Shown here one piece after another: positions 1-64,000 of a stretch of DNA of 64,000 nt. The notes under the pieces are model-generated. The model ran no database searches. It was not told the DNA's origin and saw only the letters and a program-made list of their open reading frames with translations. Numbering within the stretch: position 1 is the stretch's first letter; each line of letters begins with the position of its first letter. Both the position numbers and the translations under genes were made by a program. The DNA is from Luteibacter rhizovicinus (GTDB taxonomy: Bacteria > Pseudomonadota > Gammaproteobacteria > Xanthomonadales > Rhodanobacteraceae). The stretch is taken from positions 310,001-374,000 of the forward strand of contig NZ_SMCS01000005.1 of the NCBI RefSeq assembly GCF_004342265.1, given 5' to 3'.

Positions 1-44
1 GCGACTGCGCCAACGGCACAGAAAAGGACGGATAGGTTTTTCAT
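1..44 (-). CDS. 5' end of a probable secreted protein (partial)
   Basis: An ATG on the minus strand at 44-42 opens a frame that runs off the left edge of the window. The fourteen complete codons read MKNLSVLFCAVGAV, a short positively charged start followed by a hydrophobic run, as expected for the beginning of a Sec signal peptide. Nothing about the mature protein is visible, and no strong ribosome binding site precedes the start. The gene would be divergent from the TonB-dependent receptor at 458. Confidence 0.35.
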   Translation of the reverse strand, partial: MKNLSVLFCAVGAV

Positions 45-457
45 GGCATCCCGGGAACATTGTGAGAATCAGCTCTACCGACGACACCAGTAAATGTACC
101 CGACTGGAATGCATCGGCACCCTTTGCAAGCTATCTGGCACCCGCGTTTCGATTCTAACCTAAAACGCTTGACTCCATCAAAACTTTTTGATCTGATCGA
201 AATCGGGCAGGGCCATGAATCGCAAACGCGCGATTAAGCAGGCGGCCAGGCAATATCCGGTGCCAGGGGAATGAAGGCGCAGCCGGTCAGGGACATCTGG
301 CAGTAACCGGACGTGGGCCGTTCCAGTGGATTCATCCACTCGGCGGCCGGGGTAGCAACGCACACGATGTACCGCGAACGCGCCTGTACGACAGGCGTGC
401 GCGGGAGGTATGCAGGTCTTACAGGCCGCTTCTTTCAGCCGCTATCCGGGGAGTCAC
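45..457. other. Intergenic region upstream of the first TonB-dependent receptor
   Basis: This stretch of 413 bases holds no convincing gene. It contains a sigma70-like promoter at 169-197 with an inverted repeat in its spacer (listed separately). The following roughly 250 bases would be a long untranslated leader before the receptor start at 458. Confidence 0.5.
169..197 (+). promoter_or_regulatory. Sigma70-like promoter with inverted repeat in spacer
   Basis: TTGACT at 169-174 matches the -35 consensus in five of six positions, and TCTGAT at 192-197 matches the -10 in four of six, with a 17-base spacer. Between and partly overlapping them, 177-192 is an inverted repeat with perfect 7-base arms (ATCAAAA / TTTTGAT, loop CT). 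An operator in this position would block polymerase binding. The assignment is by eye only, and it lies about 260 bases from the receptor start. Confidence 0.35.
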
Positions 458-2782
458 ATGAAACAAGATCTCAGGCACACCCTTCTTTACGTAGCCCTGC
501 TGAGCGCTGCGCTGACTGTCGATGTGGTCCAGGCGCAGGACGCTGCCGGAACCGGTGCCGACCAGACCAAGGCCGACAAGAAGAAAACGCTTGCGTCCGA
601 TACGCCGCAGACGCTCGAGGGCATCACGGTCACGGCCGCCAAGCGCGAGCAGGACATCCAGAAAGTACCGATCAGCATGACGGCGCTGACGGGCGAACAG
701 CTCGAACGCCAGGGCGTCACCAGCCTTGCCGATCTCGCGCGCATCGCTCCTTCGCTGACGGTCGCCTCGTCCGGTCCCGGCGAAAATAACCTCATTATTC
801 GCGGCATTTCTTCCAGCGCCGGCTCCGCCGCCACGGTGGGCTATTACCTCGACGACGTGCCCATCGCGGCGTCGAGCAACGCCGCCCTGTTGTCGACACG
901 TGGCGTGATCGATCCGTCGGTGTTCGATATCGAACGCGTCGAAGTCCTGCGTGGGCCGCAGGGAACCATCTATGGCTCCAGCTCCATGGGCGGCACGGTC
1001 AAGTACGTGACCAACCAGCCGGATCTGGACAACGTCGAAGCCCGCATCAAGACCGACGTGTCCGGCACGCATCATGGCGGCGCGAATGCCAACGTCAACG
1101 GCGTGCTGAATATTCCGCTGATGAAGGACAAGGTGGCCCTGCGCGTGTCCGCGTACTACCGCGACGACGACGGTTACATCGATCGCTATCCCATCAGTCC
1201 GTCCAATTACCTTGCGGCGGACCCATCCGGCAAGAAACAGGACAACGTCAACACCTATAAGACGTATGGCGCACGCATCGCCATGCTTATCAAGCCGGAC
1301 GATACGCTGACCATCACGCCCAGCGTGATCTACCAGTACTCCAAGCTGGGCTCGCCGTTTACCTACGACAAGATCCCGGCCTCGCTGAACAATCCCTACC
1401 AGGTTCGCGATGTCAACGAGGCCAATGTCCAGAAGTCGACGATCTCGAACATTGCCATCCACAAGCAGTTCGATACCTTCGAGCTGATGTCCTCCACGTC
1501 TTACTTCACCCGCGATATCAGCTTGCGCGACGACAGTTCCAAGGTCATCAACTATTTCTTTGGACTGCCCAGCGTTTATCCGGTCACGATGTACGGTAGC
1601 TACAAGAACAAGGAATTCACGGAAGAGGTGAGGGCGACCAGCAAGTTCGACGGTCCCGTGCAGGCGATCCTTGGCGCGTTCTATCACGATGTCAGGGCGC
1701 CATTGACGTCCTCCATCCCTTATCCCGCGGGATTCAACCAGACCTTCGGCACCCCGTTCCCGGCGTACTCCACGATTTATGCCGGCGCGCGCAACGCCAC
1801 GCTCGACGAATACGCGGTGTTCGGCGAACTGTCCTGGAACATTACCGACAAGCTGAAGGCGAGCGCGGGTATCCGTGCGTTCGAGGTGAAGCAGGGCTTT
1901 TCGCAAAGCGGCGATGGTCTCCTGAACGGCGGTCCGAGCAGCGTGCATAGCAGCTCGAAGGATTACGGCAGCACGCCGAAGTTCACCCTGCAGTACCAGA
2001 TCGATGCGGACAACATGGTCTATGCGACGGCGTCCGAGGGCTATCGTCCCGGCGGCCCGAACAATCCCGCACCGGCCGCGCTGTGCGGTACGGAAGTGGC
2101 GGGTCTGGGCCTGAGCCAGTCCCAGCTCAACAAGTACAATCCGGACACTCTCTGGAACTACGAACTGGGTTTCAAGAGTGCATGGATGGACCGTCGCCTG
2201 CTCGTCGACGCATCGGTCTATCACATCGACTGGAACCACGTGCAGCAGCAGATCGTGCTGGGTTGCGGCTATAACATCACCGCGAACTTCGGCAACGCGG
2301 TAAGCCAGGGCGGCGAACTCGAACTGAAATTCCTCCCCGTGGATGCGGTGACGCTGAGCGCGGGTTTCGGTTACAACGATGCACATCTGAAGAACGACGT
2401 TCCCGGCACCTCGGCGAAAGACGGCGACCGTCTGGTCAATGTCCCGCGCTTTACCGGGTCCGTTGGCGCCGAGTACCGCCGTCGCGTCAATGCCGATTAC
2501 GACGGCTTCGCACGCGCCGACATGAGCTATGTCGGCGACTCGAATTTCCTTTACGACCGGAATAGCCCTTTCTACCGTCGCAAGGGCTTCGCCACCACCA
2601 ACATCCGCATCGGTGTGGAAGGTCGCAACGGCTTCGACATATCGCTGTACGCGACCAACCTGTTCGACAAGCATGGCGAAACCGATCTGCCGGTAGCCAT
2701 CTCGGCCGACTTGCCGACGACCCGCCGCGTGGCGATCAATCAGCCGCGCACGATCGGTGTAACGGTTCAATACCAGTACTGA
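458..2782 (+). CDS. TonB-dependent outer-membrane receptor
   Basis: This 774-residue protein would import a substrate across the outer membrane using TonB energy. The start at 458 is chosen because ATG is followed by a clear signal peptide (MKQDLRHTLLYVALLSAALT..., probable cleavage after VQA at about residue 26) and a GGGGAG-type ribosome binding site lies just upstream; an in-frame ATG at 410 would place 16 odd residues before the signal. A TonB-box-like ITVTA sits near residue 57. The plug follows, with LIIRGISS and EVLRGPQGTIYGSSSMGG, then a beta-barrel ending in an aromatic residue. The next gene is an M24 peptidase, so a peptide-containing ligand is possible, but the substrate is unknown. 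Confidence 0.93.
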   Translation: MKQDLRHTLLYVALLSAALTVDVVQAQDAAGTGADQTKADKKKTLASDTPQTLEGITVTAAKREQDIQKVPISMTALTGEQLERQGVTSLADLARIAPSLTVASSGPGENNLIIRGISSSAGSAATVGYYLDDVPIAASSNAALLSTRGVIDPSVFDIERVEVLRGPQGTIYGSSSMGGTVKYVTNQPDLDNVEARIKTDVSGTHHGGANANVNGVLNIPLMKDKVALRVSAYYRDDDGYIDRYPISPSNYLAADPSGKKQDNVNTYKTYGARIAMLIKPDDTLTITPSVIYQYSKLGSPFTYDKIPASLNNPYQVRDVNEANVQKSTISNIAIHKQFDTFELMSSTSYFTRDISLRDDSSKVINYFFGLPSVYPVTMYGSYKNKEFTEEVRATSKFDGPVQAILGAFYHDVRAPLTSSIPYPAGFNQTFGTPFPAYSTIYAGARNATLDEYAVFGELSWNITDKLKASAGIRAFEVKQGFSQSGDGLLNGGPSSVHSSSKDYGSTPKFTLQYQIDADNMVYATASEGYRPGGPNNPAPAALCGTEVAGLGLSQSQLNKYNPDTLWNYELGFKSAWMDRRLLVDASVYHIDWNHVQQQIVLGCGYNITANFGNAVSQGGELELKFLPVDAVTLSAGFGYNDAHLKNDVPGTSAKDGDRLVNVPRFTGSVGAEYRRRVNADYDGFARADMSYVGDSNFLYDRNSPFYRRKGFATTNIRIGVEGRNGFDISLYATNLFDKHGETDLPVAISADLPTTRRVAINQPRTIGVTVQYQY

Positions 2783-2885
2783 GCTTCACGGAGCCACGCG
2801 GCGACCATGCCGCGTGGCGATCCGGAATCTTTTATTCCGAACCACGTACCGGGATCGCCTCAGGCGAACCCGCGACAGACTCTGG

Positions 2886-4094
2886 ATGACGCCCATGACG
2901 CGCTCGATCGACAACGCTTTCCTTCGGGAGGCACTCCTCGATATTCCCCGATGGGCCCACCCCGCGCCCGCCATCACCGTCGACGAACGGAAGCAACGAC
3001 TGGCACGCGCCCGTCAGCTCATGGTTCAGGCCGGCGTCGACAGCCTGTTGATCGGTGCCGGCCAGAGCCTGCGCTATTTCACGGGAATATCGTGGGGCAT
3101 GATCGAACGCCTGCTGGGCATGGTGCTGACGCTGGAAGGCGATCCCGTACTCATCTGCCCGGCCTTCGAAGCGGGATCGCTGGATGCCGCCGTGGAAATC
3201 GATGTCGACGTGCGTCTCTGGCAGGAACATGAAAGTCCGTATGATCTGGTCGCCGGTGTGTTGCGCGAGAACGGCAGCCGGAAACTCGCCATCGATCCGG
3301 CGCTGCCATTCACCATGGTCGACGCGCTGAAACACGCAACGCGATCGGTCAGCTTCGTCAACGCCGCGTCGATCGTCGACGGTTGTCGCATGCTCAAGTC
3401 CAGCGCCGAACTTGCCTTGATGCGTCAGGCCAAGCAGATGACCCTGGAAGTACAGCGGCGCGCGCAAGGTATCCTGCACAAAGGCATCGCCGCCAGCACG
3501 GTACGGCGTTATATCGACGAAGCCCACCGCGCGATCGGCAGCGAAGGCAGCACGTTCTGCATTGTCCTGTTCGGCCCGTCGACCGCATACCCGCACGGCT
3601 TGCCGTCGGACGACGTGCTGGCGCAGGGCGATATGGTTCTGATCGACACGGGGTGCGCCGTGCAGGGCTACAACTCCGACATCACGCGAAGCTATGTGTT
3701 CGGCGAACCGACCCGGTTGCAAAGGGACATGTGGAATCTCGAGAAAGAAGCGCAGCAGGCCGCGTTCGATGCGGCACGTCCCGGCGAACCCTGCGAACGT
3801 GCCGACCAGGCCGCGCGCGCCGTGGTGGAGCGTGCCGGACTGGGCCCCGACTACCAGTTACCCGGCGTACCCCACCGTACCGGCCATGGCATCGGACTGT
3901 CGGTGCACGAGGCGCCTTATCTCGTCCGCGGCGACCGCACGGAAATGCAGCCGGGCATGTGTTTCTCCAACGAGCCGATGATTGTCGTACCTGGCGAGTT
4001 CGGGGTGCGGCTGGAGGATCATTTCTTCGTGACGGCTACCGGCGCCGAGTGGTTTACGGAACGTTCTGCATCGATAGATAAGCCGTTTTCCTGA
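2886..4094 (+). CDS. M24 family metallopeptidase (Xaa-Pro peptidase-like)
   Basis: A predicted cytoplasmic dinuclear-metal peptidase of the prolidase/aminopeptidase P type, about 402 residues. The C-terminal pita-bread domain keeps all five expected metal ligands: the two Asp in IDTGCAVQGYNSDITR, the His in TGHGIGLSVHE, the Glu in SNEPMIV and the Glu in VRLEDHF. The N-terminal half resembles the creatinase N-terminal domain. The start is uncertain: ATG at 2886 or 2895 fits family length, while 2814 is also open. It lies about 100 bases after the TonB-dependent receptor on the same strand, suggesting that imported peptides ending in or containing proline are its substrates (inference). No signal peptide is apparent. 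Confidence 0.88.
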   Translation: MTPMTRSIDNAFLREALLDIPRWAHPAPAITVDERKQRLARARQLMVQAGVDSLLIGAGQSLRYFTGISWGMIERLLGMVLTLEGDPVLICPAFEAGSLDAAVEIDVDVRLWQEHESPYDLVAGVLRENGSRKLAIDPALPFTMVDALKHATRSVSFVNAASIVDGCRMLKSSAELALMRQAKQMTLEVQRRAQGILHKGIAASTVRRYIDEAHRAIGSEGSTFCIVLFGPSTAYPHGLPSDDVLAQGDMVLIDTGCAVQGYNSDITRSYVFGEPTRLQRDMWNLEKEAQQAAFDAARPGEPCERADQAARAVVERAGLGPDYQLPGVPHRTGHGIGLSVHEAPYLVRGDRTEMQPGMCFSNEPMIVVPGEFGVRLEDHFFVTATGAEWFTERSASIDKPFS

Positions 4095-4144
4095 CGATAG
4101 ACGGCTCGGCTTTGCCATCGCGGTAGCGCTCGGACGCTTCGGGG

Positions 4145-4385
4145 AGAGCCGTCGGCCACCACCCTCGACGCTCCGGCTTCACCGTCGCTCGGGGAGGGAG
4201 AGCCGCTGCGCGGCTTTTGTCTGATGGCTGCGCCCCGTCGCGCCCGCGCTGCGGGCGGGGGTTTTTGATTCGGCATCCCTGCCTCAGCAAAAACGGCGGA
4301 CCGTCCAGGTCCGCCCCCTGCGGGCCTTGTCCGCCCGCCGCGCTCGGTTGCGCAAGTCGCGTCGAGGGTGGAGGCCGACGGCTCT
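4145..4385. repeat. Imperfect inverted repeat, 25-base arms
   Basis: The left arm 4145-4169 and the right arm 4361-4385 are reverse complements at 24 of 25 positions, with one mismatch near the middle. The terminator-like hairpin lies between them. The arms are too far apart for a simple hairpin, so a mobile repeat or a remnant of one is the more natural reading. Confidence 0.7.
4241..4266 (+). terminator. Rho-independent terminator-like hairpin
   Basis: CGCCCGC and GCGGGCG form a perfect 7-base stem around the loop GCT at 4241-4257, followed by GGGG and a run of five T residues at 4262-4266. It is on the plus strand about 150 bases after the M24 peptidase gene, so it could end that operon. 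Confidence 0.55.
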
Positions 4386-4518
4386 TCCGGATGCGGCGGT
4401 CACGTGGAGGAAAGCATGGCGTCGACGCATGGCGATAGACGACCGCATGCCGGTCCCGTCCCATCACGTGCTCGGCTCACGCTCTCCCCACAACCAACCG
4501 CAGTCGACGGTGCCGTGG

Positions 4519-4635
4519 CCGGGTTGGCCCTTGGGGCCGCCTTAGCCGAGGGCCGCGACGCCTAGTGACGGAGCGAAGCGAAGCTACGGCCCGCTCCCGC
4601 AGGGACGGCGCCGAAGGCCCCAAGGGCCAACCCGG
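4519..4635. repeat. Perfect 20-base inverted repeat
   Basis: The segment 4519-4538 is the exact reverse complement of 4616-4635, with 77 bases between. Both arms are GC-rich and built around GGGTTGGCCC. The layout resembles a REP doublet, though the arms differ from the other repeat types in this window. Confidence 0.7.
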
Positions 4636-4880
4636 TCGCGGCTTCCCCGAGGCACGAGCGTGAGCCGACGAAGCCGCTGCCGACACGAGCCGCGCATCGG
4701 CTGTCTTCACCCAAAGAGCGACCAGAAGCGCGAGATCGTCCCCATAGTGCGAGAGGAACCACAAAAAAACCGGGCGTCTGTTACACACCTGTCACAACAG
4801 CTACCTACGCTGACGATACCGCATGACAGGGGATGCGGCTCTGTGCAATTCGGCCGAACCACATTCCGAGGAGCTTCGTC

Positions 4881-6593
4881 ATGCGTAAGTTACTGGCCGC
4901 AGGCATTGCCTGCGTGCTTACCCTATCCGCTGCCTCGATCGTCGCAGCGCAGCAGCAGGTGGATGTCTCCGCCGACGCGCGCGGCAACGATCAGGATTCC
5001 GGCTGGGGTCATGGCGGTCGCGGCAACAATCCGCGTGCCGCTACCCCGATCAAGCATCTGGTGGTGATCTTTCAGGAGAACGTCTCCTTCGATCACTACT
5101 TCGGTACCTATCCCTTCGCCGCGAACGGGAAGGGCGAGCCGGCCTTCTATGCGAAGCCGTTCACGCCGCAGGTCAACGGATTGATCCAGAACCTGCTCAA
5201 CCACAATCCGAACGCCGCCAATCCGGGCAACGGCACCGCCGCGATCAATCCCTTCCGCCTTGCCCGCACGCAGGCCGCCACGGCCGATCAGGACCATGGC
5301 TATACGTCCGAGCAGCGCGCTTTCAACGGCGGCAAGATGGATCTCTTTCCGCAGTACACCGGCCGCGGCGAAGTACTGCCCGGCGGCGACCCGTCCCAGG
5401 AAGGCAAGGGTCAGGTCATGGGCTATTACGACGGCAACACCGTCACGGCTTTCTGGAACTATGCGCAGAATTACGCGCTTAACGACAATAGTTATGGCAC
5501 GGTGTTCGGTCCTTCGACGCCCGGTGCGCTCAGCTTGATCGCCGGTCAGACGGCCGGTGTCGTCGATACCCTCAACGGCACCGGTGCCGAGACGGACGAC
5601 GGCAACGGCGGCCTGACGATGATCGGCGATCCCGATCCGATCGGCGATGTCTGCGCTTCGCCGACTGCAAACCAGGTGACTATGGGCGGCCGCAATATCG
5701 GCGACCTGCTCAACGAGAAAAATATCACCTGGGGCTTCTTTCAGGGCGGTTTCGACCTGACCCGGAGCAATTCCGACGGCAGCACGGGTTGCACGCGCCG
5801 CACGCTGTCGAAGGTCACCAACGTGACCTCGAACGACTATAGCCCGCATCATCAGCCGTTCCAGTATTACCCGACGACGGCAAACCCGACGCATGCCCGG
5901 CCCAGCTCTGTCGCCACGATCGGCAAGAGCGGCGACGCCGCCAATCACCAGTACGACATCGAAGATTTTTACGACACCCTCGAAGCGGGCAATCTTCCGA
6001 CCGTCAGCTTCCTCAAGGCGCCGGCGTATCAGGATGGGCACGCAGGCTATTCCGATCCGCTGGACGAACAGACCTTCGTCGTCCACGTCATCAACGCCTT
6101 GCAACAGAGCGGCAAGTGGCGCGATACCGCCGTGGTTATTGCTTATGACGACTCCGACGGCTGGTACGACCACCAGGCATCGCCGCGCACGAACGCCTCG
6201 AGCGGCACGACCGACGCCCTCGACGGAGCCGGGTTATGCAAGGGCCGCGCGACGCTTCCTGGTCTGGACGGCACGACGCCGGCGCAGGGCCGTTGCGGCT
6301 TCGGTCCGCGCCTGCCGCTGCTGGTGATTTCGCCTTGGGCGCGCGAGAACGCGGTCGATCACACGCTGACCGACCAGAGCTCGATCACGCGCTTCATCGA
6401 GGACAACTGGCTCAACGGCCAGCGCATCGGCGGCGGTTCCACCGACGCGCAGGCGGGCCGTCTCGACAGCATGTTCGACTTTTCGATACCGCGTCTGTTC
6501 GGTCGCAAGTTGATCCTCGACGAATCCACCGGTCAGCCGAAGAACCACGCGGGCTGGCCGTACTGGCCGTTCGAGAACGGCGGGCATGGTTGA
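4881..6593 (+). CDS. Secreted phosphoesterase (phospholipase C / acid phosphatase superfamily)
   Basis: A secreted 570-residue protein of the PF04185 phosphoesterase family, whose members hydrolyse phosphate mono- or diesters such as phospholipids. The start at 4881 is preceded by a GAGG ribosome binding site and begins a clear signal peptide (MRKLLAAGIACVLTLSAASI, cleavage probably near VAA-QQQ). Family motifs are visible: HLVVIFQENVSFDHYFGTYP at about residues 56-75, where other members have ENRSFDHYFG, and YDDSDGWYDHQ in the C-terminal half, matching the family's DD-x-GG-x-YDH. The stop lies inside the start of the downstream multicopper oxidase gene (8-base overlap), so the two are translationally linked. 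Whether it is a lipase or a phosphatase cannot be decided from sequence alone. Confidence 0.88.
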   Translation: MRKLLAAGIACVLTLSAASIVAAQQQVDVSADARGNDQDSGWGHGGRGNNPRAATPIKHLVVIFQENVSFDHYFGTYPFAANGKGEPAFYAKPFTPQVNGLIQNLLNHNPNAANPGNGTAAINPFRLARTQAATADQDHGYTSEQRAFNGGKMDLFPQYTGRGEVLPGGDPSQEGKGQVMGYYDGNTVTAFWNYAQNYALNDNSYGTVFGPSTPGALSLIAGQTAGVVDTLNGTGAETDDGNGGLTMIGDPDPIGDVCASPTANQVTMGGRNIGDLLNEKNITWGFFQGGFDLTRSNSDGSTGCTRRTLSKVTNVTSNDYSPHHQPFQYYPTTANPTHARPSSVATIGKSGDAANHQYDIEDFYDTLEAGNLPTVSFLKAPAYQDGHAGYSDPLDEQTFVVHVINALQQSGKWRDTAVVIAYDDSDGWYDHQASPRTNASSGTTDALDGAGLCKGRATLPGLDGTTPAQGRCGFGPRLPLLVISPWARENAVDHTLTDQSSITRFIEDNWLNGQRIGGGSTDAQAGRLDSMFDFSIPRLFGRKLILDESTGQPKNHAGWPYWPFENGGHG

Positions 6594-8220
6594 TGCCATC
6601 GATCGCCGCCGCTTCCTGAAAGCGGCGGCGTGGACGACCGCGGCGGGCTGGCTCCCGTCGCGGCTGTTCGCTCACGACATGCACGGCATGCACGCGGCCC
6701 CGCCGGGACAGGTGGGCAACGACCTGTGCATGCATCCGATGGGCGACACCACCCGCATGCCGGGGCTGGTCGATCCGGGCAAACTCGCGCCCTTCGTCGA
6801 TGCGTTGCCGATACCGCCGACGCTACGTCCGGACACCGGCAAGCCGCTGCACGTGCGTATGGCGGAGTCGTCGCAGAAGCTGCATCGCGACCTGCCGACG
6901 ACGACGTTGTGGACCTATGGTGGCCACTATCCCGGTCCGACGATCGAGGCGCGCACGGGTCAGGCGTTCGACGTGGTCTGGGAGAACGCGCTGCCGGCGA
7001 AGCATTTCCTGCCGGTCGATCACGCCATCTGCGGTGCCGAAGCCGACAAACCGGAAGTGCGGGCGATCGTGCATCTGCACGGTGCCAAGGTGCCTCGCGC
7101 GGACGACGGTTATCCGGAAGACTGGTATGTCCCCGGCAAGTCGCGCAAACACCACTACCCGAATACGCAGGATGCGGCGACGCTCTGGTATCACGATCAT
7201 GCGATGGGCATTAACCGCCTGAACATGTACGCCGGGCTGATGGGAATGTATCTGTTACGCGACGAGCACGAGCTGTCGCTCGGTCTGCCTTCGGGTGAGC
7301 AGGAGATTCCGCTGGTCCTGGCCGACCGCCTGTTGCATACGGACGGCCGTCTTTACTATCCCGACTCCGGCGACGCGAAGGCATCATGGGTGCCCGAAGT
7401 CTTCGGCAACCTCACGCTGGTCAACGGCGTTATCCTGCCGCGCGCCGACGTGCAGCCGCGTCGCTATCGTCTGCGTGTGCTGAATGCGGCGAACGGACGT
7501 TTCTATCACCTGCGTCTTAAAGATGGACGCCCCTTCCAGGTCATCGGATCGGACCAGGGTCTGCTGGCTGCACCCGTGACGATGAAGGCGATCTTCCTTG
7601 CACCGGGCGAGCGCGCCGATATCGTGATCGACTTCGCTGCGTTGCGCGGCGGCGCGGTGGAGCTGATGAACGACGCGCTGCCGTTGATGCGCTTTCAGGT
7701 AGGGCAGGGCAACGCGACCGACGATAGTCGCGTGCCGGACATCTTGCGCGACCTTCCGCGGGTGACGGAAACAAGCGCGACGAAAACGCGGGAGCTGACA
7801 CTGGACGAATACAGCGACTGCGTCGCCACGCCGATGTTGATGCTGCTGAACGGCAAGCGCTGGCATGAGCCGGTCACGGAAAAACCGGTGCTCGGCAGTA
7901 CCGAAATGTGGAGTCTCGTCAATCTCACCGAGGACACCCACCCGATCCACCTGCACCTCGTGCGTTTCCAGATTCTCGACCGGCGCCCGTACGACGTCGA
8001 CGAGTACATGCAATCGAATACCCTTCGCTATGTCGGTCCCGCGCAGGCACCGCCGGCACACGAGCGTGGCTGGAAGGATGTGGTGCAGGCGTATCCCGGG
8101 ATGGTCACGCGTATCGTTGCGACATTCGATGGATATGCCGGACGTTATGCCTGGCATTGCCATCTGGCGGAACATGAGGCCAACGAGATGATGCGGCCTT
8201 TCGAGGTTGTTGCGGGGTAA
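6586..8220 (+). CDS. Multicopper oxidase, CotA-like, Tat-exported
   Basis: A 544-residue copper oxidase that couples one-electron oxidation of phenols, bilirubin or metal ions to reduction of oxygen. A twin-arginine signal, DRRRFLKAAAWTTAAG, near the N-terminus indicates folded export. All copper motifs are present: HLHG (163-166), WYHDHA (201-206), HPIHLHL (452-458) and HCHLAEHEANEM (524-535), giving the trinuclear centre, the type 1 Cys525 and a probable axial Met535. The HCH-x3-H-x4-M spacing and the HLHG/WYHDHA forms resemble Bacillus CotA and phenoxazinone synthase. It overlaps the upstream phosphoesterase gene by 8 bases. The substrate is not determined by sequence. Confidence 0.92.
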   Translation: MVDAIDRRRFLKAAAWTTAAGWLPSRLFAHDMHGMHAAPPGQVGNDLCMHPMGDTTRMPGLVDPGKLAPFVDALPIPPTLRPDTGKPLHVRMAESSQKLHRDLPTTTLWTYGGHYPGPTIEARTGQAFDVVWENALPAKHFLPVDHAICGAEADKPEVRAIVHLHGAKVPRADDGYPEDWYVPGKSRKHHYPNTQDAATLWYHDHAMGINRLNMYAGLMGMYLLRDEHELSLGLPSGEQEIPLVLADRLLHTDGRLYYPDSGDAKASWVPEVFGNLTLVNGVILPRADVQPRRYRLRVLNAANGRFYHLRLKDGRPFQVIGSDQGLLAAPVTMKAIFLAPGERADIVIDFAALRGGAVELMNDALPLMRFQVGQGNATDDSRVPDILRDLPRVTETSATKTRELTLDEYSDCVATPMLMLLNGKRWHEPVTEKPVLGSTEMWSLVNLTEDTHPIHLHLVRFQILDRRPYDVDEYMQSNTLRYVGPAQAPPAHERGWKDVVQAYPGMVTRIVATFDGYAGRYAWHCHLAEHEANEMMRPFEVVAG

Positions 8221-8246
8221 ATGGGCAGGTACCGGCGTCTATGCTC

Positions 8247-8349
8247 CGTAGGTATCGCGCGCAGGCGCGCTCCCACAGAAAGCGGGAAGCGGGTCGTATG
8301 CTCCTTGATCTTGATCTCTGTGGGAGCGCGCCTGCGCGCGATACCTACG
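8247..8349. repeat. REP doublet (REPIN-like), perfect 33-base arms
   Basis: The arm 8247-8279 is the exact reverse complement of 8317-8349, separated by 37 bases. The arms contain a GTGGGAGCGCGCCTGCGCGC core followed by GAT, which has the same layout as the well-known GTGGGAGC-type REP sequences of pseudomonads and relatives. It lies between the convergent multicopper oxidase and SnoaL-like genes, the usual place for such elements, and could fold into a long stem that protects or terminates transcripts. Confidence 0.85.
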
Positions 8350-8390
8350 AAGCGAAAGGCCGGAACATCCCGACCTTTCTTCCTACTCGA

Positions 8391-8840
8391 TCAAGCGGCG
8401 CGAATAAGCCCAAGCTGCTGCAACGCCTTCACACCGTCATCCAGGCCGATCTCTTCGACGATCCTGCCGTTTTCGAGACGAAGTACCGTCGTGCCCGTGA
8501 AGCGCATCGTCCGGCCCGTGGCGGCAGGGAGCGAACCGATGAGGAAATCGCCGAACGCCGGACCACTGTGCGTACCGCCGCCCACCCAGCGTCCCACGAC
8601 ATAGTCGCCTTCGGCGATAAGGTCGGCGGCACCGGCGAAAGACAGGTCTGGAAACGCTTCGCGAAAGTCGGCCATGAATGCCTTGATGTCGTCGTGACCG
8701 CGACGCGGTTCATGCAGCGAATACTGCAGAAGCATATCCGGCGCGGCGAGATCGTCCACGACGGCGGGGTTGTAGGTATCTCCCCAGAACTCGGTAAACC
8801 AGCGGCCTACGATGGCCTTGTTATCGTCTTCTTTGGACAT
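8391..8840 (-). CDS. SnoaL-like / NTF2-fold protein
   Basis: A 149-residue cytoplasmic protein of the SnoaL-like polyketide-cyclase superfamily (NTF2 fold). Supporting features are the opening helix with NKAIVGRWFTEFW, the central PRRGHDDIKAFMADFREAFP segment and the strands DYVVGRWVGGGTHSGPAFG and RMRFTGTTVLRLENGRI, the typical ester-cyclase pattern. No polyketide genes are adjacent, and most members of this family in such settings have no known substrate, so a catalytic role is not assumed. It is convergent with the multicopper oxidase gene across the REP doublet. Confidence 0.8.
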   Translation of the reverse strand: MSKEDDNKAIVGRWFTEFWGDTYNPAVVDDLAAPDMLLQYSLHEPRRGHDDIKAFMADFREAFPDLSFAGAADLIAEGDYVVGRWVGGGTHSGPAFGDFLIGSLPAATGRTMRFTGTTVLRLENGRIVEEIGLDDGVKALQQLGLIRAA

Positions 8841-8959
8841 GATGCATTTCCTCGAATGGTCGGCAGGGAAGAGAAGCCGTGTGCTTCTCCGTGCACGAAC
8901 AATATCGATGCCGATCGTCTATCACCCTCCGTTTCTTGCGCTTCGATCACCATATGACA

Positions 8960-9388
8960 TCAGGGCTTTTCGCCGGATGGATCGGACTGGTATTCGGCGA
9001 GCTTGCCGCGCAGGAACGTTGCCGAATCGACGATTTGTCCATCGGGAAACCGGATGGTGTATTTGATCCCGGACTCCGACGAGCTGGTGGCGCAGTAGAC
9101 GATGAAGTCTTCGGCGGTCTTCACGCGGCTACCCGCGAAACGCAGTTTCAGCCGCATGTGCGCCGCGGCTTTCTCCGCATCGTAGGACGTGCCGTTGCGA
9201 ATAAAGGTCGCGCCCTTCAGGGATGCCACGGAGGCAATGAGATAGTCGATCTTCTGCTGTTCGACGGCGTTCTGGCCGAATGCCGGGGTCAGCCACACGA
9301 AGCACAATAGCCATACCGCCACGATTCTTCGTGCGAGTCGACGCCGGTAGCGGCGGTCGCCAGCTATGCGCTGTGTTGCAAAAAGCAT
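8960..9388 (-). CDS. DUF5329-like periplasmic protein
   Basis: A small exported protein of about 142 residues with no known function. The sequence IDYLIASVASLKGATFIRNG, then YDAEKAAAHMRLKLRFAG and RVKTAEDFIVYCATSSSESG follows the pattern I recognise for DUF5329. The start at 9388 is preferred because AGGAAGA precedes it at good spacing and it leads into a signal peptide ending near FGQ; an alternative ATG at 9430 would overlap the stop of the upstream phospholipase D gene. It sits directly downstream of that gene and is probably co-transcribed with it. Confidence 0.75.
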   Translation of the reverse strand: MLFATQRIAGDRRYRRRLARRIVAVWLLCFVWLTPAFGQNAVEQQKIDYLIASVASLKGATFIRNGTSYDAEKAAAHMRLKLRFAGSRVKTAEDFIVYCATSSSESGIKYTIRFPDGQIVDSATFLRGKLAEYQSDPSGEKP

Positions 9389-9416
9389 GAGGTTGTCTTC
9401 CTGTCGGCCGGGCGGA

Positions 9417-10991
9417 TCAGAGCATTCCATCGAGCGGCAACATCCGGAGCAGCATTACCTCCAGGCGGCGTTGCGTGGTGGCATCGGGATCATGGCTGTA
9501 ACGCAACGGTTTGTCGCCATTGCTTGCCTGCCACCGCATCGTGCCCCGATGCCGCGAATCCCTGCCATCAAGGACCACGTGGTAAGCATTCGCGGGGAGG
9601 ATGGCGGTATCGAAGAAATGGGTCACCGCTTCGGCAAGCGGGGGGCAGTCGACGATGATGCCCATCTCCGTGTTCAGAAGTTTCGAGCGTTCGTCCATAT
9701 TCATCGAGCCGATGAATACCCACCGCCGATCCACCACGATAGCCTTGGCATGCAGGCTGACGCCGGAGGACGTTCCCCTGGCGGTTGCTGGCTGGGCTGC
9801 GCCCGCCGCGGGCCTGAGTTCGTAGAGTTGCAGGCCGCTTTCGAGCAAGGCGCGACGATAGTGCGCGTAACCCGAATGCACGGCCGGCTCGTCGGTGGAG
9901 GCCAGCGAATTGGTCAGCACCTTGACGGTCACGCCATGCGCGACCAGTCCGCCCAGATATTGCGTGCCGCTATCGCCGGGAATGAAATAGGGCGACATCA
10001 CCAATACTTCCTGTCGTGCGCTATCGGTCATGGCTCTGATCCGCGGTCCGATTCGCAGCGCCGGCTCGTCGTGGTCGGTGGCGATCTTCTCCGGTTGATC
10101 GGCGACGAGGGTGGCCTCCCCCCAGAACCAGGAGCCGGGGCGGTCCGCGGAGGGGCCGTTCGGCAGCTCGTCCAGAGTTGCCTGTGCATAGTCCGATTGC
10201 GCGAAGGCTCGCGCATCGCGTGCAAGATCGGCGCGCAGTTTCGCCAGATCGTAAAGACTGGAACGCTTGCCCTGGAACGCCGTGACCGGATAGGCGGCAT
10301 CGCAGTTCCAGTAGTCGTCGAAGGCATGCGACGCCTCCTTTACCACGGGACCGATGGCGATCAGGTCCAGGTCGCGGAAGTTGGTGCTGTCGCCGGCATC
10401 GAAATAATCGTTGCCGATATTGCGACCGCCCACGACCGCCACATTGCCGTCCACGATGTACGACTTATTGTGCATGCGGCGGTTGAGCCGGTGCGCATCG
10501 AACATGAATTGCACGGCCCGGGACACCACAGACGGGTCGTGCGTGGAAAACGGATTGAACAGCCTTACCTCGATATTCGGATGCGCGTCGAGCGCATCCA
10601 GCATATCGATCTCGTTGCGTATATTGATGTCGTCCAGAAGCAGGCGCACGCGCACGCCCCGATCCGCGGCCTTCAGGAGACGCTGCGCAACCAGCCGGCC
10701 CGTCGCGTCATTGTCGAAGATGTAGTACTGCAGATCGATCGAATGCTGCGCGTGGTCGGCCAGCACGATGCGGCTCATCAGCGCATTGGTGCTGAGGGTC
10801 AGCAGACGGAAACCGGACTTGTCCTGGTGCTGGTCCACCTGGGAATGGACATAGAGCCCGGTCGGCGTGCCGGTGGCGGGCGACATGGCCTTCGACGGCG
10901 GCTTGGCGGCATCGCTGCGCGGGGCCGAGCAGGCGCCGAGCACGAGCCCGATCATCGCCAGAACCATCAGAGCATGGGCACGTCGCAACAT
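9417..10991 (-). CDS. Phospholipase D-family lipoprotein (cardiolipin synthase-like)
   Basis: A 524-residue membrane-anchored phosphatidyltransferase or phospholipase D. The N-terminus is a lipoprotein signal with lipobox LGAC and Cys21. Two HKD catalytic motifs are complete: HNKSYIVDG (His174, Lys176, Asp181), followed by GGRNIGNDYF, and HAKAIVVDR (His414, Lys416, Asp421), followed by GSMNMDERS. This two-motif arrangement is shared by cardiolipin synthases ClsA/ClsC and related periplasmic enzymes; the lipoprotein anchor instead of two N-terminal membrane helices places it closest to the periplasmic PLD-like group. The DUF5329-like gene follows on the same strand. Confidence 0.9.
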   Translation of the reverse strand: MLRRAHALMVLAMIGLVLGACSAPRSDAAKPPSKAMSPATGTPTGLYVHSQVDQHQDKSGFRLLTLSTNALMSRIVLADHAQHSIDLQYYIFDNDATGRLVAQRLLKAADRGVRVRLLLDDINIRNEIDMLDALDAHPNIEVRLFNPFSTHDPSVVSRAVQFMFDAHRLNRRMHNKSYIVDGNVAVVGGRNIGNDYFDAGDSTNFRDLDLIAIGPVVKEASHAFDDYWNCDAAYPVTAFQGKRSSLYDLAKLRADLARDARAFAQSDYAQATLDELPNGPSADRPGSWFWGEATLVADQPEKIATDHDEPALRIGPRIRAMTDSARQEVLVMSPYFIPGDSGTQYLGGLVAHGVTVKVLTNSLASTDEPAVHSGYAHYRRALLESGLQLYELRPAAGAAQPATARGTSSGVSLHAKAIVVDRRWVFIGSMNMDERSKLLNTEMGIIVDCPPLAEAVTHFFDTAILPANAYHVVLDGRDSRHRGTMRWQASNGDKPLRYSHDPDATTQRRLEVMLLRMLPLDGML

Positions 10992-11645
10992 GAATATGAC
11001 CAGGCCGGATCGACCACTCGCAGCGGAATCCAGACGAACCGCTCCGCCCGGGGTATTCCTTTGTTATCGAAGCTGCCGGACGGGCGTGGGCCGACGGCTG
11101 GATTCACTGCCGGGCACCGCGGGCAGCTTGGGCCAGGGGTTGTGAATACGAAGCGACGCCGGACGGAAGAATAGTGAGAGGCCCGGTCTCCCTCACTGTC
11201 GCCCCTGTCTCCTCCTCACCGTCACCCCGGCGTACGCCGGGGTCCGCAGCGACCACGCTGGGTAAGGCTGAAAGCTGCAAAAAACGATGCACTGGCGCTA
11301 CGGCGAAGAGCTGATCGAGCGCGATCGCGACAACCCCATGCATCGCACTGGGTCCCTGCCTGCGCAGGGACGACGGTGAGGGGGATTATTAGCCGCGCGC
11401 ATGTACGGGAGTGTTGGCCCGGACGACAACCGCGCCTCCATCGCATCCAATACCGGTGCGGCAACAGCCGGTCGGGCTTCCCCCAAGCGCGCGACCTGGC
11501 GATAACGCCCCATCCCCCTGCTTACCGCCGGCACCATCACGATGCGTCGAGTACCCCATTGGCTACACCCCCATGCATTCCGGCGCTTACGGTGTCGCGA
11601 GGGTCACGTTATTGTCCGGGGTTTAACGCGAGAAGGATTATCCCG
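10992..11645. other. Intergenic region with repeat element
   Basis: A stretch of 654 bases between the divergent phospholipase D and AraC-type regulator genes. It holds the repeat element at 11214-11381 and otherwise no gene I can support; promoters for both flanking genes must lie here but none stands out. Confidence 0.55.
11214..11381. repeat. Paired-hairpin repeat element
   Basis: The ends CCTCACCGTC (11214-11223) and GACGGTGAGG (11372-11381) are perfect inverted repeats. Just inside them lie two hairpins: a perfect 20-base palindrome at 11224-11243 (ACCCCGGCG and its complement) and a stem of eight base pairs at 11352-11371 (GTCCCTGC, loop CTGC). This is the organisation of a bidirectional REP pair, of a different sequence class from the element at 8247. 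Confidence 0.75.
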
Positions 11646-12836
11646 GTGAGCACGGATGCACAGATCAACATAGTGCTGCAGGCGGTCCTCGGGGCTCATT
11701 TGCTGTTCGTGGCGGTCTGGCTGGTGGCGATTCCACGCTCGCCGCGGTCGGCGGCGGTCCTCCTGGCGGCGTTCCTGCTGGGAGCCGCCGGTTGCGAGCT
11801 GGTGGATATTTTGCAGTTGCTCGGCATTCTGCGGGAGCAGACCTGGCTGGTCGGCGTCTATCTGCCGTGGATGTATGCGTTGCCGCCGCTGCTCTATTTG
11901 TATACGTACACACTGACATCGGCGGCCAGATCGCCGGAGTCGCGCCAACTTCGATGGCTGGCTCTCGGGCCGCTGGCGGGGCTGCTCTGCACGGTGCCGT
12001 ACCTGGCCATGGAAGCGGCACAACAAACGGCGGTACTCGACGTCGGCTACCTGCATATCGGTTCGAGCGCGGCATCGATGAGAGTGCCGCTGCAGCTGGC
12101 GATACTGGCTTATCCGCTGTATGCGGCGGGATACCTGCTCGCGAGCTTCCTGCGTCTGCGCCGGCATATGCGCGTGGTGGAGGGTTTTTTCTCCAACATC
12201 GAGGACAAAACACTCTCCTGGCTACGTTGGGTCCTGCTGCTGCTTTGCGTCGCGCTTGCGGCCAGTGTGGTCGATACGTTTTCCGAACCGCTGCTGGGTT
12301 ACCACCTCATCGGCGACACCGCCGCCAATCTGATCGAAGCGCTCTGGGTGTATCCGCTAACCTTTCTTGCGCTGGCACAGCCGCCAATCTTCGCCGACGA
12401 AGGGGAGCGCGCAAGCGCTCAGGAGGCCTCCATACCGTCGCCGCCCAAATACGCGCGCTCGGCCCTGACCGGCGTCGACCTGGTGCGGATCGCGGCCAAG
12501 TTGCAGCAAGCCATGCATGACGCAAGGCTGTATCGCGATGCTTCGCTGACCCTGCGGAGCCTGAGCGATCTGACCGGCGTACCGCAGAACTACATATCGC
12601 AGACTTTGAATATCCATCTCGGCTGCAGCTTTTTCGATTACATCAATCGTTGGCGAATCGAAGACGCCTGCGCCCAACTGGCCGATGGCGAACGCAGCAT
12701 CCTGACCATCAGCGAAGACGTCGGTTTCCAGTCGCGTTCGACGTTCAACGCGGCTTTCAAAAAGATAGTCGGACAAACACCCAGTATCTATCGCCAGCGC
12801 GCATCGGCGCCGGAGCCGTACCAAAGCGAAGCCTAG
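11646..12836 (+). CDS. Membrane-anchored AraC-family transcriptional regulator
   Basis: A 396-residue protein with an N-terminal half made of about seven hydrophobic segments and a C-terminal AraC-type DNA-binding domain of roughly 100 residues. The DNA-binding part is shown by LRSLSDLTGVPQNYISQTLN, FFDYINRWRIEDAC and ISEDVGFQSRSTFNAAFKK. The start is a GTG at 11646, supported by GAGAAGGA eight bases upstream; a longer frame back to 11376 lacks such support. Proteins of this architecture sense a signal at the membrane and regulate transcription directly. It precedes the S41 peptidase and the receptor/glucosidase operon on the same strand, so it may control them (inference). Confidence 0.88.
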   Translation: MSTDAQINIVLQAVLGAHLLFVAVWLVAIPRSPRSAAVLLAAFLLGAAGCELVDILQLLGILREQTWLVGVYLPWMYALPPLLYLYTYTLTSAARSPESRQLRWLALGPLAGLLCTVPYLAMEAAQQTAVLDVGYLHIGSSAASMRVPLQLAILAYPLYAAGYLLASFLRLRRHMRVVEGFFSNIEDKTLSWLRWVLLLLCVALAASVVDTFSEPLLGYHLIGDTAANLIEALWVYPLTFLALAQPPIFADEGERASAQEASIPSPPKYARSALTGVDLVRIAAKLQQAMHDARLYRDASLTLRSLSDLTGVPQNYISQTLNIHLGCSFFDYINRWRIEDACAQLADGERSILTISEDVGFQSRSTFNAAFKKIVGQTPSIYRQRASAPEPYQSEA

Positions 12837-12954
12837 CGGCAGCTTCGAACCACTCGTCCAGTGAACGAATGCCACTCCGGTGGAGGTACGCGCACGTCTG
12901 CGGATAGCCACAGCCGCTCGTTTTATCCCCCCAAACCCCCAGAGGAAACAAGTG

Positions 12955-14490
12955 ATGATGACGGTTCCATATCGCGTCCTGAGTACGCGCGCAGGCTCCA
13001 GTACCTCCCGCCGTCGCACGATGACGGCACTCGCGATCGGTGGCCTGTCGCTAGCTATCGCATCGGCATCGGCATCGGCGGCCAGTGGCTTGCCCGCGTT
13101 TCCTGCAAGCGCTTTTCGTCCATCAACGGTGAATCAAGCCAATGCGGTCGACATCCGGGGAACGTGGAACATGCCCGGCTCGGGTTACATACTCGATATC
13201 GATCGGGAGCATATGGTCGCCTATAGCTATGCAGGCGGCTTGTGCTGGCAGGATCCCGCGCTGCTGGTCTTGCTGGGCGATGGAAAGACCGTTCCTTACT
13301 ACGCGCAGTCGCGTCGCCCCGTCGATACCGCCTTCGCCGCGGACCTGTATCCCGGTGGGACCGATCAGCTCCACGCGGAAAGACTGGGGTCCGTGCCATC
13401 GGTATGCACACGCGCCACGGATCGCAGCACGTCGCTCTACACGTTCGATGCGATCACGTCGACGCTGGTCGATTTCTATCCGTTCGGTAGCGAACGCCAG
13501 ATCGACTGGGCGAAACGAAAAGCGCTCTTGCGGCCGCGCGCCGCGGCGGCTCGCAACGACGCCGAACTCAAAGGTGTACTGACCGACCTTCTGGCTGGTT
13601 TCGAAGATGCGCACACGGCCATCATCGGCTCGGTGGGCGACGAGAGCTTTATTCTCGGCTCCGAAGCCAAGCCGACCGGTCATCGATTGATGGCCCGGGC
13701 GCGTCGGGACAACGCAACTCTGTTTTCCGACTGGTTCCTCAACTGGCGCAAGGATCAACAGCAGCGGGTATTCGCCACGTTGAATCCGGCAACACGTCAT
13801 ATGGCCCTGAAAGACGATGCCGTGATGTGGGGTGTTCTCGACGGCAACGTCGGCTATCTGTCGATCGAGAGCATGGAGGGATACGAAGCCGACTCCGGTT
13901 TCGGCAGAGACCTGGAGCTGATGCGCCTGACACTGGACAAGGCACTTAACGATCTGAAGGGCACGAAAGCACTGGTGCTGGATATCAGTAACAACTCCGG
14001 TGGGTACGGTCAGGTCGGACTGGATATTGCGGGGCGTTTTGCCGATCGCCGCCGGCTTGCCTTTACGGTGCGGATACCCGGGGCTTATAGAGTGGCGCCG
14101 CAGTCATTCCAGGTTTCGCCCGAAGGGCAGGGCCGCTATCTCAAGCCGGTTTTCGTTCTGACCAGCGAAGAGACGGTCAGCGCCGGCGAGTGGCTCGCGC
14201 TCGGCATGCGGGTTCTGCCCCGAACGGTTCAGATCGGACAAGCCACGCAGGGCGCGTTGACCGGTGATTTCATGAAAGGTCTGCCCAACGGCTGGATACT
14301 GTCCACATCCAATGCCGTCCTCCGCGATCCGCATGGCATCGGTTACGAAGTGACCGGCTTGCCGCCGGATATCGCGCTTGAGGTGTATCCCGGCGATCCC
14401 TCGGTATCCGATGCCGAGTTCGACAACGGACGGTTGAATGCGGTGCTACGTGTTGCCCAACGTGCCGCGGTTCTGCGGGCGCCCGAATAA
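12955..14490 (+). CDS. S41-family serine peptidase-like exported protein
   Basis: A 511-residue exported protein whose C-terminal half is a C-terminal-processing-peptidase/tricorn-core fold. Recognisable pieces are ALVLDISNNSGGYGQVGLD (the family's LR-x-NGGG-type strand), VFVLTSEETVSAGEWLALG with the likely nucleophile Ser409, and IGQATQGALTGDF. The start at 12955 has GAGGAAA six bases upstream, and a Ser/Ala-rich signal follows (about residues 20-45). There is no obvious PDZ domain between the N-terminal region and the catalytic core, which is usual for the IRBP-like branch rather than CtpA. Its substrate is unknown. It lies about 120 bases after the AraC-type regulator gene. Confidence 0.8.
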   Translation: MMTVPYRVLSTRAGSSTSRRRTMTALAIGGLSLAIASASASAASGLPAFPASAFRPSTVNQANAVDIRGTWNMPGSGYILDIDREHMVAYSYAGGLCWQDPALLVLLGDGKTVPYYAQSRRPVDTAFAADLYPGGTDQLHAERLGSVPSVCTRATDRSTSLYTFDAITSTLVDFYPFGSERQIDWAKRKALLRPRAAAARNDAELKGVLTDLLAGFEDAHTAIIGSVGDESFILGSEAKPTGHRLMARARRDNATLFSDWFLNWRKDQQQRVFATLNPATRHMALKDDAVMWGVLDGNVGYLSIESMEGYEADSGFGRDLELMRLTLDKALNDLKGTKALVLDISNNSGGYGQVGLDIAGRFADRRRLAFTVRIPGAYRVAPQSFQVSPEGQGRYLKPVFVLTSEETVSAGEWLALGMRVLPRTVQIGQATQGALTGDFMKGLPNGWILSTSNAVLRDPHGIGYEVTGLPPDIALEVYPGDPSVSDAEFDNGRLNAVLRVAQRAAVLRAPE

Positions 14491-14905
14491 GTCGAATCGC
14501 GCGGGGCAGGCAAGGATGCCCGCTCCGTGCAATCCCAATTGACCGTAATTGTCCCCGTAGCGCATCGAACGAAACGCTCATGATGCAACGCAAGGCGCAG
14601 CCTTTCATGGAGCTGCAGGCGAGGCCAGGCGGTCCGGACCGTGGGCGGGACCCAGTCGTTGAATCGGCCCGAACCGTCCTCACGGATACCTACCCATGGT
14701 GAATCACCATAGATTGCGGGGGCATGACACTTTTGCGCTGTTCGTGCGGCACAGCGAAAAGCGATAAGGACTCGTGCCGATAGGGGAGAGGACGGTGCCG
14801 TACCGTTCTCACCGGGGAAACGAACTCATGCGGGGACGATGGCGTGGATCTAGCCAGGACAACCCGCTGTCTGGGTCGCTACGAGATCGCCGAGGGGATG
14901 TTTTG
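14491..14905. other. Intergenic region upstream of receptor/glucosidase operon
   Basis: A 415-base gap holding no gene. It carries a 15-base palindrome at 14696-14710 and a second imperfect inverted repeat whose core arms are CGCTGT (14736-14741) and ACAGCG (14751-14756), flanked by T-rich and A-rich ends. Both are likely control elements for the operon starting at 14906. Confidence 0.5.
14696..14710. promoter_or_regulatory. Palindromic operator candidate
   Basis: ATGGTGA and TCACCAT form perfect 7-base arms around a single central A. The dyad size fits a dimeric helix-turn-helix repressor. It lies about 200 bases upstream of the TonB-dependent receptor gene at 14906. No GntR or LacI gene is adjacent, so the cognate regulator is not identified. 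Confidence 0.4.
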
Positions 14906-17371
14906 ATGTCTATTCGCCAACGAAAGCTAGCCGTGTGTCTGCGCAGCATCCTGGGTAACGGCACTGTGCTGTCGCTATGTTTCTGCGCCAGCGCCATGGC
15001 GCAGGATCAGCCGGCTACCGACGCACCCAAACCGGCAAAGGTCACGAAATCCGCACCGGCATCCGCTGAGGAAAAAGATGCGGTCGCCCTGGGCAACATC
15101 ACGGTAACGTCGCAAAGTCGTACGCAGGAAGTGCAGGTTGTGCCGATTCCGGTGCAAATTGTTACCCAGAAGCAGATCGATGCGCTGGCCGCGACCGACC
15201 TGTCCAAAATGAACGGTTACATTCCCGGCCTGTTCGTCGATGGCTCGCAGCCGACCCAGCCCGTTTATTCGTTGCGCGGTATCACGGTCACCGATTTCGG
15301 CATCGGTACCGACTCGCCCATCGGCATCTACGAAGACGGGGTATACACCGGGAAAACGGGTGGTGCGCTACTCACCTTCAACGATATTCAACGCGTCGAA
15401 GTGCTGAAGGGACCGCAAGGTACATTGTTTGGCCGCAACAGTGCAGGCGGCGCCATTTCCGTGGTGACGAACGAACCCGAAGACGACTGGGAAGGGAAAG
15501 CGAAAGTGCGGCTGGGTAACTATGGCACGCGTTATGTCGACGGCGTGCTGAATGCGCCGATCGCGCCCGACCTCGCGGCCCGTTTCAGTTTTGTCGACAC
15601 CCAGAGCAACGGATGGTTGCGCGACACCGCCAATGGTCAGCACTACAACAAGAACGACGACTGGGGCATACGCAGCCAACTGCGCTGGAATGCGCCCGGA
15701 GATACCAAGGTACGCGTTTCCTGGGAACACGAAAAACTGAATCAGCCCGCGCGCCCGGCGATCGGCCTGGTTCCGGTGCCGGCGGCGCCGGGAGTGTTGC
15801 CGTTTCCGGCCGATCCGCAAACCTATCTCAACCCCATCGACGCGCCGGTCTACAACGACGTCAAAGGGAATAACGAGAGGCGAACATTCGATGGCGTGAG
15901 TCTGTTTGTCGATCATTCGTTTCCATTCGGCGACCTGAGTTCGATCACGGCCTATCGACATTTTTCCACGTTCAACCTCGAGGACGGCGACGGTACCAAC
16001 CAGCCCTATCTCTATCTCGACACCAACAATATCGAGCAGAACACCAGCTGGTCGCAGGAATTCAAACTGTCCGGCAAAAACGATCTGCTCGATTGGGTGG
16101 CCGGCGTGAGCTACTACCACGACAACGCGCGTCAGGACAGTCAGGTCAACCTGCTCACCGACAGCATCGATACGCTTCTGAACAATACCGGCGTGGCGCC
16201 GGGCGGTTTGTACGGCCCTCTGGGGGCTGCGCTGGGACAGCCGGGGTTGCTGCTCAACAACCCGTGGCAGGAAAACATGATCAATCACGGGCGTTATACG
16301 GCCGAAGCGCTGTATGGCGACGTGATCTGGCATCTGAGCGATCGCCTGAACCTGACCACCGGCTTGCGTTTCACCCGCGACGAAAAGAATTTCAGTTGGT
16401 ACAACCCCGTGCGCACGGCGACGCAGCTCGACGCGACGCTGGCTCAATTGCAGGCACTCGGGATTTTCGATATGCCGGGGGTGCCCCCGATAGAGACCTT
16501 CCAGCAGAACCTCGAGTTCGCCAGCCCCATCGCGACCAATGCTCCCCTCGCCGTCAAGCGTAGTTGGAACGATTTCAGTCCGCGCGTGGTACTCGACTAC
16601 AAATTGACCCCCAACATGATGCTGTACGGCTCGGTGGCGAAGGGCTACGAAGCGGGTGGGTTCAATGCGCAGCAGGTCGATGCGGTGTATCAGCCGGAAA
16701 GCGTCTGGAACTATGAGATCGGCCTCAAGAGCTATTTCCCGGACTATCGACTGCTGTTCAATGCGTCGGTGTACTACTACCGCTATTCCAACCTGCAGTC
16801 GCTGAGCCTGATTTCCAATGGCAACGGAGCGCTGCCGCTATACGAAGTCACGACCAGCGATCAGCACGCGAAAGGGCTCGAACTCGAGGCGCACTGGCAA
16901 GCCACTAATGCCCTGCGTTTCAACCTCGCGACGACCTACACCAATGCGACCTATCAGCACTACGTGGACCCGCAGGGCGTCAGCCTGTCCGGTCAGGCAG
17001 TGGGTGAGCCGTTGTGGTCGGCCGCGGCGGGTGCGGAATATGTCTGGCACGATGTCGCCAGCGGCGATCTGAATCTGACCGTGCAGCATGCCTATCGTGG
17101 GAAGCAGCGCTGCAACAGCGATTCGGCGGCCCAGGGACAATGCCTGTCCACGCCGGCATTCACGCTCGGCGTTGCGCAGAACCGTACCGATTTGCGTATC
17201 GGCTGGTCCTCGTCGCGCATGCCATGGAGCGTCGCGTTGTACGCCAACAATGTATTCAACAAGCGCTATGTGCAGAGCATCAACAACATCAGCGCGAGCA
17301 TTCTGGGTACACCGTTCGCCTACATCACTCCGCCGCGCACGTGGGGGGTGGAGGTAGGCGTGGATTTTTGA
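14906..17371 (+). CDS. TonB-dependent outer-membrane receptor, probable glycoside uptake
   Basis: An 821-residue receptor. The start at 14906 is supported by GAGGGGA eight bases upstream and opens a signal peptide (MSIRQRKLAVCLRSILGNGT..., ending near AMA-QDQ). A TonB-box-like NITVTSQSR precedes the plug, which contains YSLRGITVTDFG and RVEVLKGPQGTLFGRNSAGG; the barrel ends in an aromatic residue (VGVDF). The downstream beta-glucosidase and two MFS transporters lie within about 30 to 130 bases or overlap, so all four probably form one operon. That context suggests a beta-glucoside or oligosaccharide ligand (inference); the barrel sequence alone does not show the substrate. Confidence 0.93.
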   Translation: MSIRQRKLAVCLRSILGNGTVLSLCFCASAMAQDQPATDAPKPAKVTKSAPASAEEKDAVALGNITVTSQSRTQEVQVVPIPVQIVTQKQIDALAATDLSKMNGYIPGLFVDGSQPTQPVYSLRGITVTDFGIGTDSPIGIYEDGVYTGKTGGALLTFNDIQRVEVLKGPQGTLFGRNSAGGAISVVTNEPEDDWEGKAKVRLGNYGTRYVDGVLNAPIAPDLAARFSFVDTQSNGWLRDTANGQHYNKNDDWGIRSQLRWNAPGDTKVRVSWEHEKLNQPARPAIGLVPVPAAPGVLPFPADPQTYLNPIDAPVYNDVKGNNERRTFDGVSLFVDHSFPFGDLSSITAYRHFSTFNLEDGDGTNQPYLYLDTNNIEQNTSWSQEFKLSGKNDLLDWVAGVSYYHDNARQDSQVNLLTDSIDTLLNNTGVAPGGLYGPLGAALGQPGLLLNNPWQENMINHGRYTAEALYGDVIWHLSDRLNLTTGLRFTRDEKNFSWYNPVRTATQLDATLAQLQALGIFDMPGVPPIETFQQNLEFASPIATNAPLAVKRSWNDFSPRVVLDYKLTPNMMLYGSVAKGYEAGGFNAQQVDAVYQPESVWNYEIGLKSYFPDYRLLFNASVYYYRYSNLQSLSLISNGNGALPLYEVTTSDQHAKGLELEAHWQATNALRFNLATTYTNATYQHYVDPQGVSLSGQAVGEPLWSAAAGAEYVWHDVASGDLNLTVQHAYRGKQRCNSDSAAQGQCLSTPAFTLGVAQNRTDLRIGWSSSRMPWSVALYANNVFNKRYVQSINNISASILGTPFAYITPPRTWGVEVGVDF

Positions 17372-17399
17372 CCCGTCCATTGCCCCCGCGGAAGAATGC

Positions 17400-18749
17400 A
17401 TGTCCGTCAATGAACTGCGTTTCCCCCGGAATTTCCTGTGGGGCGTCTCTACGTCGGCCTATCAGATTGAAGGTGCTTTAGGCGAAGACGGTCGCGGTCC
17501 TTCGATCTGGGATACCTTCTGCAGCGAATCCGGCCGCATCGCCAACGACGATACGGCCGGGACCGCCTGCGATCACTACCGCCGCTATCCCGAAGACGTG
17601 GCACTGATGGCCACGCTCGGCGTCGATGCCTATCGTTTCTCGATCGCATGGTCGCGCATTCAGCCAAACGGTCGTGGCGCGGCAAATCCGAAGGGACTGG
17701 ACTTCTATTCGCGTCTGGTCGACGAGCTTCTGGCGAAAGGCGTCGACCCGACGCCGACCTTGTTCCACTGGGATCTGCCACAGGCCCTGCAAGACGCCGG
17801 GGGCTGGTTCAACCGCGACACGACCGATCGTTTCGCCGAATTCGCGCGTATCGTGGCCGAGCGTCTCGGCGATCGCGTATCGCGCTGGATCACCCATAAC
17901 GAAACCTTCGAGCACACCGTGCTCGGCCATGCCATCGGTACGCATGCGCCGGGGCGGCAACTGGGGCTGGACATCTTCCCGGTGGTGCACCACTTGCTGC
18001 TGTCGCATGGCAAGGCGGTACAAGTCCTGCGAGCGGCACTGCCGGCAGGTTCGCGGATCGGCATCGCGCAGAGCATGGCGCGCACGCGGCCGGCATCTGG
18101 CCGCATCAGGGATCGATGGGCGGCACACCTCCTCGAAATCCTGCATCTGCGCATGCATACCGATCCGCTACTGCTTGGCCGCTATCCGGTAGAGCTTCGC
18201 CTGCTGGGCGTGGACAAGTCGGCATTGCTCGCCAACGATCTGGCGACCATTGCGCAACCGCTGGATTTCCTGGGCGTCAATTTCTACAACCCGCAATATG
18301 TCCGTGGCGGACCGAAGGGCGGCGTCGTGCCAATCGAAGCGGCCGAGCCACCCGCGCACCTGGAACGCACCGAGATGGGCTGGCCGGTGGATGCCGACGG
18401 TTTCAGCGAGTTGTTGCTGTATCTGCGCAAGCGTTATGGCGCCAGGTTGCCTCCGATCCTCATTACCGAAAATGGTGCGGCATTTCCCGACATCGTCGAC
18501 GCGCAAGGCCGTATCGACGACCCGCGTCGGATCGCTTATTTGCAGGCGCATCTGCAAGCGCTGCGTCGCGCGATGGACGCGGGCGTCGACGTGCGCGGCT
18601 ATTTCGTCTGGTCGCTGCTCGACAACTTCGAGTGGGCCGAAGGTTATCGGCCGCGCTTCGGACTGGTACATGTCGACTACGCCACACAGAAGCGCACGCC
18701 CAAGGCTTCGTTCGACTGGTATCGCCACTTGATAGCAGTCCAGCGATGA
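17400..18749 (+). CDS. GH1 family beta-glucosidase
   Basis: A 449-residue cytoplasmic retaining glycosidase, normal length for bacterial GH1. The N-terminal signature FLWGVSTSAYQIEGA is the classic family pattern. The acid/base is Glu168 in THNETFEH; most members have NEP here, so the residue after Glu is Thr instead of Pro. The nucleophile is Glu357 in ITENGAAF. Substrate-binding motifs such as VWSLLDNFEWAEGY near the C-terminus are intact. Absence of a signal peptide means the glycoside must be imported first, which fits the receptor upstream and the transporter whose start overlaps its stop (ATGA). Confidence 0.95.
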   Translation: MSVNELRFPRNFLWGVSTSAYQIEGALGEDGRGPSIWDTFCSESGRIANDDTAGTACDHYRRYPEDVALMATLGVDAYRFSIAWSRIQPNGRGAANPKGLDFYSRLVDELLAKGVDPTPTLFHWDLPQALQDAGGWFNRDTTDRFAEFARIVAERLGDRVSRWITHNETFEHTVLGHAIGTHAPGRQLGLDIFPVVHHLLLSHGKAVQVLRAALPAGSRIGIAQSMARTRPASGRIRDRWAAHLLEILHLRMHTDPLLLGRYPVELRLLGVDKSALLANDLATIAQPLDFLGVNFYNPQYVRGGPKGGVVPIEAAEPPAHLERTEMGWPVDADGFSELLLYLRKRYGARLPPILITENGAAFPDIVDAQGRIDDPRRIAYLQAHLQALRRAMDAGVDVRGYFVWSLLDNFEWAEGYRPRFGLVHVDYATQKRTPKASFDWYRHLIAVQR

Positions 18750-20035
18750 ACACAGGTGCCACGCATGAGATGAAAGCAGGGGATTCCTCCGGTGCACTGA
18801 CCGAACCTGTCGCACCGGTACGCTCGCGGTTCTTCATCAGTATGGCGCTATCCAATCTCGCGATATGGATGGCCTTTTTCGCGCCGATTCAGATCCTGCT
18901 GGCTCAGCAGATGGAAGTGCTCGCGCCGATGCACAAAGAGTCCGCGCTGGGCTGGGTGACAGGTATTGGCGCGCTGGTGTCGTTGTTTGCCAATCCGCTG
19001 TTCGGTGCCTGGTCGGACCGGACTGTTTCGCGCTTCGGCCGGCGTCATCCGTGGAATATCGGCGGCGCGCTGGTCGGCGCATTGGCGCTGGTTGTGCTGG
19101 GTCAGCAACATACCCTGCCGGGTATTATGTTGTGGTGGTGTGTCGTGCAGTTCGCGCTCAATGCCATGCTTGCCGCGTTGTCCGCCGAAGTGCCAGACCA
19201 GGTGCCGGTAACGCAGCGTGCGGTGTGCAGCGCCTGGGTGGGCGTGACCCAGCCGCTGGGTGTCGTCGCCGGGGCATTGCTGGTAACCCTGCTGGCTCAC
19301 GATATCGCGCAAGGCTATCTTCTGGTCGCCGTGGTACTGGTGCTGTGCGCGCTGCCATTCGTAGGGCTGGTGCGCGATAGTCCGTTGCGACGCGACGAGC
19401 GTCCAGCGTGGAACGCGCGCGCGTTCCTGCGCGGCTTCTGGATCAGCCCGCGTGAATACCCGGATTTCGCCTGGGCCTGGGCAACACGCTTTCTGATCAA
19501 TCTGGGAAATGCCATCGGCACCCTGTACATGCTGTACTTCCTGCATGACCGGCTGCACTACGAGCAACTGTTTCCGGGAAAAACCTCAGCAGACGGGTTG
19601 TTGATCGTCGTGACGGTCTATACGGCTGGCGTGCTGGTCGGAGCCTTTGCGGGTGGCGTGCTTTCCGATCGCAGCGGTCGCCGCAAGATCCATGTGATCC
19701 TGTCCAGCGTGGTAATGACTGTCGCCGCCTTGATGTTGATGCCTCCACCCACCTGGCTGCTGGTGCTGGCCGCTGCAGCGGTACTGGGGCTCGGTTATGG
19801 CATTTACGTCGCGGTCGACCAGGCCTTGATAACCCAGGTGTTGCCGCTGGCGACCGATCGCGGCAAGGATCTTGGCATCATCAACATCGCCAACTCCGCC
19901 CCGCAGGTGGTGGCGCCGGCTATCGCGGCGATCCTGGTGACGCGCTTGGGTGGCTATCCCGGGCTGTATCTGGCCACCGCGGCGTTTACCCTGCTCGGCG
20001 GCGTGCTGGTACGTCGGATTCGCAACGTTCCCTGA
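18746..20035 (+). CDS. MFS sugar transporter
   Basis: A 429-residue inner-membrane transporter with about twelve hydrophobic segments. The start at 18746 overlaps the stop of the beta-glucosidase gene as ATGA, a strong sign of coupled translation; longer in-frame starts would run inside that gene. The loop between helices 2 and 3 reads FGAWSDRTVSRFGRRHPWN, close to the GRR-x-PW signature of disaccharide transporters of the sucrose/maltose group. It probably carries the glycoside cleaved by the GH1 enzyme across the inner membrane (inference from context). Confidence 0.85.
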   Translation: MNTGATHEMKAGDSSGALTEPVAPVRSRFFISMALSNLAIWMAFFAPIQILLAQQMEVLAPMHKESALGWVTGIGALVSLFANPLFGAWSDRTVSRFGRRHPWNIGGALVGALALVVLGQQHTLPGIMLWWCVVQFALNAMLAALSAEVPDQVPVTQRAVCSAWVGVTQPLGVVAGALLVTLLAHDIAQGYLLVAVVLVLCALPFVGLVRDSPLRRDERPAWNARAFLRGFWISPREYPDFAWAWATRFLINLGNAIGTLYMLYFLHDRLHYEQLFPGKTSADGLLIVVTVYTAGVLVGAFAGGVLSDRSGRRKIHVILSSVVMTVAALMLMPPPTWLLVLAAAAVLGLGYGIYVAVDQALITQVLPLATDRGKDLGIINIANSAPQVVAPAIAAILVTRLGGYPGLYLATAAFTLLGGVLVRRIRNVP

Positions 20036-20161
20036 CCGCCGTCGAAAGGTTTTGGCACGATTTGCCCTTTGGTGTCCTTCGGCGGTGTGTTGGACTGAGC
20101 ACCGATCTGCGACGATGCATATGTGTCCGCAACCGATGGCAAAGACAGGGGCAGGGCCACG

Positions 20162-21325
20162 ATGATTCCCATGCGCTATCGCGCGCTCACGATCTATGCC
20201 GCGCTGCAGGCATTGATGCAGTTCGAATGGCTGCGCTTCGCGCCGATCACCACTGAGATCGCCAGTCAGTACGGGGTGTCGCCGAGTGCGATCGGCAACC
20301 TGTCGCTGGTGTTTCCCTTGCTGTTTATACCGCTGGCATTGCCGGCGGGTCTGTTGCTCGATCGTGTGCCGGTGCGTACATCGCTGCGCATCAGTGCGGT
20401 AGGAATGGCTTTGGCTGCGTTGCTGCGCATACTCGGGCCGAGCTACGGGTTCCTGCTCGCGGGGCAGGTCATGTTCTCGGTGCTGCAGCCGTTGGTCATG
20501 GCGTTGGTCGCCCGGTTGGCCGCGGTATGGTTCGCTGAAGACGAACGCCTGCGAGCCACCGAGATATCCAGCATGGCGATATTCGCGGGTCTTGGTCTGG
20601 CCTTCGTGCTGGTGCCGGTGATCGGATTCCGGACTTTATGGCTCGATGTGGCCGTGCTGGGTGCACTGGCCGTGTCGACCTTGCTATGGGTACCAGCCGA
20701 CCCGCGTGAGGCCGCTGCCACGCCGGGCCCTCGACCATCGTGGCGTTCCGGCATGCTGGCGATGCTGCGTGCACCGGCGTTCCTGGTAGTCACGGCGTAT
20801 TTCTTCCTGGCCAATGGCTATTTCAATGCCATTTCGACATGGCTTGAATCGATTCTGCATCGGCACGGGATCGACCCGCAGACAGCGGGTATCGTCGCAC
20901 TGTGCATGCTGATCAGCGGGATTGTGTGCATGGCGTTGATCGAACGCGTTTCCAGCTGGTTGAGCTTGCGCATGCTTATGCTGATCGCCGCGCTGGGCTC
21001 GATCGGCGTCACCGTGGTGTTATTTACCAGCAGCTCGCCGGTGGTGCTGGGTCTTGCCGGCATCCTGCTGGGCGCCACCCTGTTGGCACCGTTGCCGTTG
21101 CTGATCCAGGTCGTGGCGAAGAGCGCCGGCGAGGAACATGCAGGCACCGCGGCCAGCCTGTTTTTCCTGATGGGTAACGCCGGCGCCGCCGCCTTCATCG
21201 CTGCGTTCGAGCCGATTGCCGATGCCGGGCAGTGGACACTGGGTTGTTGTCTGCTGATCGCCATGCTGGTCGTGCAGGGCGTCCTTGCGGCCATTGGCGG
21301 GCCGCGTCAAAGATGGCCCGCGTAG
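20162..21325 (+). CDS. MFS transporter
   Basis: A 387-residue protein with about twelve hydrophobic segments. The start at 20162 follows an AGGGGCAGGG stretch; 20123 and 20171 are alternatives. The N-terminal loop LLLDRVPVRTSLRISA and the segment WFAEDERLRATEIS resemble MFS carriers of small organic molecules rather than the sugar transporter just upstream, to which it is not closely related. It is the last gene of the plus-strand group that begins with the receptor at 14906; a product-export or second-substrate role is possible but not shown. Confidence 0.8.
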   Translation: MIPMRYRALTIYAALQALMQFEWLRFAPITTEIASQYGVSPSAIGNLSLVFPLLFIPLALPAGLLLDRVPVRTSLRISAVGMALAALLRILGPSYGFLLAGQVMFSVLQPLVMALVARLAAVWFAEDERLRATEISSMAIFAGLGLAFVLVPVIGFRTLWLDVAVLGALAVSTLLWVPADPREAAATPGPRPSWRSGMLAMLRAPAFLVVTAYFFLANGYFNAISTWLESILHRHGIDPQTAGIVALCMLISGIVCMALIERVSSWLSLRMLMLIAALGSIGVTVVLFTSSSPVVLGLAGILLGATLLAPLPLLIQVVAKSAGEEHAGTAASLFFLMGNAGAAAFIAAFEPIADAGQWTLGCCLLIAMLVVQGVLAAIGGPRQRWPA

Positions 21326-21385
21326 CCGGGTTTGAGGTTGTAATCATCCGCCAGCAGACATCTGCGCAAGCGGGCTTTGATTAAA

Positions 21386-22552
21386 TTAAGTCACATCAAG
21401 TTGGTAAACCCAGACATTATTATCCAGCAAACGTCCCTGCACCAATTCGCTCGTTTTACCATTTGTAACGCGCCATGTTTCACATTGAGGGATCTGTTTG
21501 GTTCCGTCAGCAGACAAACCATTCTTGCCATCATTGCGTATCAAATACTGCACTGATTTCGGGAAATCGGAGCCTTTAGGCACGTACTGACCAGCGGCTA
21601 TCAAGAAATCGAGTTTTATATCAGGTCGTATGAATTCCTCCAGGCGAGGAAAGCCTACATCGGCGCAGATAGTAACGCCATAAGGTATTGAGGTCAGTAT
21701 TTGATTATTAAATAGCGGCGCGTGACCAGAACGAGTATCGTGCTGAGCCGTTATTTCGCTTAACTCATACACTTCGACACTGAGACCGTCGGAGAGGTGG
21801 TATGTATAAATAATTGTATCCTCTCCCTCCACGTTGATATCAACCGATAACCCAAGAAAGTCAATTCCCGCGGTATAACGTTTTGGCCACATCGAAAAAT
21901 AAGGCACGCCTCGCTCCAGGCCTGGCCCGAAATTATTGGCGGCAAGCACATAGTTAATCGCCTCATAACGATTTACATTTTGTTTGCTTGGAAGCAATAA
22001 AGCATTTGTTCCTGGCAGTAAAATTAGCCTGCCCCATTCCGTGGCGGGGAATTTTTTGATTAGTTTCTGGATCTGTTTCTTTACTAAGATATTATAAATA
22101 TAGGATAATTGATGCAATTCATCTTTGTTTTTTACTGCTTGCCATGGAATATTCCAGTAAATTTCAGGAGCGGTAAAAAATGTCACGGAGGGGTCGAATG
22201 GGTCATTTTTTAGCTGTGCAAGTGAAGACTCTAGTGCCTTGGCCAATTTTAGCTGGCGACCCTCAATTTCACGTTTGGCAAAATCGATAATCGACTCATT
22301 TTTTTGACGCGGGTGGAGGATATCAGGGTTCAGGGTAATGGTCTGGAGGGACAAAATTTGTACTTTATTGCCTCCATCGGTGCCAAAAAATCCACCCCTG
22401 CCACCTATCGCTAAACCAGGTACCGCCAGCATTGACGAGGCGCCAAGTATTTTCCCCACTGCACGACGACGATCAATATTGATTTGGCAAGCACGGCGAA
22501 TTTTTCTAGGAATTTTTAGCACGAATATCACTGTGTTTTTTGAGTGATACAA
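21386..22552 (-). CDS. Nitrilase-superfamily-like protein with Tat-like leader, low GC
   Basis: A 388-residue protein that I do not recognise as a named family but that shows the carbon-nitrogen hydrolase pattern. A first strand VQILSLQTITLN is followed by Glu130 in FFTAPEIYW, Lys224 in FSMWPKRYTAG and Cys296 in GVTICADVGFPRLEEF, in the order and spacing of a Glu-Lys-Cys triad. The N-terminal stretch DRRRAVGKILGASSML resembles a twin-arginine leader, which would make it exported; nitrilases are usually cytoplasmic. Base composition is clearly richer in A and T than all neighbours, with Asn, Lys and Ile common, a sign of horizontal transfer. It stands alone between convergent or unrelated genes. 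Confidence 0.65.
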   Translation of the reverse strand: MYHSKNTVIFVLKIPRKIRRACQINIDRRRAVGKILGASSMLAVPGLAIGGRGGFFGTDGGNKVQILSLQTITLNPDILHPRQKNESIIDFAKREIEGRQLKLAKALESSLAQLKNDPFDPSVTFFTAPEIYWNIPWQAVKNKDELHQLSYIYNILVKKQIQKLIKKFPATEWGRLILLPGTNALLLPSKQNVNRYEAINYVLAANNFGPGLERGVPYFSMWPKRYTAGIDFLGLSVDINVEGEDTIIYTYHLSDGLSVEVYELSEITAQHDTRSGHAPLFNNQILTSIPYGVTICADVGFPRLEEFIRPDIKLDFLIAAGQYVPKGSDFPKSVQYLIRNDGKNGLSADGTKQIPQCETWRVTNGKTSELVQGRLLDNNVWVYQLDVT

Positions 22553-22799
22553 GGACCTGCCAGATCGACATAAGTTTCTAGTGGGGGCACGTTCGACTAC
22601 GAAACGCAGTACGTTCGTGCGGTGTCAAGCCGCACGAATCCCACAAATATCGCCACAGAATTGCATGCCGTTGGCATTCGTCACTCGCGTCAGCCTGCAA
22701 CTGATTCGTGCGACAACGGCGGCAACTATGCGCGGATGCTGTCGAGCAACAAGAACGAACCCGCCGCTGTAGCGATCGTGGTATTGCGCGGAGACGACA

Positions 22800-24020
22800 T
22801 CAGGTCTCTCCGAATGGCATCCATGCATCGACGATGCGACCGTTGTCGATCACGTGTACCGGACCGTAGTGCAGCAAACTGCCTTCGGACTGATACGGGC
22901 GAAAGAACACGGTGTCGTTCACCGCGAGCGCATGCTCGCGCGGTCCGTTGAGGATGGACTGGTTGAAGCTGAGGCCAAACTGTTTGTTAGGCTGAAGTCC
23001 CACGGGAGAGGCCGGTTGCGCGGGCCAGCCGCCGCCATAGATGAAATAGCTGCGCGCACGCCGCGCGCGTCCGCCGAACAGCAGCTTCGACAGCCATGCC
23101 GGGCCCGGCAAACGCGTACCGTCCTGGGCCTTGAGCACGGGCGTGGTGATGAATATCGCCGGCTCGAATTCCGCCAACAGATCGATATCGAATTCGAGCG
23201 GCTTGAGCAGCGCCGAGCCAGCGGACACATCGTTGAGCGGCGAGTCGTACCGATGCAGGGCAACGGTCGGACTGCCGGCGCCGTTCCAGCACATCCCCGG
23301 TGCCAGTTCGGGATAGCAGGCGCGCGCCGTCGCCTGGAAGGCGCGATAGGCAGCGACCGCTTTGGCGAAACTGGTATCGCGGCTTTCCACCAGCGCCGGC
23401 AATTTTCCGACATGCGCGTCGTATCCCATCAATCCGGAAAACTCGAGATGCTCCGGCGCGGCACGTAGTTGTTCGAGCATGACGTGCAAGGCCGCCGGGT
23501 CGCTCGCGCCACCGCGGTGCAGGCCGACATCGATCTCCAGGTTCACGCGCAACTTCGTGCCAAGGCCGCACGCGAGCTCCAGATATTCCTGCAGCCGCGC
23601 CGGCGTATCGATCAGCCATTGCAGCTGGCGTGCCGGATCGAAAGAAGTATGGCCCAGGTGCTGGTAGAAATGCCGTGCGGCAAGTACCGGCATCGGCTTT
23701 CCCATCAGTACGTCGCTGTCTGGGAACCGCTGTGCCACCTGACGCAACTGTGGCTCATGAAACACCATCAGCGAACGGGTATCGGTCAGTTTCATCAGCT
23801 CGTCCAGCAGCGCTGGCACGGGCAACGACTTTTCGACCAGGCGCAGTTGCGTGCCCGGTGCGATTAACACCTTCAGGCGCGCGGCATTGCGGCGCATGCG
23901 TTCCCGGTCGATCACCACGCTTGGACGAGCGATGCCCGCCTGATTCAACGCATTCTGCAGGCCATTGAAATAGATGTCGTGAGGGCTGGCGTGAATCGCT
24001 GGCGAGCGGTCCCGGGTCAT
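22800..24020 (-). CDS. PLP-dependent D-threonine aldolase / DSD1-like protein
   Basis: A 406-residue enzyme of the alanine-racemase N-terminal barrel fold fused to a D-serine-dehydratase-like C-terminal domain. The probable PLP lysine is Lys64 in LRLVEKSLPVPALL, after the strand PSVVIDRERMRRNAARL. Family features include VNLEIDVGLHRGG and the C-terminal HYGPVHVIDNGRIVDAW, where metal-dependent members have a His-x-Cys pair; the second position here is less clear. The start overlaps the stop of the upstream aldonolactone-oxidase-like gene by four bases (ATGA), so the two are made together. Reaction specificity (aldolase, dehydratase or racemase) is not determined. Confidence 0.8.
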   Translation of the reverse strand: MTRDRSPAIHASPHDIYFNGLQNALNQAGIARPSVVIDRERMRRNAARLKVLIAPGTQLRLVEKSLPVPALLDELMKLTDTRSLMVFHEPQLRQVAQRFPDSDVLMGKPMPVLAARHFYQHLGHTSFDPARQLQWLIDTPARLQEYLELACGLGTKLRVNLEIDVGLHRGGASDPAALHVMLEQLRAAPEHLEFSGLMGYDAHVGKLPALVESRDTSFAKAVAAYRAFQATARACYPELAPGMCWNGAGSPTVALHRYDSPLNDVSAGSALLKPLEFDIDLLAEFEPAIFITTPVLKAQDGTRLPGPAWLSKLLFGGRARRARSYFIYGGGWPAQPASPVGLQPNKQFGLSFNQSILNGPREHALAVNDTVFFRPYQSEGSLLHYGPVHVIDNGRIVDAWMPFGET

Positions 24021-25441
24021 GACGTTGCCATTCCGAACAATTGCCGCAGATACGGATTGAGAAACTTTCCGTGCGGATCGAGTTCATTGCGTAAACGGAG
24101 AAAGCGCTCGAGGTCGGGATACAGGGAACGCAGGTCCGCGGCATCGACGGTATGCAGCTTGCCCCAGTGCGGGCGACCGCTGTAGTGGCGCAGAACGGGT
24201 TCCGCCACGGCGAACAAGGGCCGGTAATCCTGCTTGTGATACTGATGCACCGAGATCGAACAGCGCGCTTCGCCTTGAGCGCCCTGAAAAGGGCTAAGCC
24301 AATAATCGTCGGCGGCTATGAAGCGAAATTCGATCGGAAAGAACACGTCGACCTTATTCTTGCTCACCGCCGTGCAGACCTCATCCAGGCAGGATACCCC
24401 CGTAGCCAGCGGCACCTGGTACTCCATCTCGTTGAAGCGCACGTTGCGCGACGAGGCGAATATCCTGTGCGACCAGTCGACGCGTTCGGTGGGTTGAATG
24501 AAGCGGCCGATCATGTGTTGCAGTCGACGTCCGACGCCAGGCAGCCAACGGGTAAGTTCGCAACTCAATCTCAGCATGGCGTCGTCGGAGTCGGCACCTT
24601 GCGCTTCGCCCGAGGGCGGCTGTTCGGTGACATCGAGTGTCTTGACGATGGCCAGCCGGCTATACGGAAAGACCAGGAGTTCGAAGTGCCGATGTTGACG
24701 AACCCACTCGTCCATGTCGGGCAGTAACTTATCCAGTGGTAGCAACTGCACGCGCTCGCGCAGACGAAAGGAAGGCATGTTCTGCAGCGTGACCTGGGTG
24801 ATTACGCCGAGTGCACCCAGCGATACCGCGGCCGCGCGAAACAGGTCGGTATCGCTGTCGCGGCTGCATTCGAGTACCTCGCCTTGCGCGGTCACCAGCC
24901 GCAGCGCCGTAGCGCCGGCAGCGATGCAGGGCAGGGTGATGCCGGTGCCGTGCGTCGCGGTGGAAAGTGCGCCAGCAAGGCTCTGCCGATCGATATCGCC
25001 CAGATTCGGCATGGATTGACCGATGCCATGCAGCAAGGGGCCGGCGTCGAACAGGCGAGTACCGGCCCACATCCGGGCTTGCTGCGTCTGCACGTCGTGA
25101 CTGATCAAGCCGCTGAGGCGATCCAGCGACAGAATCGCACCGGACGTCGGTACCAATGGGGTGAATGAATGGCCCGCACCGACGACGCGTACGTTGGTGG
25201 CATCGCGTACTTGCCGGCGTAACGCATCTTCGTCCGGCGGCAACCATTTCGCGGAAGGTTGGGCGTGCTGCTGGCCGGACCAGTTTTCCCACGCCGGCTG
25301 CGTACCATGCAGACCATCGTCCAGGCCTGTGCGTGGTGCTGGCGGCGTGAAGTGACGGGATAGCATTCCGCGTTTCCGTGGTGTCGCCGAAGGCTGCGGA
25401 TGCATGGGTTCAGCGGCGGACGGTGACGGCCTTTCGGACAT
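24017..25441 (-). CDS. FAD-dependent aldonolactone oxidase-like enzyme (VAO/ALO family)
   Basis: A 474-residue flavoprotein. The N-terminal FAD-binding half has VRVVGAGHSFTPLVPTSGAI and LGDIDRQSLAGALSTATHGT, in which the His-Gly after Thr matches the FAD-contacting motif of L-gulonolactone and D-arabinono-1,4-lactone oxidases. The C-terminal half carries the ALO-type ending HWGKLHTVDAADLRSLYPD and LDPHGKFLNPYLRQLFG. No signal peptide is evident. It is the upstream partner in a two-gene operon with the PLP enzyme. Substrates in this family are sugar lactones or polyols such as xylitol and sorbitol; none can be selected here. Confidence 0.88.
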   Translation of the reverse strand: MSERPSPSAAEPMHPQPSATPRKRGMLSRHFTPPAPRTGLDDGLHGTQPAWENWSGQQHAQPSAKWLPPDEDALRRQVRDATNVRVVGAGHSFTPLVPTSGAILSLDRLSGLISHDVQTQQARMWAGTRLFDAGPLLHGIGQSMPNLGDIDRQSLAGALSTATHGTGITLPCIAAGATALRLVTAQGEVLECSRDSDTDLFRAAAVSLGALGVITQVTLQNMPSFRLRERVQLLPLDKLLPDMDEWVRQHRHFELLVFPYSRLAIVKTLDVTEQPPSGEAQGADSDDAMLRLSCELTRWLPGVGRRLQHMIGRFIQPTERVDWSHRIFASSRNVRFNEMEYQVPLATGVSCLDEVCTAVSKNKVDVFFPIEFRFIAADDYWLSPFQGAQGEARCSISVHQYHKQDYRPLFAVAEPVLRHYSGRPHWGKLHTVDAADLRSLYPDLERFLRLRNELDPHGKFLNPYLRQLFGMATS

Positions 25442-25536
25442 GAGTGCTGGCTCGAGATATCTAGAGCCTTAGTTCAGCACAGGCTTTATGGGCGCTACAG
25501 GGGTCGCTAGCGGCCAAATCCGTTGCGCGTCCGCTG

Positions 25537-26565
25537 TTATGCGCGCGCATTGCGCCGCATGGCTCCCGGTACTTCACCTACCCAGCGTTTGAAAGCTCGA
25601 CGGAATGCGCGTGCATCGCTGAATCCGAGATGCTCGCTGGCTTCCGCCACCGTCAGTCCTTCATCGCGCAGCAGATGCTGCGCCTCGAGTGCGCGCAGAC
25701 GTTCGCTCAGTATGCGGAACGACGTGTCCGCTTCGCTCAGACGCCGGCGCAAAGTACGCGAGCTCAGACCAAGCGCGGCCGCGACCTCTTCCACCGACAT
25801 CGCCACGTTGCCGGTCTGCAGCAATACATGTTCGACGGATGCCACGGTATTGGGCGTGTGCTGACTTTGTGCGCGCGTTTCCAGCAAGGCACGCAATTCC
25901 GCGGCTGCTACCGGCGAATGGCTGGCCAGTGGCAGCGCGAACCATTCGCGCGGGAAAAGGCCACGGTTGCGCGGTTGTCCGAACCGCACCGGGCATCCGA
26001 ATATCTCGGTATAGCGCGCCGCGTGTGGTGGTGCGGCATAGGTCAATTCGAGGGCCTGCGGACGATAGTCGCCGCCCAGAAGAATACGAACCAGTACCAT
26101 CACGCTGGCGTACAGCTCTTCGACCACGAACGTTTCCACCACCGGATCGCGCGTGCGCGATTGTCCTATCAAGGAAGCAAAGTTGTCGTCGAGCTCAAAG
26201 GTGACGTCCATCAGGCCACCGCTTTGCCCTTGATAACGCACGCCGAGTTCGACCGCCTCGCCGAACGTACGCATCGCGGTCATGGCAAAGCCGGGCAGGC
26301 CGAAGTGACTTATGTTCTGGCGCCGTCCAAGCTCGAGGCCCAGATCGGTACGGCCGGTCAGTTGTATGGCGCGTCGGACGAGGCGCCCGACCTGGCGATT
26401 GGAGATCAGCTCGCCGGCGCACATATCCGCGCTGCTGATGCCTACGTCCGCGCATAAACGCTCGGGTGCAACCCCGAGTTCGCTCACCAGTTCGGTCAGT
26501 TCCGCCAGCGCCAGCGGCGCGATTTCGGGAGCAAACTGGCGTGGATCAAGCTTGGGGCGTGGCAC
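25537..26565 (-). CDS. AraC-family transcriptional regulator (OruR/ArgR-like)
   Basis: A 342-residue regulator with the N-terminal arabinose-binding-like domain (PF12625 type; starts LAPLALAELTELVSELGV...) and a C-terminal AraC HTH domain: VEEVAAALGLSSRTLRRRLS and VAEASEHLGFSDARAFRRAF. The start is GTG at 26565, preceded by GGGGAT as a ribosome binding site. It is divergent from the coniferyl-aldehyde-dehydrogenase-like gene, with direct repeats in the gap that resemble AraC half-sites. The lactone oxidase/PLP operon lies just downstream on the same strand, so it may govern both sides. Confidence 0.9.
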   Translation of the reverse strand: MPRPKLDPRQFAPEIAPLALAELTELVSELGVAPERLCADVGISSADMCAGELISNRQVGRLVRRAIQLTGRTDLGLELGRRQNISHFGLPGFAMTAMRTFGEAVELGVRYQGQSGGLMDVTFELDDNFASLIGQSRTRDPVVETFVVEELYASVMVLVRILLGGDYRPQALELTYAAPPHAARYTEIFGCPVRFGQPRNRGLFPREWFALPLASHSPVAAAELRALLETRAQSQHTPNTVASVEHVLLQTGNVAMSVEEVAAALGLSSRTLRRRLSEADTSFRILSERLRALEAQHLLRDEGLTVAEASEHLGFSDARAFRRAFKRWVGEVPGAMRRNARA

Positions 26566-26571
26566 GTTTAA

Positions 26572-26600
26572 TCCCCATAGTGGCCGCGATGGTCCCCATA
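26572..26600. promoter_or_regulatory. Candidate AraC-type direct-repeat operator
   Basis: TCCCCATA occurs at 26572-26579 and again at 26593-26600, exactly 21 bases apart, the two-helical-turn spacing known for AraC half-sites. The first copy overlaps the ribosome binding site of the divergent AraC-type gene, which would allow autorepression; the pair lies about 150 bases upstream of the aldehyde dehydrogenase start. Confidence 0.45.
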
Positions 26601-26749
26601 CTACGCTGGCTTTCGTCCCGCCGTTCCCTGCAGCGCAGCATCCCCGGCAATTGACCCGATTCGTCCTTATGCCCGGTAAGGGTTGCTGCCTAAGCTGCGC
26701 ATACGCCTAACATGGCATCCATAGTTCGCATGCTAGCCCAGGAGCTCCC

Positions 26750-28171
26750 ATGGACATCGCCGTCACCCCCGTCGCTGCACTGCAACCCACGCTGCAGCAA
26801 TTGCGCGGCGCCTGGATGGCGCACCGCCCGGATTACGCTCAGCGTCGCGACGATCTGCGACGGTTGCGCAGCGCGTACAAAGCGCGACTGGACGACATGG
26901 CGGCAGCGGTCAGTGCCGACTTCGGCCATCGCTCGAAGCATGAAAGCCTGATCGGCGAGGGCATGACCGTGCTTACCGAGATCGATCACATGATTGCGCA
27001 CCTGCGTCAGTGGATGCGCAAGGAGCGGCGCAGTGCCGGCTGGCGTTTGTGGCCGGCGCATGCCGAGGTGCGTTACGTGCCGGTCGGCGTGGTGGGCGTG
27101 ATTTCGCCGTGGAACTATCCGGTCAACCTGGCCCTGGTGCCGCTTGCGACAGCGATTGCCGCTGGCAACCATGCCTATCTCAAGCCGTCCGAACACACGC
27201 CACGTACCAGTGAATTTCTGCGCGAACTGCTGGCTGAAGTATTTCCCGCCGACCGTGTCGCGGTGGCTTTGGGCGGTGCGGATGTCGCCAGTGCATTTGC
27301 CGCGTTGCCGTTCGATCATCTGGTGTTCACGGGCTCAACGGCGGTGGGTCGCAAAGTCATGGCCGCGGCGGCGGCCAATCTCACACCGTTGACGCTGGAA
27401 TTAGGCGGCAAGTCGCCAGCGGTGATCGGCGAGGATTTTCCGATAGCGCAGGCCGCCACGCGGCTGGCCACGGGCAAACTGCTCAATGCCGGGCAGACGT
27501 GCATCGCGCCCGATTACGTACTGGTGCCGCAGTCGCGCCGCGACGAGCTGGTACAGGCGCTGCGTGAGGAAGTGGCACGACGTTACCCGGAGATCGACGG
27601 CAATCCGGATTACACCAGCATCGTCAACGAGGCCCAGTACCGTCGCCTGCGTGGTTATCTGGACGATGCCCGCGCACGCCATTTCGAAGTGATTCCTCTG
27701 GCCAACGTAAAGGACACAGCCCGCGCCGAAGCCGAACGCCTGCTGCCACCGACGCTGGTGATCGATCCCAGCGACGACGCAAAATTAATGCAGGAAGAAA
27801 TCTTCGGCCCCATCCTGCCGGTCAAAACCTATCGCACGCTGGATGAGGCCATTGCCTATATCAACGCGCACGATCGACCGTTGGCGTTGTACTTCTTCAG
27901 CCGCAACCGGGCCGACACCGAAAAGTTGCTGTCGCAGGTGGTGGCTGGCGGCGTCTGCATCAACGAGACACTGTTTCACAATGCGTGCAACAGCCTGCCA
28001 TTCGGCGGTATCGGCCCCAGCGGCATGGGCCACTATCACGGACACGACGGCTTCGTGACCTTCAGCAAGATGATGCCGGTACTGCATCAGGCACGCTGGC
28101 CGCTGTCGGACAAACTCAAGCCACCCTACAAGGGTTTCGCCGCGCGCATGATCGATCTGCTGGTGCGTTGA
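26750..28171 (+). CDS. Coniferyl aldehyde dehydrogenase-like enzyme
   Basis: A 473-residue NAD(P)-dependent aldehyde dehydrogenase. The catalytic Cys251 lies in LLNAGQTCIAPDYVLVP and the general base Glu in LTLELGGKSPAVIGE; the coenzyme loop is FTGSTAVGRKVM. The shorter length compared with the roughly 500 residues of classical members, the wording NAGQTCIAPDY and the SNPFGG-like SLPFGGIGPSGMGHYHG place it with coniferyl aldehyde dehydrogenases and class 3 fatty-aldehyde enzymes. The C-terminus ends with hydrophobic and basic residues. It is divergent from the AraC regulator. Aromatic or aliphatic aldehyde detoxification is the likely role. Confidence 0.9.
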   Translation: MDIAVTPVAALQPTLQQLRGAWMAHRPDYAQRRDDLRRLRSAYKARLDDMAAAVSADFGHRSKHESLIGEGMTVLTEIDHMIAHLRQWMRKERRSAGWRLWPAHAEVRYVPVGVVGVISPWNYPVNLALVPLATAIAAGNHAYLKPSEHTPRTSEFLRELLAEVFPADRVAVALGGADVASAFAALPFDHLVFTGSTAVGRKVMAAAAANLTPLTLELGGKSPAVIGEDFPIAQAATRLATGKLLNAGQTCIAPDYVLVPQSRRDELVQALREEVARRYPEIDGNPDYTSIVNEAQYRRLRGYLDDARARHFEVIPLANVKDTARAEAERLLPPTLVIDPSDDAKLMQEEIFGPILPVKTYRTLDEAIAYINAHDRPLALYFFSRNRADTEKLLSQVVAGGVCINETLFHNACNSLPFGGIGPSGMGHYHGHDGFVTFSKMMPVLHQARWPLSDKLKPPYKGFAARMIDLLVR

Positions 28172-28189
28172 ATCCGGCTATCGATCCGC

Positions 28190-29473
28190 TCACCAAGGCC
28201 AGGAAACAATAAGCGGCGAACTGCTGAGCGATGCTTTCCCTTCCGTGGGCGCCGCGAAACTGCCGATGCCAACGACCCATACGCGATCGCGTCCCATCGT
28301 CAGCCCCCAGAGTTCGACTCCCTCCAGCTTGCCGTGCGAAGCCTCGACGACATTCATCCATAGCTTCCAGTGCCGGCCGCCGTCCTCGCTGGCGAAAATC
28401 AGGCCGTCACGCGTGATGAACCAGCCGTGTTCGGCGTCGCGCATGCGCAAGCGCGTGATGGCTAGGGCTTCGTTTTCGTCGAGCTTTTTCGGTACGTCGA
28501 CGGTCGCCGGCTGCCACTGCTGGCCACCGTCCCACGTGCACCACACCTTGTAGCCGCCAGCGATGCAGCCGTGATCGGGACCGCTGAAGCTCAGTCCCAT
28601 AAGATGGACATCGGTGCCGCCGAGGGGGACGACGGTCCATCCGGCACCGGCATCGTCGGTACGCAGGACCGTCCCGAGGCTGCCGATGGCCCATCCCTTT
28701 TTCGCATTCGCGAAGGTCACCTGCTGCAAGGCAACGTTCTCGGGCGCGTTGGGCAGCGCGACGCGCTCCCAATGCTGGCCGCCATCGCTGGTGCGCAGGA
28801 TGCCCGCTTCGACGGTGTCCCGAACGCCCGACTGACCGACGACGACACCATGGTCGGCATCGGCGAATGCGACGGCATAGGCTTTACCCCGGTCGTCGCC
28901 GCCAAGGCGTAACGCTTTGTACTGGGGATCCTTGTAGCTGGGGAAGGTCGCGTTGAAGGCTTCCCAGTGCGAGCCTGCATCCAGTGTCCTCAATATCGCG
29001 GCGGAGTCGCCAACGGTAAATGCCCGGTCCGCATCGCGGAACACGATGCCGTTCAACGTATTGGCGTACGGCATATGCGTGGCGATATGCCAGTTGCCGG
29101 AATCTCCATCGCTCGAGGCCACCTGCAAGCCCGGGCCGCCGACGGCAAAGACGCGGCCGGACGGGCTCACGGCGATGTCGTTGAGAAACGTATCGGCGCC
29201 GGGCAGTCCGAACGCGGTCGCGGCGTGACCCTGCGATTGAAGCGGCACGGCAAGTGCTTTGTAATCTCTCGCGGTGAACTCATACGGATTGAGTCCATCG
29301 GACAGATCGATGCATTTGCCGCCTCCGCCGGAAGACGGGCAGCGAGGATAGGCTGCCTGCGCCGCCGTCGTGGCCGCGGCCGGAGTCGAGTCTACCTTTG
29401 GCGATGGGGCTTGCGCGGAACAGGCGCATAGCGTCAAACCGCACAACATCGAACTGAGCCAACGAATCGTCAT
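28190..29473 (-). CDS. YCF48/BNR-propeller lipoprotein
   Basis: A 427-residue protein made of repeated beta-propeller blades of the Ycf48/BNR type, for example ILRTLDAGSHWEAF, ILRTSDGGQHWERV, VLRTDDAGAGWTVV and FASEDGGRHWKLW, each with the D-x-G-x-x-W pattern. The start at 29473 leads straight into a lipoprotein signal, MTIRWLSSMLCGLTLCACSA, so the protein is probably an outer- or inner-membrane lipoprotein. Relatives are annotated as photosystem II assembly factors, but in a heterotroph this only denotes fold. Its role is unknown; it may be an assembly or binding platform. Confidence 0.8.
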   Translation of the reverse strand: MTIRWLSSMLCGLTLCACSAQAPSPKVDSTPAAATTAAQAAYPRCPSSGGGGKCIDLSDGLNPYEFTARDYKALAVPLQSQGHAATAFGLPGADTFLNDIAVSPSGRVFAVGGPGLQVASSDGDSGNWHIATHMPYANTLNGIVFRDADRAFTVGDSAAILRTLDAGSHWEAFNATFPSYKDPQYKALRLGGDDRGKAYAVAFADADHGVVVGQSGVRDTVEAGILRTSDGGQHWERVALPNAPENVALQQVTFANAKKGWAIGSLGTVLRTDDAGAGWTVVPLGGTDVHLMGLSFSGPDHGCIAGGYKVWCTWDGGQQWQPATVDVPKKLDENEALAITRLRMRDAEHGWFITRDGLIFASEDGGRHWKLWMNVVEASHGKLEGVELWGLTMGRDRVWVVGIGSFAAPTEGKASLSSSPLIVSWPW

Positions 29474-29572
29474 GATGAATGGGAGCCTGAATACAGGCTC
29501 GCATCCTATAACGGTCCAGCCGTCACTGGCAGTCGCCGGCCCGGACTCCGGGTCGACGACCGACAATCGGCG

Positions 29573-30112
29573 TTACGAATGCACCCGCCGCCAGACGACC
29601 TCGCCATGCGCGCCTTCGGCGGCACCGCTCGATGGCTTGGCCACGGTGTACGTCAGTTCGTCCCCTTTGAGCGTATAGGTCGTATCGCCACCCTTTCCAT
29701 CCCAGTTCGGAAACGACGCCCGCTGTATGTGGGTACGCATCACCATCCCCTCGACACTCACATGGCCGTAGTGGGAGTTGCTGTCCATCGATGCCGCGCG
29801 ATATTCGTCGGGCGTGCCTTTGGACTTGTCGTTCGCCGCGAACGCTGTCCGCTTCGCCCGGACGATATGCATCATGTAGTCGCCGTCGGCGTCGATCAGC
29901 CAGAGCCCCTCGGGGTTCGGACCGTAGAGTTCGACACGATGCCCGTCGGGATACACGTTGTCGCAGCGAACGAGGGTCCAGGCGCCGACAAGGTCTTTCG
30001 GTACCGGCATGTGACCGCCGGCGGCATCGCTGCCCGAGGCCGCCATGGCTATTGGCGATGCGGAGGCCAGCGCCAGAATGGAAACGAGCAGGGAAGTCTT
30101 GAAGCGCTGCAT
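29573..30112 (-). CDS. Exported lipocalin-like protein
   Basis: A 179-residue protein with a signal peptide (MQRFKTSLLVSILALASASP, cleavage near MAA-SGS). The mature part opens with LVGAWTLVRCDNVYPDG and has LYGPNPEGLWLIDADGDYMM, which is the lipocalin-like domain (PF13924) pattern of a strand pair followed by GxLxxxxdGxYm. The start at 30112 has AAGGTGA upstream; an in-frame ATG at 30160 would add residues before the signal. No enzymatic role is known for this family. Confidence 0.78.
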   Translation of the reverse strand: MQRFKTSLLVSILALASASPIAMAASGSDAAGGHMPVPKDLVGAWTLVRCDNVYPDGHRVELYGPNPEGLWLIDADGDYMMHIVRAKRTAFAANDKSKGTPDEYRAASMDSNSHYGHVSVEGMVMRTHIQRASFPNWDGKGGDTTYTLKGDELTYTVAKPSSGAAEGAHGEVVWRRVHS

Positions 30113-30256
30113 GGGATCACCTTGGGTGAGGGAGGGCGTGAGGCATCGTGGCGCCGGCACGTGGATTTGATAATTGGCCTCGATCTGTATTGACCTTCAA
30201 ATCCTATTTGAAGATGATGCGATGCCCGCGGCCTTCCGCATCAGGGACCGGCAGCA

Positions 30257-31171
30257 TTGAATCGTCTGAGCGACATGCAGCTTCTCGTCGATGCAGCCGA
30301 CCTCGGCAGCCTGTCCGCGGCAGGTCGCCGCAATGGCCTGTCGCCCGCAGCCGCCAGCGCATGCGTACAACGCATCGAAGCCGCGCTGGGCGCGCGGCTG
30401 TTCGAAAGAACGACGCGGCAACTGCGTCCGACCGACGAAGGCCGGACCTATATCGGCTATTGCCGGATCGTCATCGACACCATGCAGGAAGCCGAGCGCG
30501 CCGTTCGCAGCGGTACCGATGGCGTCAGCGGCACGCTGCGCATCTCCGCGCCATCCGATCTGGGGCGCAATCTGCTGATCGATATCCTCGATGGATTCAT
30601 GGGCGTCCATCCCGACGTCCGTATTGTCCTGACGCTATCGGACTCGCTATCGCGGTTCGTCCCCGACGATGTCGATGTCGCCATAAGAGTCGGCCCCCTC
30701 GAGGACAGTCATCTCATTGCCCGCCACCTGGCGAACAGCTGGCGTGTCGTCTGCGCGGCGCCGGCCTTTATCGCGGCGCACGGCATGCCATCGCGTCCCG
30801 AAGACCTGGCCGATCTTCCGGCGCTGGTGCTGACGACCAGCGCCGGACCGCGCAACGAATGGCGCCTCGGCGAAACGACGGTGCGGGTAAGGCGCTATCA
30901 CGAGTGCTCGGACAGCGAAGTCATCCGGCTATGGGCGATCCAGGGCAGGGGATTCGCATACCGGCAGCTATGGGCCGTGACGAAGGATGTACGCGAAGGG
31001 CGCCTGGAACTCGTACACGCGGACGAATGGTTCGCGCCCGCACCGATCCACGCGCTATACCACCCCAATACATTTCAGCCGGCGCGCGTTCGCCGGTTTA
31101 TCGATTTCCTGCAGGCGGAAATGGCCGAACGGCTGCCGCTGGGATCGCACGACCGGCCCGTGGCGCTTTAG
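30257..31171 (+). CDS. LysR-family transcriptional regulator
   Basis: A 304-residue regulator of the CrgA/AaeR-like group. The winged helix is at the N-terminus: MQLLVDAADLGSLSAAGRRN, then LSPAAASACVQRIEAALGAR and LFERTTRQLRPTDEG. The effector-binding domain follows (GTLRISAPSDLGRNLL). The start is TTG at 30257, with ATG at 30275 as alternative. It is divergent from the lipocalin-like gene and may regulate it or the small membrane protein downstream. Confidence 0.92.
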   Translation: MNRLSDMQLLVDAADLGSLSAAGRRNGLSPAAASACVQRIEAALGARLFERTTRQLRPTDEGRTYIGYCRIVIDTMQEAERAVRSGTDGVSGTLRISAPSDLGRNLLIDILDGFMGVHPDVRIVLTLSDSLSRFVPDDVDVAIRVGPLEDSHLIARHLANSWRVVCAAPAFIAAHGMPSRPEDLADLPALVLTTSAGPRNEWRLGETTVRVRRYHECSDSEVIRLWAIQGRGFAYRQLWAVTKDVREGRLELVHADEWFAPAPIHALYHPNTFQPARVRRFIDFLQAEMAERLPLGSHDRPVAL

Positions 31172-31230
31172 CAAGCCGACCCGATGCGGTAGATTCGCGA
31201 CGACAACACGGACGCCAACAAGGGGAGCAC

Positions 31231-31701
31231 ATGCGCGGGAAGCCGGTAATTATTCTGTTTACGCTGGTTATCAGCGGCCTGGTACTGCTGTTTTCGATTT
31301 CGGGAGCTGTGCATATCGCCGGCAGGCTCGAGATGGTCAGCACCGGTGAAATTTCCGTGCTTGGGTACGCGGGAAGGTGGCTCAGGCTTATCGTCGAGAT
31401 CGTTCTGTCCGCCTTGACGCTGTATGCCATTTTCAAGCGTCCCTCATGGGGACGAGTCGTGACCGTCTGTTTCGCGGTGATGTTCTGCGTCGTGGGCTTC
31501 GAGGCACTCCTCACGCCCGATCCCACACCGTTGTTTCCGCTCAATGGCGCGGCCGAGAAAGCGGGCGCGCAGATCGCGAACGTCGCGATGGGCATCGGGT
31601 TTCTTGCCTACCTCGGGTTCGTGATGTTCGGGCGCAAAACGCGCGACTACTTCGCCCGGCCCGCGGCCGCATCGGAAAATCACTCCATCCGTCAGAACTG
31701 A
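31231..31701 (+). CDS. Small integral membrane protein, unknown function
   Basis: A 156-residue protein with an AGGGGAG ribosome binding site four bases before the ATG at 31231. It has about four hydrophobic segments (IILFTLVISGLVLLFSISG, LIVEIVLSALTLYAIF, VVTVCFAVMFCVVGFEALL and a C-terminal one around ANVAMGIGFLAYLGFVMFG) separated by short loops. A longer frame reaching back to 30148 is an artefact of GC content inside the LysR gene. I do not recognise the family. It follows the LysR regulator by about 60 bases. Confidence 0.7.
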   Translation: MRGKPVIILFTLVISGLVLLFSISGAVHIAGRLEMVSTGEISVLGYAGRWLRLIVEIVLSALTLYAIFKRPSWGRVVTVCFAVMFCVVGFEALLTPDPTPLFPLNGAAEKAGAQIANVAMGIGFLAYLGFVMFGRKTRDYFARPAAASENHSIRQN

Positions 31702-32008
31702 CGGTTCCGTGACCGGTCGGTTCCCGACGGAAAAACTACGCGGCACACATCGACATTCGTCATTCCGGACTTGCACACCGCGATGCGCGGCACTATTCTG
31801 CGCATCCCGTCCATCCAACCACAGCGAGGTATAGAAAATCATGATTGTTGATTGTCACATCCTCGCCGGGTCGACGTTGCGCTAATTCCGCTCGTCCGGA
31901 TGGCCGCTTTCCGGCACATCCCCATTCGTTTCGCGTGTTGACCCCGGCTTTCGTTCGACCTCCCGCAAGGGCGGTCGCTGCGCTTCGCTATTCATTGGGG
32001 TTCCACGC
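31702..32008. other. Intergenic region before rsgA
   Basis: A 307-base gap with no gene and no clear hairpin terminator. It presumably holds the rsgA promoter, but no convincing -10/-35 pair was found by eye. Confidence 0.4.
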
Positions 32009-33064
32009 ATGTCGTTTCAGACTTTCTCGCTCCACCAGCTCGGCTGGCGGCCGGGTTTTGCCCAGCATCTGACGCTAGAGGATTTCGAGGCGGGTTATCC
32101 CGCCCGTGTCGTTGGCGTGCATCGCAATGGCTTGTCCGTGCTGTCCAGCCGTGGCGTGGCCACGGTCGTTCTTTCCCACAACCTTGAATCCGCCGTTACC
32201 GTTGGCGACTGGGTACTGCTCGAAATGGACGCCGCGCGGGTGCTGCGCATGATCGAGCGGCACTCGTTGATCGCGCGCATCGCCGCTGGCACCGGGCAGG
32301 GCACGCAGACGATCGCCGCCAACCTCGACACCTTGTTCGTCGTCACATCGTGCAACGACGACTTCAGTCTGTCGCGGCTGGAGCGCTATCTTTCGGTCGC
32401 CTTCGAGTCGGGTGTCGAACCGGTCATCGTGCTGACCAAGTCCGACCTGTGCGCGGATGTCGACGGCTACATCGACGCCGCACGCACGATAGCGGCCGAC
32501 GTCGCCATCGTGGCAATCGACGCCACCTCGACGGTATCCGTCGGGCAACTGGCCCGATGGCTGGAACACGGACAAACGGTAGCCTTCGTCGGTTCGTCCG
32601 GCGTGGGCAAGTCGACACTGGCCAATACGCTGGCCGGCGACGACACACAGACAACTGGCGGCATCCGCGAGGACGATGCCAGGGGCAGGCATACCACCAC
32701 CTCACGCGAAATGTTTGCGTTGCCGTCGGGAGCATGGGTGATCGATACGCCGGGTATGCGCGAACTGCGTGTCGGTGCCGTCGAAACCGGGATGAACACC
32801 GTATTCGACGACATCGCCGCATTCGCGGCACGGTGCCGGTTCGGCGATTGCAGCCACGAAGGCAATGCCGGTTGCGCCGTCGAGCAGGCGATTGCCGAAG
32901 GTCAGCTGGATGCCCGTCGGCTCGTCAACTACAGAAAGCTGTTACGCGAATCGACGCATGCATCAAACACGCTGAAGGAACGTCACGATCGGAACCGTCA
33001 GTTCGGGAAACTGAGCCGGGACGTGCAAAGAGCGCAACGCGAGAAGAAGGGGCGCGATTACTGA
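32009..33064 (+). CDS. rsgA: Ribosome small-subunit biogenesis GTPase RsgA
   Basis: A 351-residue circularly permuted GTPase that helps mature the 30S ribosomal subunit. After the N-terminal OB-fold region the GTPase motifs occur in permuted order: G4 LTKSDL (about residues 145-150), then G1 GSSGVGKST (about 195-203) and G3 DTPGMRE (about 246-252). The C-terminal zinc-binding part is CRFGDCSHEGNAGC, matching the family's Cys-x4-Cys-x-His-x5-Cys. The order of motifs is diagnostic of RsgA/YjeQ. It is convergent with the YVTN propeller gene across a strong hairpin. Confidence 0.95.
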   Translation: MSFQTFSLHQLGWRPGFAQHLTLEDFEAGYPARVVGVHRNGLSVLSSRGVATVVLSHNLESAVTVGDWVLLEMDAARVLRMIERHSLIARIAAGTGQGTQTIAANLDTLFVVTSCNDDFSLSRLERYLSVAFESGVEPVIVLTKSDLCADVDGYIDAARTIAADVAIVAIDATSTVSVGQLARWLEHGQTVAFVGSSGVGKSTLANTLAGDDTQTTGGIREDDARGRHTTTSREMFALPSGAWVIDTPGMRELRVGAVETGMNTVFDDIAAFAARCRFGDCSHEGNAGCAVEQAIAEGQLDARRLVNYRKLLRESTHASNTLKERHDRNRQFGKLSRDVQRAQREKKGRDY

Positions 33065-33090
33065 CCGGACGTTATGGGGCGGCCAGTCAT

Positions 33091-33120
33091 TCGCGTCGTC
33101 ACCCCACGGTGACGACGCGA
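33091..33120. terminator. Strong hairpin between convergent genes
   Basis: TCGCGTCGTCACC (33091-33103) and its exact complement (33108-33120) form a stem of 13 base pairs around the loop CCAC. It sits between the ends of rsgA and the convergent propeller gene and can act on both strands. The pyrimidine-rich tail CCTTCCTT on the plus side is not a pure T run, so it is a probable but not classical terminator. Confidence 0.6.
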
Positions 33121-33162
33121 GCAACCTTCCTTACAGCATCGATTTATCGATGATGCGGGGAA

Positions 33163-34161
33163 TTAGTGCGCGCCTACGACCAACATCGTAAAGCCGCTTA
33201 CCGGCTGGCCACGTTCCGCATTTTTTGCCCCGACGAGATACAGGTTGTGCGAGGCCGGATCCAGCGCCAGCGTGCGCGCGTACTTCATGGTGGGGACGGT
33301 CGCGACCGGGGTGTAATGGTCCGCGTCGTCCTGATGGATGACATTCAGGACGCCTTCGCGACCCGGGCTGAAGATGGTCTGTGTCTGCGTGTCGTAAGCG
33401 ACGGCATCGGGCTTCTTGCCTACCTGGATCTTCGCGACCTGATGGCCATCGTTCGCATCGGTCACGATGAGCCAGCCGTTCGCGCATACCGAGAACAGAC
33501 GCTTGTGCGCGCTGTCCAAGGCAAGGCCGGTGGGCCCTTCGCAAGGGGCCAGCGACCAGTTGTGCTTGACTACGCCGGCGTTGATGTCGATGTGTGCCAG
33601 CTCGCCTTTGTCTTCCAGATTGACGTAGACGTTGCCGGCGCCATCGCTCGCCGCGAACTCGGGATTTCCCTCGAGCGCGATCGTCTTCAGCTCTTTGCCG
33701 CTATCCGGATCGATCACGCTGATCGAGTTGCTGTCGCCATTCATCGTCAGAACGTGGCGCGACGCGCTGTCGTAGATGATGGCGTCCGGGTTCTTGCCGT
33801 TAACGGCGATCTTGCCGGTCACCTTGAGCGTATCCAGATCGATCACGCTGACAAAGTTGCCATGGCCGCTGGTGGCATAGGCCCGATGCGGCTTCGGAAT
33901 AACCGCCACGCCGTGCGCGTGCTCCATGCCGGGAATCTCACCCACGATCTTTCCATTGCTCGTGTCGACCACCGTGAGACGGTCGTCGCGCGCGATGAAA
34001 AGGTTGTGCGTCGAGGGATCCAGCGTCAGATAGTCCCAGCTGCCCAATCCGCCCAGCGCATACCGTTGCGTGACCTGATAAGTCTGCGAGGTGGCCGCGG
34101 CCGCGCATAAGGGAGCGCCAAGAAAAACGGTGAGTGCGATAGTCCGTGCAATAGTCTTCAT
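33163..34161 (-). CDS. Periplasmic YVTN beta-propeller protein
   Basis: A 332-residue exported protein made of YVTN/NHL-like repeats of about 40 residues, with lines such as FVSVIDLDTLKVTGKIAV, SISVIDPDSGKELKTIAL and WLIVTDANDGHQVAKIQV. The start at 34161 has AAGGA upstream and a signal peptide MKTIARTIALTVFLGAPLCA. It follows the TonB-dependent receptor gene by 32 bases, so both are in one operon. Propellers of this kind are often partners for receptors or binding proteins; no active-site residues are visible. Confidence 0.85.
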   Translation of the reverse strand: MKTIARTIALTVFLGAPLCAAAATSQTYQVTQRYALGGLGSWDYLTLDPSTHNLFIARDDRLTVVDTSNGKIVGEIPGMEHAHGVAVIPKPHRAYATSGHGNFVSVIDLDTLKVTGKIAVNGKNPDAIIYDSASRHVLTMNGDSNSISVIDPDSGKELKTIALEGNPEFAASDGAGNVYVNLEDKGELAHIDINAGVVKHNWSLAPCEGPTGLALDSAHKRLFSVCANGWLIVTDANDGHQVAKIQVGKKPDAVAYDTQTQTIFSPGREGVLNVIHQDDADHYTPVATVPTMKYARTLALDPASHNLYLVGAKNAERGQPVSGFTMLVVGAH

Positions 34162-34193
34162 CGAGTTGTCCTTGAATGTTGCAATGGGGGCGA

Positions 34194-36875
34194 TCAGAAC
34201 TGGAAGCGCACACCCGCCAGATAGGTCAGTCCGTAGAATTCGCGCTGGATGGGGCGATCCGTCGTGCCCTGATAGAACGTATGTGGCGTGTCGAGCAGGT
34301 TCTTCACGTAAAGATAGATCGTCCAGCTTTCGGGAAACTGATAACTGGCGCTGAAGTCCATCGACGTGCGCGTCGCGTTGTAGACGTCGCTCGTGCGGTC
34401 GGTGCCGACGCTGAACAGGTCGGCGGAGGCGGAGTAGGCGGCAAGGTTGAGCATGAAGCCTGCGCGCTTGTAGAACACCGATGCATTCCACGTGTTCTTC
34501 GACGTCGACGGCAGCAACGAGTACTCGCCGGGCCGGATTTCGATACGTGAGTCGACCCAGGTGTAGTTGGCTGCCGCACCGAGGCCGTCAAGCCAGCCCG
34601 GAAGGTGCTGGAACTGCTGGCTCCAGTTCAGTTCCATGCCGCGCGCATAGGAAGAACCTATGTTCTTATAGGTAAAGACGCGCAGCGGCTGGGAGTTGCC
34701 GGGGAAGAGACTGTTATCGAACGTCTGCGTGGTCTGGATCGGAACGATGTAATCGGAAATTTCCTTGTCGAAAATTCCCGCGGAAACAATACCGCCACCC
34801 GGCAGATAGCGCTCGATGCTCAGGTCGAAGCTGTTGGCCTTTGCTGGCTTCAGCTGCGGATTGCCGGTGGTGACAATGCCCGATCCGAGGTCCACGTTGA
34901 GTGCGGGATTGGCCTGATTGAAACCAGGGCGGCCGATGGTGGAGGAGTACGCGGCACGCAGGATCGTGTCCGGTGCGAGCTCGTAACGAAACTGCAGGCT
35001 GGGGAAGAAGTCGTGATAGCTGTGTTTATTGCTGAGCGGCGTGGCGAAGGAATTGCCATTCGCATCCACTCCCGCCGAGAACGCGTTGCTGCGATCCCGG
35101 GTCTGCTCATAGCGCACGCCACCCAGAATGCCCAGATTGCCGTAGGTTGCCGTGTACTCGCCGTAACCGGCGTAGATGTCCTCATGCGCGTCGAGGTACT
35201 GCTTCTGACTGCTCAGCACTTCGCCAGGCCCGATCGTGCCGTAACCGAAAATCTGCTGAAGGGCTCCCGGAACAATGTCGACGCCGTTCTGGTAGTTGCC
35301 GTCGTAATACGTTTCGTTGACGCCACCGGAGACGGCGGTCAGGGGAAGCGATGTCGTGTCGACGGCATAAGGCTGCGATGTCGTTTGCTTGTGCCGCTGG
35401 CGGATGCTCACACCGAAGTTGAGCGACTCGTCGGTCAGGTTGCCCCAGCTGACCGATGTCTTCGAGTTGGCCGCATACGACAGCTCGCGGTCGAAATTGC
35501 TGGCGGTGCTGTTGTTGATCGCGCTCAGCGTGTAGTTCGCGGGGTCCAGATAGCCCGGCGCACCCGTGATCGTGTACAGAGGCACGCGCCCGGGTCCGGT
35601 CGGGCTATAGGAAATCTGCCCGGCCGACATCGACGGCGAGTTGTACGTAAAGGTGGAGTTGTAGTCGTACGGTTTCTTATACGTACCTTCGACGTAGGCG
35701 ACGTGATAGTCGATTGTCGTATCGCCAAGCGTATTCTTGCCGCCAAGCATATAGAAACGCTCCCGGGAGGTTTCCTTTTCGTCGCGCAGCGACTTGGTGA
35801 TGGCGCCGGGAAAAGTCAGGGTGTCCTGCAGCGCTCCGTTGGCCTGCGTGGTGGTATTGCCGTCGGGAATCACATCCATGTACTGACGCTTGTATTCCTC
35901 CGTATAGCCCGCTTCGAAGGCACGGAAGTACCACTGATTGTCGTCGTCCAGCTGATAGCCCAGGTCCATGGCGTAACCATGCCGGCGGCGATGCAGCTCA
36001 TAGTCGCGCTGCTCGATGTCGTTGACCGCCCGATAGGGATGCGCGCCGTCGTTGAAGTAAGCGGGCTCGACATCGTCGATACCGCGCGAATCGACGTGGC
36101 TGGATGCCGTCAGAACGATGGAGAACGGACCAAACCGTCCGCCACCGGCGAGCGAATAATTGGTGACCGACGTGCCGCGCAATTTTTCATAGCCGCCGCC
36201 TACATCGCCTTCGAGAAACGGCCCCTGTTCGTCGGGTGCCGTCTTCGGCAAGACCTCGATCGTCCCGCCCAACGCCTCGGCATCCTGGCGCGGCAGGTTC
36301 GACTTGGTCACGGCGACCGCACCGATAAATCCCGTGGGAATGGAATCCAGCGCCACGCCACGATAGCCGCCAAAGGGCGATGCATTGTTCGTCGGCAATA
36401 AGCGCACGCCGGCATAGGTCGTGCTGTTCAGATCGGCATCGAATCCGCGAATATTGACGTAGCGACCTTCGCCCTCGTCGGTTTCAAGCGAGACGCCGGG
36501 AATACGGCGAACCGCTTCGGCCGCGTTGACATCGGGCAACGCACGGATTTCGTCGCCGGTACGTATGTTGATCAGGTTAGGTGCGTTTTCCTGAGTCTTT
36601 CGTGCCATTTCTCCAGTGGTACGCGGTGCGACAACGTGCACGCCCTGCAGGTCTTTCACGTCCTTTTTCGCGCGATCCCGGACTTTGTCGTCGGCGTCGG
36701 GCGAAGTATTTGCGGCGTCGCCGGGAGCATCCGTCGCGCTCCTGGCCGTGTGATCGCCCGGCGGAGAGGGGCTGTTCGCCAGAACCAGGCCCGGCAGACA
36801 GAATGAGCCCAGGCTCACCAGTGCGGTGCAATGAATGCCGCGTAGCAATGCATGACGTAGTTTCGATGATTGCAC
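34194..36875 (-). CDS. TonB-dependent receptor, Caulobacter-type
   Basis: An 893-residue outer-membrane receptor with a signal peptide ending near VLA-NSP. The region before the plug is unusually acidic and basic (residues about 40-75), then VHVVAPRT serves as a possible TonB-box region. The plug shows INIRTGDEIRALPDVNAAEA, EAVRRIPGVSLETDEGEGRY and VNIRGFDADLNSTTYAGVRL, a wording common to the Caulobacter/Xanthomonas carbohydrate and peptide receptors that use large ligands. The barrel ends in LAGVRFQF. The divergent sensor kinase at 37183 and the co-transcribed propeller suggest a sensed and imported ligand. Confidence 0.93.
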   Translation of the reverse strand: MQSSKLRHALLRGIHCTALVSLGSFCLPGLVLANSPSPPGDHTARSATDAPGDAANTSPDADDKVRDRAKKDVKDLQGVHVVAPRTTGEMARKTQENAPNLINIRTGDEIRALPDVNAAEAVRRIPGVSLETDEGEGRYVNIRGFDADLNSTTYAGVRLLPTNNASPFGGYRGVALDSIPTGFIGAVAVTKSNLPRQDAEALGGTIEVLPKTAPDEQGPFLEGDVGGGYEKLRGTSVTNYSLAGGGRFGPFSIVLTASSHVDSRGIDDVEPAYFNDGAHPYRAVNDIEQRDYELHRRRHGYAMDLGYQLDDDNQWYFRAFEAGYTEEYKRQYMDVIPDGNTTTQANGALQDTLTFPGAITKSLRDEKETSRERFYMLGGKNTLGDTTIDYHVAYVEGTYKKPYDYNSTFTYNSPSMSAGQISYSPTGPGRVPLYTITGAPGYLDPANYTLSAINNSTASNFDRELSYAANSKTSVSWGNLTDESLNFGVSIRQRHKQTTSQPYAVDTTSLPLTAVSGGVNETYYDGNYQNGVDIVPGALQQIFGYGTIGPGEVLSSQKQYLDAHEDIYAGYGEYTATYGNLGILGGVRYEQTRDRSNAFSAGVDANGNSFATPLSNKHSYHDFFPSLQFRYELAPDTILRAAYSSTIGRPGFNQANPALNVDLGSGIVTTGNPQLKPAKANSFDLSIERYLPGGGIVSAGIFDKEISDYIVPIQTTQTFDNSLFPGNSQPLRVFTYKNIGSSYARGMELNWSQQFQHLPGWLDGLGAAANYTWVDSRIEIRPGEYSLLPSTSKNTWNASVFYKRAGFMLNLAAYSASADLFSVGTDRTSDVYNATRTSMDFSASYQFPESWTIYLYVKNLLDTPHTFYQGTTDRPIQREFYGLTYLAGVRFQF

Positions 36876-37182
36876 TAGCTATTGCCTCGATAGGGAATAA
36901 AGTCGATAAGCGCAAGAAAATGCGCCCGATATGAATGAGGTAGCGCATTGAACTTAGGGGGCGGCCGTGACCTTCCCATGACCGGGCGCTTAGCTAATGC
37001 TGAGTTGAATGCGATTACCCGTCTCGTTCGGGCCATGACTTGTCCGGCAACCGGAGCTCGCGGAATCGATGCCATTGCCTCGCTTCCGGCTCGAAGGCGA
37101 GGGCGGAAAGATTCAAGCAAATACAGAGCACATTCGATATCGTGATCGCCTTCGACGCAGGCGCGGCGTGGATCTATCGAGA
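36876..37182. other. Divergent intergenic region, receptor and sensor kinase
   Basis: A 307-base gap separating the receptor gene and the sensor kinase gene, transcribed away from each other. No gene is present. It must hold both promoters; no strong dyad was seen. Confidence 0.45.
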
Positions 37183-40146
37183 ATGACTATTGGGATGTGC
37201 GTCATGTGGAAAGCCGTTTTACGAACCCGATGGCGCCATGCGCCGGGACCGTCGTTCCCGTATGCCATGACGATGCTCGCTTTCCTGCTGCTCGCGATCG
37301 CGACGTCGACGCACGCGGTTACACACGACGAGGCATTCGTCCCCCTTGGGCAGATGCACCACACGGCACTATCCGCACGGGACGGGGTGCCGCCGGATAC
37401 CTGGGCCATGGCTCAGGATCGGGATGGCTATCTGTGGCTCGGCGGCCCGACCGGGCTGGCCCGCTTCGATGGCGTCCATTTCGATCGCAGCCTCAACCGG
37501 CTCCTTCCTTACCGGCAGGTTATGACGCTGCGGGCCGAGCCCAATGGCGACCTGTGGATCGGCGACCGGTACGGCGCGGTGACGCTCGTCCACGATGGCG
37601 AGATCACCGTATACAAAGACAACGGCCTGCCCAGGGGCACCATTTTTCCGTTCGTGCGTACGCCCGACGGCGTGCTCTGGAGCGCAACGCCGAATGCCCT
37701 CACTCGTTTCGTCGACGGTAAATGGGAAACCATCCGCGACAAGGCGGGTTTCACCGGACACTCGATCGAACAACTGTTTCTCGGCGTCAGCGGAACGCTG
37801 TGGGCCATTGCCCGGGAGGGTGCGTTTCAGCTTCGTCCCGGCGCGACCTCGTTCGTCCTTGCAGGCAAGGACGACGCGCGCGCCGATATGGTGGGAATCG
37901 CGGGCGCGAGCTGGAGGCCGGACGATCTGTCCGGCGACGAAGTCCGCGACGCCTCCGGCGCTTTCTGGATTCCGACGACCAGCGGTCTGGTGCGGTTGCG
38001 CTGGCAAGCCGGGGATGTGCCCGGCAAGCCCCCCGCGACGACGGAGCGATTCACAGGGAAAGACGGCCTCAGCGGGGCGCAGGCGTTGACCGCGTTCCGC
38101 GATCGCGAAGGCAATATATGGATCGCGACGGTCACCGGACTGGATCAGTTCCGTCGAACCAAACTGACACCTGTCGTACCTCCCCAGCCACTCTATGCTC
38201 CCGCCATTGTCCCCGACCCGAAAGGCGGGCTATGGATAGGCAGCACGACGCAGAATCCGTTGCTGTTGAACGAGGGAATCGTGTCGAGACCCGACATGGG
38301 TACCTTCGTCTCCGCCGCCGCCAGCGGACGCGACGGTACCGTCTACCTGGCGGGAAACGCCGGGCTGCGTGCCAACCGCGACGGCGTCACCTCGACAGTG
38401 GCCTTGCCGCCGGAACTCGCCGACGCGGGTCTTCGGTTCCAGGGGCTCACCGAAAGCCCCGACGGATCGATCTGGCTGGCGGGGCAGGGATTCCATCGAC
38501 TGAAGGATGGCCGGTGGACCGATGCCGTGGGCATCTGGGGTGTCCCGAAAGGCTATCCCACCCGCATGCTGACCGCCGCGGACGGAACGATGTGGTGGGG
38601 ATACCGCGACAACTCCGTTGCACGCATCCAGGGCGAGGCGGCCCGGCTCTACGGGCCGGACAATGGACTGAGCATAGGTAGCACGCTGGGAATGTATAGC
38701 CGCGCGGACCGTCTCTGGTTGAGCGGAGACCAGGGGCTGAATCTCCTTGTCGGGGACAAGGCCATGGCGATCGTCGGCACGGGCGACGAAAAGTTCGTCA
38801 ATGTTTCGGGCATCGTGGAACTTGCCAACGGCGACCTCTGGCTGAACTCGATCGACGGTCTTTATCGCGTGACCGCGAGCGAAATCGCGAAGGCAAAGGT
38901 CGATCCCGGCCATCGTGTCGCCTTCGAAAAATTCGATCAGGAAGACGGCCTGCTCGGTCCCACCGATTCGCTACGCCCCGGCCCGACGCTTGTCGAAGGT
39001 TCGGACGGCAGGCTGTGGATCGCGACAGGTCTCGGCGTGTCCTGGGTGGATCCCCTGACTATTTCCCGGAATCCGGTCGCCCCGGTCGTCGCCATCGAAA
39101 GCCTTAACCGGACGCCGGTCGATCCGCACGATTCAGCGCGCCAACTAGCCAGCGGTACAACGAACGTGGACGTGGCCTTTACGGCGCCGACACTTACGAT
39201 CCCCGCACGCGCACGATTCCGCTACCGGCTGGTTGGCGTGGATAAGGACTGGGTGGACGCCGGTACCCGTCGCGAGGCGCATTACGCCAACCTCGGGCCC
39301 GGCAACTACCGGTTCGAGGCGATCGCCGCGAACGAGGACGGCGTGTGGTCGAAGAGCGCTGCAACACTCTCGTTCGGCATCCTGCCGACGTTCCTTCAGA
39401 CAGGCTGGTTCAAGGCCCTTTGCGCATTCGCCGTACTGGCTCTGGTATGGCTGGCCTATATGCGCAGGCTCGCTTACGTTACCGCGCAGCTTCGTGCGCG
39501 TCTGAGCGAACGCGAATGCATCGCGCGCGACCTGCACGATACCCTCCTGCAAAGCATGCAGGCGCTTCTTCTGCATATAGAGAGCGCCGCCGCGCGGGTA
39601 AGCGAGCCCGATGTCCGCAAGGCACTGAGTGCCGCCGCCGACGCTACTCAGGCAGCCATCGTCGAAGGAAGGGATAAGGTCCGTTACCTCCGTATCGAAG
39701 CACCGGACGCAGAAGAAGCCGGACGCACCTCCTATTCGCTTGCCGATGTATTGAAGAACGCTGCGTCGAGCACGCCTGTCCAGATCGAGGGCAAAGAAGT
39801 GGAACTCGCCCTGGAAGCGGCGCTGGAACTGCAGGCGATCACCCGCGAAATGGTGTCGAACGCGAAACGCCACGCACGCGCGACCAGCATCGTTATACGC
39901 GCCAGGTTCACGCCGGGCATATTGACGATCGGCGTATACGACAACGGTATCGGCGTGGACGACGACGTGGCACATGCCCTTGGACGACCGGGACACTGGG
40001 GCATCCCCGGAATGCGCGAGCGAGCGGAGCGCATCGGCGGCACGCTTACCCTTCGTCGTCTGTCCGAAGGCGGTACCGCGGCCGAGGTCACCCTGCCTGG
40101 ACGCCGTGCTTACCGTCGTCGTCGCTGGTCATGGCTGCGCCGCTAG
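37183..40146 (+). CDS. Propeller-sensor histidine kinase (Reg_prop, Y_Y_Y, HisKA_3)
   Basis: A 987-residue membrane sensor kinase. A signal or first hydrophobic segment (AMTMLAFLLLAIATSTHA) is followed by two-component Reg_prop blades with DRDGYLWLGGPTGLARFDG, LWIGDRYGAVTL and IWIATVTGLDQFRR, which build periplasmic beta-propellers. A Y_Y_Y domain (FRYRLVGVDKDWVDAG) precedes one membrane segment at about 744-763. The cytoplasmic part has the HisKA_3 motif RDLHDTLLQSMQALLLHIES with His785, then the HATPase blocks NAKRHARA, VYDNGIGVDD and GIPGMRERAERIGGTLTL. No response regulator gene is adjacent. The start is uncertain (37183, 37195 or 37204). It is divergent from the receptor gene. Confidence 0.9.
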   Translation: MTIGMCVMWKAVLRTRWRHAPGPSFPYAMTMLAFLLLAIATSTHAVTHDEAFVPLGQMHHTALSARDGVPPDTWAMAQDRDGYLWLGGPTGLARFDGVHFDRSLNRLLPYRQVMTLRAEPNGDLWIGDRYGAVTLVHDGEITVYKDNGLPRGTIFPFVRTPDGVLWSATPNALTRFVDGKWETIRDKAGFTGHSIEQLFLGVSGTLWAIAREGAFQLRPGATSFVLAGKDDARADMVGIAGASWRPDDLSGDEVRDASGAFWIPTTSGLVRLRWQAGDVPGKPPATTERFTGKDGLSGAQALTAFRDREGNIWIATVTGLDQFRRTKLTPVVPPQPLYAPAIVPDPKGGLWIGSTTQNPLLLNEGIVSRPDMGTFVSAAASGRDGTVYLAGNAGLRANRDGVTSTVALPPELADAGLRFQGLTESPDGSIWLAGQGFHRLKDGRWTDAVGIWGVPKGYPTRMLTAADGTMWWGYRDNSVARIQGEAARLYGPDNGLSIGSTLGMYSRADRLWLSGDQGLNLLVGDKAMAIVGTGDEKFVNVSGIVELANGDLWLNSIDGLYRVTASEIAKAKVDPGHRVAFEKFDQEDGLLGPTDSLRPGPTLVEGSDGRLWIATGLGVSWVDPLTISRNPVAPVVAIESLNRTPVDPHDSARQLASGTTNVDVAFTAPTLTIPARARFRYRLVGVDKDWVDAGTRREAHYANLGPGNYRFEAIAANEDGVWSKSAATLSFGILPTFLQTGWFKALCAFAVLALVWLAYMRRLAYVTAQLRARLSERECIARDLHDTLLQSMQALLLHIESAAARVSEPDVRKALSAAADATQAAIVEGRDKVRYLRIEAPDAEEAGRTSYSLADVLKNAASSTPVQIEGKEVELALEAALELQAITREMVSNAKRHARATSIVIRARFTPGILTIGVYDNGIGVDDDVAHALGRPGHWGIPGMRERAERIGGTLTLRRLSEGGTAAEVTLPGRRAYRRRRWSWLRR

Positions 40147-40284
40147 TCACGAGCCATGCCATGCGATGCGTGGAAGCTTCGTCATCCCGGTACGAATCTT
40201 CAAGATAGCGATTTTTCAAGGTCCTAGTCTGGTGCTCCAACGCATCACGCGCTCACCCGCGAAGCGGCCCACCGGAGATACCCG

Positions 40285-40926
40285 ATGTCATTCCAGAAAC
40301 TTGTTACGCCCGACGATTGTGCGTTGGTCCTGATCGATTTCCAGCCCGCCATGTTCCAGGGAGTGCAGAGCCATGACCGTAAGGTCATCGTGGACAATGT
40401 CCAGGTGCTCGCACGCGCCGCGAAGCTGTTCAACGTGCCAACCGTTATCACGACCGTCGCGAAAGACAGTTTTTCCGGACCGTTCATGCCGGAGATCACG
40501 GACGATGTCTTTCCCGACCACAAGGTCATCGATCGCACCTCGATCAACTCCTGGTTGAACGAAGAGTTTCGCGACGCGATCCGGGCAACCGGACGCAAGC
40601 GGCTGATTCTCGCCGGGCTGTGGACGGGTGCTTGCGTGAACTTCCCGGCACTCAACCTGCTTGAAGAAGGCTACGAGGTATTGATCGCCGCCGATGCCTG
40701 CGGCGACACCAGCCACGAGGCGCACGAGCGCGCCATGCAGCGCATGATCCAGGCCGGTGCGGTTCCGCTGACCTCGTTGCAGTTCATGTTCGAACTTCAG
40801 CAGGACTGGGCGCGCTCGGAAACCTACGACGGCGTGATGGACATCCTGAAGGCGCTCAGCCCGTACGGCATCCAGGTGCGCTTCTCCAAGTGGGCGCTTG
40901 GCGAGCACGCGTCCGAGGGCGGTTGA
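40285..40926 (+). CDS. Isochorismatase-family cysteine hydrolase (YcaC-like)
   Basis: A 213-residue hydrolase. The triad is readable as Asp in VLIDFQPAMF (about residue 18), Lys in TTVAKDSFSGPF (about 60) and Cys in GLWTGACVNFPALNL (about 115), as in YcaC and nicotinamidase-type enzymes. The length and the C-terminal FMFELQQDWARSETYDG fit the YcaC group, which often forms octamers and has unknown substrates. It is the first gene of a plus-strand group with the YtcJ-type amidohydrolase. Confidence 0.88.
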   Translation: MSFQKLVTPDDCALVLIDFQPAMFQGVQSHDRKVIVDNVQVLARAAKLFNVPTVITTVAKDSFSGPFMPEITDDVFPDHKVIDRTSINSWLNEEFRDAIRATGRKRLILAGLWTGACVNFPALNLLEEGYEVLIAADACGDTSHEAHERAMQRMIQAGAVPLTSLQFMFELQQDWARSETYDGVMDILKALSPYGIQVRFSKWALGEHASEGG

Positions 40927-41034
40927 GTCGCCACGGAGCATGTCCACGCCATGTCGAGCTGGCTATCCGCGTAGCCAGCTCGATGCCGTATTGGTCGCCA
41001 GCGCAGCGCCTGACGTCACGTTCCGGAGCCTTGT

Positions 41035-42927
41035 ATGAGTTCGTCCCCGTATCCCGACCTGATCCTCCAGCGTGGGCTCGTCACCACGCTGGACCGTGCG
41101 AACCCGACCGCCAGTGCGGTAGCGATCACCGATGGCCGCTTCAGTCACGTCGGCAGCGATCACGACGTGCTGGCGCTTGCCGGGCCTGCCACGCGGATTA
41201 TCGACCTGCGCGGAAGGAGGGTGCTTCCCGGCCTGATAGACAACCATGTCCACATCATCCGGGGTGGACTGAACTTCAACATGGAACTGCGCTGGGACGG
41301 CGTCCGCAGTCTTGCCGATGCGATGGCGATGCTACGCCAGCAAGTCGCTATTACACCGGCACCGCAATGGGTGCGCGTGGTGGGTGGTTTTACCGAACAT
41401 CAGTTCGTCGAAAAGCGTCTGCCGACGATCGAAGAACTTAATGCCGCTGCGCCGGATACGCCGGTTTTCATTCTGCACCTTTACGACCGCGCGCTTCTCA
41501 ACGCAGCGGCGTTGCGGGTCTGTGGATACGACCGCGACAGTCCCAACCCACCCGGCGGCGAAATCATTCGCGACGCCAGTGGTAACCCCACGGGTCTTCT
41601 GTTGGCCAAACCCAATGCGTCGATTCTCTATGCGACCCTCGCCAAGGGTCCGAAGCTGCCTCACGAATATCAGGTCAACTCGACGCGCCATTTCATGCGT
41701 GAGCTCAATCGTCTGGGGATCGTGGGTGCCATCGACGCGGGTGGCGGCTTTCAGAACTATCCGGAAGATTATGCGGTGATCAAGGAGCTGTCCGAAGCCG
41801 GACAGCTGACGGTGCGACTTGCCTATAACCTGTTTACGCAGAAGCCGAAGCAGGAGAAGGACGATTTTCTCCGCTGGACGGCAAGCTCGACGTATAAACA
41901 GGGCGACGATTATTTCAGACACAACGGTGCAGGCGAGATGCTAGTCTTCTCCGCGGCGGATTTCGAAGACTTCCGCCAGCCACGGCCCGACATGGCCCCC
42001 GAGATGGAAGGGGATCTCGAAGAGGTCGTTCGCGTTCTGGTCGAAAACAAATGGCCATGGCGCATGCACGCGACGTACGACGAGACGATCAGCCGTGCGC
42101 TCGATGTCTTCGAGAAGGTCAACCAGGACATGCCGCTCGCAGGGCTGAACTGGTTCTTCGATCACGCCGAGACCATCTCCGACGAATCCATCGACCGCAT
42201 CGCGGCACTGGGCGGTGGCATCGCCGTGCAGCATCGCATGGCGTATCAGGGCGAGTACTTCGTCGAACGCTACGGCATGGGTGCGGCCGCCGCGACGCCG
42301 CCGGTGTCGCGCATGCTTGCCGCGGGCGTGCAGGTCTCGGCGGGAACGGATGCCACGCGTGTGGCGTCCTATAACCCATGGGTGTCGCTCTCGTGGCTTA
42401 TCACGGGTCGCACGGTCGGCGGCATGCGCATGTACCCGCAGCGTAACTGTCTGGATCGCGAGACGGCCCTGCGCATGTGGACCGAGAAGGTGACGTGGTT
42501 CTCCAACGAGGTCGGTAAGAAAGGACAGATACAGGTCGGGCAGCTGGCCGACCTCATCGTGCCGGACCGCGACTTCTTCGCCTGCGCGGAAGACGATATC
42601 GCCGATACGACATCGCTCCTCACCGTGGTGGGCGGCAAGGTGGTTTACGGCGCCGGTCCCTTCGCGGACGCCGATAGGAACCCGCTCCCTCCCGCGATGC
42701 CGGACTGGTCGCCGGTCCGTAGCTTTGGCGGATACGCCGGCTGGGGTGCGACGTCTGGAGCACCCCAGTCGCAGCAGCGTCGAATCGCCGCGGCAGCGTC
42801 GTGCGGCTGCAATCATCCCTGCAGCGTGCACGGCCATGGTCACGCCACCGCCTGGACCAGCAAGTTGCCCATCGCCGACCTGAAGAGTTTCTGGGGCGCG
42901 CTGGGTTGCGCGTGCTGGGCGATCTGA
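41035..42927 (+). CDS. YtcJ-type amidohydrolase with Cys/His-rich tail
   Basis: A 630-residue amidohydrolase. The metal site starts with RRVLPGLIDNHVHIIRGG, giving the His-x-His pair, and a later WFFDHAE and AGTDATRV supply His and Asp ligands. The last ~55 residues carry CGCNHPCSVHGHGHATAW and end in GALGCACWAI, a Cys/His-rich extension that is also found in a subgroup of these enzymes encoded beside DoxX proteins. Its stop overlaps the next gene's start (TGATG). The substrate is unknown; YtcJ-like proteins act on amides and cyclic amides. Confidence 0.85.
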   Translation: MSSSPYPDLILQRGLVTTLDRANPTASAVAITDGRFSHVGSDHDVLALAGPATRIIDLRGRRVLPGLIDNHVHIIRGGLNFNMELRWDGVRSLADAMAMLRQQVAITPAPQWVRVVGGFTEHQFVEKRLPTIEELNAAAPDTPVFILHLYDRALLNAAALRVCGYDRDSPNPPGGEIIRDASGNPTGLLLAKPNASILYATLAKGPKLPHEYQVNSTRHFMRELNRLGIVGAIDAGGGFQNYPEDYAVIKELSEAGQLTVRLAYNLFTQKPKQEKDDFLRWTASSTYKQGDDYFRHNGAGEMLVFSAADFEDFRQPRPDMAPEMEGDLEEVVRVLVENKWPWRMHATYDETISRALDVFEKVNQDMPLAGLNWFFDHAETISDESIDRIAALGGGIAVQHRMAYQGEYFVERYGMGAAAATPPVSRMLAAGVQVSAGTDATRVASYNPWVSLSWLITGRTVGGMRMYPQRNCLDRETALRMWTEKVTWFSNEVGKKGQIQVGQLADLIVPDRDFFACAEDDIADTTSLLTVVGGKVVYGAGPFADADRNPLPPAMPDWSPVRSFGGYAGWGATSGAPQSQQRRIAAAASCGCNHPCSVHGHGHATAWTSKLPIADLKSFWGALGCACWAI

Positions 42928-43376
42928 TGACGACCGCGACGACGCGAGAAACGGTACAGATGCCGCGCAATGGTCTGGCACGGGGCGCACGCTGGATCGC
43001 ACGGCTCCTGCTGTGCTCTGCGTATTTGCAGGGTGCGATCTGCAAACTGTTCGATCTGACCAGCGCACAGGCGGAAATGACGCATTTCGGACTGAGTCCG
43101 CCTCTGCCGTTCGCGCTTGCCGTCATTGCATTCGAACTGGTGGCCAGCCTGATGACCCTCAGCGGGCGAGGCCGCTGGCTGGGGGCGCTTGCACTGGCGG
43201 CCTTTACCTTCGCGGCTAACTTCATGGCCAATCCGTTCTGGACGATGGCGCCCCCGGGCAACATGATGGCCGCGAACGGATTCTTCGAGCACCTGGGGCT
43301 GGTCGGCGGCTTCCTGTGGGTCGCGCTGGACGATGCGCGGTTCGTCATCGCACGTCGAAGGAGTGCAGCGTCGTGA
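42927..43376 (+). CDS. DoxX-family membrane protein
   Basis: A 149-residue inner-membrane protein with four hydrophobic segments. The first is followed by LLCSAYLQGAICKLFDLTSA and FELVASLMTLSGRGRWLGAL, the typical DoxX pattern with helix 1 and a short conserved GxxKL segment. The start at 42927 overlaps the stop of the amidohydrolase by one base (TGATG), while its own stop overlaps the MFS gene's GTG start. The DoxX family has no single known function; quinone-linked redox roles have been proposed. Confidence 0.85.
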   Translation: MTTATTRETVQMPRNGLARGARWIARLLLCSAYLQGAICKLFDLTSAQAEMTHFGLSPPLPFALAVIAFELVASLMTLSGRGRWLGALALAAFTFAANFMANPFWTMAPPGNMMAANGFFEHLGLVGGFLWVALDDARFVIARRRSAAS

Positions 43377-44986
43377 GCTCGACCACCCCCGTCCCGCCAC
43401 AAGGCAGTTTTGCTCCCCTGCGGCAGATGACCTTCGCGGTCATCTGGATCGCCACGATCCTCGGCAACACCGGCAGCTTCATGCGGGATGTCGCCAGCTC
43501 GTGGCTGGTCACCGATCTGGGTGGCGGTCCCGCGGCGGTGGCGATGATCCAGGCGGCGGGAACGCTGCCCGTCTTCCTTCTGGCGATTCCCGCGGGCGTA
43601 CTCTCCGACATCCTCGATCGCCGCCGCTTCCTGCTGGTTGTGCAGTTATGCCTGGCCGTGCTGAGCGGCACGTTGATGGTGCTGTCGCATCAGGGCCTGC
43701 TTACGATCCAGATACTGGTCACCGTCACGTTTCTTGGCGGCGTATGCGCCGCGCTGGTGGGACCCACGTGGCAGTCGATCGTGCCCGAGCTGGTGCCGCC
43801 ATCGGATCTGAAGAACGCGGTGGGGCTGAATTCCCTTGGCGTGAATATCGCGCGTTCGATCGGCCCGGCGGCCGGTGGTGTGCTACTGGCGAGTATCGGT
43901 GCCGCATTTACCTACGGTGCGGACGTCAGCAGCGATCTGCTCGTCGCGGCCGCACTGCTGTGGTGGCGCAGATCGAAGAAAGCCGACAACGCTTTGCCCG
44001 AACATTTCCTGGGCGCATTCCGCGCAGGCATCCGGTACACCCGTGCCAGTCGCGAACTCCATCGCGTTCTTCTTCGCGCCGCCGTGTTCTTCCTCTTCGT
44101 CAGTTGCGTCTGGGCGCTGCTGCCGTTGATCGCGCGCGACGTCCTGCATGGCGGGGCGAGTTTTTACGGCGTACTGCTGGGCGCGGTCGGCGCCGGTGCG
44201 ATTGGTGGTGCGGTCCTCTTGCCCCGGGTCCGCCAGCGTCTGACCGCGGATCACCTGTTGCTCGCCGCGTCGGTCATTTCCGCTCTTGCCATGCTGGTGC
44301 TGGCCCTCGGGCCACCGAAGTGGGTCGCCATCGTTGCGCTGCTTGGACTGGGCGGGGCCTGGATCACGGCACTGACGACACTGAACGGCGTCGCCCAGTC
44401 GATCCTTCCCAACTGGGTCCGTGGCCGCGGTCTGGCCGTCTATCTGACGGTGTTCAACGGCGCGATGGCCGCCGGCAGTCTTGGCTGGGGTGCGCTGGCC
44501 CAGTCGATTGGCGTGACCTCCGCGCTATGGATTGGCGCCGCCGCCGTGGTCGTGGCCGCGCTGGCGACCTATGCGTTGACGTTGCCCGCCAGCGAAGTGG
44601 ATCTCACCTCGTCCAATCAATGGCCCGAGCCGTTACTGATCGATCCGGTCGCCAACGATCGCGGCCCCGTGCTTATCCAGGTGGAATACACGATCGCCCG
44701 CGAGGACCTGACCGCTTTCGTGGCTGCGCTGGTCCGGCTGTCCGACGAACGTCGTCGCGATGGCGCATACGCCTGGGGCCTGACCCAGGACACCGCGGAC
44801 CCGGAGCACGTCGTGGAATGGTTCATGGTCGAATCGTGGGCGGAGCATTTACGGCAGCACCACCGGTTCTCCAACGCCGGCGCGGATCTTCAGCGCGAAG
44901 CCACGCGTTTCCACAAGGGCGACGCACCCAAAGTGACGCACTTGCTCGCGATCGACCGTACACAAGCCGCCTTCCAGCCATCCTGA
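43373..44986 (+). CDS. MFS exporter (EntS/MFS_3 type) with C-terminal alpha/beta domain
   Basis: A 537-residue transporter. GTG at 43373 is preceded by AAGGAG at 43358 and overlaps the DoxX stop (GTGA). About eleven to twelve hydrophobic segments are present, with IPAGVLSDILDRRRFLLVVQ in the loop 2-3 region, typical for the PF05977 group of which the enterobactin exporter EntS is a member. After about residue 410 there is a soluble part of roughly 100 residues, RGPVLIQVEYTIAREDL... to ...THLLAIDRTQ, resembling the dimeric alpha/beta-barrel domain often fused to these transporters. Export of a small organic compound is likely; the compound is unknown. Confidence 0.85.
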   Translation: MSSTTPVPPQGSFAPLRQMTFAVIWIATILGNTGSFMRDVASSWLVTDLGGGPAAVAMIQAAGTLPVFLLAIPAGVLSDILDRRRFLLVVQLCLAVLSGTLMVLSHQGLLTIQILVTVTFLGGVCAALVGPTWQSIVPELVPPSDLKNAVGLNSLGVNIARSIGPAAGGVLLASIGAAFTYGADVSSDLLVAAALLWWRRSKKADNALPEHFLGAFRAGIRYTRASRELHRVLLRAAVFFLFVSCVWALLPLIARDVLHGGASFYGVLLGAVGAGAIGGAVLLPRVRQRLTADHLLLAASVISALAMLVLALGPPKWVAIVALLGLGGAWITALTTLNGVAQSILPNWVRGRGLAVYLTVFNGAMAAGSLGWGALAQSIGVTSALWIGAAAVVVAALATYALTLPASEVDLTSSNQWPEPLLIDPVANDRGPVLIQVEYTIAREDLTAFVAALVRLSDERRRDGAYAWGLTQDTADPEHVVEWFMVESWAEHLRQHHRFSNAGADLQREATRFHKGDAPKVTHLLAIDRTQAAFQPS

Positions 44987-45020
44987 ATCATTCACTCCAC
45001 CCCAGAAACGAGGCGTCAGC

Positions 45021-45923
45021 ATGAACGCAGCTTTCTCCACTATTCGCCGCAGTGCGTTCGTCATCGCGTTGCTTTCGGTGTCGGCATTCGCGGCAGCGGC
45101 GCAGACGCCGCCCGTGGCAGTCAGTCCGCAGTACGACACCACGCATGTTTACGTTGCGCCCGATAAGGTCGACGCCTTCGTGGCGAGCTTTGCCGCCACC
45201 TTCGACGGCCACTCCACCAAACAGTCGGTGGCGACGGTGACACCGACACCAAGCAGCACATCGACGCAGCTGCTTTTCACGCCGGCGGGGACGTTGTCCA
45301 TCTTTGGCTTCAGGACTCCCGTCCCTTATCCGTTTGGACTGGAACGAACGGGCTACCTGGTCAAGGACATGGATCAGGCGGTGGAGGCCGCGCGCGCAAA
45401 CGGCGCGGAAGTCATCGTGGCATCATTCCCCGATCCTATCGGACGGGATGCGGTGATCCGCTGGCCTGGCGGCGTCACGATGCAGTTGTACTGGCACACC
45501 GCGATTCCTTCCTACGAACCGCTGAAAACGGTTCCCGAGAATCGCGTCTACGTCTCGCCCGATGCGGCGAATGCTTTCGTCAAAGGATTTATCGGCTTCT
45601 CGCATGGCCACGTGGTCAGCGACGTGGCCAAGGCGCCTGGCAGCGAAATCGGACGGCCGGATGCGACGTACCGCCGCATTCGCATCGAATCGGATTTCGG
45701 CAAGATGGTCGTCCTGGTGACCGACGGTCATCTGCCGTATCCGTACGGTTATGAAATGACCGGCTATCAGGTCGACGATGTCGCGAAGACGCTGAAGCGT
45801 GCCTCCGCCGCGGGCGCGAGCGTTCTGGCGGGGCCGTATTCCGCCGATCGCCGCGATGCCGCCATCGTGCAGTTTCCCGGCGGATACATCGCGGAAGTGC
45901 ATGCGCTGACAACCACACCGTAA
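45021..45923 (+). CDS. Exported tandem VOC (glyoxalase-like) protein
   Basis: A 300-residue protein with a signal peptide (RRSAFVIALLSVSAFAAA) and two glyoxalase-like halves of about 130 residues each. Both halves have the beta-alpha-beta-beta-beta core: TGYLVKDMDQAVEAARANGA in the first and TGYQVDDVAKTLKRASAAGA in the second, each followed by a segment with GRDAVIRWPGG or RRDAAIVQFPGG. The conserved metal ligands of catalytic VOC enzymes are not clearly retained, so it may bind rather than convert a ligand. It lies after the MFS exporter on the same strand. Confidence 0.78.
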   Translation: MNAAFSTIRRSAFVIALLSVSAFAAAAQTPPVAVSPQYDTTHVYVAPDKVDAFVASFAATFDGHSTKQSVATVTPTPSSTSTQLLFTPAGTLSIFGFRTPVPYPFGLERTGYLVKDMDQAVEAARANGAEVIVASFPDPIGRDAVIRWPGGVTMQLYWHTAIPSYEPLKTVPENRVYVSPDAANAFVKGFIGFSHGHVVSDVAKAPGSEIGRPDATYRRIRIESDFGKMVVLVTDGHLPYPYGYEMTGYQVDDVAKTLKRASAAGASVLAGPYSADRRDAAIVQFPGGYIAEVHALTTTP

Positions 45924-46063
45924 GCATGTCCGGACTTTAGTGAGACGATCGTCCGACAATCGTTCAAGCACGCGGTTTAACTGCAATACGGAAGCGGCGC
46001 GTGACATCACCATCGATAGCACATCCTTCGTATCGTGCGGAGGCGCTTCGATTCGGGTGTCCG

Positions 46064-46821
46064 ATGAAATGTCTCAAACATCTTCTCGTTCTGCTTTCGC
46101 TGCCACTGTCCTGTCTGAGCCTGAATCTTTCGGCGGCACCGGCCCCCGTGCAAGCCGCGCAGGTTCGCACGCAAGGGCCGGGCTTTTATCGCATGATGCT
46201 CGGCGACCTCGAAATCACCGCGTTGCTGGACGGCACCCATCCCTTTCAGGCGGATGCCCTGTTGATCGACGTTTCGCGGCAGCAGGTGGACAGCCTTCTG
46301 GCGCAGGACCATCTTTCGTCGCCGGTTGATGGTTCGATCAATGCGTTTCTAAGGCCGATGCGGAGTTCTGGTTGAGTCCGGCCAACGAGAGCAGGGTGCC
46401 CGGCATCCTGTTGTCGATGTTTACCGGAGCGATGGATTCGTTGCGACCGTACATCGCGCAGGGGAAACTCAAAACGTTCGATACCGATGGCGAGATCGTT
46501 CCCGGCATACATGCTATGGCCACGCCGGGTCACACGCCGGGACACACCACGTATGTCGTGACCAGCAATGGCGAGAAGCTGATGGCCTGGGGCGACATCG
46601 TGCATGTAGCCGCGGTCCAGCTTGCCCATCCCGAGGCATCCATCCGCTACGACAGCGACGACGCGGTGGCGGCCACGGAACGCGAAAAGGTCTTCGCCGA
46701 CGCGGCGCGGCAGGGCTACTGGATCGCCGCCGCGCACATTTCCTTCCCTGGCCTGGGTCATCTGCGCCAGTCCTCCAACGGGTTCGTCTGGGTACCGATC
46801 AACTACACCCGCACTCCCTGA
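46064..46821 (+). pseudogene. Broken MBL-fold hydrolase gene (internal deletion and frameshift)
   Basis: The first frame starts at 46064 with a signal peptide and matches the intact paralogue at 47618 through PGFYRMMLG and up to NAF, then runs into a stop at about 46375. The second frame picks up at about 46352 with KADAEFWLSPANES, matching the paralogue's KAEADYWLNPANKD, and continues to TPGHTPGH and the C-terminus at 46821. Relative to the intact copy about 70 codons are missing, roughly 214 bases, a length not divisible by three. The missing part includes the HLHVDH zinc motif, so even a read-through product would be inactive as a hydrolase. Confidence 0.85.
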
Positions 46822-46847
46822 TTTTTCCATACACATCAAGAGAATTT

Positions 46848-47618
46848 ATGAAGAACTTCATTCTTGCGACGGCCCTGGCCGCCGGCATGCTGACGGCAAC
46901 GACGTCCGGAGCCGCACCAGCCAAAAGCGATGTAACCGTCGTACTCGTACACGGTGCCTGGGCGGACGGATCGAGCTGGAACAAGGTTATCCCGCTGCTT
47001 CAGGCCAAGGGCATCGACGTACTCGTGGTACAGAACCCGTTGACGTCGCTCGCCGACGACGTGGCCGCGACACAGCGGACGATGGCTTCCGCCAAAGGTA
47101 AGATCGTGCTGGTCGGCCATAGCTGGGCCGGTACCGTTATCACCGAAGCGGGCAGCGATCCACGCGTTACCGCCCTGGTCTACGTGGCCGCGTTCGCGAA
47201 CAACGACGGCCAGAGCGCCGGCGAGCTGGTCAACAGCTATCCCAAGACGCCAGCACTCGCGACCATCCGCGACGACGGGCACGGCTTCCTTTACCAGACG
47301 GCGGACGGCGTGCGGGACAACTTCGCTCCCGACCTGCCGAAGAGCGAGTCGCAGGTGATGGCCGTCACGCAGGGTGCACTCGCGGCAAGCACCTTCGGCG
47401 ACAAGGTGACCAAGGCAGCGTGGAAAGCAAAGCCCACCTGGTACGTCGTGTCCGCCGACGATCGCGTGATCAATCCGCAGATGGAGCGCGACAGTGCGAA
47501 GCTGATGAAAGCAAAGACGACGGTGCTGGCATCGAGCCATGTTTCGTTGCTTTCGCATCCGAAGGAAGTGGCCGCCGTCATCGAAGATACCGTGAAGACC
47601 GTGAGTGAGAATCCGTGA
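46848..47618 (+). CDS. Exported alpha/beta hydrolase
   Basis: A 256-residue hydrolase with a signal peptide (MKNFILATALAAGMLTATTS). The fold markers VVLVHGAWADGSSW (oxyanion region) and the nucleophile elbow VGHSWAGT with Ser92 are clear; Asp205 in SADDRVI and His231 (or His237) complete a triad. The sequence resembles esterase/hydrolase members with short caps, such as those related to the salicylate-type or signalling hydrolases. It lies between the broken and intact MBL genes and its stop overlaps the next start (TGATG). Confidence 0.88.
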   Translation: MKNFILATALAAGMLTATTSGAAPAKSDVTVVLVHGAWADGSSWNKVIPLLQAKGIDVLVVQNPLTSLADDVAATQRTMASAKGKIVLVGHSWAGTVITEAGSDPRVTALVYVAAFANNDGQSAGELVNSYPKTPALATIRDDGHGFLYQTADGVRDNFAPDLPKSESQVMAVTQGALAASTFGDKVTKAAWKAKPTWYVVSADDRVINPQMERDSAKLMKAKTTVLASSHVSLLSHPKEVAAVIEDTVKTVSENP

Positions 47619-48598
47619 TGAAAAGCCTCCATATTTCCCGCCGTACCCTTTGCGCACTGGTTGCATTGGCATTCGCCGCTTCCGCGGCACCCGTATACGC
47701 GACGGCCCCCATGATGCAGAGGCAGGCCCCGGGCTTCTATCGCATGATGCTCGGCAACGACGAGATCATTGCGCTGTCCGATGGCACCTTCGACCTGCCA
47801 ACCGACAAACTGCTTGTCGCGCCGGACCCGAAGCGCATGGCAACCCTGCTGGCGCGTGCGCACGACGGAACGGCGGTCGAAACGACCGTGAACGCGTTCC
47901 TGGTCAACACGGGTTCGAAGTTGATCCTGATCGATACGGGAAGCGCGGAATTGCTCGGTCCGACGCTGGGCAAGGTGCTCGATAACCTTCGGGCAGCCGG
48001 TTACCAGCCCGAACAGGTCGATGAAGTACTCATCACCCATTTACATGTCGACCACGTGGGCGGCCTGCTGAACAACGGCAAGCCCAGCTTCCCGAATGCG
48101 ACGGTACGCGTGAGCAAAGCCGAGGCGGACTACTGGCTGAATCCGGCAAATAAGGACAAAGCACCCGAGTCGGTGAGGTCGGGTTTCGTCGGGGCGGCTG
48201 CGGCTCTCAAGCCGTATATCGACGCCGGGCGTTTCAAGACGTTCTCGGGCGCCGCCGTGCTCGAGCCGGGCATCACCGCCGTGGCCTCGCCCGGACACAC
48301 GCCGGGGCATGTGTCCTATCGGGTCGAAAGCCAGGGTAAGACGATGCTGTTCTGGGGTGACCTCGTGCATGTCGCCGACGTCCAGTTCGCGGCTCCCGCG
48401 ATCACCATCGCTTTCGATTCGGACCAGCCGGCAGCTCGTTCGGCTCGCACAGCGGCATATGCGGACGCTGCCCGCAAGGGCTACTGGGTGGCGGGCGCGC
48501 ATCTTCCGTTTCCGGGCATCGGACACGTCGAGTCGACGTCCGGCGGCAATGTGTGGGCACCCGTGGCGTGGTCGGAGAACCGAGCTGCCGGGCCGTGA
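47618..48598 (+). CDS. MBL-fold metallohydrolase
   Basis: A 326-residue exported enzyme with signal residues up to about 30 (VYATA). The zinc site has HLHVDHVGG with His141, His143, Asp145 and His146, then ASPGHTPGH and FWGDLVHVADVQF supply the later ligands, as in quorum-quenching lactonases and related hydrolases. It is the intact paralogue of the broken gene at 46064 and is translationally coupled to the alpha/beta hydrolase (TGATG; GTG at 47615 is an alternative start). A lactone-cleaving role is possible but unproven. Confidence 0.9.
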   Translation: MKSLHISRRTLCALVALAFAASAAPVYATAPMMQRQAPGFYRMMLGNDEIIALSDGTFDLPTDKLLVAPDPKRMATLLARAHDGTAVETTVNAFLVNTGSKLILIDTGSAELLGPTLGKVLDNLRAAGYQPEQVDEVLITHLHVDHVGGLLNNGKPSFPNATVRVSKAEADYWLNPANKDKAPESVRSGFVGAAAALKPYIDAGRFKTFSGAAVLEPGITAVASPGHTPGHVSYRVESQGKTMLFWGDLVHVADVQFAAPAITIAFDSDQPAARSARTAAYADAARKGYWVAGAHLPFPGIGHVESTSGGNVWAPVAWSENRAAGP

Positions 48599-48617
48599 TT
48601 CCCGTGATTCGTAAGGC

Positions 48618-49256
48618 CTAGCCGATGATGCCGCGACTGAGGGCGATGGTGATCGCGTGGGTACGATTGCTTGCCGACAGCTTGCTCATGATGCGGGCCA
48701 TATGATCTTTCACCGTCTGGTCCGAGATCCGGAGCTGTCGCGCAATGACCTTGTTCGACAGCCCGCTGGATACGCCGCGTAGCACGTCCACCTCGCGTGG
48801 CGACAGAAGATCGTCACCGAGGTGCTCGGCGATATCCTGGGCGACCTCGGACGAAATGCGATGCTGTCCCTGGTGCACGGAGCGGATGGTGTCGATCAGT
48901 TCTTCGCGCAGCGCGCTCTTGAGGAGGTAACCGCTGGCACCGGCCAGAAGGGCCCGCCGCGCATGCGCATCGCCACGATAAGTGGTCAGGACGACAATAC
49001 GCGCGGCGGGAAACTCCCCGCGGATAGCGGCGATCACTTCCGCGCCGCCCAGGTCGGGCATGCGCAGGTCCATCAACGTGATATCCGGCATCAGGCTCCG
49101 GAACAGGTCGATACCCTCGGCGCCGGTCGATGCCTGGCCCACCACTTCCATATCGTCATGCAACTCAATTAGTGCCGCGATACCGGCACTGAGCAAGGGA
49201 TGGTCGTCGACGGACAGAACCCGGATGCGCCGTTGCGAAGGTGCGGGATCGTTCAT
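48618..49256 (-). CDS. NarL/FixJ-type response regulator
   Basis: A 212-residue response regulator. The receiver has the acidic pair Asp17-Asp18, the phospho-acceptor Asp63 in TLMDLRMPDLGG, the Thr in VVLTTYR and the Lys in LLKSAL. The output domain is LuxR-type: LSPREVDVLRGVSSGLSNKV then LRISDQTVKDHMARIMSKL. The start at 49256 is taken because the receiver begins just after it; 49316 is also open. No kinase is adjacent. The sensor kinase at 37183 belongs to the HisKA_3 class that pairs with such regulators. Confidence 0.9.
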   Translation of the reverse strand: MNDPAPSQRRIRVLSVDDHPLLSAGIAALIELHDDMEVVGQASTGAEGIDLFRSLMPDITLMDLRMPDLGGAEVIAAIRGEFPAARIVVLTTYRGDAHARRALLAGASGYLLKSALREELIDTIRSVHQGQHRISSEVAQDIAEHLGDDLLSPREVDVLRGVSSGLSNKVIARQLRISDQTVKDHMARIMSKLSASNRTHAITIALSRGIIG

Positions 49257-49348
49257 GGCAAGGTCTACCGGCAACCCGATCGCGCGGCGCAAATCGGCCG
49301 CGCGATCAGGATACATCAGGCCCGTCGTCGATCATGAACACCTGCCGG

Positions 49349-50782
49349 TTACCACGAATACTTGAACTCCACGCCCAGGTAATTGCTGTCGTGTCCACCG
49401 GCGCGCTCGAGCGCGGGACCGATCCGGTAGTGCACGGCTTCCAGCGCCAGAGTGAGGTCGGCACGCGCAAGCCAGTCGATGCGCAGCTGACCATACGCGC
49501 CCGTGTAGCGGCCAGGTTCGCCGGCTGTACGCGCTACGGGGATGTTGGGTTGGACATAGACCGCATCCGCGGTGGTCATGCGCCACAGGAAGCCGACGGC
49601 GGCCATGATGGTCAGGCCGGCGCGCGGCTTGACCGTCACGGACGGTTTAACGTGAATGAGATTCGTGTAACCCGTGTAACCGCCCAGGTTGAAGTAGTAG
49701 CCGTTGGGAAACAGCGGATTGAACGTATTCAGTTCGCCGTCGTGCGGATGGCGATCGCCCGATGCCGCATCGGCCTGCAGTCCCAGTCGCGGTGTCCAGG
49801 GACCATCGATCGAGTAACCGCCACGGGCGCCTATGGCCCACGCATGAACGGAATCGGATCCGACGCTGCCGTTCTGCAGCATGGACTCCAGATCCCAGTC
49901 GACCTTACCCACCTTGCCGGCATAGCGAACGTCGTAAATGTTCCGGCGCTCGCGACCTTTCGCATCCAGATACGACGCATCGTCGAGCAGCCATCGCGAG
50001 TAGAAGGCCGATAGTTCTCCGGCATTCTTCAGCTGCCGTTCGACACGCAGACCGCCGTACTGGAACCGGCGATTCGAGTAATCGTCGAATGTATGTTCGT
50101 CGCGGTACTGGACGGGATGGCTCCAGAAGCCGATGAGCCGCCAGGGACCGATGGTGTAGTTGCCCCACAACGCATCGAAAGCCTGGCGAACGTTCGGGCC
50201 GTCGCGCGCGGATACGAAGCGCTGCAGATCGAAGCTCATTTCCTGACGACCCAGCCGGAGTTTGAGCTCGCCGGGGCCCAGGTCGGCGACATAGGCGATA
50301 AACGCCTGTTCGACATCCAGACGATCGTGATCCGCCGGACCCGGCAAAGCCTTGTCGACGGTGCGCGCATCTTCCAACTGCGTAAACCATTGCCAGTGCT
50401 CGTTCGGACGAAAGTCCACATGCACCTGCTTGCGATCGATCAGCCATCCGTCGGCACCGCGTGCGGTCGTACCGAACGACGGCGACGCGTTGTACTCGAA
50501 GCGCTCGCGTATTGTCGCGCCCAGCGAAAGATACGACTGCGGGTCGGTATCGCTGAGAGAGATGTACTTGAGACTGTCTCCCGCCTGCCGTGGCACCTGC
50601 GGATCGGCGAGCACCGACCAGTCTTCCTGCCAGCGATTGCTCATGATCGCCGGACGTGCGGGTCCGGCCGATGCCGTTTGCGCGGACGCGGGTAACGATG
50701 CCGTGGCAAGGACGAGGCCAGCCAGGGTCGAGGCCGCCAGCCGTTTCAGCGCCACCGGCTGTTTGTCAGCGGGAACCGGCAT
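49349..50782 (-). CDS. Alginate-export-type outer-membrane porin
   Basis: An outer-membrane beta-barrel of about 477 residues in the alginate export family (PF13372). A signal peptide (LKRLAASTLAGLVLATASLP, cleavage near SAQ-TAS) is followed by an opening typical of the family, SLGATIRERFEYNASPSFG, then many alternating strands with aromatic ends, and it finishes in a C-terminal aromatic (EFKYSW). The start could be 50782 or 50803; both overlap the upstream XapX gene. No other alginate genes are present, so it more likely forms a selective pore for an organic acid or similar. Confidence 0.85.
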   Translation of the reverse strand: MPVPADKQPVALKRLAASTLAGLVLATASLPASAQTASAGPARPAIMSNRWQEDWSVLADPQVPRQAGDSLKYISLSDTDPQSYLSLGATIRERFEYNASPSFGTTARGADGWLIDRKQVHVDFRPNEHWQWFTQLEDARTVDKALPGPADHDRLDVEQAFIAYVADLGPGELKLRLGRQEMSFDLQRFVSARDGPNVRQAFDALWGNYTIGPWRLIGFWSHPVQYRDEHTFDDYSNRRFQYGGLRVERQLKNAGELSAFYSRWLLDDASYLDAKGRERRNIYDVRYAGKVGKVDWDLESMLQNGSVGSDSVHAWAIGARGGYSIDGPWTPRLGLQADAASGDRHPHDGELNTFNPLFPNGYYFNLGGYTGYTNLIHVKPSVTVKPRAGLTIMAAVGFLWRMTTADAVYVQPNIPVARTAGEPGRYTGAYGQLRIDWLARADLTLALEAVHYRIGPALERAGGHDSNYLGVEFKYSW

Positions 50783-51056
50783 CGTTGTTGTCGGCAAGTG
50801 CATCGCTGCTGCGACGGGGGTTTCCGCGCGGCAGTTCGCCAAACACGTGCGGACGTACCTGCTGACGCATCCAGCCAGCCACCGGCGACTGCCCGCTCAG
50901 GTAGTGCCGGGCCAGCGGAGGAATCTGTTCGCCCAGGAGAATGCCCAGCAGACCGATGAGGGCGATGACCGGCGGTGCAGGGGAGCGCACGTTGAGGAGA
51001 CCGTAAATGATGCCGACCAGCAGTCCGACGGCGAGGGATATCAGGTAAATCTTCAT
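50766..51056 (-). CDS. XapX-domain small membrane protein
   Basis: A 96-residue protein with two hydrophobic segments, YLISLAVGLLVGIIYGLLNV and VIALIGLLGILLGEQIPP, typical of the XapX (DUF1427) family: RSPAPPVIALIGLLGILLGE is the family core. The C-terminal third is polar and extends beyond the usual XapX length. It overlaps the start of the porin gene by at least 17 bases. Function unknown. Confidence 0.8.
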   Translation of the reverse strand: MKIYLISLAVGLLVGIIYGLLNVRSPAPPVIALIGLLGILLGEQIPPLARHYLSGQSPVAGWMRQQVRPHVFGELPRGNPRRSSDALADNNDAGSR

Positions 51057-51104
51057 GGGACCCTTCCTGTTTTCAGGCGACGGCCAGTGGCCGTCGCATA
51101 TTTG

Positions 51105-51425
51105 TTATCGGTCGATCTTCAGACCAAGAAGGCGCAGCCCCGCCGGCGTGAGGAGGTCCTGCGTTTCCGGGTGCTCCTTCATATAGGTGGCGACCATCGG
51201 ACACTCGGGCGTTACCCGCCAACCGGCTTCGCGCGCCTGTGTCAGCGACACCCTGATCAGCTGGGTTGCGATGCCCCGACCACGGAAGGCATCGGGGATG
51301 TAGGTACGGATAAACGTCGCGACGCCCTCGGCGAAGGCGTACCGGGTGAATGCCTCGACGCCGTCTACCACGGCAAGAAAGCAGCGGTTCTCGTCGTCAT
51401 GGGTGATAACGATAGGGCCGCTCAT
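51105..51425 (-). CDS. GNAT-family N-acetyltransferase (YjdJ-like)
   Basis: A 106-residue protein, short for the family but matching the YjdJ/GNAT minimal domain. The acetyl-CoA loop is IPDAFRGRGIATQLIRVSLT, and the C-terminal part has CPMVATYMKEHPETQDLL. The start at 51425 follows AAGG in rightward spacing of about seven bases; an upstream frame extending to 51710 lacks support. Substrate is unknown. Confidence 0.85.
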   Translation of the reverse strand: MSGPIVITHDDENRCFLAVVDGVEAFTRYAFAEGVATFIRTYIPDAFRGRGIATQLIRVSLTQAREAGWRVTPECPMVATYMKEHPETQDLLTPAGLRLLGLKIDR

Positions 51426-51502
51426 CGGGTTGCCTTGTCGTTCGTAAAACGCTGCGCTACGAAGGATTCGCCTAGTCTGAGGAAGACTAACGATCCGGGC
51501 GA

Positions 51503-52189
51503 TCAAACTATTGAAGAATGCAATCGCGTTGCGTCTGCGTGCACCGGGAAAAGACGACCAGCCTCGCCCTGACATGCCGCCAGTCGCCATGCGTGCGGCG
51601 TGAGACCGGTCATGCTTTTGAACACGCGGGTAAAGTGGGGCTGGTCGTTGAAACCGCACCGGAGCGCGACGTCCGCAAGCGCATCCTGCGATTCCGACAA
51701 TAGTTGGCAAGCCAGTTCTATGCGTCTGGCGACAAGGAATCTGTGCGGCGTCGATCCGAACGTCAACTTGAACGCACGGGAAAAATGGCCGCGCGACAAC
51801 CGACAGGCGTTCGACAGTTCCTGTGTCGTGATGTTGCTATCCAGGCGCTCCATGATCAGTGCCAAAGCCGCAGTGGCCTGCACCTTGCTCAGGCCGCTGC
51901 GTGGCCTTGGTGGCCGCGCGGCGGGTGCACCGTTCCGTTGCAGGTGCGCACGCAGGGCCAGCTTCAGGTGATGCGCACACTGGCGGCTGTTCTCGTCGTC
52001 GTAGACAGCCAGCGCCGATAACGCGTCCGACAGAAGGCCATGCAGGGCATCCGCCTGGGGCCCGGAGGACTCATGTCCGGGCGTCGCATTGCCCACCGGA
52101 TGGATGGCGACAACCACCCCTGACGAAGGACTGTTTGCAGGGCGCCATGCGGGATCGCCCGCCTGAGTGAAGAAGGCTCTCGAGGCCAT
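51503..52189 (-). CDS. AraC-family transcriptional regulator
   Basis: A 228-residue regulator. The C-terminal HTH is clear: ITTQELSNACRLSRGHFSRAF, then ALADVALRCGFNDQPHFTRV and TGLTPHAW. The N-terminal ~110 residues are short and have no evident ligand-binding fold. It lies upstream of the acetyltransferase/porin group and downstream of the FAD monooxygenase, all on the minus strand. Confidence 0.9.
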   Translation of the reverse strand: MASRAFFTQAGDPAWRPANSPSSGVVVAIHPVGNATPGHESSGPQADALHGLLSDALSALAVYDDENSRQCAHHLKLALRAHLQRNGAPAARPPRPRSGLSKVQATAALALIMERLDSNITTQELSNACRLSRGHFSRAFKLTFGSTPHRFLVARRIELACQLLSESQDALADVALRCGFNDQPHFTRVFKSMTGLTPHAWRLAACQGEAGRLFPVHADATRLHSSIV

Positions 52190-52325
52190 GATGCGCTCCG
52201 TACCGATTCGCTGAGAGAAAGGCTAATCTCTCGTCACCCGGAGGCCATCCCCTGTGCGGAGCTATCTGTCTCCCCTGATTGGGGGGTTGATTCGCGAAGC
52301 GAATCGCCGATCGCCCCGGCAAATG

Positions 52326-53468
52326 TCATTGCCGGTCATTCCCCATTTCCTGCGGGGTAAGCGGCGCGCCAAGTTCACGGCCATAGGCCGCGATACGCCG
52401 TCCAACGACGGAGCGATCCTTGTCGTAAACCGCCAGCGCGGTCTCGATCGGAAATTCACGAAGCGCCGTTGCCAGTGCCATCGCGTCGCCGGCCGCCTTG
52501 GCCACGCCCATCGCGGTATGTGGCCGCACCACGAAGGCGGCGTCGCCGAGCAGCGCGACGCGATCTTTCGTCATGCGCGGCGTCTCGTAGTCGAAGATGG
52601 CTTGCACGAAGGGCCTGGGTTCCGCCGCGACGGCAAGGGCGAATGGGTGGGGCAGCAACGCTTCCGCGTCGGCCAGAAGTTCGGCATGCACCGGAGCCGC
52701 GATATCGCCCGGTGCGAGCGAAAATCGATGCAGTTTGCCAGTCGCGTCGGTAAGCCATCGATCCAGGCCGTCCTTCGTCGCCGCCTGGCGATACCAGACC
52801 CAGTTGTAGCGGCGACGCCCGACGTCCATTTCTCCGTGCGGTCCGGCCACCAGATAGCCCAGGATGTGCGATCCGTGCATGTGATAAAACGCGAAACGTT
52901 CCAGCAGCGTATCGGCCGCGTCAGCTGGCAGCTGCGTTTCGGGGAGAAGACCCCGCCATGCGACATAGCCTGCATAGCGGCTCAGATGGTCTGCCGTGCC
53001 CATGGCGTCGCGCACCACCGAACCGACACCGTCCGCGCCGATGACCAGGTCGAATGCCTCGCGTTCGCCCGTCGCGAAGACGAGCGCCGCACCGGAGGTG
53101 CCGTTCTCCACGCCTGTTACGCGCGTATCGGTCCGGTAGGCATCGGCCGGAACACGATCGCGGAAAGCGCGGTAGAGATAGTCCCAGGAGATCTGCATCT
53201 GTGGCGTCGCGTCCCGATGTGCAATGGATCCGGTGCGATCGAGAGTGATCCGTTCGCGTGCGAGCACGCCGACCTTCGAGACATGTTCGCAGCCGACTAG
53301 CCTGAGGATCGCGAAAACCTCCCGCTGTCCCACGAGCCCCGCGCCCCGTCCCTCGAGACCGGATCCGGACCGCTCGAAAATACGCACGTCGTGTCCGTCG
53401 GCACGCAGCAGTGCGGCCGCGAAAAGACCTCCCATCGATCCGCCAACGATGCCGATGCGCAATGCCAT
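52326..53468 (-). CDS. FAD-dependent monooxygenase (PHBH-fold)
   Basis: A 380-residue aromatic hydroxylase-like flavoprotein. The FAD motif GIVGGSMGGLFAAALLRADG is at the start, the DG motif is VIGADGVGSVVRDAMG in the middle, and the GD motif GDAAFVVRPHTAMGVAKAAG is toward the end. This set defines the group A flavin monooxygenases that hydroxylate aromatic rings using NAD(P)H. The substrate cannot be told from sequence. About 45 bases separate it from the molybdenum hydroxylase genes upstream. Confidence 0.9.
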   Translation of the reverse strand: MALRIGIVGGSMGGLFAAALLRADGHDVRIFERSGSGLEGRGAGLVGQREVFAILRLVGCEHVSKVGVLARERITLDRTGSIAHRDATPQMQISWDYLYRAFRDRVPADAYRTDTRVTGVENGTSGAALVFATGEREAFDLVIGADGVGSVVRDAMGTADHLSRYAGYVAWRGLLPETQLPADAADTLLERFAFYHMHGSHILGYLVAGPHGEMDVGRRRYNWVWYRQAATKDGLDRWLTDATGKLHRFSLAPGDIAAPVHAELLADAEALLPHPFALAVAAEPRPFVQAIFDYETPRMTKDRVALLGDAAFVVRPHTAMGVAKAAGDAMALATALREFPIETALAVYDKDRSVVGRRIAAYGRELGAPLTPQEMGNDRQ

Positions 53469-53513
53469 GCCGAGTCCTCTTCGTTAAGTTGATTTTCTGG
53501 GTAAGGCGCGGGA

Positions 53514-55754
53514 TCAGGTCCGGCCGAAGGGAGCGTGTCGCATCAGCGGAAGATCGCGAAGAGGGCTTCCCATCACGCGCGACAGCGCTATGGTCACTGC
53601 GGCGGCGGTCGGTCCCTGGGCGATCTCCGCCGCGCCAAGGAACGGCAGGCCGGGTCGATCGACGATATGCACGCTGACTTCGTCGGGCACCTGCGAGAAC
53701 CGCATGATGGGATAGCCCGACCAGTCGTTGCTGTGTACCTGTATTTCGTCGAAGTCGACCGCTTCGTACAGGGTCCAGCTCGTCGATTGCAGAATGCCGC
53801 CTTCGATCTGGTTGCGGGCGCCATCGGGGTTTACGATCTGTCCGCAGTCGATGGCGGCCACGGCACGCAGCAGCCGTACGGCGTTCGTGTCCGGATCGTA
53901 TGCCACCTCCACCGCAATGGCGAAGTAACCCATGATGTTCTTGTAGCGCGAAAACGCGAAACCGGCCGCCTTGCGATCGTCGGTACCCCGGTATGGCCAG
54001 CCGAATTCTCGGGCCGCGGTCCGGATGACTTCCACGGCGCGGGGATCGTCCAGATGGCGAATACGGAAGTCCACGGGATCTTGCCCGACGGAGCGGGCGA
54101 GTTCGTCGACGGTGGTTTCGATCGATACCACATTGATGTGCGCGCCCAGCGAGCGCATGGCGGACGTCCGGAAGGGCATCTCGGGAACGAAGTTCATCGT
54201 CACGTCGAGATTCGGTATGCGGTAAGGCGGAACCGCGTTGCGATCCGCATCGCCCTCGGGATTGGGGATCGGTACCGGTGGCGCGGACACGAAGGGCTTT
54301 GCCAGCAAAGTAGCCGGTGCGAGGCGTCCGGCATTCACGATGCGTTCGTTGTGCGGCGTACTCCACAGCGCGAAGTTCCAGTCGCGGAGATTGCCGGCGT
54401 CATCCAGCGTCGCCTTCAGATCGGTCGCCATGGCCGGACCGTAGGGTTCCCACAATTGCTCCTGATCCCTCATCCATTGCACTCGCACGGGCTGTCCGGG
54501 AACCGCGCGTGCGAGCAGGGCCGCATCGGCCGCTACATCGTCGGCGCCGTTGTGTCCGTAGCAACCGGATCCTTCCACGTGAATGCAATGCACCTTGTCT
54601 AGCGGCACCCCGAGCATTTCAGCCAGTCCACCGCGCAGGGGATAGACGCCCTGCGTATGCGTCCAGACCGTCATCGTGCCATCGGCAAGCTGGGCGACGG
54701 CGCACGAGGGTCCGATCGATCCGTGCTGCACGTACTGTTTCGTATGCGTGCAGGTGAACGCTGGCTTCGTCGAGACGGGCGCTGTCGAGCGGCTGGCCGT
54801 GGGATACACCTTCGCCGGCAACGTGCGTAGCGCCGCATGGATGCCGGCGTAGCCGGGAAGTGCCGGAGCAGCCGTCCAGCCAGCGGCACGGGTGAGTGCG
54901 CGTGCCGCGACGATGGCGCGCCATTCGTCGTCCGCGAGCACGCCGATGAAGTCGCCATCGACGACGACGCGTACTACGCCCGGAAGCTTTTCGACGGCGG
55001 TTACGTCCAGCTGCTTCAGCCGGGCTCCCGGCAGTGGTGGGCGCACGACGCGGGCATGCAGCATGCCGGGCAGGCGCATGTCCTGAACATACGCGGCTCC
55101 GCCAGTCACCTTTCCCGGAATGTCCACGCGAGGAAGAGAGGTACCGATAAGGGTGAATGTCTTCGGATCCACGGCAGGCGATGTTGCATCGGCCTGCCGA
55201 TGCAACTGGATATCCTTCACGGCCTCGGCGTAGGTGACTTTCCTGCCATCGTCGGCGCGAATCTCCCCGTCTTTGGCGGTGAGTCGGGATACGGGTACGC
55301 CGAGGCGCGAGGATGCCGCCGTCAGCAACAGAAACCTCACCTGGGCGGCCGCGTTGAATAGAGCGGTACCGCCATCGGCCATGCTGTGACTACCCGCTGT
55401 GTAACCCTCGTCGGGCGTGCGGGCGGTATCGGCGGTAACCAGCGTAATCAATGCGGGCCGGACGGAGAGTTGCTCGGCGGCTATCTGGAGCATGGCTGTC
55501 CTGACGCCCGTACCCAGCTCGACCTTGCCCGTACACACGGTTATCCCGCTGTCGTCGATCTTTATCCATGCGTCGAGGAACGGATTGGATTTCAGGCTGC
55601 CGGGCAGATTGGGCGCCAGGATGACCGTGCCGAGGGTGTCCACCTTCTGAGCCAGCAGGCGCGCAGGCGCCATGGTCGCGAAAGCGACTACCAGCGCACC
55701 GTTGACGATGAATGCACGGCGGGAGATATCGACGCGATCGTCGTGGCGGGTCAT
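53514..55754 (-). CDS. Molybdopterin-binding subunit of a xanthine-dehydrogenase-family oxidoreductase
   Basis: A 746-residue catalytic subunit with a twin-arginine leader, DISRRAFIVNGALVVAFATM, so it is exported folded with its cofactor. Family features include GKVELGTGVRTAMLQIAAEQ, HSMADGGTALFNAA, FVPEMPFRTSAMRSLG and the C-terminal FLGAAEIAQGPTAAAV, which contains the Glu expected to act as base at the molybdenum. The arrangement resembles isoquinoline 1-oxidoreductase beta subunits and membrane aldehyde dehydrogenases. The start overlaps the stop of the iron-sulphur subunit by four bases. The substrate is uncertain: aldehydes or N-heterocycles. Confidence 0.9.
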   Translation of the reverse strand: MTRHDDRVDISRRAFIVNGALVVAFATMAPARLLAQKVDTLGTVILAPNLPGSLKSNPFLDAWIKIDDSGITVCTGKVELGTGVRTAMLQIAAEQLSVRPALITLVTADTARTPDEGYTAGSHSMADGGTALFNAAAQVRFLLLTAASSRLGVPVSRLTAKDGEIRADDGRKVTYAEAVKDIQLHRQADATSPAVDPKTFTLIGTSLPRVDIPGKVTGGAAYVQDMRLPGMLHARVVRPPLPGARLKQLDVTAVEKLPGVVRVVVDGDFIGVLADDEWRAIVAARALTRAAGWTAAPALPGYAGIHAALRTLPAKVYPTASRSTAPVSTKPAFTCTHTKQYVQHGSIGPSCAVAQLADGTMTVWTHTQGVYPLRGGLAEMLGVPLDKVHCIHVEGSGCYGHNGADDVAADAALLARAVPGQPVRVQWMRDQEQLWEPYGPAMATDLKATLDDAGNLRDWNFALWSTPHNERIVNAGRLAPATLLAKPFVSAPPVPIPNPEGDADRNAVPPYRIPNLDVTMNFVPEMPFRTSAMRSLGAHINVVSIETTVDELARSVGQDPVDFRIRHLDDPRAVEVIRTAAREFGWPYRGTDDRKAAGFAFSRYKNIMGYFAIAVEVAYDPDTNAVRLLRAVAAIDCGQIVNPDGARNQIEGGILQSTSWTLYEAVDFDEIQVHSNDWSGYPIMRFSQVPDEVSVHIVDRPGLPFLGAAEIAQGPTAAAVTIALSRVMGSPLRDLPLMRHAPFGRT

Positions 55755-56212
55755 GCGTGTTCTCCCGCCGCCACGACGCGAATAGCCGCAAGAATGCGCA
55801 TGTGTGTGCCGCAACGGCAGAGGTTCGGTTCCATGTGTTCGCGGATGGTGGCCTCGTCCGGATGCGGGTTGGCCGCAAGCAAGGCCTGCGCACGCATGAT
55901 CATTCCCGAAATGCAGTAACCGCACTGCGCTGCCTGGTGCGCGATGAACGAAGCCTGCAGTGGCGACGGGTGCGCAAGCGTGCCGAGACCTTCGATGGTC
56001 ACGACTTCGCGCGCGCCGATCGACGACAGCGGCGTAACGCAGGAGAACACGGGTTTCCCTTGCACGATCACCGTACATGCGCCGCACTGGCCCATTCCGC
56101 AGCCGAATTTCGCACCATTCATGCGCAAGTCGTTACGCAACACATATAGGAGCGGCGTTTCCGGACCGGCTTCGACCTGGTGCAGTACGCCGTTGACCCT
56201 CAGCTCGATCAT
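55751..56212 (-). CDS. (2Fe-2S) subunit of the molybdenum hydroxylase
   Basis: A 153-residue ferredoxin-like subunit that relays electrons from the molybdenum centre. Eight cysteines bind two 2Fe-2S clusters: Cys38, Cys43, Cys46 and Cys58 in the N-terminal plant-ferredoxin-type fold (GCGMGQCGAC), and Cys97, Cys100, Cys132 and Cys134 in the helical domain (CGYC ... LCRC). The start and the stop both overlap neighbours as ATGA, so the three subunits are coupled. It has no leader of its own and probably travels with the Tat-leader subunit. Confidence 0.92.
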   Translation of the reverse strand: MIELRVNGVLHQVEAGPETPLLYVLRNDLRMNGAKFGCGMGQCGACTVIVQGKPVFSCVTPLSSIGAREVVTIEGLGTLAHPSPLQASFIAHQAAQCGYCISGMIMRAQALLAANPHPDEATIREHMEPNLCRCGTHMRILAAIRVVAAGEHA

Positions 56213-57489
56213 GGTGGTGCGCTCCCGTCCTTTCCGACCTCTTCGATAATCTTGTTCGTGGCTCGCCATGGTTCCTTCTTGCCGAATCGCACACGCAGGT
56301 AAACTAGGAGATTCGCGATGTCCCTGTTGCTCAGCGCGTCGTCGAATGACGGCATATAGACCGAAACTCCAGGCTCGTCCGGCAAGCCGATGCCGTTAAC
56401 GATGGTCTGAATGGCATTGCGCGGAGTGTCCGCGTGGATCGACGTCGCCATATCGAGCGACGGCCGGCCTTCCATCGCCATCATGGGGGCCGACGGTTCG
56501 TGACATCCCGCGCAACCACCTGCGAAAAGCGAAGCTCCCTCGGCGTACCCAGCGGGCATAGAGGGATTGACTGGCGTGTCGTTGCGCACGCCACGCGGTT
56601 TCTGCAGCGACAGCACATAGCTTGCGATCGCCTCGACATCGGCACGCGGCAGTTTGCTCAGATTATCGACAACGGGACGCATGGGGCCCGCTGCCGCTCC
56701 ATGTTCGCTGGCTACGCCGGTACTGAGATAGTCGACCAGCTGGCCTTGCGTCCAGGGACGCGTTGCGCTGTCCAGCCTGTTCAGTGGCGGGGCATCCCAG
56801 CCATCGACAGTAGCGCCGTCGTACGGCTTGCCGTGCTCCTCGCCTCCGATGAAGTCGAGTGGCGTGTGGCACGAGGCGCAATGTCCCGCGCCTTCGGCGA
56901 GATAACGCCCGCGTTCGACGACGCCCCTTCCGGCCGGTACGGCACCGGACTTCAGGAACAGCAGGTTCCAGAATGCAAGGGAAGGGCGGAGCCGGAACAG
57001 TAGGGGCAGTTCATTCTTTCGTGGCGGGGCATCGACCGGTCTGCGGCTCATGAGGAAGGCATACGCATCGTCGATATCCGCATCCGCCATGCGCGTGTAG
57101 TGCACATAGGGAAATGCGGGATAAAGGAAATGGCCGTCGCGGGACACGCCGTGCCGCAACGCTCGCCGGAAGGCATCGACAGACCACCTGCCGATGCCGG
57201 TCGCGGCATCGGGGGTGATGTTGGTGGAGTAGATCGTTCCGAACGGCGTCTTCAGTCCGTACCCGCCCGCGTACGATGTTCCTTCGCGAGCGGTATGGCA
57301 GACGATACAATCCCCCTGCGCGACAACCCGCGCACCGCGAGCGATCGTCGCGGCATCCGCGGGAATGGGCGTTCCCGTGGTTTCGCGCAGCGAAGGACGC
57401 CACATGATCGCGAACGCGACCGCACACAGGACGCCCGATGCTGCAAGCAGAACGGTACGGCGTTTCATCGGGTTCGCTCGCGCGCTCAT
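56209..57489 (-). CDS. Triheme cytochrome c subunit
   Basis: A 426-residue membrane-attached electron acceptor for the hydroxylase. An N-terminal hydrophobic stretch (VLLAASGVLCAVAFAIMW) serves as anchor or signal. Three c-heme motifs are present: CIVCH at residues 61-65, CASCH at 204-208 and CAGCH at 326-330. The layout matches the triheme subunits of acetic-acid-bacterial alcohol and aldehyde dehydrogenases. The ATG at 57489 is preceded by AAGGTCAA. It is the first gene of the three-gene operon. Confidence 0.92.
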   Translation of the reverse strand: MSARANPMKRRTVLLAASGVLCAVAFAIMWRPSLRETTGTPIPADAATIARGARVVAQGDCIVCHTAREGTSYAGGYGLKTPFGTIYSTNITPDAATGIGRWSVDAFRRALRHGVSRDGHFLYPAFPYVHYTRMADADIDDAYAFLMSRRPVDAPPRKNELPLLFRLRPSLAFWNLLFLKSGAVPAGRGVVERGRYLAEGAGHCASCHTPLDFIGGEEHGKPYDGATVDGWDAPPLNRLDSATRPWTQGQLVDYLSTGVASEHGAAAGPMRPVVDNLSKLPRADVEAIASYVLSLQKPRGVRNDTPVNPSMPAGYAEGASLFAGGCAGCHEPSAPMMAMEGRPSLDMATSIHADTPRNAIQTIVNGIGLPDEPGVSVYMPSFDDALSNRDIANLLVYLRVRFGKKEPWRATNKIIEEVGKDGSAPP

Positions 57490-57690
57490 TTGACCTTGAA
57501 TAAGCTATCGCGCGATTTCGCCCGCATATAGAACAAAAGTAACCCACGCCACGCGCAGCCATACGGGCGGGATACAAGCGTTCCATGGACCGTTCAAACC
57601 GCCAAGCCTTCTCATGCCGAAGTCACGACACTATCCGAAACGCGGTGTCCCTCGTGGACCCGGCGGTACACATCAACCTGGATATCCGAT

Positions 57691-58905
57691 ATGAAAGTGC
57701 AATCCGAACGAACCGCCGGAGCGGCGCCTCCCGTTATGGCTCGCAGCCTGATCGCACTATTCGCATTCTGCTGTGGCGCGATCGTGGCCAATATCTATTA
57801 CGCGCAACCGATCATCGGCGTCATCGCGCCCGAGTTGGGCATGTCCCCCGGAAGTACCAGCCTGATCGTGTCGCTGACGCAGATTGGCTACGCGGTCGGT
57901 CTGTTCTTCCTCGTCCCGCTGGCGGATATCTTCGAGAATCGCCGACTGATGATGGCGACGATCGCGGTGACGGCCGTGAGCCTGGCGTTGGCGGGGTTGA
58001 GCAAGTCGCCAGGCACTTTCCTTCTTATGTCCGCGCTTATCGGCGTGAGCTCCGTATCGGTACAGATGATGATTCCGCTGGCCGCCCATCTGGCACCGGA
58101 GGCAGCACGGGGAAGGGTCGTTGGCACCGTCATGGGCGGCTTGCTCCTGGGCATTTTGCTCGCACGCCCGGTATCTAGCCTGGTCGCCGATCACCTGGGC
58201 TGGCGCGCGGTATTCATGGGCGCATCGGTGTTGATGCTTGCGATCCTGATCCTTGTCGCCGTGACCATCCCTCGACGCATGCCCACGCACAGCGCCACGT
58301 ACTGGCGGCTGATCCGGTCGCTGGAAGAGCTGTTCCGCCGCGAGCCGGTACTGCGTCAGCGAGCGTTGTATCAGGGATTGATGTTCGCCGCGTTCAGCCT
58401 GTTCTGGACGGCCGCGCCACTGGCGCTCATGCGCGAACACGGTCTGAGCCAGAGCCAGATCGCGCTGTTCGCACTGGTCGGTGCGGTAGGTGCCATCGCT
58501 GCGCCGATCAGCGGTCGTCTTGCCGATGCGGGCCACACGCACAGGGCATCGATGCTGGCGATGCTCATGGGTGCGGTCAGTTTTCTGCCGTCGCTGATCC
58601 ACCCGGCTTATAGCGTGATCGGTCTGGCGGTCACCGCTGTCGCCCTGGACTTCGCCGTGCAGATGAACATGGTGCTTGGACAGCGCGCCGTCTATGCGCT
58701 GGACGCGGCGAGCCGGGGACGCCTCAATGCGCTCTACATGAGCAGCATCTTTATCGGCGGAGCCATCGGCTCCGCCGCTGCAAGCATGCTTTACGAGAAG
58801 GGTGGCTGGCTCTGGGTTGCGTTGGCGGGCAGTGCGCTACCGCTGATCGCTTTCCTGATTTTCTGGAAGACGTCGCGGGCAGGGCAGAGAGAGGCGATCG
58901 CGTAA
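57691..58905 (+). CDS. MFS transporter (YgaY-like)
   Basis: A 404-residue inner-membrane carrier with about twelve hydrophobic segments. Characteristic pieces are ANIYYAQPIIGVIAPELGMS at helix 1 and VPLADIFENRRLMMATI after helix 2, seen in the YgaY/YnfM-related efflux group. It is divergent from the cytochrome gene and precedes the natural-product cluster. It could export the cluster product, but the long gap makes that only a possibility. Confidence 0.85.
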   Translation: MKVQSERTAGAAPPVMARSLIALFAFCCGAIVANIYYAQPIIGVIAPELGMSPGSTSLIVSLTQIGYAVGLFFLVPLADIFENRRLMMATIAVTAVSLALAGLSKSPGTFLLMSALIGVSSVSVQMMIPLAAHLAPEAARGRVVGTVMGGLLLGILLARPVSSLVADHLGWRAVFMGASVLMLAILILVAVTIPRRMPTHSATYWRLIRSLEELFRREPVLRQRALYQGLMFAAFSLFWTAAPLALMREHGLSQSQIALFALVGAVGAIAAPISGRLADAGHTHRASMLAMLMGAVSFLPSLIHPAYSVIGLAVTAVALDFAVQMNMVLGQRAVYALDAASRGRLNALYMSSIFIGGAIGSAAASMLYEKGGWLWVALAGSALPLIAFLIFWKTSRAGQREAIA

Positions 58906-59103
58906 CGCTGCCAATCCGATAATGGATTAGCGACAGGTATCGAAATTATGCCGAGTGTCATCCAGAAGAATGAACCGAGCTGCCCGGCGAATTAATCGAC
59001 ATAACTGGTAACAATAGCCATGTAAATTCGTTACGAGCGTGATCCAGTACGCAAATTGCAGAGTCTCGGGCGCGCAATTAATCAACTTAAATCAAATACA
59101 AGT

Positions 59104-59163
59104 TCTTGCGATTAATCGCAAGATCATGCCGCTTGCAAAGCGGCCCGTATTCTTCGAAGAATA
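59104..59163. promoter_or_regulatory. Three consecutive palindromes
   Basis: In 60 bases there are a perfect 20-base palindrome at 59104-59123 (TCTTGCGATT and its complement), a hairpin with 7-base arms GCCGCTT / AAGCGGC around GCA at 59128-59144, and a perfect 16-base palindrome at 59148-59163 (TATTCTTC and its complement). The flanking dyads have the size of dimeric regulator sites. They lie about 290 bases before the MbtH-like start. Confidence 0.55.
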
Positions 59164-59397
59164 TGAGGACAGGGAATTCGGTGGCATGGGCCTGCTCCAT
59201 GCAATCTTTTGAACGGACTCAAGGGGTCAAGCTGATGCGTAATGGGGACGACCCGGGCCTTCCTGCCGACACGCCGATATTCCGGCGGAACAATGCGAAC
59301 GCGGCAGCTTCAGATCGCCCCGATTACCCAATCTTTCCGATTGGCTGGTCGATACCCAAACCCCTGTGCAAGCCATCGTTTCCAGGTAGTGATACGT

Positions 59398-59428
59398 CAA
59401 TCGCGCGGTAAAGGCGATTGCGTCTTTC
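59398..59428 (+). terminator. Leader hairpin with T-rich tail before mbtH-like gene
   Basis: CAATCGC (59398-59404) and GCGATTG (59414-59420) form a 7-base stem with a 9-base loop, followed by CGTCTTTCTTT. It is on the coding strand, about 20 bases before the ribosome binding site of the MbtH-like gene, where an attenuator would be expected. The T tract is interrupted, so efficiency is uncertain. Confidence 0.35.
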
Positions 59429-59446
59429 TTTAGCAAAGGAGCGTGC

Positions 59447-59668
59447 ATGTCTACCAGTTCGAGTTCGTCAGAAGCGATGTACGAAGTGGTCGTCAACCAG
59501 GAAGGTCAGTATTCGATCTGGCCGGTGATTAAGGCGTTGCCGCAGGGTTGGACGAAGGCCGGAAAACAAGGCTCGAAAGAATTCTGCCTTGAATTCGTCA
59601 GCGAGGTATGGACCGACATGCGTCCACTTTCACTTCGCGCGCGGATGGAGTCCATGCAGTCAAGTTAG
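59447..59668 (+). CDS. MbtH-like protein
   Basis: A 73-residue protein of the MbtH family, small partners that bind and activate adenylation domains of non-ribosomal peptide synthetases. The family core is complete: YEVVVNQEGQYSIWPVIKAL, PQGW and VWTDMRPLSLR, with the three conserved tryptophans at positions 25, 35 and 55. The start has AAAGGAG about eight bases upstream. Its presence next to polyketide genes implies amino-acid-loading modules in the same cluster, beyond the right edge of the window. Confidence 0.93.
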   Translation: MSTSSSSSEAMYEVVVNQEGQYSIWPVIKALPQGWTKAGKQGSKEFCLEFVSEVWTDMRPLSLRARMESMQSS

Positions 59669-59911
59669 CTTCATCGCGAGCGGTTCGTCGCGAGGGGCTA
59701 AGTGAAATATAAAAACTGCATCCTATCCTGGGTAGTGACATGCCAGATGAGCGTCTGCTGTTCGTTTGTCTTTACTTTCGGACGCCATGTTCCAGTTTGT
59801 CCGCGCGCCCCAGGGGGGGAGTGGTTGCGCGGTCTGCCATGAATTTCAAATTCGCCCACTCACCCAGACCTTGGTGGATGGTGTGATTTCGAGGCGGAAC
59901 TATGGCCCAGG

Positions 59912-62900
59912 ATGGGTGCGTCGCTTGTGAAAACCATACTTCTTTTTTCAGGACAGGGCTCCCATCATTTTCAGATGGGCCGGGAGCTTTTTGATCGCGA
60001 TAAGGGCTTTCGCACCACCATGCAGCACGCGGATCGCGTGATGCGCGAACGTTGCGGCGAATCGGTACTGGGCGTGCTGTTTGCGGAACGCAATACCAGG
60101 GATATTCCGCTCAACCGTCTTTTGCACAGTCACTGTGCCATCTTCATGGTGGAATATGCATTGGCGAAGTCGCTGATCGACCATGGCGTGCGGGTCGATA
60201 TGGTCCTGGGCGCGAGCCTGGGCGCATTTGCCGCTGCCGCGGTGGCGGGTTGCATCGACCCGGATGCCGCGTTACTCGCAGTGATCGAGCAGGCGATCGC
60301 GCTGGAAGAACATGGCGAGCCTGGTTGCATGATCGCGGTCATGGGCGAACCGGAGCGCTATCTCACACCGGAATTGCTTGCGCTTTGCGAACTCGGGGCG
60401 CGCAATTTTTCGACGCACTCGGTGATCTCGTTACCGGAACGGAACGTCGCAGCGGTTGAAGCCGGTCTTCGCGGGCATGGCATGGCGTTCCAGCGGCTTC
60501 CGGTCAGCTTCGCATTTCATTCGCGCTGGATCGATACCGCCAGAAAGCCATATCAGGCATTCCTGCAAACGCTGGCATTCCGGCAAGGCAATGTTCCCGT
60601 CATCTGTTGCGCTACCGGCACGGTATTGCACACGTTGCCCGCCGGTTATTTCTGGTCGGTCGTGCGCGATCCCATTTTTTTCTCGCAAACCCTTGACCTG
60701 ATCGAATCGCAGGACAGCTATCGCTATATCGATGTCAGCCCGGGTGGAACGATGGCGACGTTCCTGAAGTACGGACTACCGGTCGATTCGAAATCCCGGG
60801 TTCACCATGTGATGTCGCCATTCGGCGGCGACATGGACCGGTTGACCGAATTGACGGCGCATCGAGACGGGCAGGTACAGAACAGGCGCATCCCGGAGTC
60901 ACGCAAAATGAAGGCAATCATCTTCCCCGGCCAGGGCTCCCAGTTCAGGGGAATGGGCAAGGACCTCTTTCCACTCTTTCCGGAACAGGTCAGGAAAGCA
61001 TCCGACATTCTCGGGTACTCGCTGGAAGATCTGTGTCTGAACGACAGGCAAGGGCTCCTGTCGCAGACGCAGTACACCCAGCCTGCGCTGTTTGTCGTCA
61101 ACGCCCTGCATTACTTCCGGCAGCGAGAACTGGACGCCGCTAACGAAGCCGGTCCGCCGCCGGATTTCTTTGCAGGCCACAGTCTCGGTGAGTACAACGC
61201 CTTGCTGGCGGCTGGGGTGTTCTCTTTTGAAACGGGGCTTCGCCTCGTTAAAAAACGGGGAGAGCTGATGGGTATGGCCAGCGGCGGCGGGATGGCGGCC
61301 GTGCTCGGCACGTCGGCCACGGAAATCAGGGCGATGCTCGATGGGCATGACCTGGGACAGATCGATATCGCCAACTTCAATACCCCTGCGCAAACGGTTA
61401 TCGCCGGCGATAAAGACGCACTCACTGCGGCATCCGAGCTATTTTCGCGAATGAATCTACGCTGCGTGACGTTGAATGTCAGCGCGGCATTCCATTCCCG
61501 CCACATGCGGTCGGCGCAAGCGGAATTCGCCGGTTTCCTGCAGCAATTCTCGTTTTCGGCACCGGAAGTCACGGTGATCGCCAATGCTACCGCCCGCCCT
61601 TACGACCCGGCTCGCATTGCCGAGACGCTGGCCAGTCAGATCGCGACGTCGGTGCAGTGGGTGGACTCGATTCGCTATGTGATGGGGAAAGGCGATGTCG
61701 AGTTCCATGAGATCGGAGGAAGCGTACTTTCGAAAATGGTGCACGAGATACGAACCACGGAAACACCGATATTAGACGATATGTCGGATGCCCAACCCGT
61801 GAACGATCCCGACATGGGTAGCGTGGCGGACGAGCGGGCATCGAATGCACGCGCAGTCGAAGTGGCTCGCGAAACAGACCAGCGCGCCGCGCCGATTCTG
61901 GTAAACGCAACATCGCTTGGCAGCGAGGTGTTCCAGCGCCGGTTTGGCTTGAAGTACGCCTATATGGCCGGAGCGATGTATCGCGGCGTCGCCTCCACCG
62001 AGCTGGTCGTAAGGATGGGTAAGGCGGGCTTTCTGAGCTTCTTCGGCGCGGGCGGGCTTTCGCTGCAAAAGATCGAGGCGAACATCGTTCGCATACAGGC
62101 CGAGTTGAATGCGGGCCAGCCGTACGGCATGAACCTGTTGGCGAACTATGAATACCCCTCTCAAGAAGAAGCGGTGGTCGATCTCTATCTCAAGTATGGG
62201 ATCAGGAACATCGAGGCCGCGGCCTTCATGCAAATGACGCCCGCCCTGGTCAAGTTTCGCTTGCAGGGTCTGCGTACGAATACGCGTAACGAGATCGTTT
62301 GCGACCATCGCATCGTAGCGAAGGTATCCCGTCCGGAAGTGGCAAAGGCATTCATGAGTCCGCCGCCACTCGCGATCGTGGAAAAGTTGCTGGAGCGCCA
62401 CCAGATAACGCCGCAGCAGGCGGAATGGTCGCAAAGCATTCCCGTCAGTCACGATATCTGCGTCGAAGCCGACTCCGGCGGTCATACCGATGGCGGCATC
62501 GTGGCGGTGATGCTGCCACCTTTGCTGCGACTCCGTGACGATATGCAGCGGACGCATCGCTACATGGAGCCCATTTGCATGGGACTGGCGGGCGGCATCG
62601 GTGGCCCGGAAGCTGCGGCCGCGGCATTCCTGCTCGGCGCCGATTTCGTCGCGACGGGCTCGATCAACCAATGCACCGTGGAAGCGGGCATGAGTCCGGA
62701 CGGGAAGTCGATGCTTCAGGAAATGGACATTCAGGACACCGAATATGCGCCGGCGGGGGACATGTTCGAAATTGGCGCGCAGGTTCAGGTGATGAAGAAG
62801 TCCGTCTTCTTCCCGGCGCGGGCGAACAAGCTGCTTTCGCTATATCGCCACTACGACAGCCTGGACGATATACCGGCGCGTACCCGGCATCAGCTGGAAA

Positions 62901-63256
62901 GCACGTTCTTCAAGAAGACGTTCGATGAAATCTGGAACGAGACGGCAAGTTATTTCAGGTCGGTAAATCTGGACCACGAAATCGTCAAGGCCGACGCAAA
63001 TGCGAAACACAAGATGGCACTGGTGTTTCGCTGGTACTTCGCCTACTGCACCCGCATTGCCATGGAAGGGAAGGGCGACGACCGCGTGAACTATCAGATC
63101 CAGACAGGGCCGGCATTGGGCTCGTTCAATCAATGGGTAAAAGGGACGGAACTTGAGCAATGGACCAAGCGGCACGTGGATCACATTGCAATCAAGATCA
63201 TGGATGCGACAGCGGAACATCTGACGCGGTCCTTTGCCCGCTTTCTCAGTAGCTGA
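59912..63256 (+). CDS. Trans-acting AT-AT-ER protein (acyl hydrolase / malonyltransferase / PfaD-type enoyl reductase)
   Basis: A 1114-residue free-standing polyketide accessory protein. Domain 1 (about 7-310) is an acyltransferase fold with GASLG, Ser102 and His203, but Gln127 stands where malonyl-binding Arg is expected. Domain 2 (about 333-625) is a standard malonyltransferase with GQGSQ, GHSLG (Ser424), Arg449 and His528. Domain 3 (about 665-1114) is a PfaD-type FMN enoyl reductase with FGAGGLSLQKIEANI, GMNLLAN, EADSGGHTDG and GGIGGPEAAAAAFLLGADFV. The AT-AT-ER order is known from mupirocin MmpC and related trans-AT systems, where the first domain is a proofreading hydrolase. The start is ATG 59912 or GTG 59927. 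Confidence 0.93.
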   Translation: MGASLVKTILLFSGQGSHHFQMGRELFDRDKGFRTTMQHADRVMRERCGESVLGVLFAERNTRDIPLNRLLHSHCAIFMVEYALAKSLIDHGVRVDMVLGASLGAFAAAAVAGCIDPDAALLAVIEQAIALEEHGEPGCMIAVMGEPERYLTPELLALCELGARNFSTHSVISLPERNVAAVEAGLRGHGMAFQRLPVSFAFHSRWIDTARKPYQAFLQTLAFRQGNVPVICCATGTVLHTLPAGYFWSVVRDPIFFSQTLDLIESQDSYRYIDVSPGGTMATFLKYGLPVDSKSRVHHVMSPFGGDMDRLTELTAHRDGQVQNRRIPESRKMKAIIFPGQGSQFRGMGKDLFPLFPEQVRKASDILGYSLEDLCLNDRQGLLSQTQYTQPALFVVNALHYFRQRELDAANEAGPPPDFFAGHSLGEYNALLAAGVFSFETGLRLVKKRGELMGMASGGGMAAVLGTSATEIRAMLDGHDLGQIDIANFNTPAQTVIAGDKDALTAASELFSRMNLRCVTLNVSAAFHSRHMRSAQAEFAGFLQQFSFSAPEVTVIANATARPYDPARIAETLASQIATSVQWVDSIRYVMGKGDVEFHEIGGSVLSKMVHEIRTTETPILDDMSDAQPVNDPDMGSVADERASNARAVEVARETDQRAAPILVNATSLGSEVFQRRFGLKYAYMAGAMYRGVASTELVVRMGKAGFLSFFGAGGLSLQKIEANIVRIQAELNAGQPYGMNLLANYEYPSQEEAVVDLYLKYGIRNIEAAAFMQMTPALVKFRLQGLRTNTRNEIVCDHRIVAKVSRPEVAKAFMSPPPLAIVEKLLERHQITPQQAEWSQSIPVSHDICVEADSGGHTDGGIVAVMLPPLLRLRDDMQRTHRYMEPICMGLAGGIGGPEAAAAAFLLGADFVATGSINQCTVEAGMSPDGKSMLQEMDIQDTEYAPAGDMFEIGAQVQVMKKSVFFPARANKLLSLYRHYDSLDDIPARTRHQLESTFFKKTFDEIWNETASYFRSVNLDHEIVKADANAKHKMALVFRWYFAYCTRIAMEGKGDDRVNYQIQTGPALGSFNQWVKGTELEQWTKRHVDHIAIKIMDATAEHLTRSFARFLSS

Positions 63257-63277
63257 AGCATCGATGGGGAATGGGTG

Positions 63278-63334
63278 ACCCGATTGGCGTCGCCCGGGCG
63301 AGGGAGCCCGCCGTTTCAACCCGGCCAATCGGGT
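63278..63334. repeat. Inverted repeat between AT-AT-ER and PKS genes
   Basis: ACCCGATTGGC (63278-63288) and its exact complement (63324-63334) are separated by 35 bases that are themselves GC-rich. It could form a weak intercistronic hairpin. No T run follows, so a terminator is unlikely. Confidence 0.55.
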
Positions 63335-63381
63335 TGACGGAAGCAGCATCCGAAAGCAAACACCACAGGATAGGCACGATC

Positions 63382-64000
63382 ATGAATGTCGGTCAGATTC
63401 CGCCCCAGGATAGCCAATCGCCATCTACGGACAAGGAAGGGGAGGGACGTATTGTCGATCGTGGCGACGGCGGGGATATCGCCATCATCGGCATGTCTTG
63501 CCGTTTTCCCGGTGCCGAAAACTACGACCAGTTCTGGGAGAACCTGTGCAACGGCCTATCCAGCGTAAGCGAGATTCCGGAAAACAGATGGGACAAGGAC
63601 GCTTTCTATTCGACCGATGTGCGGGAAAAGAACAAGTCCATCAGTAAGTGGGGCGGGTTTGTCGATGGCGTGGAGTTCTTCGATTCCGATTTCTTCGGTG
63701 TGTCCGCGCGCGAAGCCGAGGTCATGGACCCGCAGCAGCGGATCATGCTGGAGCAGGCATGGTCATGCATCGAAGACGCGGGCTACGACCCTGCGGTCTT
63801 CAGTGGCAGCCGCACGGGCGTCTATATCGGCGTGTTCAATTTCGACTACAAGGATCATCTGGGTAATGCGCTCGATGCGATCGAGGGGCACGTCTCCACC
63901 GGAACGCATACCGCTCTCATCCCGAATCGCATCTCGTATTTCCTGAATTTGCACGGCCCGAGCATGCCGATCGATACCGCGTGCTCAAGCTCGCTGGTCG
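63382..64000 (+). CDS. Polyketide synthase (partial, N-terminal ketosynthase)
   Basis: The first 206 codons of a large synthase that continues beyond the right edge. After a polar leader of about 33 residues the ketosynthase begins with DIAIIGMSCRFPGAENYDQF and continues with FFGVSAREAEVMDPQQRIML and GVYIGVFNFDY. The active-site Cys201 in PIDTACSSSLV is just inside the window. No loading, ACP or adenylation domain precedes this ketosynthase. The free-standing AT gene upstream makes a trans-AT type likely; absence of an in-module AT cannot be checked here. The start at 63382 follows AGGA with a somewhat long spacer. Confidence 0.92.
   Translation, partial: MNVGQIPPQDSQSPSTDKEGEGRIVDRGDGGDIAIIGMSCRFPGAENYDQFWENLCNGLSSVSEIPENRWDKDAFYSTDVREKNKSISKWGGFVDGVEFFDSDFFGVSAREAEVMDPQQRIMLEQAWSCIEDAGYDPAVFSGSRTGVYIGVFNFDYKDHLGNALDAIEGHVSTGTHTALIPNRISYFLNLHGPSMPIDTACSSSLV

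What the first reader, a model, noticed from the sequence alone, without database searches (positions are those of the whole stretch)
59104..64000. Left edge of a hybrid trans-AT polyketide / non-ribosomal peptide cluster
The sequence shows an MbtH-like gene, a stand-alone AT-AT-ER protein and a ketosynthase start in one direction with small gaps. Known biology: discrete acyltransferases serve AT-less modules, and MbtH proteins partner adenylation domains. The inference is a hybrid cluster whose body lies to the right, with no known product that can be named from this window. Such clusters are less familiar in Xanthomonadales-like genomes.
Basis: partly seen in the sequence, partly recalled or inferred. 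Interest (0 to 1): 0.85.

Follow-up and report, generated by a model that had tools for sequence, protein, structure and literature searches.

The report
Giant hybrid polyketide-peptide assembly line gene
The window ends in the first three genes of a large bacterial gene cluster that builds an unknown small molecule, half polyketide and half short peptide, on one giant protein assembly line, and related bacteria carry versions with one to four amino-acid modules.

Summary
In detail: an MbtH gene (59447-59668), a tri-domain protein (59912-63256) and a ketosynthase-led gene (from 63271) run in one direction. In the window's own genome the ketosynthase gene runs off its contig; shared 95-bp contig ends imply the order C5-C15-C1. 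The synthase has 7 KS, 6 DH, 4 KR, no integral AT found, 4 C-A modules and a TE, about 13,400 residues if the two short joints stay in frame. P450, MATE and type II TE genes follow. A relative on one contig has the same layout in a 13,392-codon frame. In the family, 16 of 233 genomes (own included) hold the tri-domain gene at 65-100% identity, 4 of 23 in the genus (Luteibacter, by inference). Ten intact relatives have 7 KS each but 1-4 C-A modules. In the window's genome, modules 8 and 11 share 1871 identical bases, a copied Ser-type unit by inference. It is a new orphan family of a known kind (trans-AT PKS/NRPS); product unknown.

The parts
59104..59165 (+). conserved promoter/operator-like (or leader RNA) element of the cluster: inverted repeat CTTGCG..CGCAAG, then TTGCAAAG-N9-TTCTTCGAAGAAT
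   Evidence: Pattern at 59132-59161; allowing one mismatch it occurs once in each of the 4 cluster-bearing genomes of the genus and in 0 of the other 19; fuzzy match in 8 of 16 loci. Function inferred.
59447..59668 (+). MbtH-like protein, 73 aa, predicted partner of the A domains
   Evidence: PF03621 1e-19; found in 8 of 10 intact relatives
59912..60847 (+). AH: PedC/PksD-type acyl hydrolase domain of the tri-domain protein (nucleophile Ser codon 60215; Gln at the malonate-Arg position, codon 60290)
   Evidence: best PDB hit PksD 8avz, 4e-66; Q in 11 of 11 sequences, own plus 10 relatives
60908..61786 (+). AT: trans-acting malonyl-type acyltransferase (GHSLG, Ser codon 61181; Arg codon 61256)
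   Evidence: best PDB hits DisD 2e-86, PksE 8e-84; fabD TIGR00128 1e-108; R in 11 of 11
61904..63226 (+). ER: PfaD-family trans enoyl reductase domain
   Evidence: TIGR02814 2e-196; PDB 4cw5 (DfnA) 3e-156
63271..64000 (+). start of the PKS-NRPS megasynthase gene (KS1 from about 63475; a later ATG at 63382 is possible); continues to the contig end and, by inference, through contigs C15 and C1 to about 13,400 aa
   Evidence: PF00109 2.8e-59

Best explanation
This is the 5' end of an orphan trans-AT polyketide synthase / non-ribosomal peptide synthetase cluster. A promoter just upstream of MbtH probably drives MbtH, the AH-AT-ER protein, one giant synthase gene, a P450, a MATE exporter and a type II thioesterase. 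Working model: a starter of unknown identity is taken up by KS1, as no domain was found before it. The free-standing AT charges the carrier proteins of the AT-less modules with malonyl units. KS1-KS6 elongate. KR/DH pairs in modules 1, 2, 4 and 5 leave double bonds, some perhaps reduced by the trans ER; modules 3 and 6 have DH but no KR. KS7 lacks a catalytic His and passes the chain on without elongation. Four C-A-PCP modules, helped by MbtH, add Ser, X (code DALWIGGTF), Ala, Ser, and the TE releases the product. The AH removes stalled short acyl groups, the P450 oxidises and MATE exports. Shown: genes, domains, motifs, contig-end overlaps, conservation. Inferred: the joined gene, every catalytic step, the A-domain substrates (read from recalled code tables) and the product.
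For: Domains in the window. Continuation in the own genome. Shared contig ends of 95 bp. Domain content: no AT found, four C-A, TE. KS flanking linker PF22336 (RhiE-like) in the modules. Same layout (7 KS, 6 DH, 4 KR, 4 C, 4 A, TE) in one 13,392-codon frame on a single 5.5 Mb contig (G111). 10 of 10 intact relatives have 7 KS, P450 and MATE. P450 confirmed by Pfam. AH and AT signatures (criterion read in passages of PMC11775670). KS7 has Gln for the first catalytic His in 11 of 11 synthases. A-domain signatures.
Against: About 615 nt at each of two joints (205 codons, by the length of the intact KS5) are missing from the assembly and the join is inferred. The genome is a draft, so the 1871-nt exact repeat within C1 could partly reflect assembly, though its flanks differ and a relative on one contig shows a similar repeat. 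The start codon is uncertain (63271 or 63382). No expression or product data. KR-less DH modules 3 and 6 fit neither published dehydrating-bimodule type.
Confidence: 0.88

Rival explanations
1. The PfaD-type ER and the tandem acyltransferases belong to a polyunsaturated-fatty-acid synthase-like system, and the NRPS modules elsewhere are unrelated.
For: The ER hits the pfaD family and PfaD structures.
Against: The ER domain hits DfnA and MlnA, which are trans-AT PKS enzymes (recalled), more strongly than PfaD. NRPS modules share an open frame with KS modules in C1 and in 10 of 10 relatives. Matches to TIGR02813 (PfaA) stay far below its cut-off: 171.9 and 58.6 against 1010.1 bits.
Confidence: 0.02
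2. The window shows a partial or decayed cluster: the synthase pieces on C5, C15 and C1 are separate loci or remnants, not one assembly line.
For: The assembly is broken at two places; no read data could be examined.
Against: All pieces are open to the contig ends. Their ends share 95 bp in the way one collapsed KS repeat would give. The relative G111 has the same module order and nearly the same length, 13,392 codons stop to stop versus 13,401 expected.
Confidence: 0.06
3. The conserved element 59104-59165 is a cis-acting RNA (LoaP- or EAR-like antiterminator) that lets RNA polymerase cross the 40-kb gene, rather than a promoter/operator.
For: Tandem hairpins, fold z-score -2.43, 4 of 200 shuffles fold as well. 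The second hairpin has two pairs with two-sided changes; for the two helices together 4 of 500 shuffles reach the covariation score and the structure beats all six slid versions on that score. 4 of 4 cluster genomes have the element, 0 of 19 others. LoaP-controlled PKS operons of Bacillus have a leader hairpin (passages of PMC12691694).
Against: Each of the 23 genus genomes has a single PF02357 (NusG) match, so no LoaP/RfaH-type partner is seen. The third hairpin has no two-sided change and falls from 4 of 4 pairs to 1 of 4; the second is broken at two or more pairs in 4 of 8 loci. With 8 related sequences the shuffle control is weak. TTGCAA followed at 18 bases by AAGAAT looks like a promoter by eye, although the consensus scan found none (0 found, 0.9 expected). 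No Rfam match in the window.
Confidence: 0.22

Closest known systems
AH-AT-ER tri-domain proteins of trans-AT PKSs (OzmM; named in PMC11775670, passages read)
   Same: domain order and diagnostic residues
   Different: sequence not compared with OzmM itself
Trans-AT PKS bimodule core, PDB 7zma/7zmd/7zsk (recalled as Brevibacillus brevis, Tittes 2022; the paper is not held; its subject is mentioned in passages of PMC11907408)
   Same: module 3 aligns over nearly its whole length, 901.8 bits for the best stretch; KS-DH-ACP-KS layout (recalled)
   Different: roughly half identical by eye; another, unnamed pathway
Hangtaimycin hybrid trans-AT PKS/NRPS (PMC8456789, passages read)
   Same: trans-AT PKS with NRPS, an internal KR-less DH module
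   Different: there the KR-less DH module has a KS0; here KS3 and KS6 keep Cys-His-His
Interleaved PKS/NRPS cluster reported in Luteibacter mycovicinus (PMC11165876, passages read)
   Same: same genus by inference, type I PKS/NRPS
   Different: no sequence or domain layout in the passages seen; it may instead correspond to the other PKS/NRPS locus of this genome (C1:683-695 kb)

Membership tests
trans-AT type I modular PKS | modules without integral AT | tested here: met
   no PF00698 in 13 of 13 synthase slices; 88 codons where two fetched stretches meet were not scanned, and the middle of two KSs is missing from the assembly
trans-AT type I modular PKS | free-standing malonyl AT in the cluster | tested here: met
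   second domain with GHSLG and Arg; DisD/PksE-like
trans-AT type I modular PKS | KSs of trans-AT type in a KS phylogeny with characterised KSs | tested here: inconclusive
   the best five PDB matches of module 3 are recalled as trans-AT KSs and PF22336 is found; the tree made here holds only this family
hybrid PKS/NRPS | C, A and PCP domains in line with KS modules | tested here: met
   4 C and 4 A in the same 8898-aa frame as 3 KS
PedC/PksD-type acyl hydrolase (first 'AT') | Gln (or other) instead of Arg at the malonate site; often G(A/S/V)SL | tested here: met
   Q in 11 of 11; GASL in 10 and GSSL in 1 of 11
PedC/PksD-type acyl hydrolase (first 'AT') | hydrolysis of short acyl-ACP | not testable with these tools
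   needs an enzyme assay
type A dehydrating bimodule (M2-M3, M5-M6) | second KS is KS0 | tested here: not met
   own KS3 and KS6 read EAHGTGT and NIGH
type B dehydrating bimodule | KS-KR-ACP-KS//DH-ACP-KR order | tested here: not met
   a KS follows the ACP of M3 and M6, no KR
LoaP/RfaH-type antitermination operon | specialised NusG paralogue in the genome | tested here: not met
   one PF02357 match in each of 23 genomes

The most novel reading that the evidence does not exclude
This family is a natural engineering series. One conserved seven-KS trans-AT core, kept in a single polypeptide, has been joined in different species to one, two, three or four NRPS modules, and the peptide has been re-coded by copying the Ser-activating unit inside the same gene at two different breakpoints: C-lobe plus A (window genome, M8 to M11) and A alone (G111, M8 to M9). 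The breakpoints would be naturally selected exchange sites.
Probability: 0.55. Interest if true: 0.58.

Novelty: new member of a known kind. Interest (0 to 1): 0.42.

Why it matters
Orphan hybrid assembly lines are leads for new compounds, and this one lies in a bacterial family for which the listings seen here named no trans-AT product. More generally, ten intact relatives plus this one form a matched set in which the seven-KS core stays and the peptide part grows, shrinks and is re-coded, with breakpoints readable at base level. That is useful for choosing exchange points in engineered megasynthases.

Tried and rejected
Antitermination by a NusG paralogue (LoaP/RfaH type): rejected in its simple form, one PF02357 match per genome in 23 of 23. 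Leader RNA in general: left open. Rfam gave nothing, the third hairpin is not kept by compensation, the second shows some covariation. On re-checking I found that my first script had tested only the third hairpin; searches mended this and I raised this rival from 0.15 to 0.22. Island at a tRNA: no tRNA in the window. Finding an empty site through the upstream MFS gene: failed, its homologues in the genus are 36-41% identical. Shared flanks: see the full report. Dehydrating bimodule types A and B: neither met. A NusG-type ops word GGCGGTAG occurs at no consistent place. An alignment with an ill-chosen stretch of L076 was uninformative and not used. KS tree: useful only for the grouping KS1 / KS2+4+5 / KS3+6 / KS7; 20 of 53 inner branches are open, and the program warns that long branches meet. 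Passages of PMC10434035 and PMC11260071 gave nothing used here.
Full report
What is in the window. MbtH is at 59447-59668 (PF03621, 1e-19). A 1114-aa tri-domain protein is at 59912-63256. A gene led by a ketosynthase starts at 63271 or at a later ATG (63382) and is open at the window end. The window is bases 310001-374000 of contig C5 of a 22-contig, 4.47 Mb genome.

The tri-domain protein. Its first domain has PksD, an acyl hydrolase, as best PDB match (8avz, 4e-66). Its second has DisD and PksE (2e-86, 8e-84), and its third DfnA, MlnA and PfaD, in that order. Passages read in PMC11775670 state that acyl hydrolases carry Gln (less often another residue) where acyltransferases have the malonate-binding Arg, often with G(A/S/V)SL in place of GHSL, and name AH-AT-ER as a known fusion (OzmM). 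Domain 1 reads GASL with Q; domain 2 reads GHSL with R. In the own protein plus 10 relatives, Q and R are found in 11 of 11.

The rest of the synthase. The KS gene runs open to the end of C5. C15 (7062 bp) is open at both ends, and the end of C1 holds an 8898-aa frame open at its 5' end. The last 95 bases of C5 equal the last 95 of C15 read in the coding direction, and the first 95 of C15 equal the first 95 of C1 in the coding direction. This is what one collapsed KS repeat, used twice, would leave, and it implies the order C5-C15-C1. The middle of two KSs (205 codons each, by the length of the intact KS5) is then missing from the assembly; the expected total is 13,401 residues. A search with 73 bases of the shared end found no further contig: 4 matches, all on C15, C5 and C1.

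Domains (motifs). M1 KS-DH-KR-ACP; M2 KS-DH-KR-ACP; M3 KS-DH-ACP; M4 KS-DH-KR-ACP; M5 KS-DH-KR-ACP; M6 KS-DH-ACP; M7 KS-PCP, in which the first catalytic His is Gln (11 of 11 synthases, own plus 10 relatives); M8-M11 C-A-PCP; TE. No integral AT was reported in the 13 slices scanned. Left out were 88 codons where the fetched stretches L011 and L012 meet, and the missing KS middles. After it on C1 come a P450 (PF00067 in both halves, 1.7e-34 and 2.7e-39), a MATE exporter and a type II TE. A signatures: A1 and A4 DVWHMSLVD, A2 DALWIGGTF, A3 DLFNNALTY. Reading these as Ser, unassigned and Ala rests on recalled code tables. C2 is a divergent condensation domain: 173 bits against Pfam versus 380-405 for the other three; in the relative G111 the second C is divergent too (41 bits against the local model versus 765-776). 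Its nearest PDB chain is McyB. KR-less M3 and M6 keep Cys-His-His in their KSs, so they meet neither dehydrating-bimodule definition in PMC8456789 (passages).

Relatives. A scan of named genomes gave 21 loci; 10 of them, L020-L029 (Dyella, Luteibacter, Rhodanobacter, Undibacterium, Aquimarina), match over most of the protein with best segments of 52-81% identity. Among 233 genomes of the family, 23 match at E<=1e-100. Of these, 16 (own included) carry the gene at 65-100% identity; in G094 the match is partial and in G081 it lies in pieces. The other 7, all of one genus, match only in the ER at 41-55%. In the own genus it is 4 of 23, own included. One of the four, G129, has the contig coordinates of the record named Luteibacter sp. 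dw_328, so the window is probably from a Luteibacter. Ten relatives with unbroken loci were annotated with models built from the own domains. All 10 have one frame with 7 KS (10,608-13,392 codons, stop to stop), a P450 and a MATE gene; MbtH was found in 8 of 10 (not in the fetched stretches of G114 and G155). The number of C-A modules is 4 (G111), 3 (D. nitratireducens), 2 (G114) and 1 (the other seven). G111, on a single 5.5 Mb contig, matches the own module order throughout. The PKS part is not wholly constant: 9 of the 10 (all but G111) have 5 DH instead of 6, and 8 of the 10 (all but G111 and D. nitratireducens) have a KR-like stretch and two carrier proteins in M6; in dw_328 this module also has a methyltransferase. 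Dyella sp. S184 (cut by a contig end) and other broken loci were left out of these counts.

Re-coding of the peptide. In the own synthase, M8 and M11 share 1871 identical bases from inside the C domain to the end of the A core. Downstream, identity stays at 97-99% for 400 bases and then falls to 57% and below; upstream it declines over 300-400 bases (95, 92, 73, 57%) (ungapped). In 60-column windows of a protein alignment, own M11 resembles G111's M11 in the C N-lobe (63-83%, against 56-78% for G111's M8) and around the PCP (72%). In the C-lobe the two comparisons do not differ (72-90% and 72-88%). In the A domain it does not resemble G111's M11 (13-57%) and follows M8. In G111 the A domains of M8 and M9 share 1031 identical bases, whereas its M9 C domain still resembles the own M9 C domain (62-90%). 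The reading is that a Ser-activating unit was copied within the gene, in two lineages separately, once with the C-lobe and once without. Direction, independence and selection are inferred. Shorter exact repeats (150-455 nt) also link PKS modules in own and in G111; the other six synthases examined have no exact repeat of 150 nt. Because the own genome is a draft, the 1871 identical bases deserve long-read confirmation.

Control region. Upstream of MbtH lies an element with the consensus CGCAAGAACTTGC-N3-TTGCAAAG-N9-TTNTTYRAAGAA (degenerate in its first part in the window). In the genus the second part, allowing one mismatch, occurs once in each of the 4 cluster genomes, just upstream of the cluster, and in 0 of 19 others; the backward control pattern gave none. 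A fuzzy search of the region before the cluster found it in 8 of 16 loci, the one in G155 with three mismatches. RNA evidence is mixed. The strand folds better than most shuffles (z -2.43). One hairpin has two pairs with two-sided changes and the covariation score is reached by 4 of 500 shuffles, but that hairpin is broken in 4 of 8 loci and the next has no compensating change. No genome of the genus has a second NusG match, and the simple promoter scan found no consensus promoter. A promoter with an operator remains the better reading, not a proven one.

Edges. Upstream of MbtH only weak matches (35-44%) to other places in the relatives' stretches were found. Downstream, P450 and MATE are shared widely, the TEII with D. 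subtropica and D. choica only among the loci compared. A subtilase-like gene right of the own cluster has a 72% match over 148 aa at the edge of the stretch left of the G198 cluster (Pfam).

What it is. It is a trans-AT PKS/NRPS cluster by the features that could be tested; the KS phylogeny against characterised KSs was not possible. No paper seen here describes it. Two searches held no paper. Of searches only listings were seen (37: 20 of 122 papers; 46: 20 of 23; 83: 5 of 119), apart from the passages cited. In PMC7930024, a large survey of trans-AT PKSs, the main text does not contain Dyella, Luteibacter or Rhodanobacter (supplements not searched). PMC11165876 mentions an undescribed PKS/NRPS cluster in Luteibacter mycovicinus, which may or may not be this one.

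Noticed in passing
59104-59165: Element found once per cluster-bearing genome of the genus (4 of 4, one mismatch allowed) and in none of the 19 others: promoter/operator or leader RNA.
   Followed up: yes
L053/L054 (D. subtropica C13:75001-104680): A second cluster of the same type (3 KS and at least 2 C-A, the frame is cut by the fetched stretch) next to which acyltransferase sequence was found only in short frames of 187 and 100 aa; it may borrow the AT of the main cluster.
   Followed up: partly
L055-L057 (G111), right of the MATE gene: A further KS-DH-CP / KS-DH-KR-CP / KS-DH frame begins after the cluster, cut by the end of the fetched stretch.
   Followed up: no
G000:C1:683473-694595 (L013): Another PKS/NRPS locus in the own genome (1 KS, 2 C, 2 A), possibly the one that antiSMASH reports in Luteibacter mycovicinus.
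   Followed up: no
53514-57489: Molybdenum-hydroxylase genes (MoCoBD_2, Fer2_2) with a cytochrome c gene with three matched stretches, on the - strand next to the cluster; only a 35% match of the cytochrome in D. choica among relatives' loci.
   Followed up: partly
L045:5588-8851 (Luteibacter sp. dw_328): Module 6 there carries a KR and a methyltransferase that were not found in module 6 of the window's synthase.
   Followed up: partly
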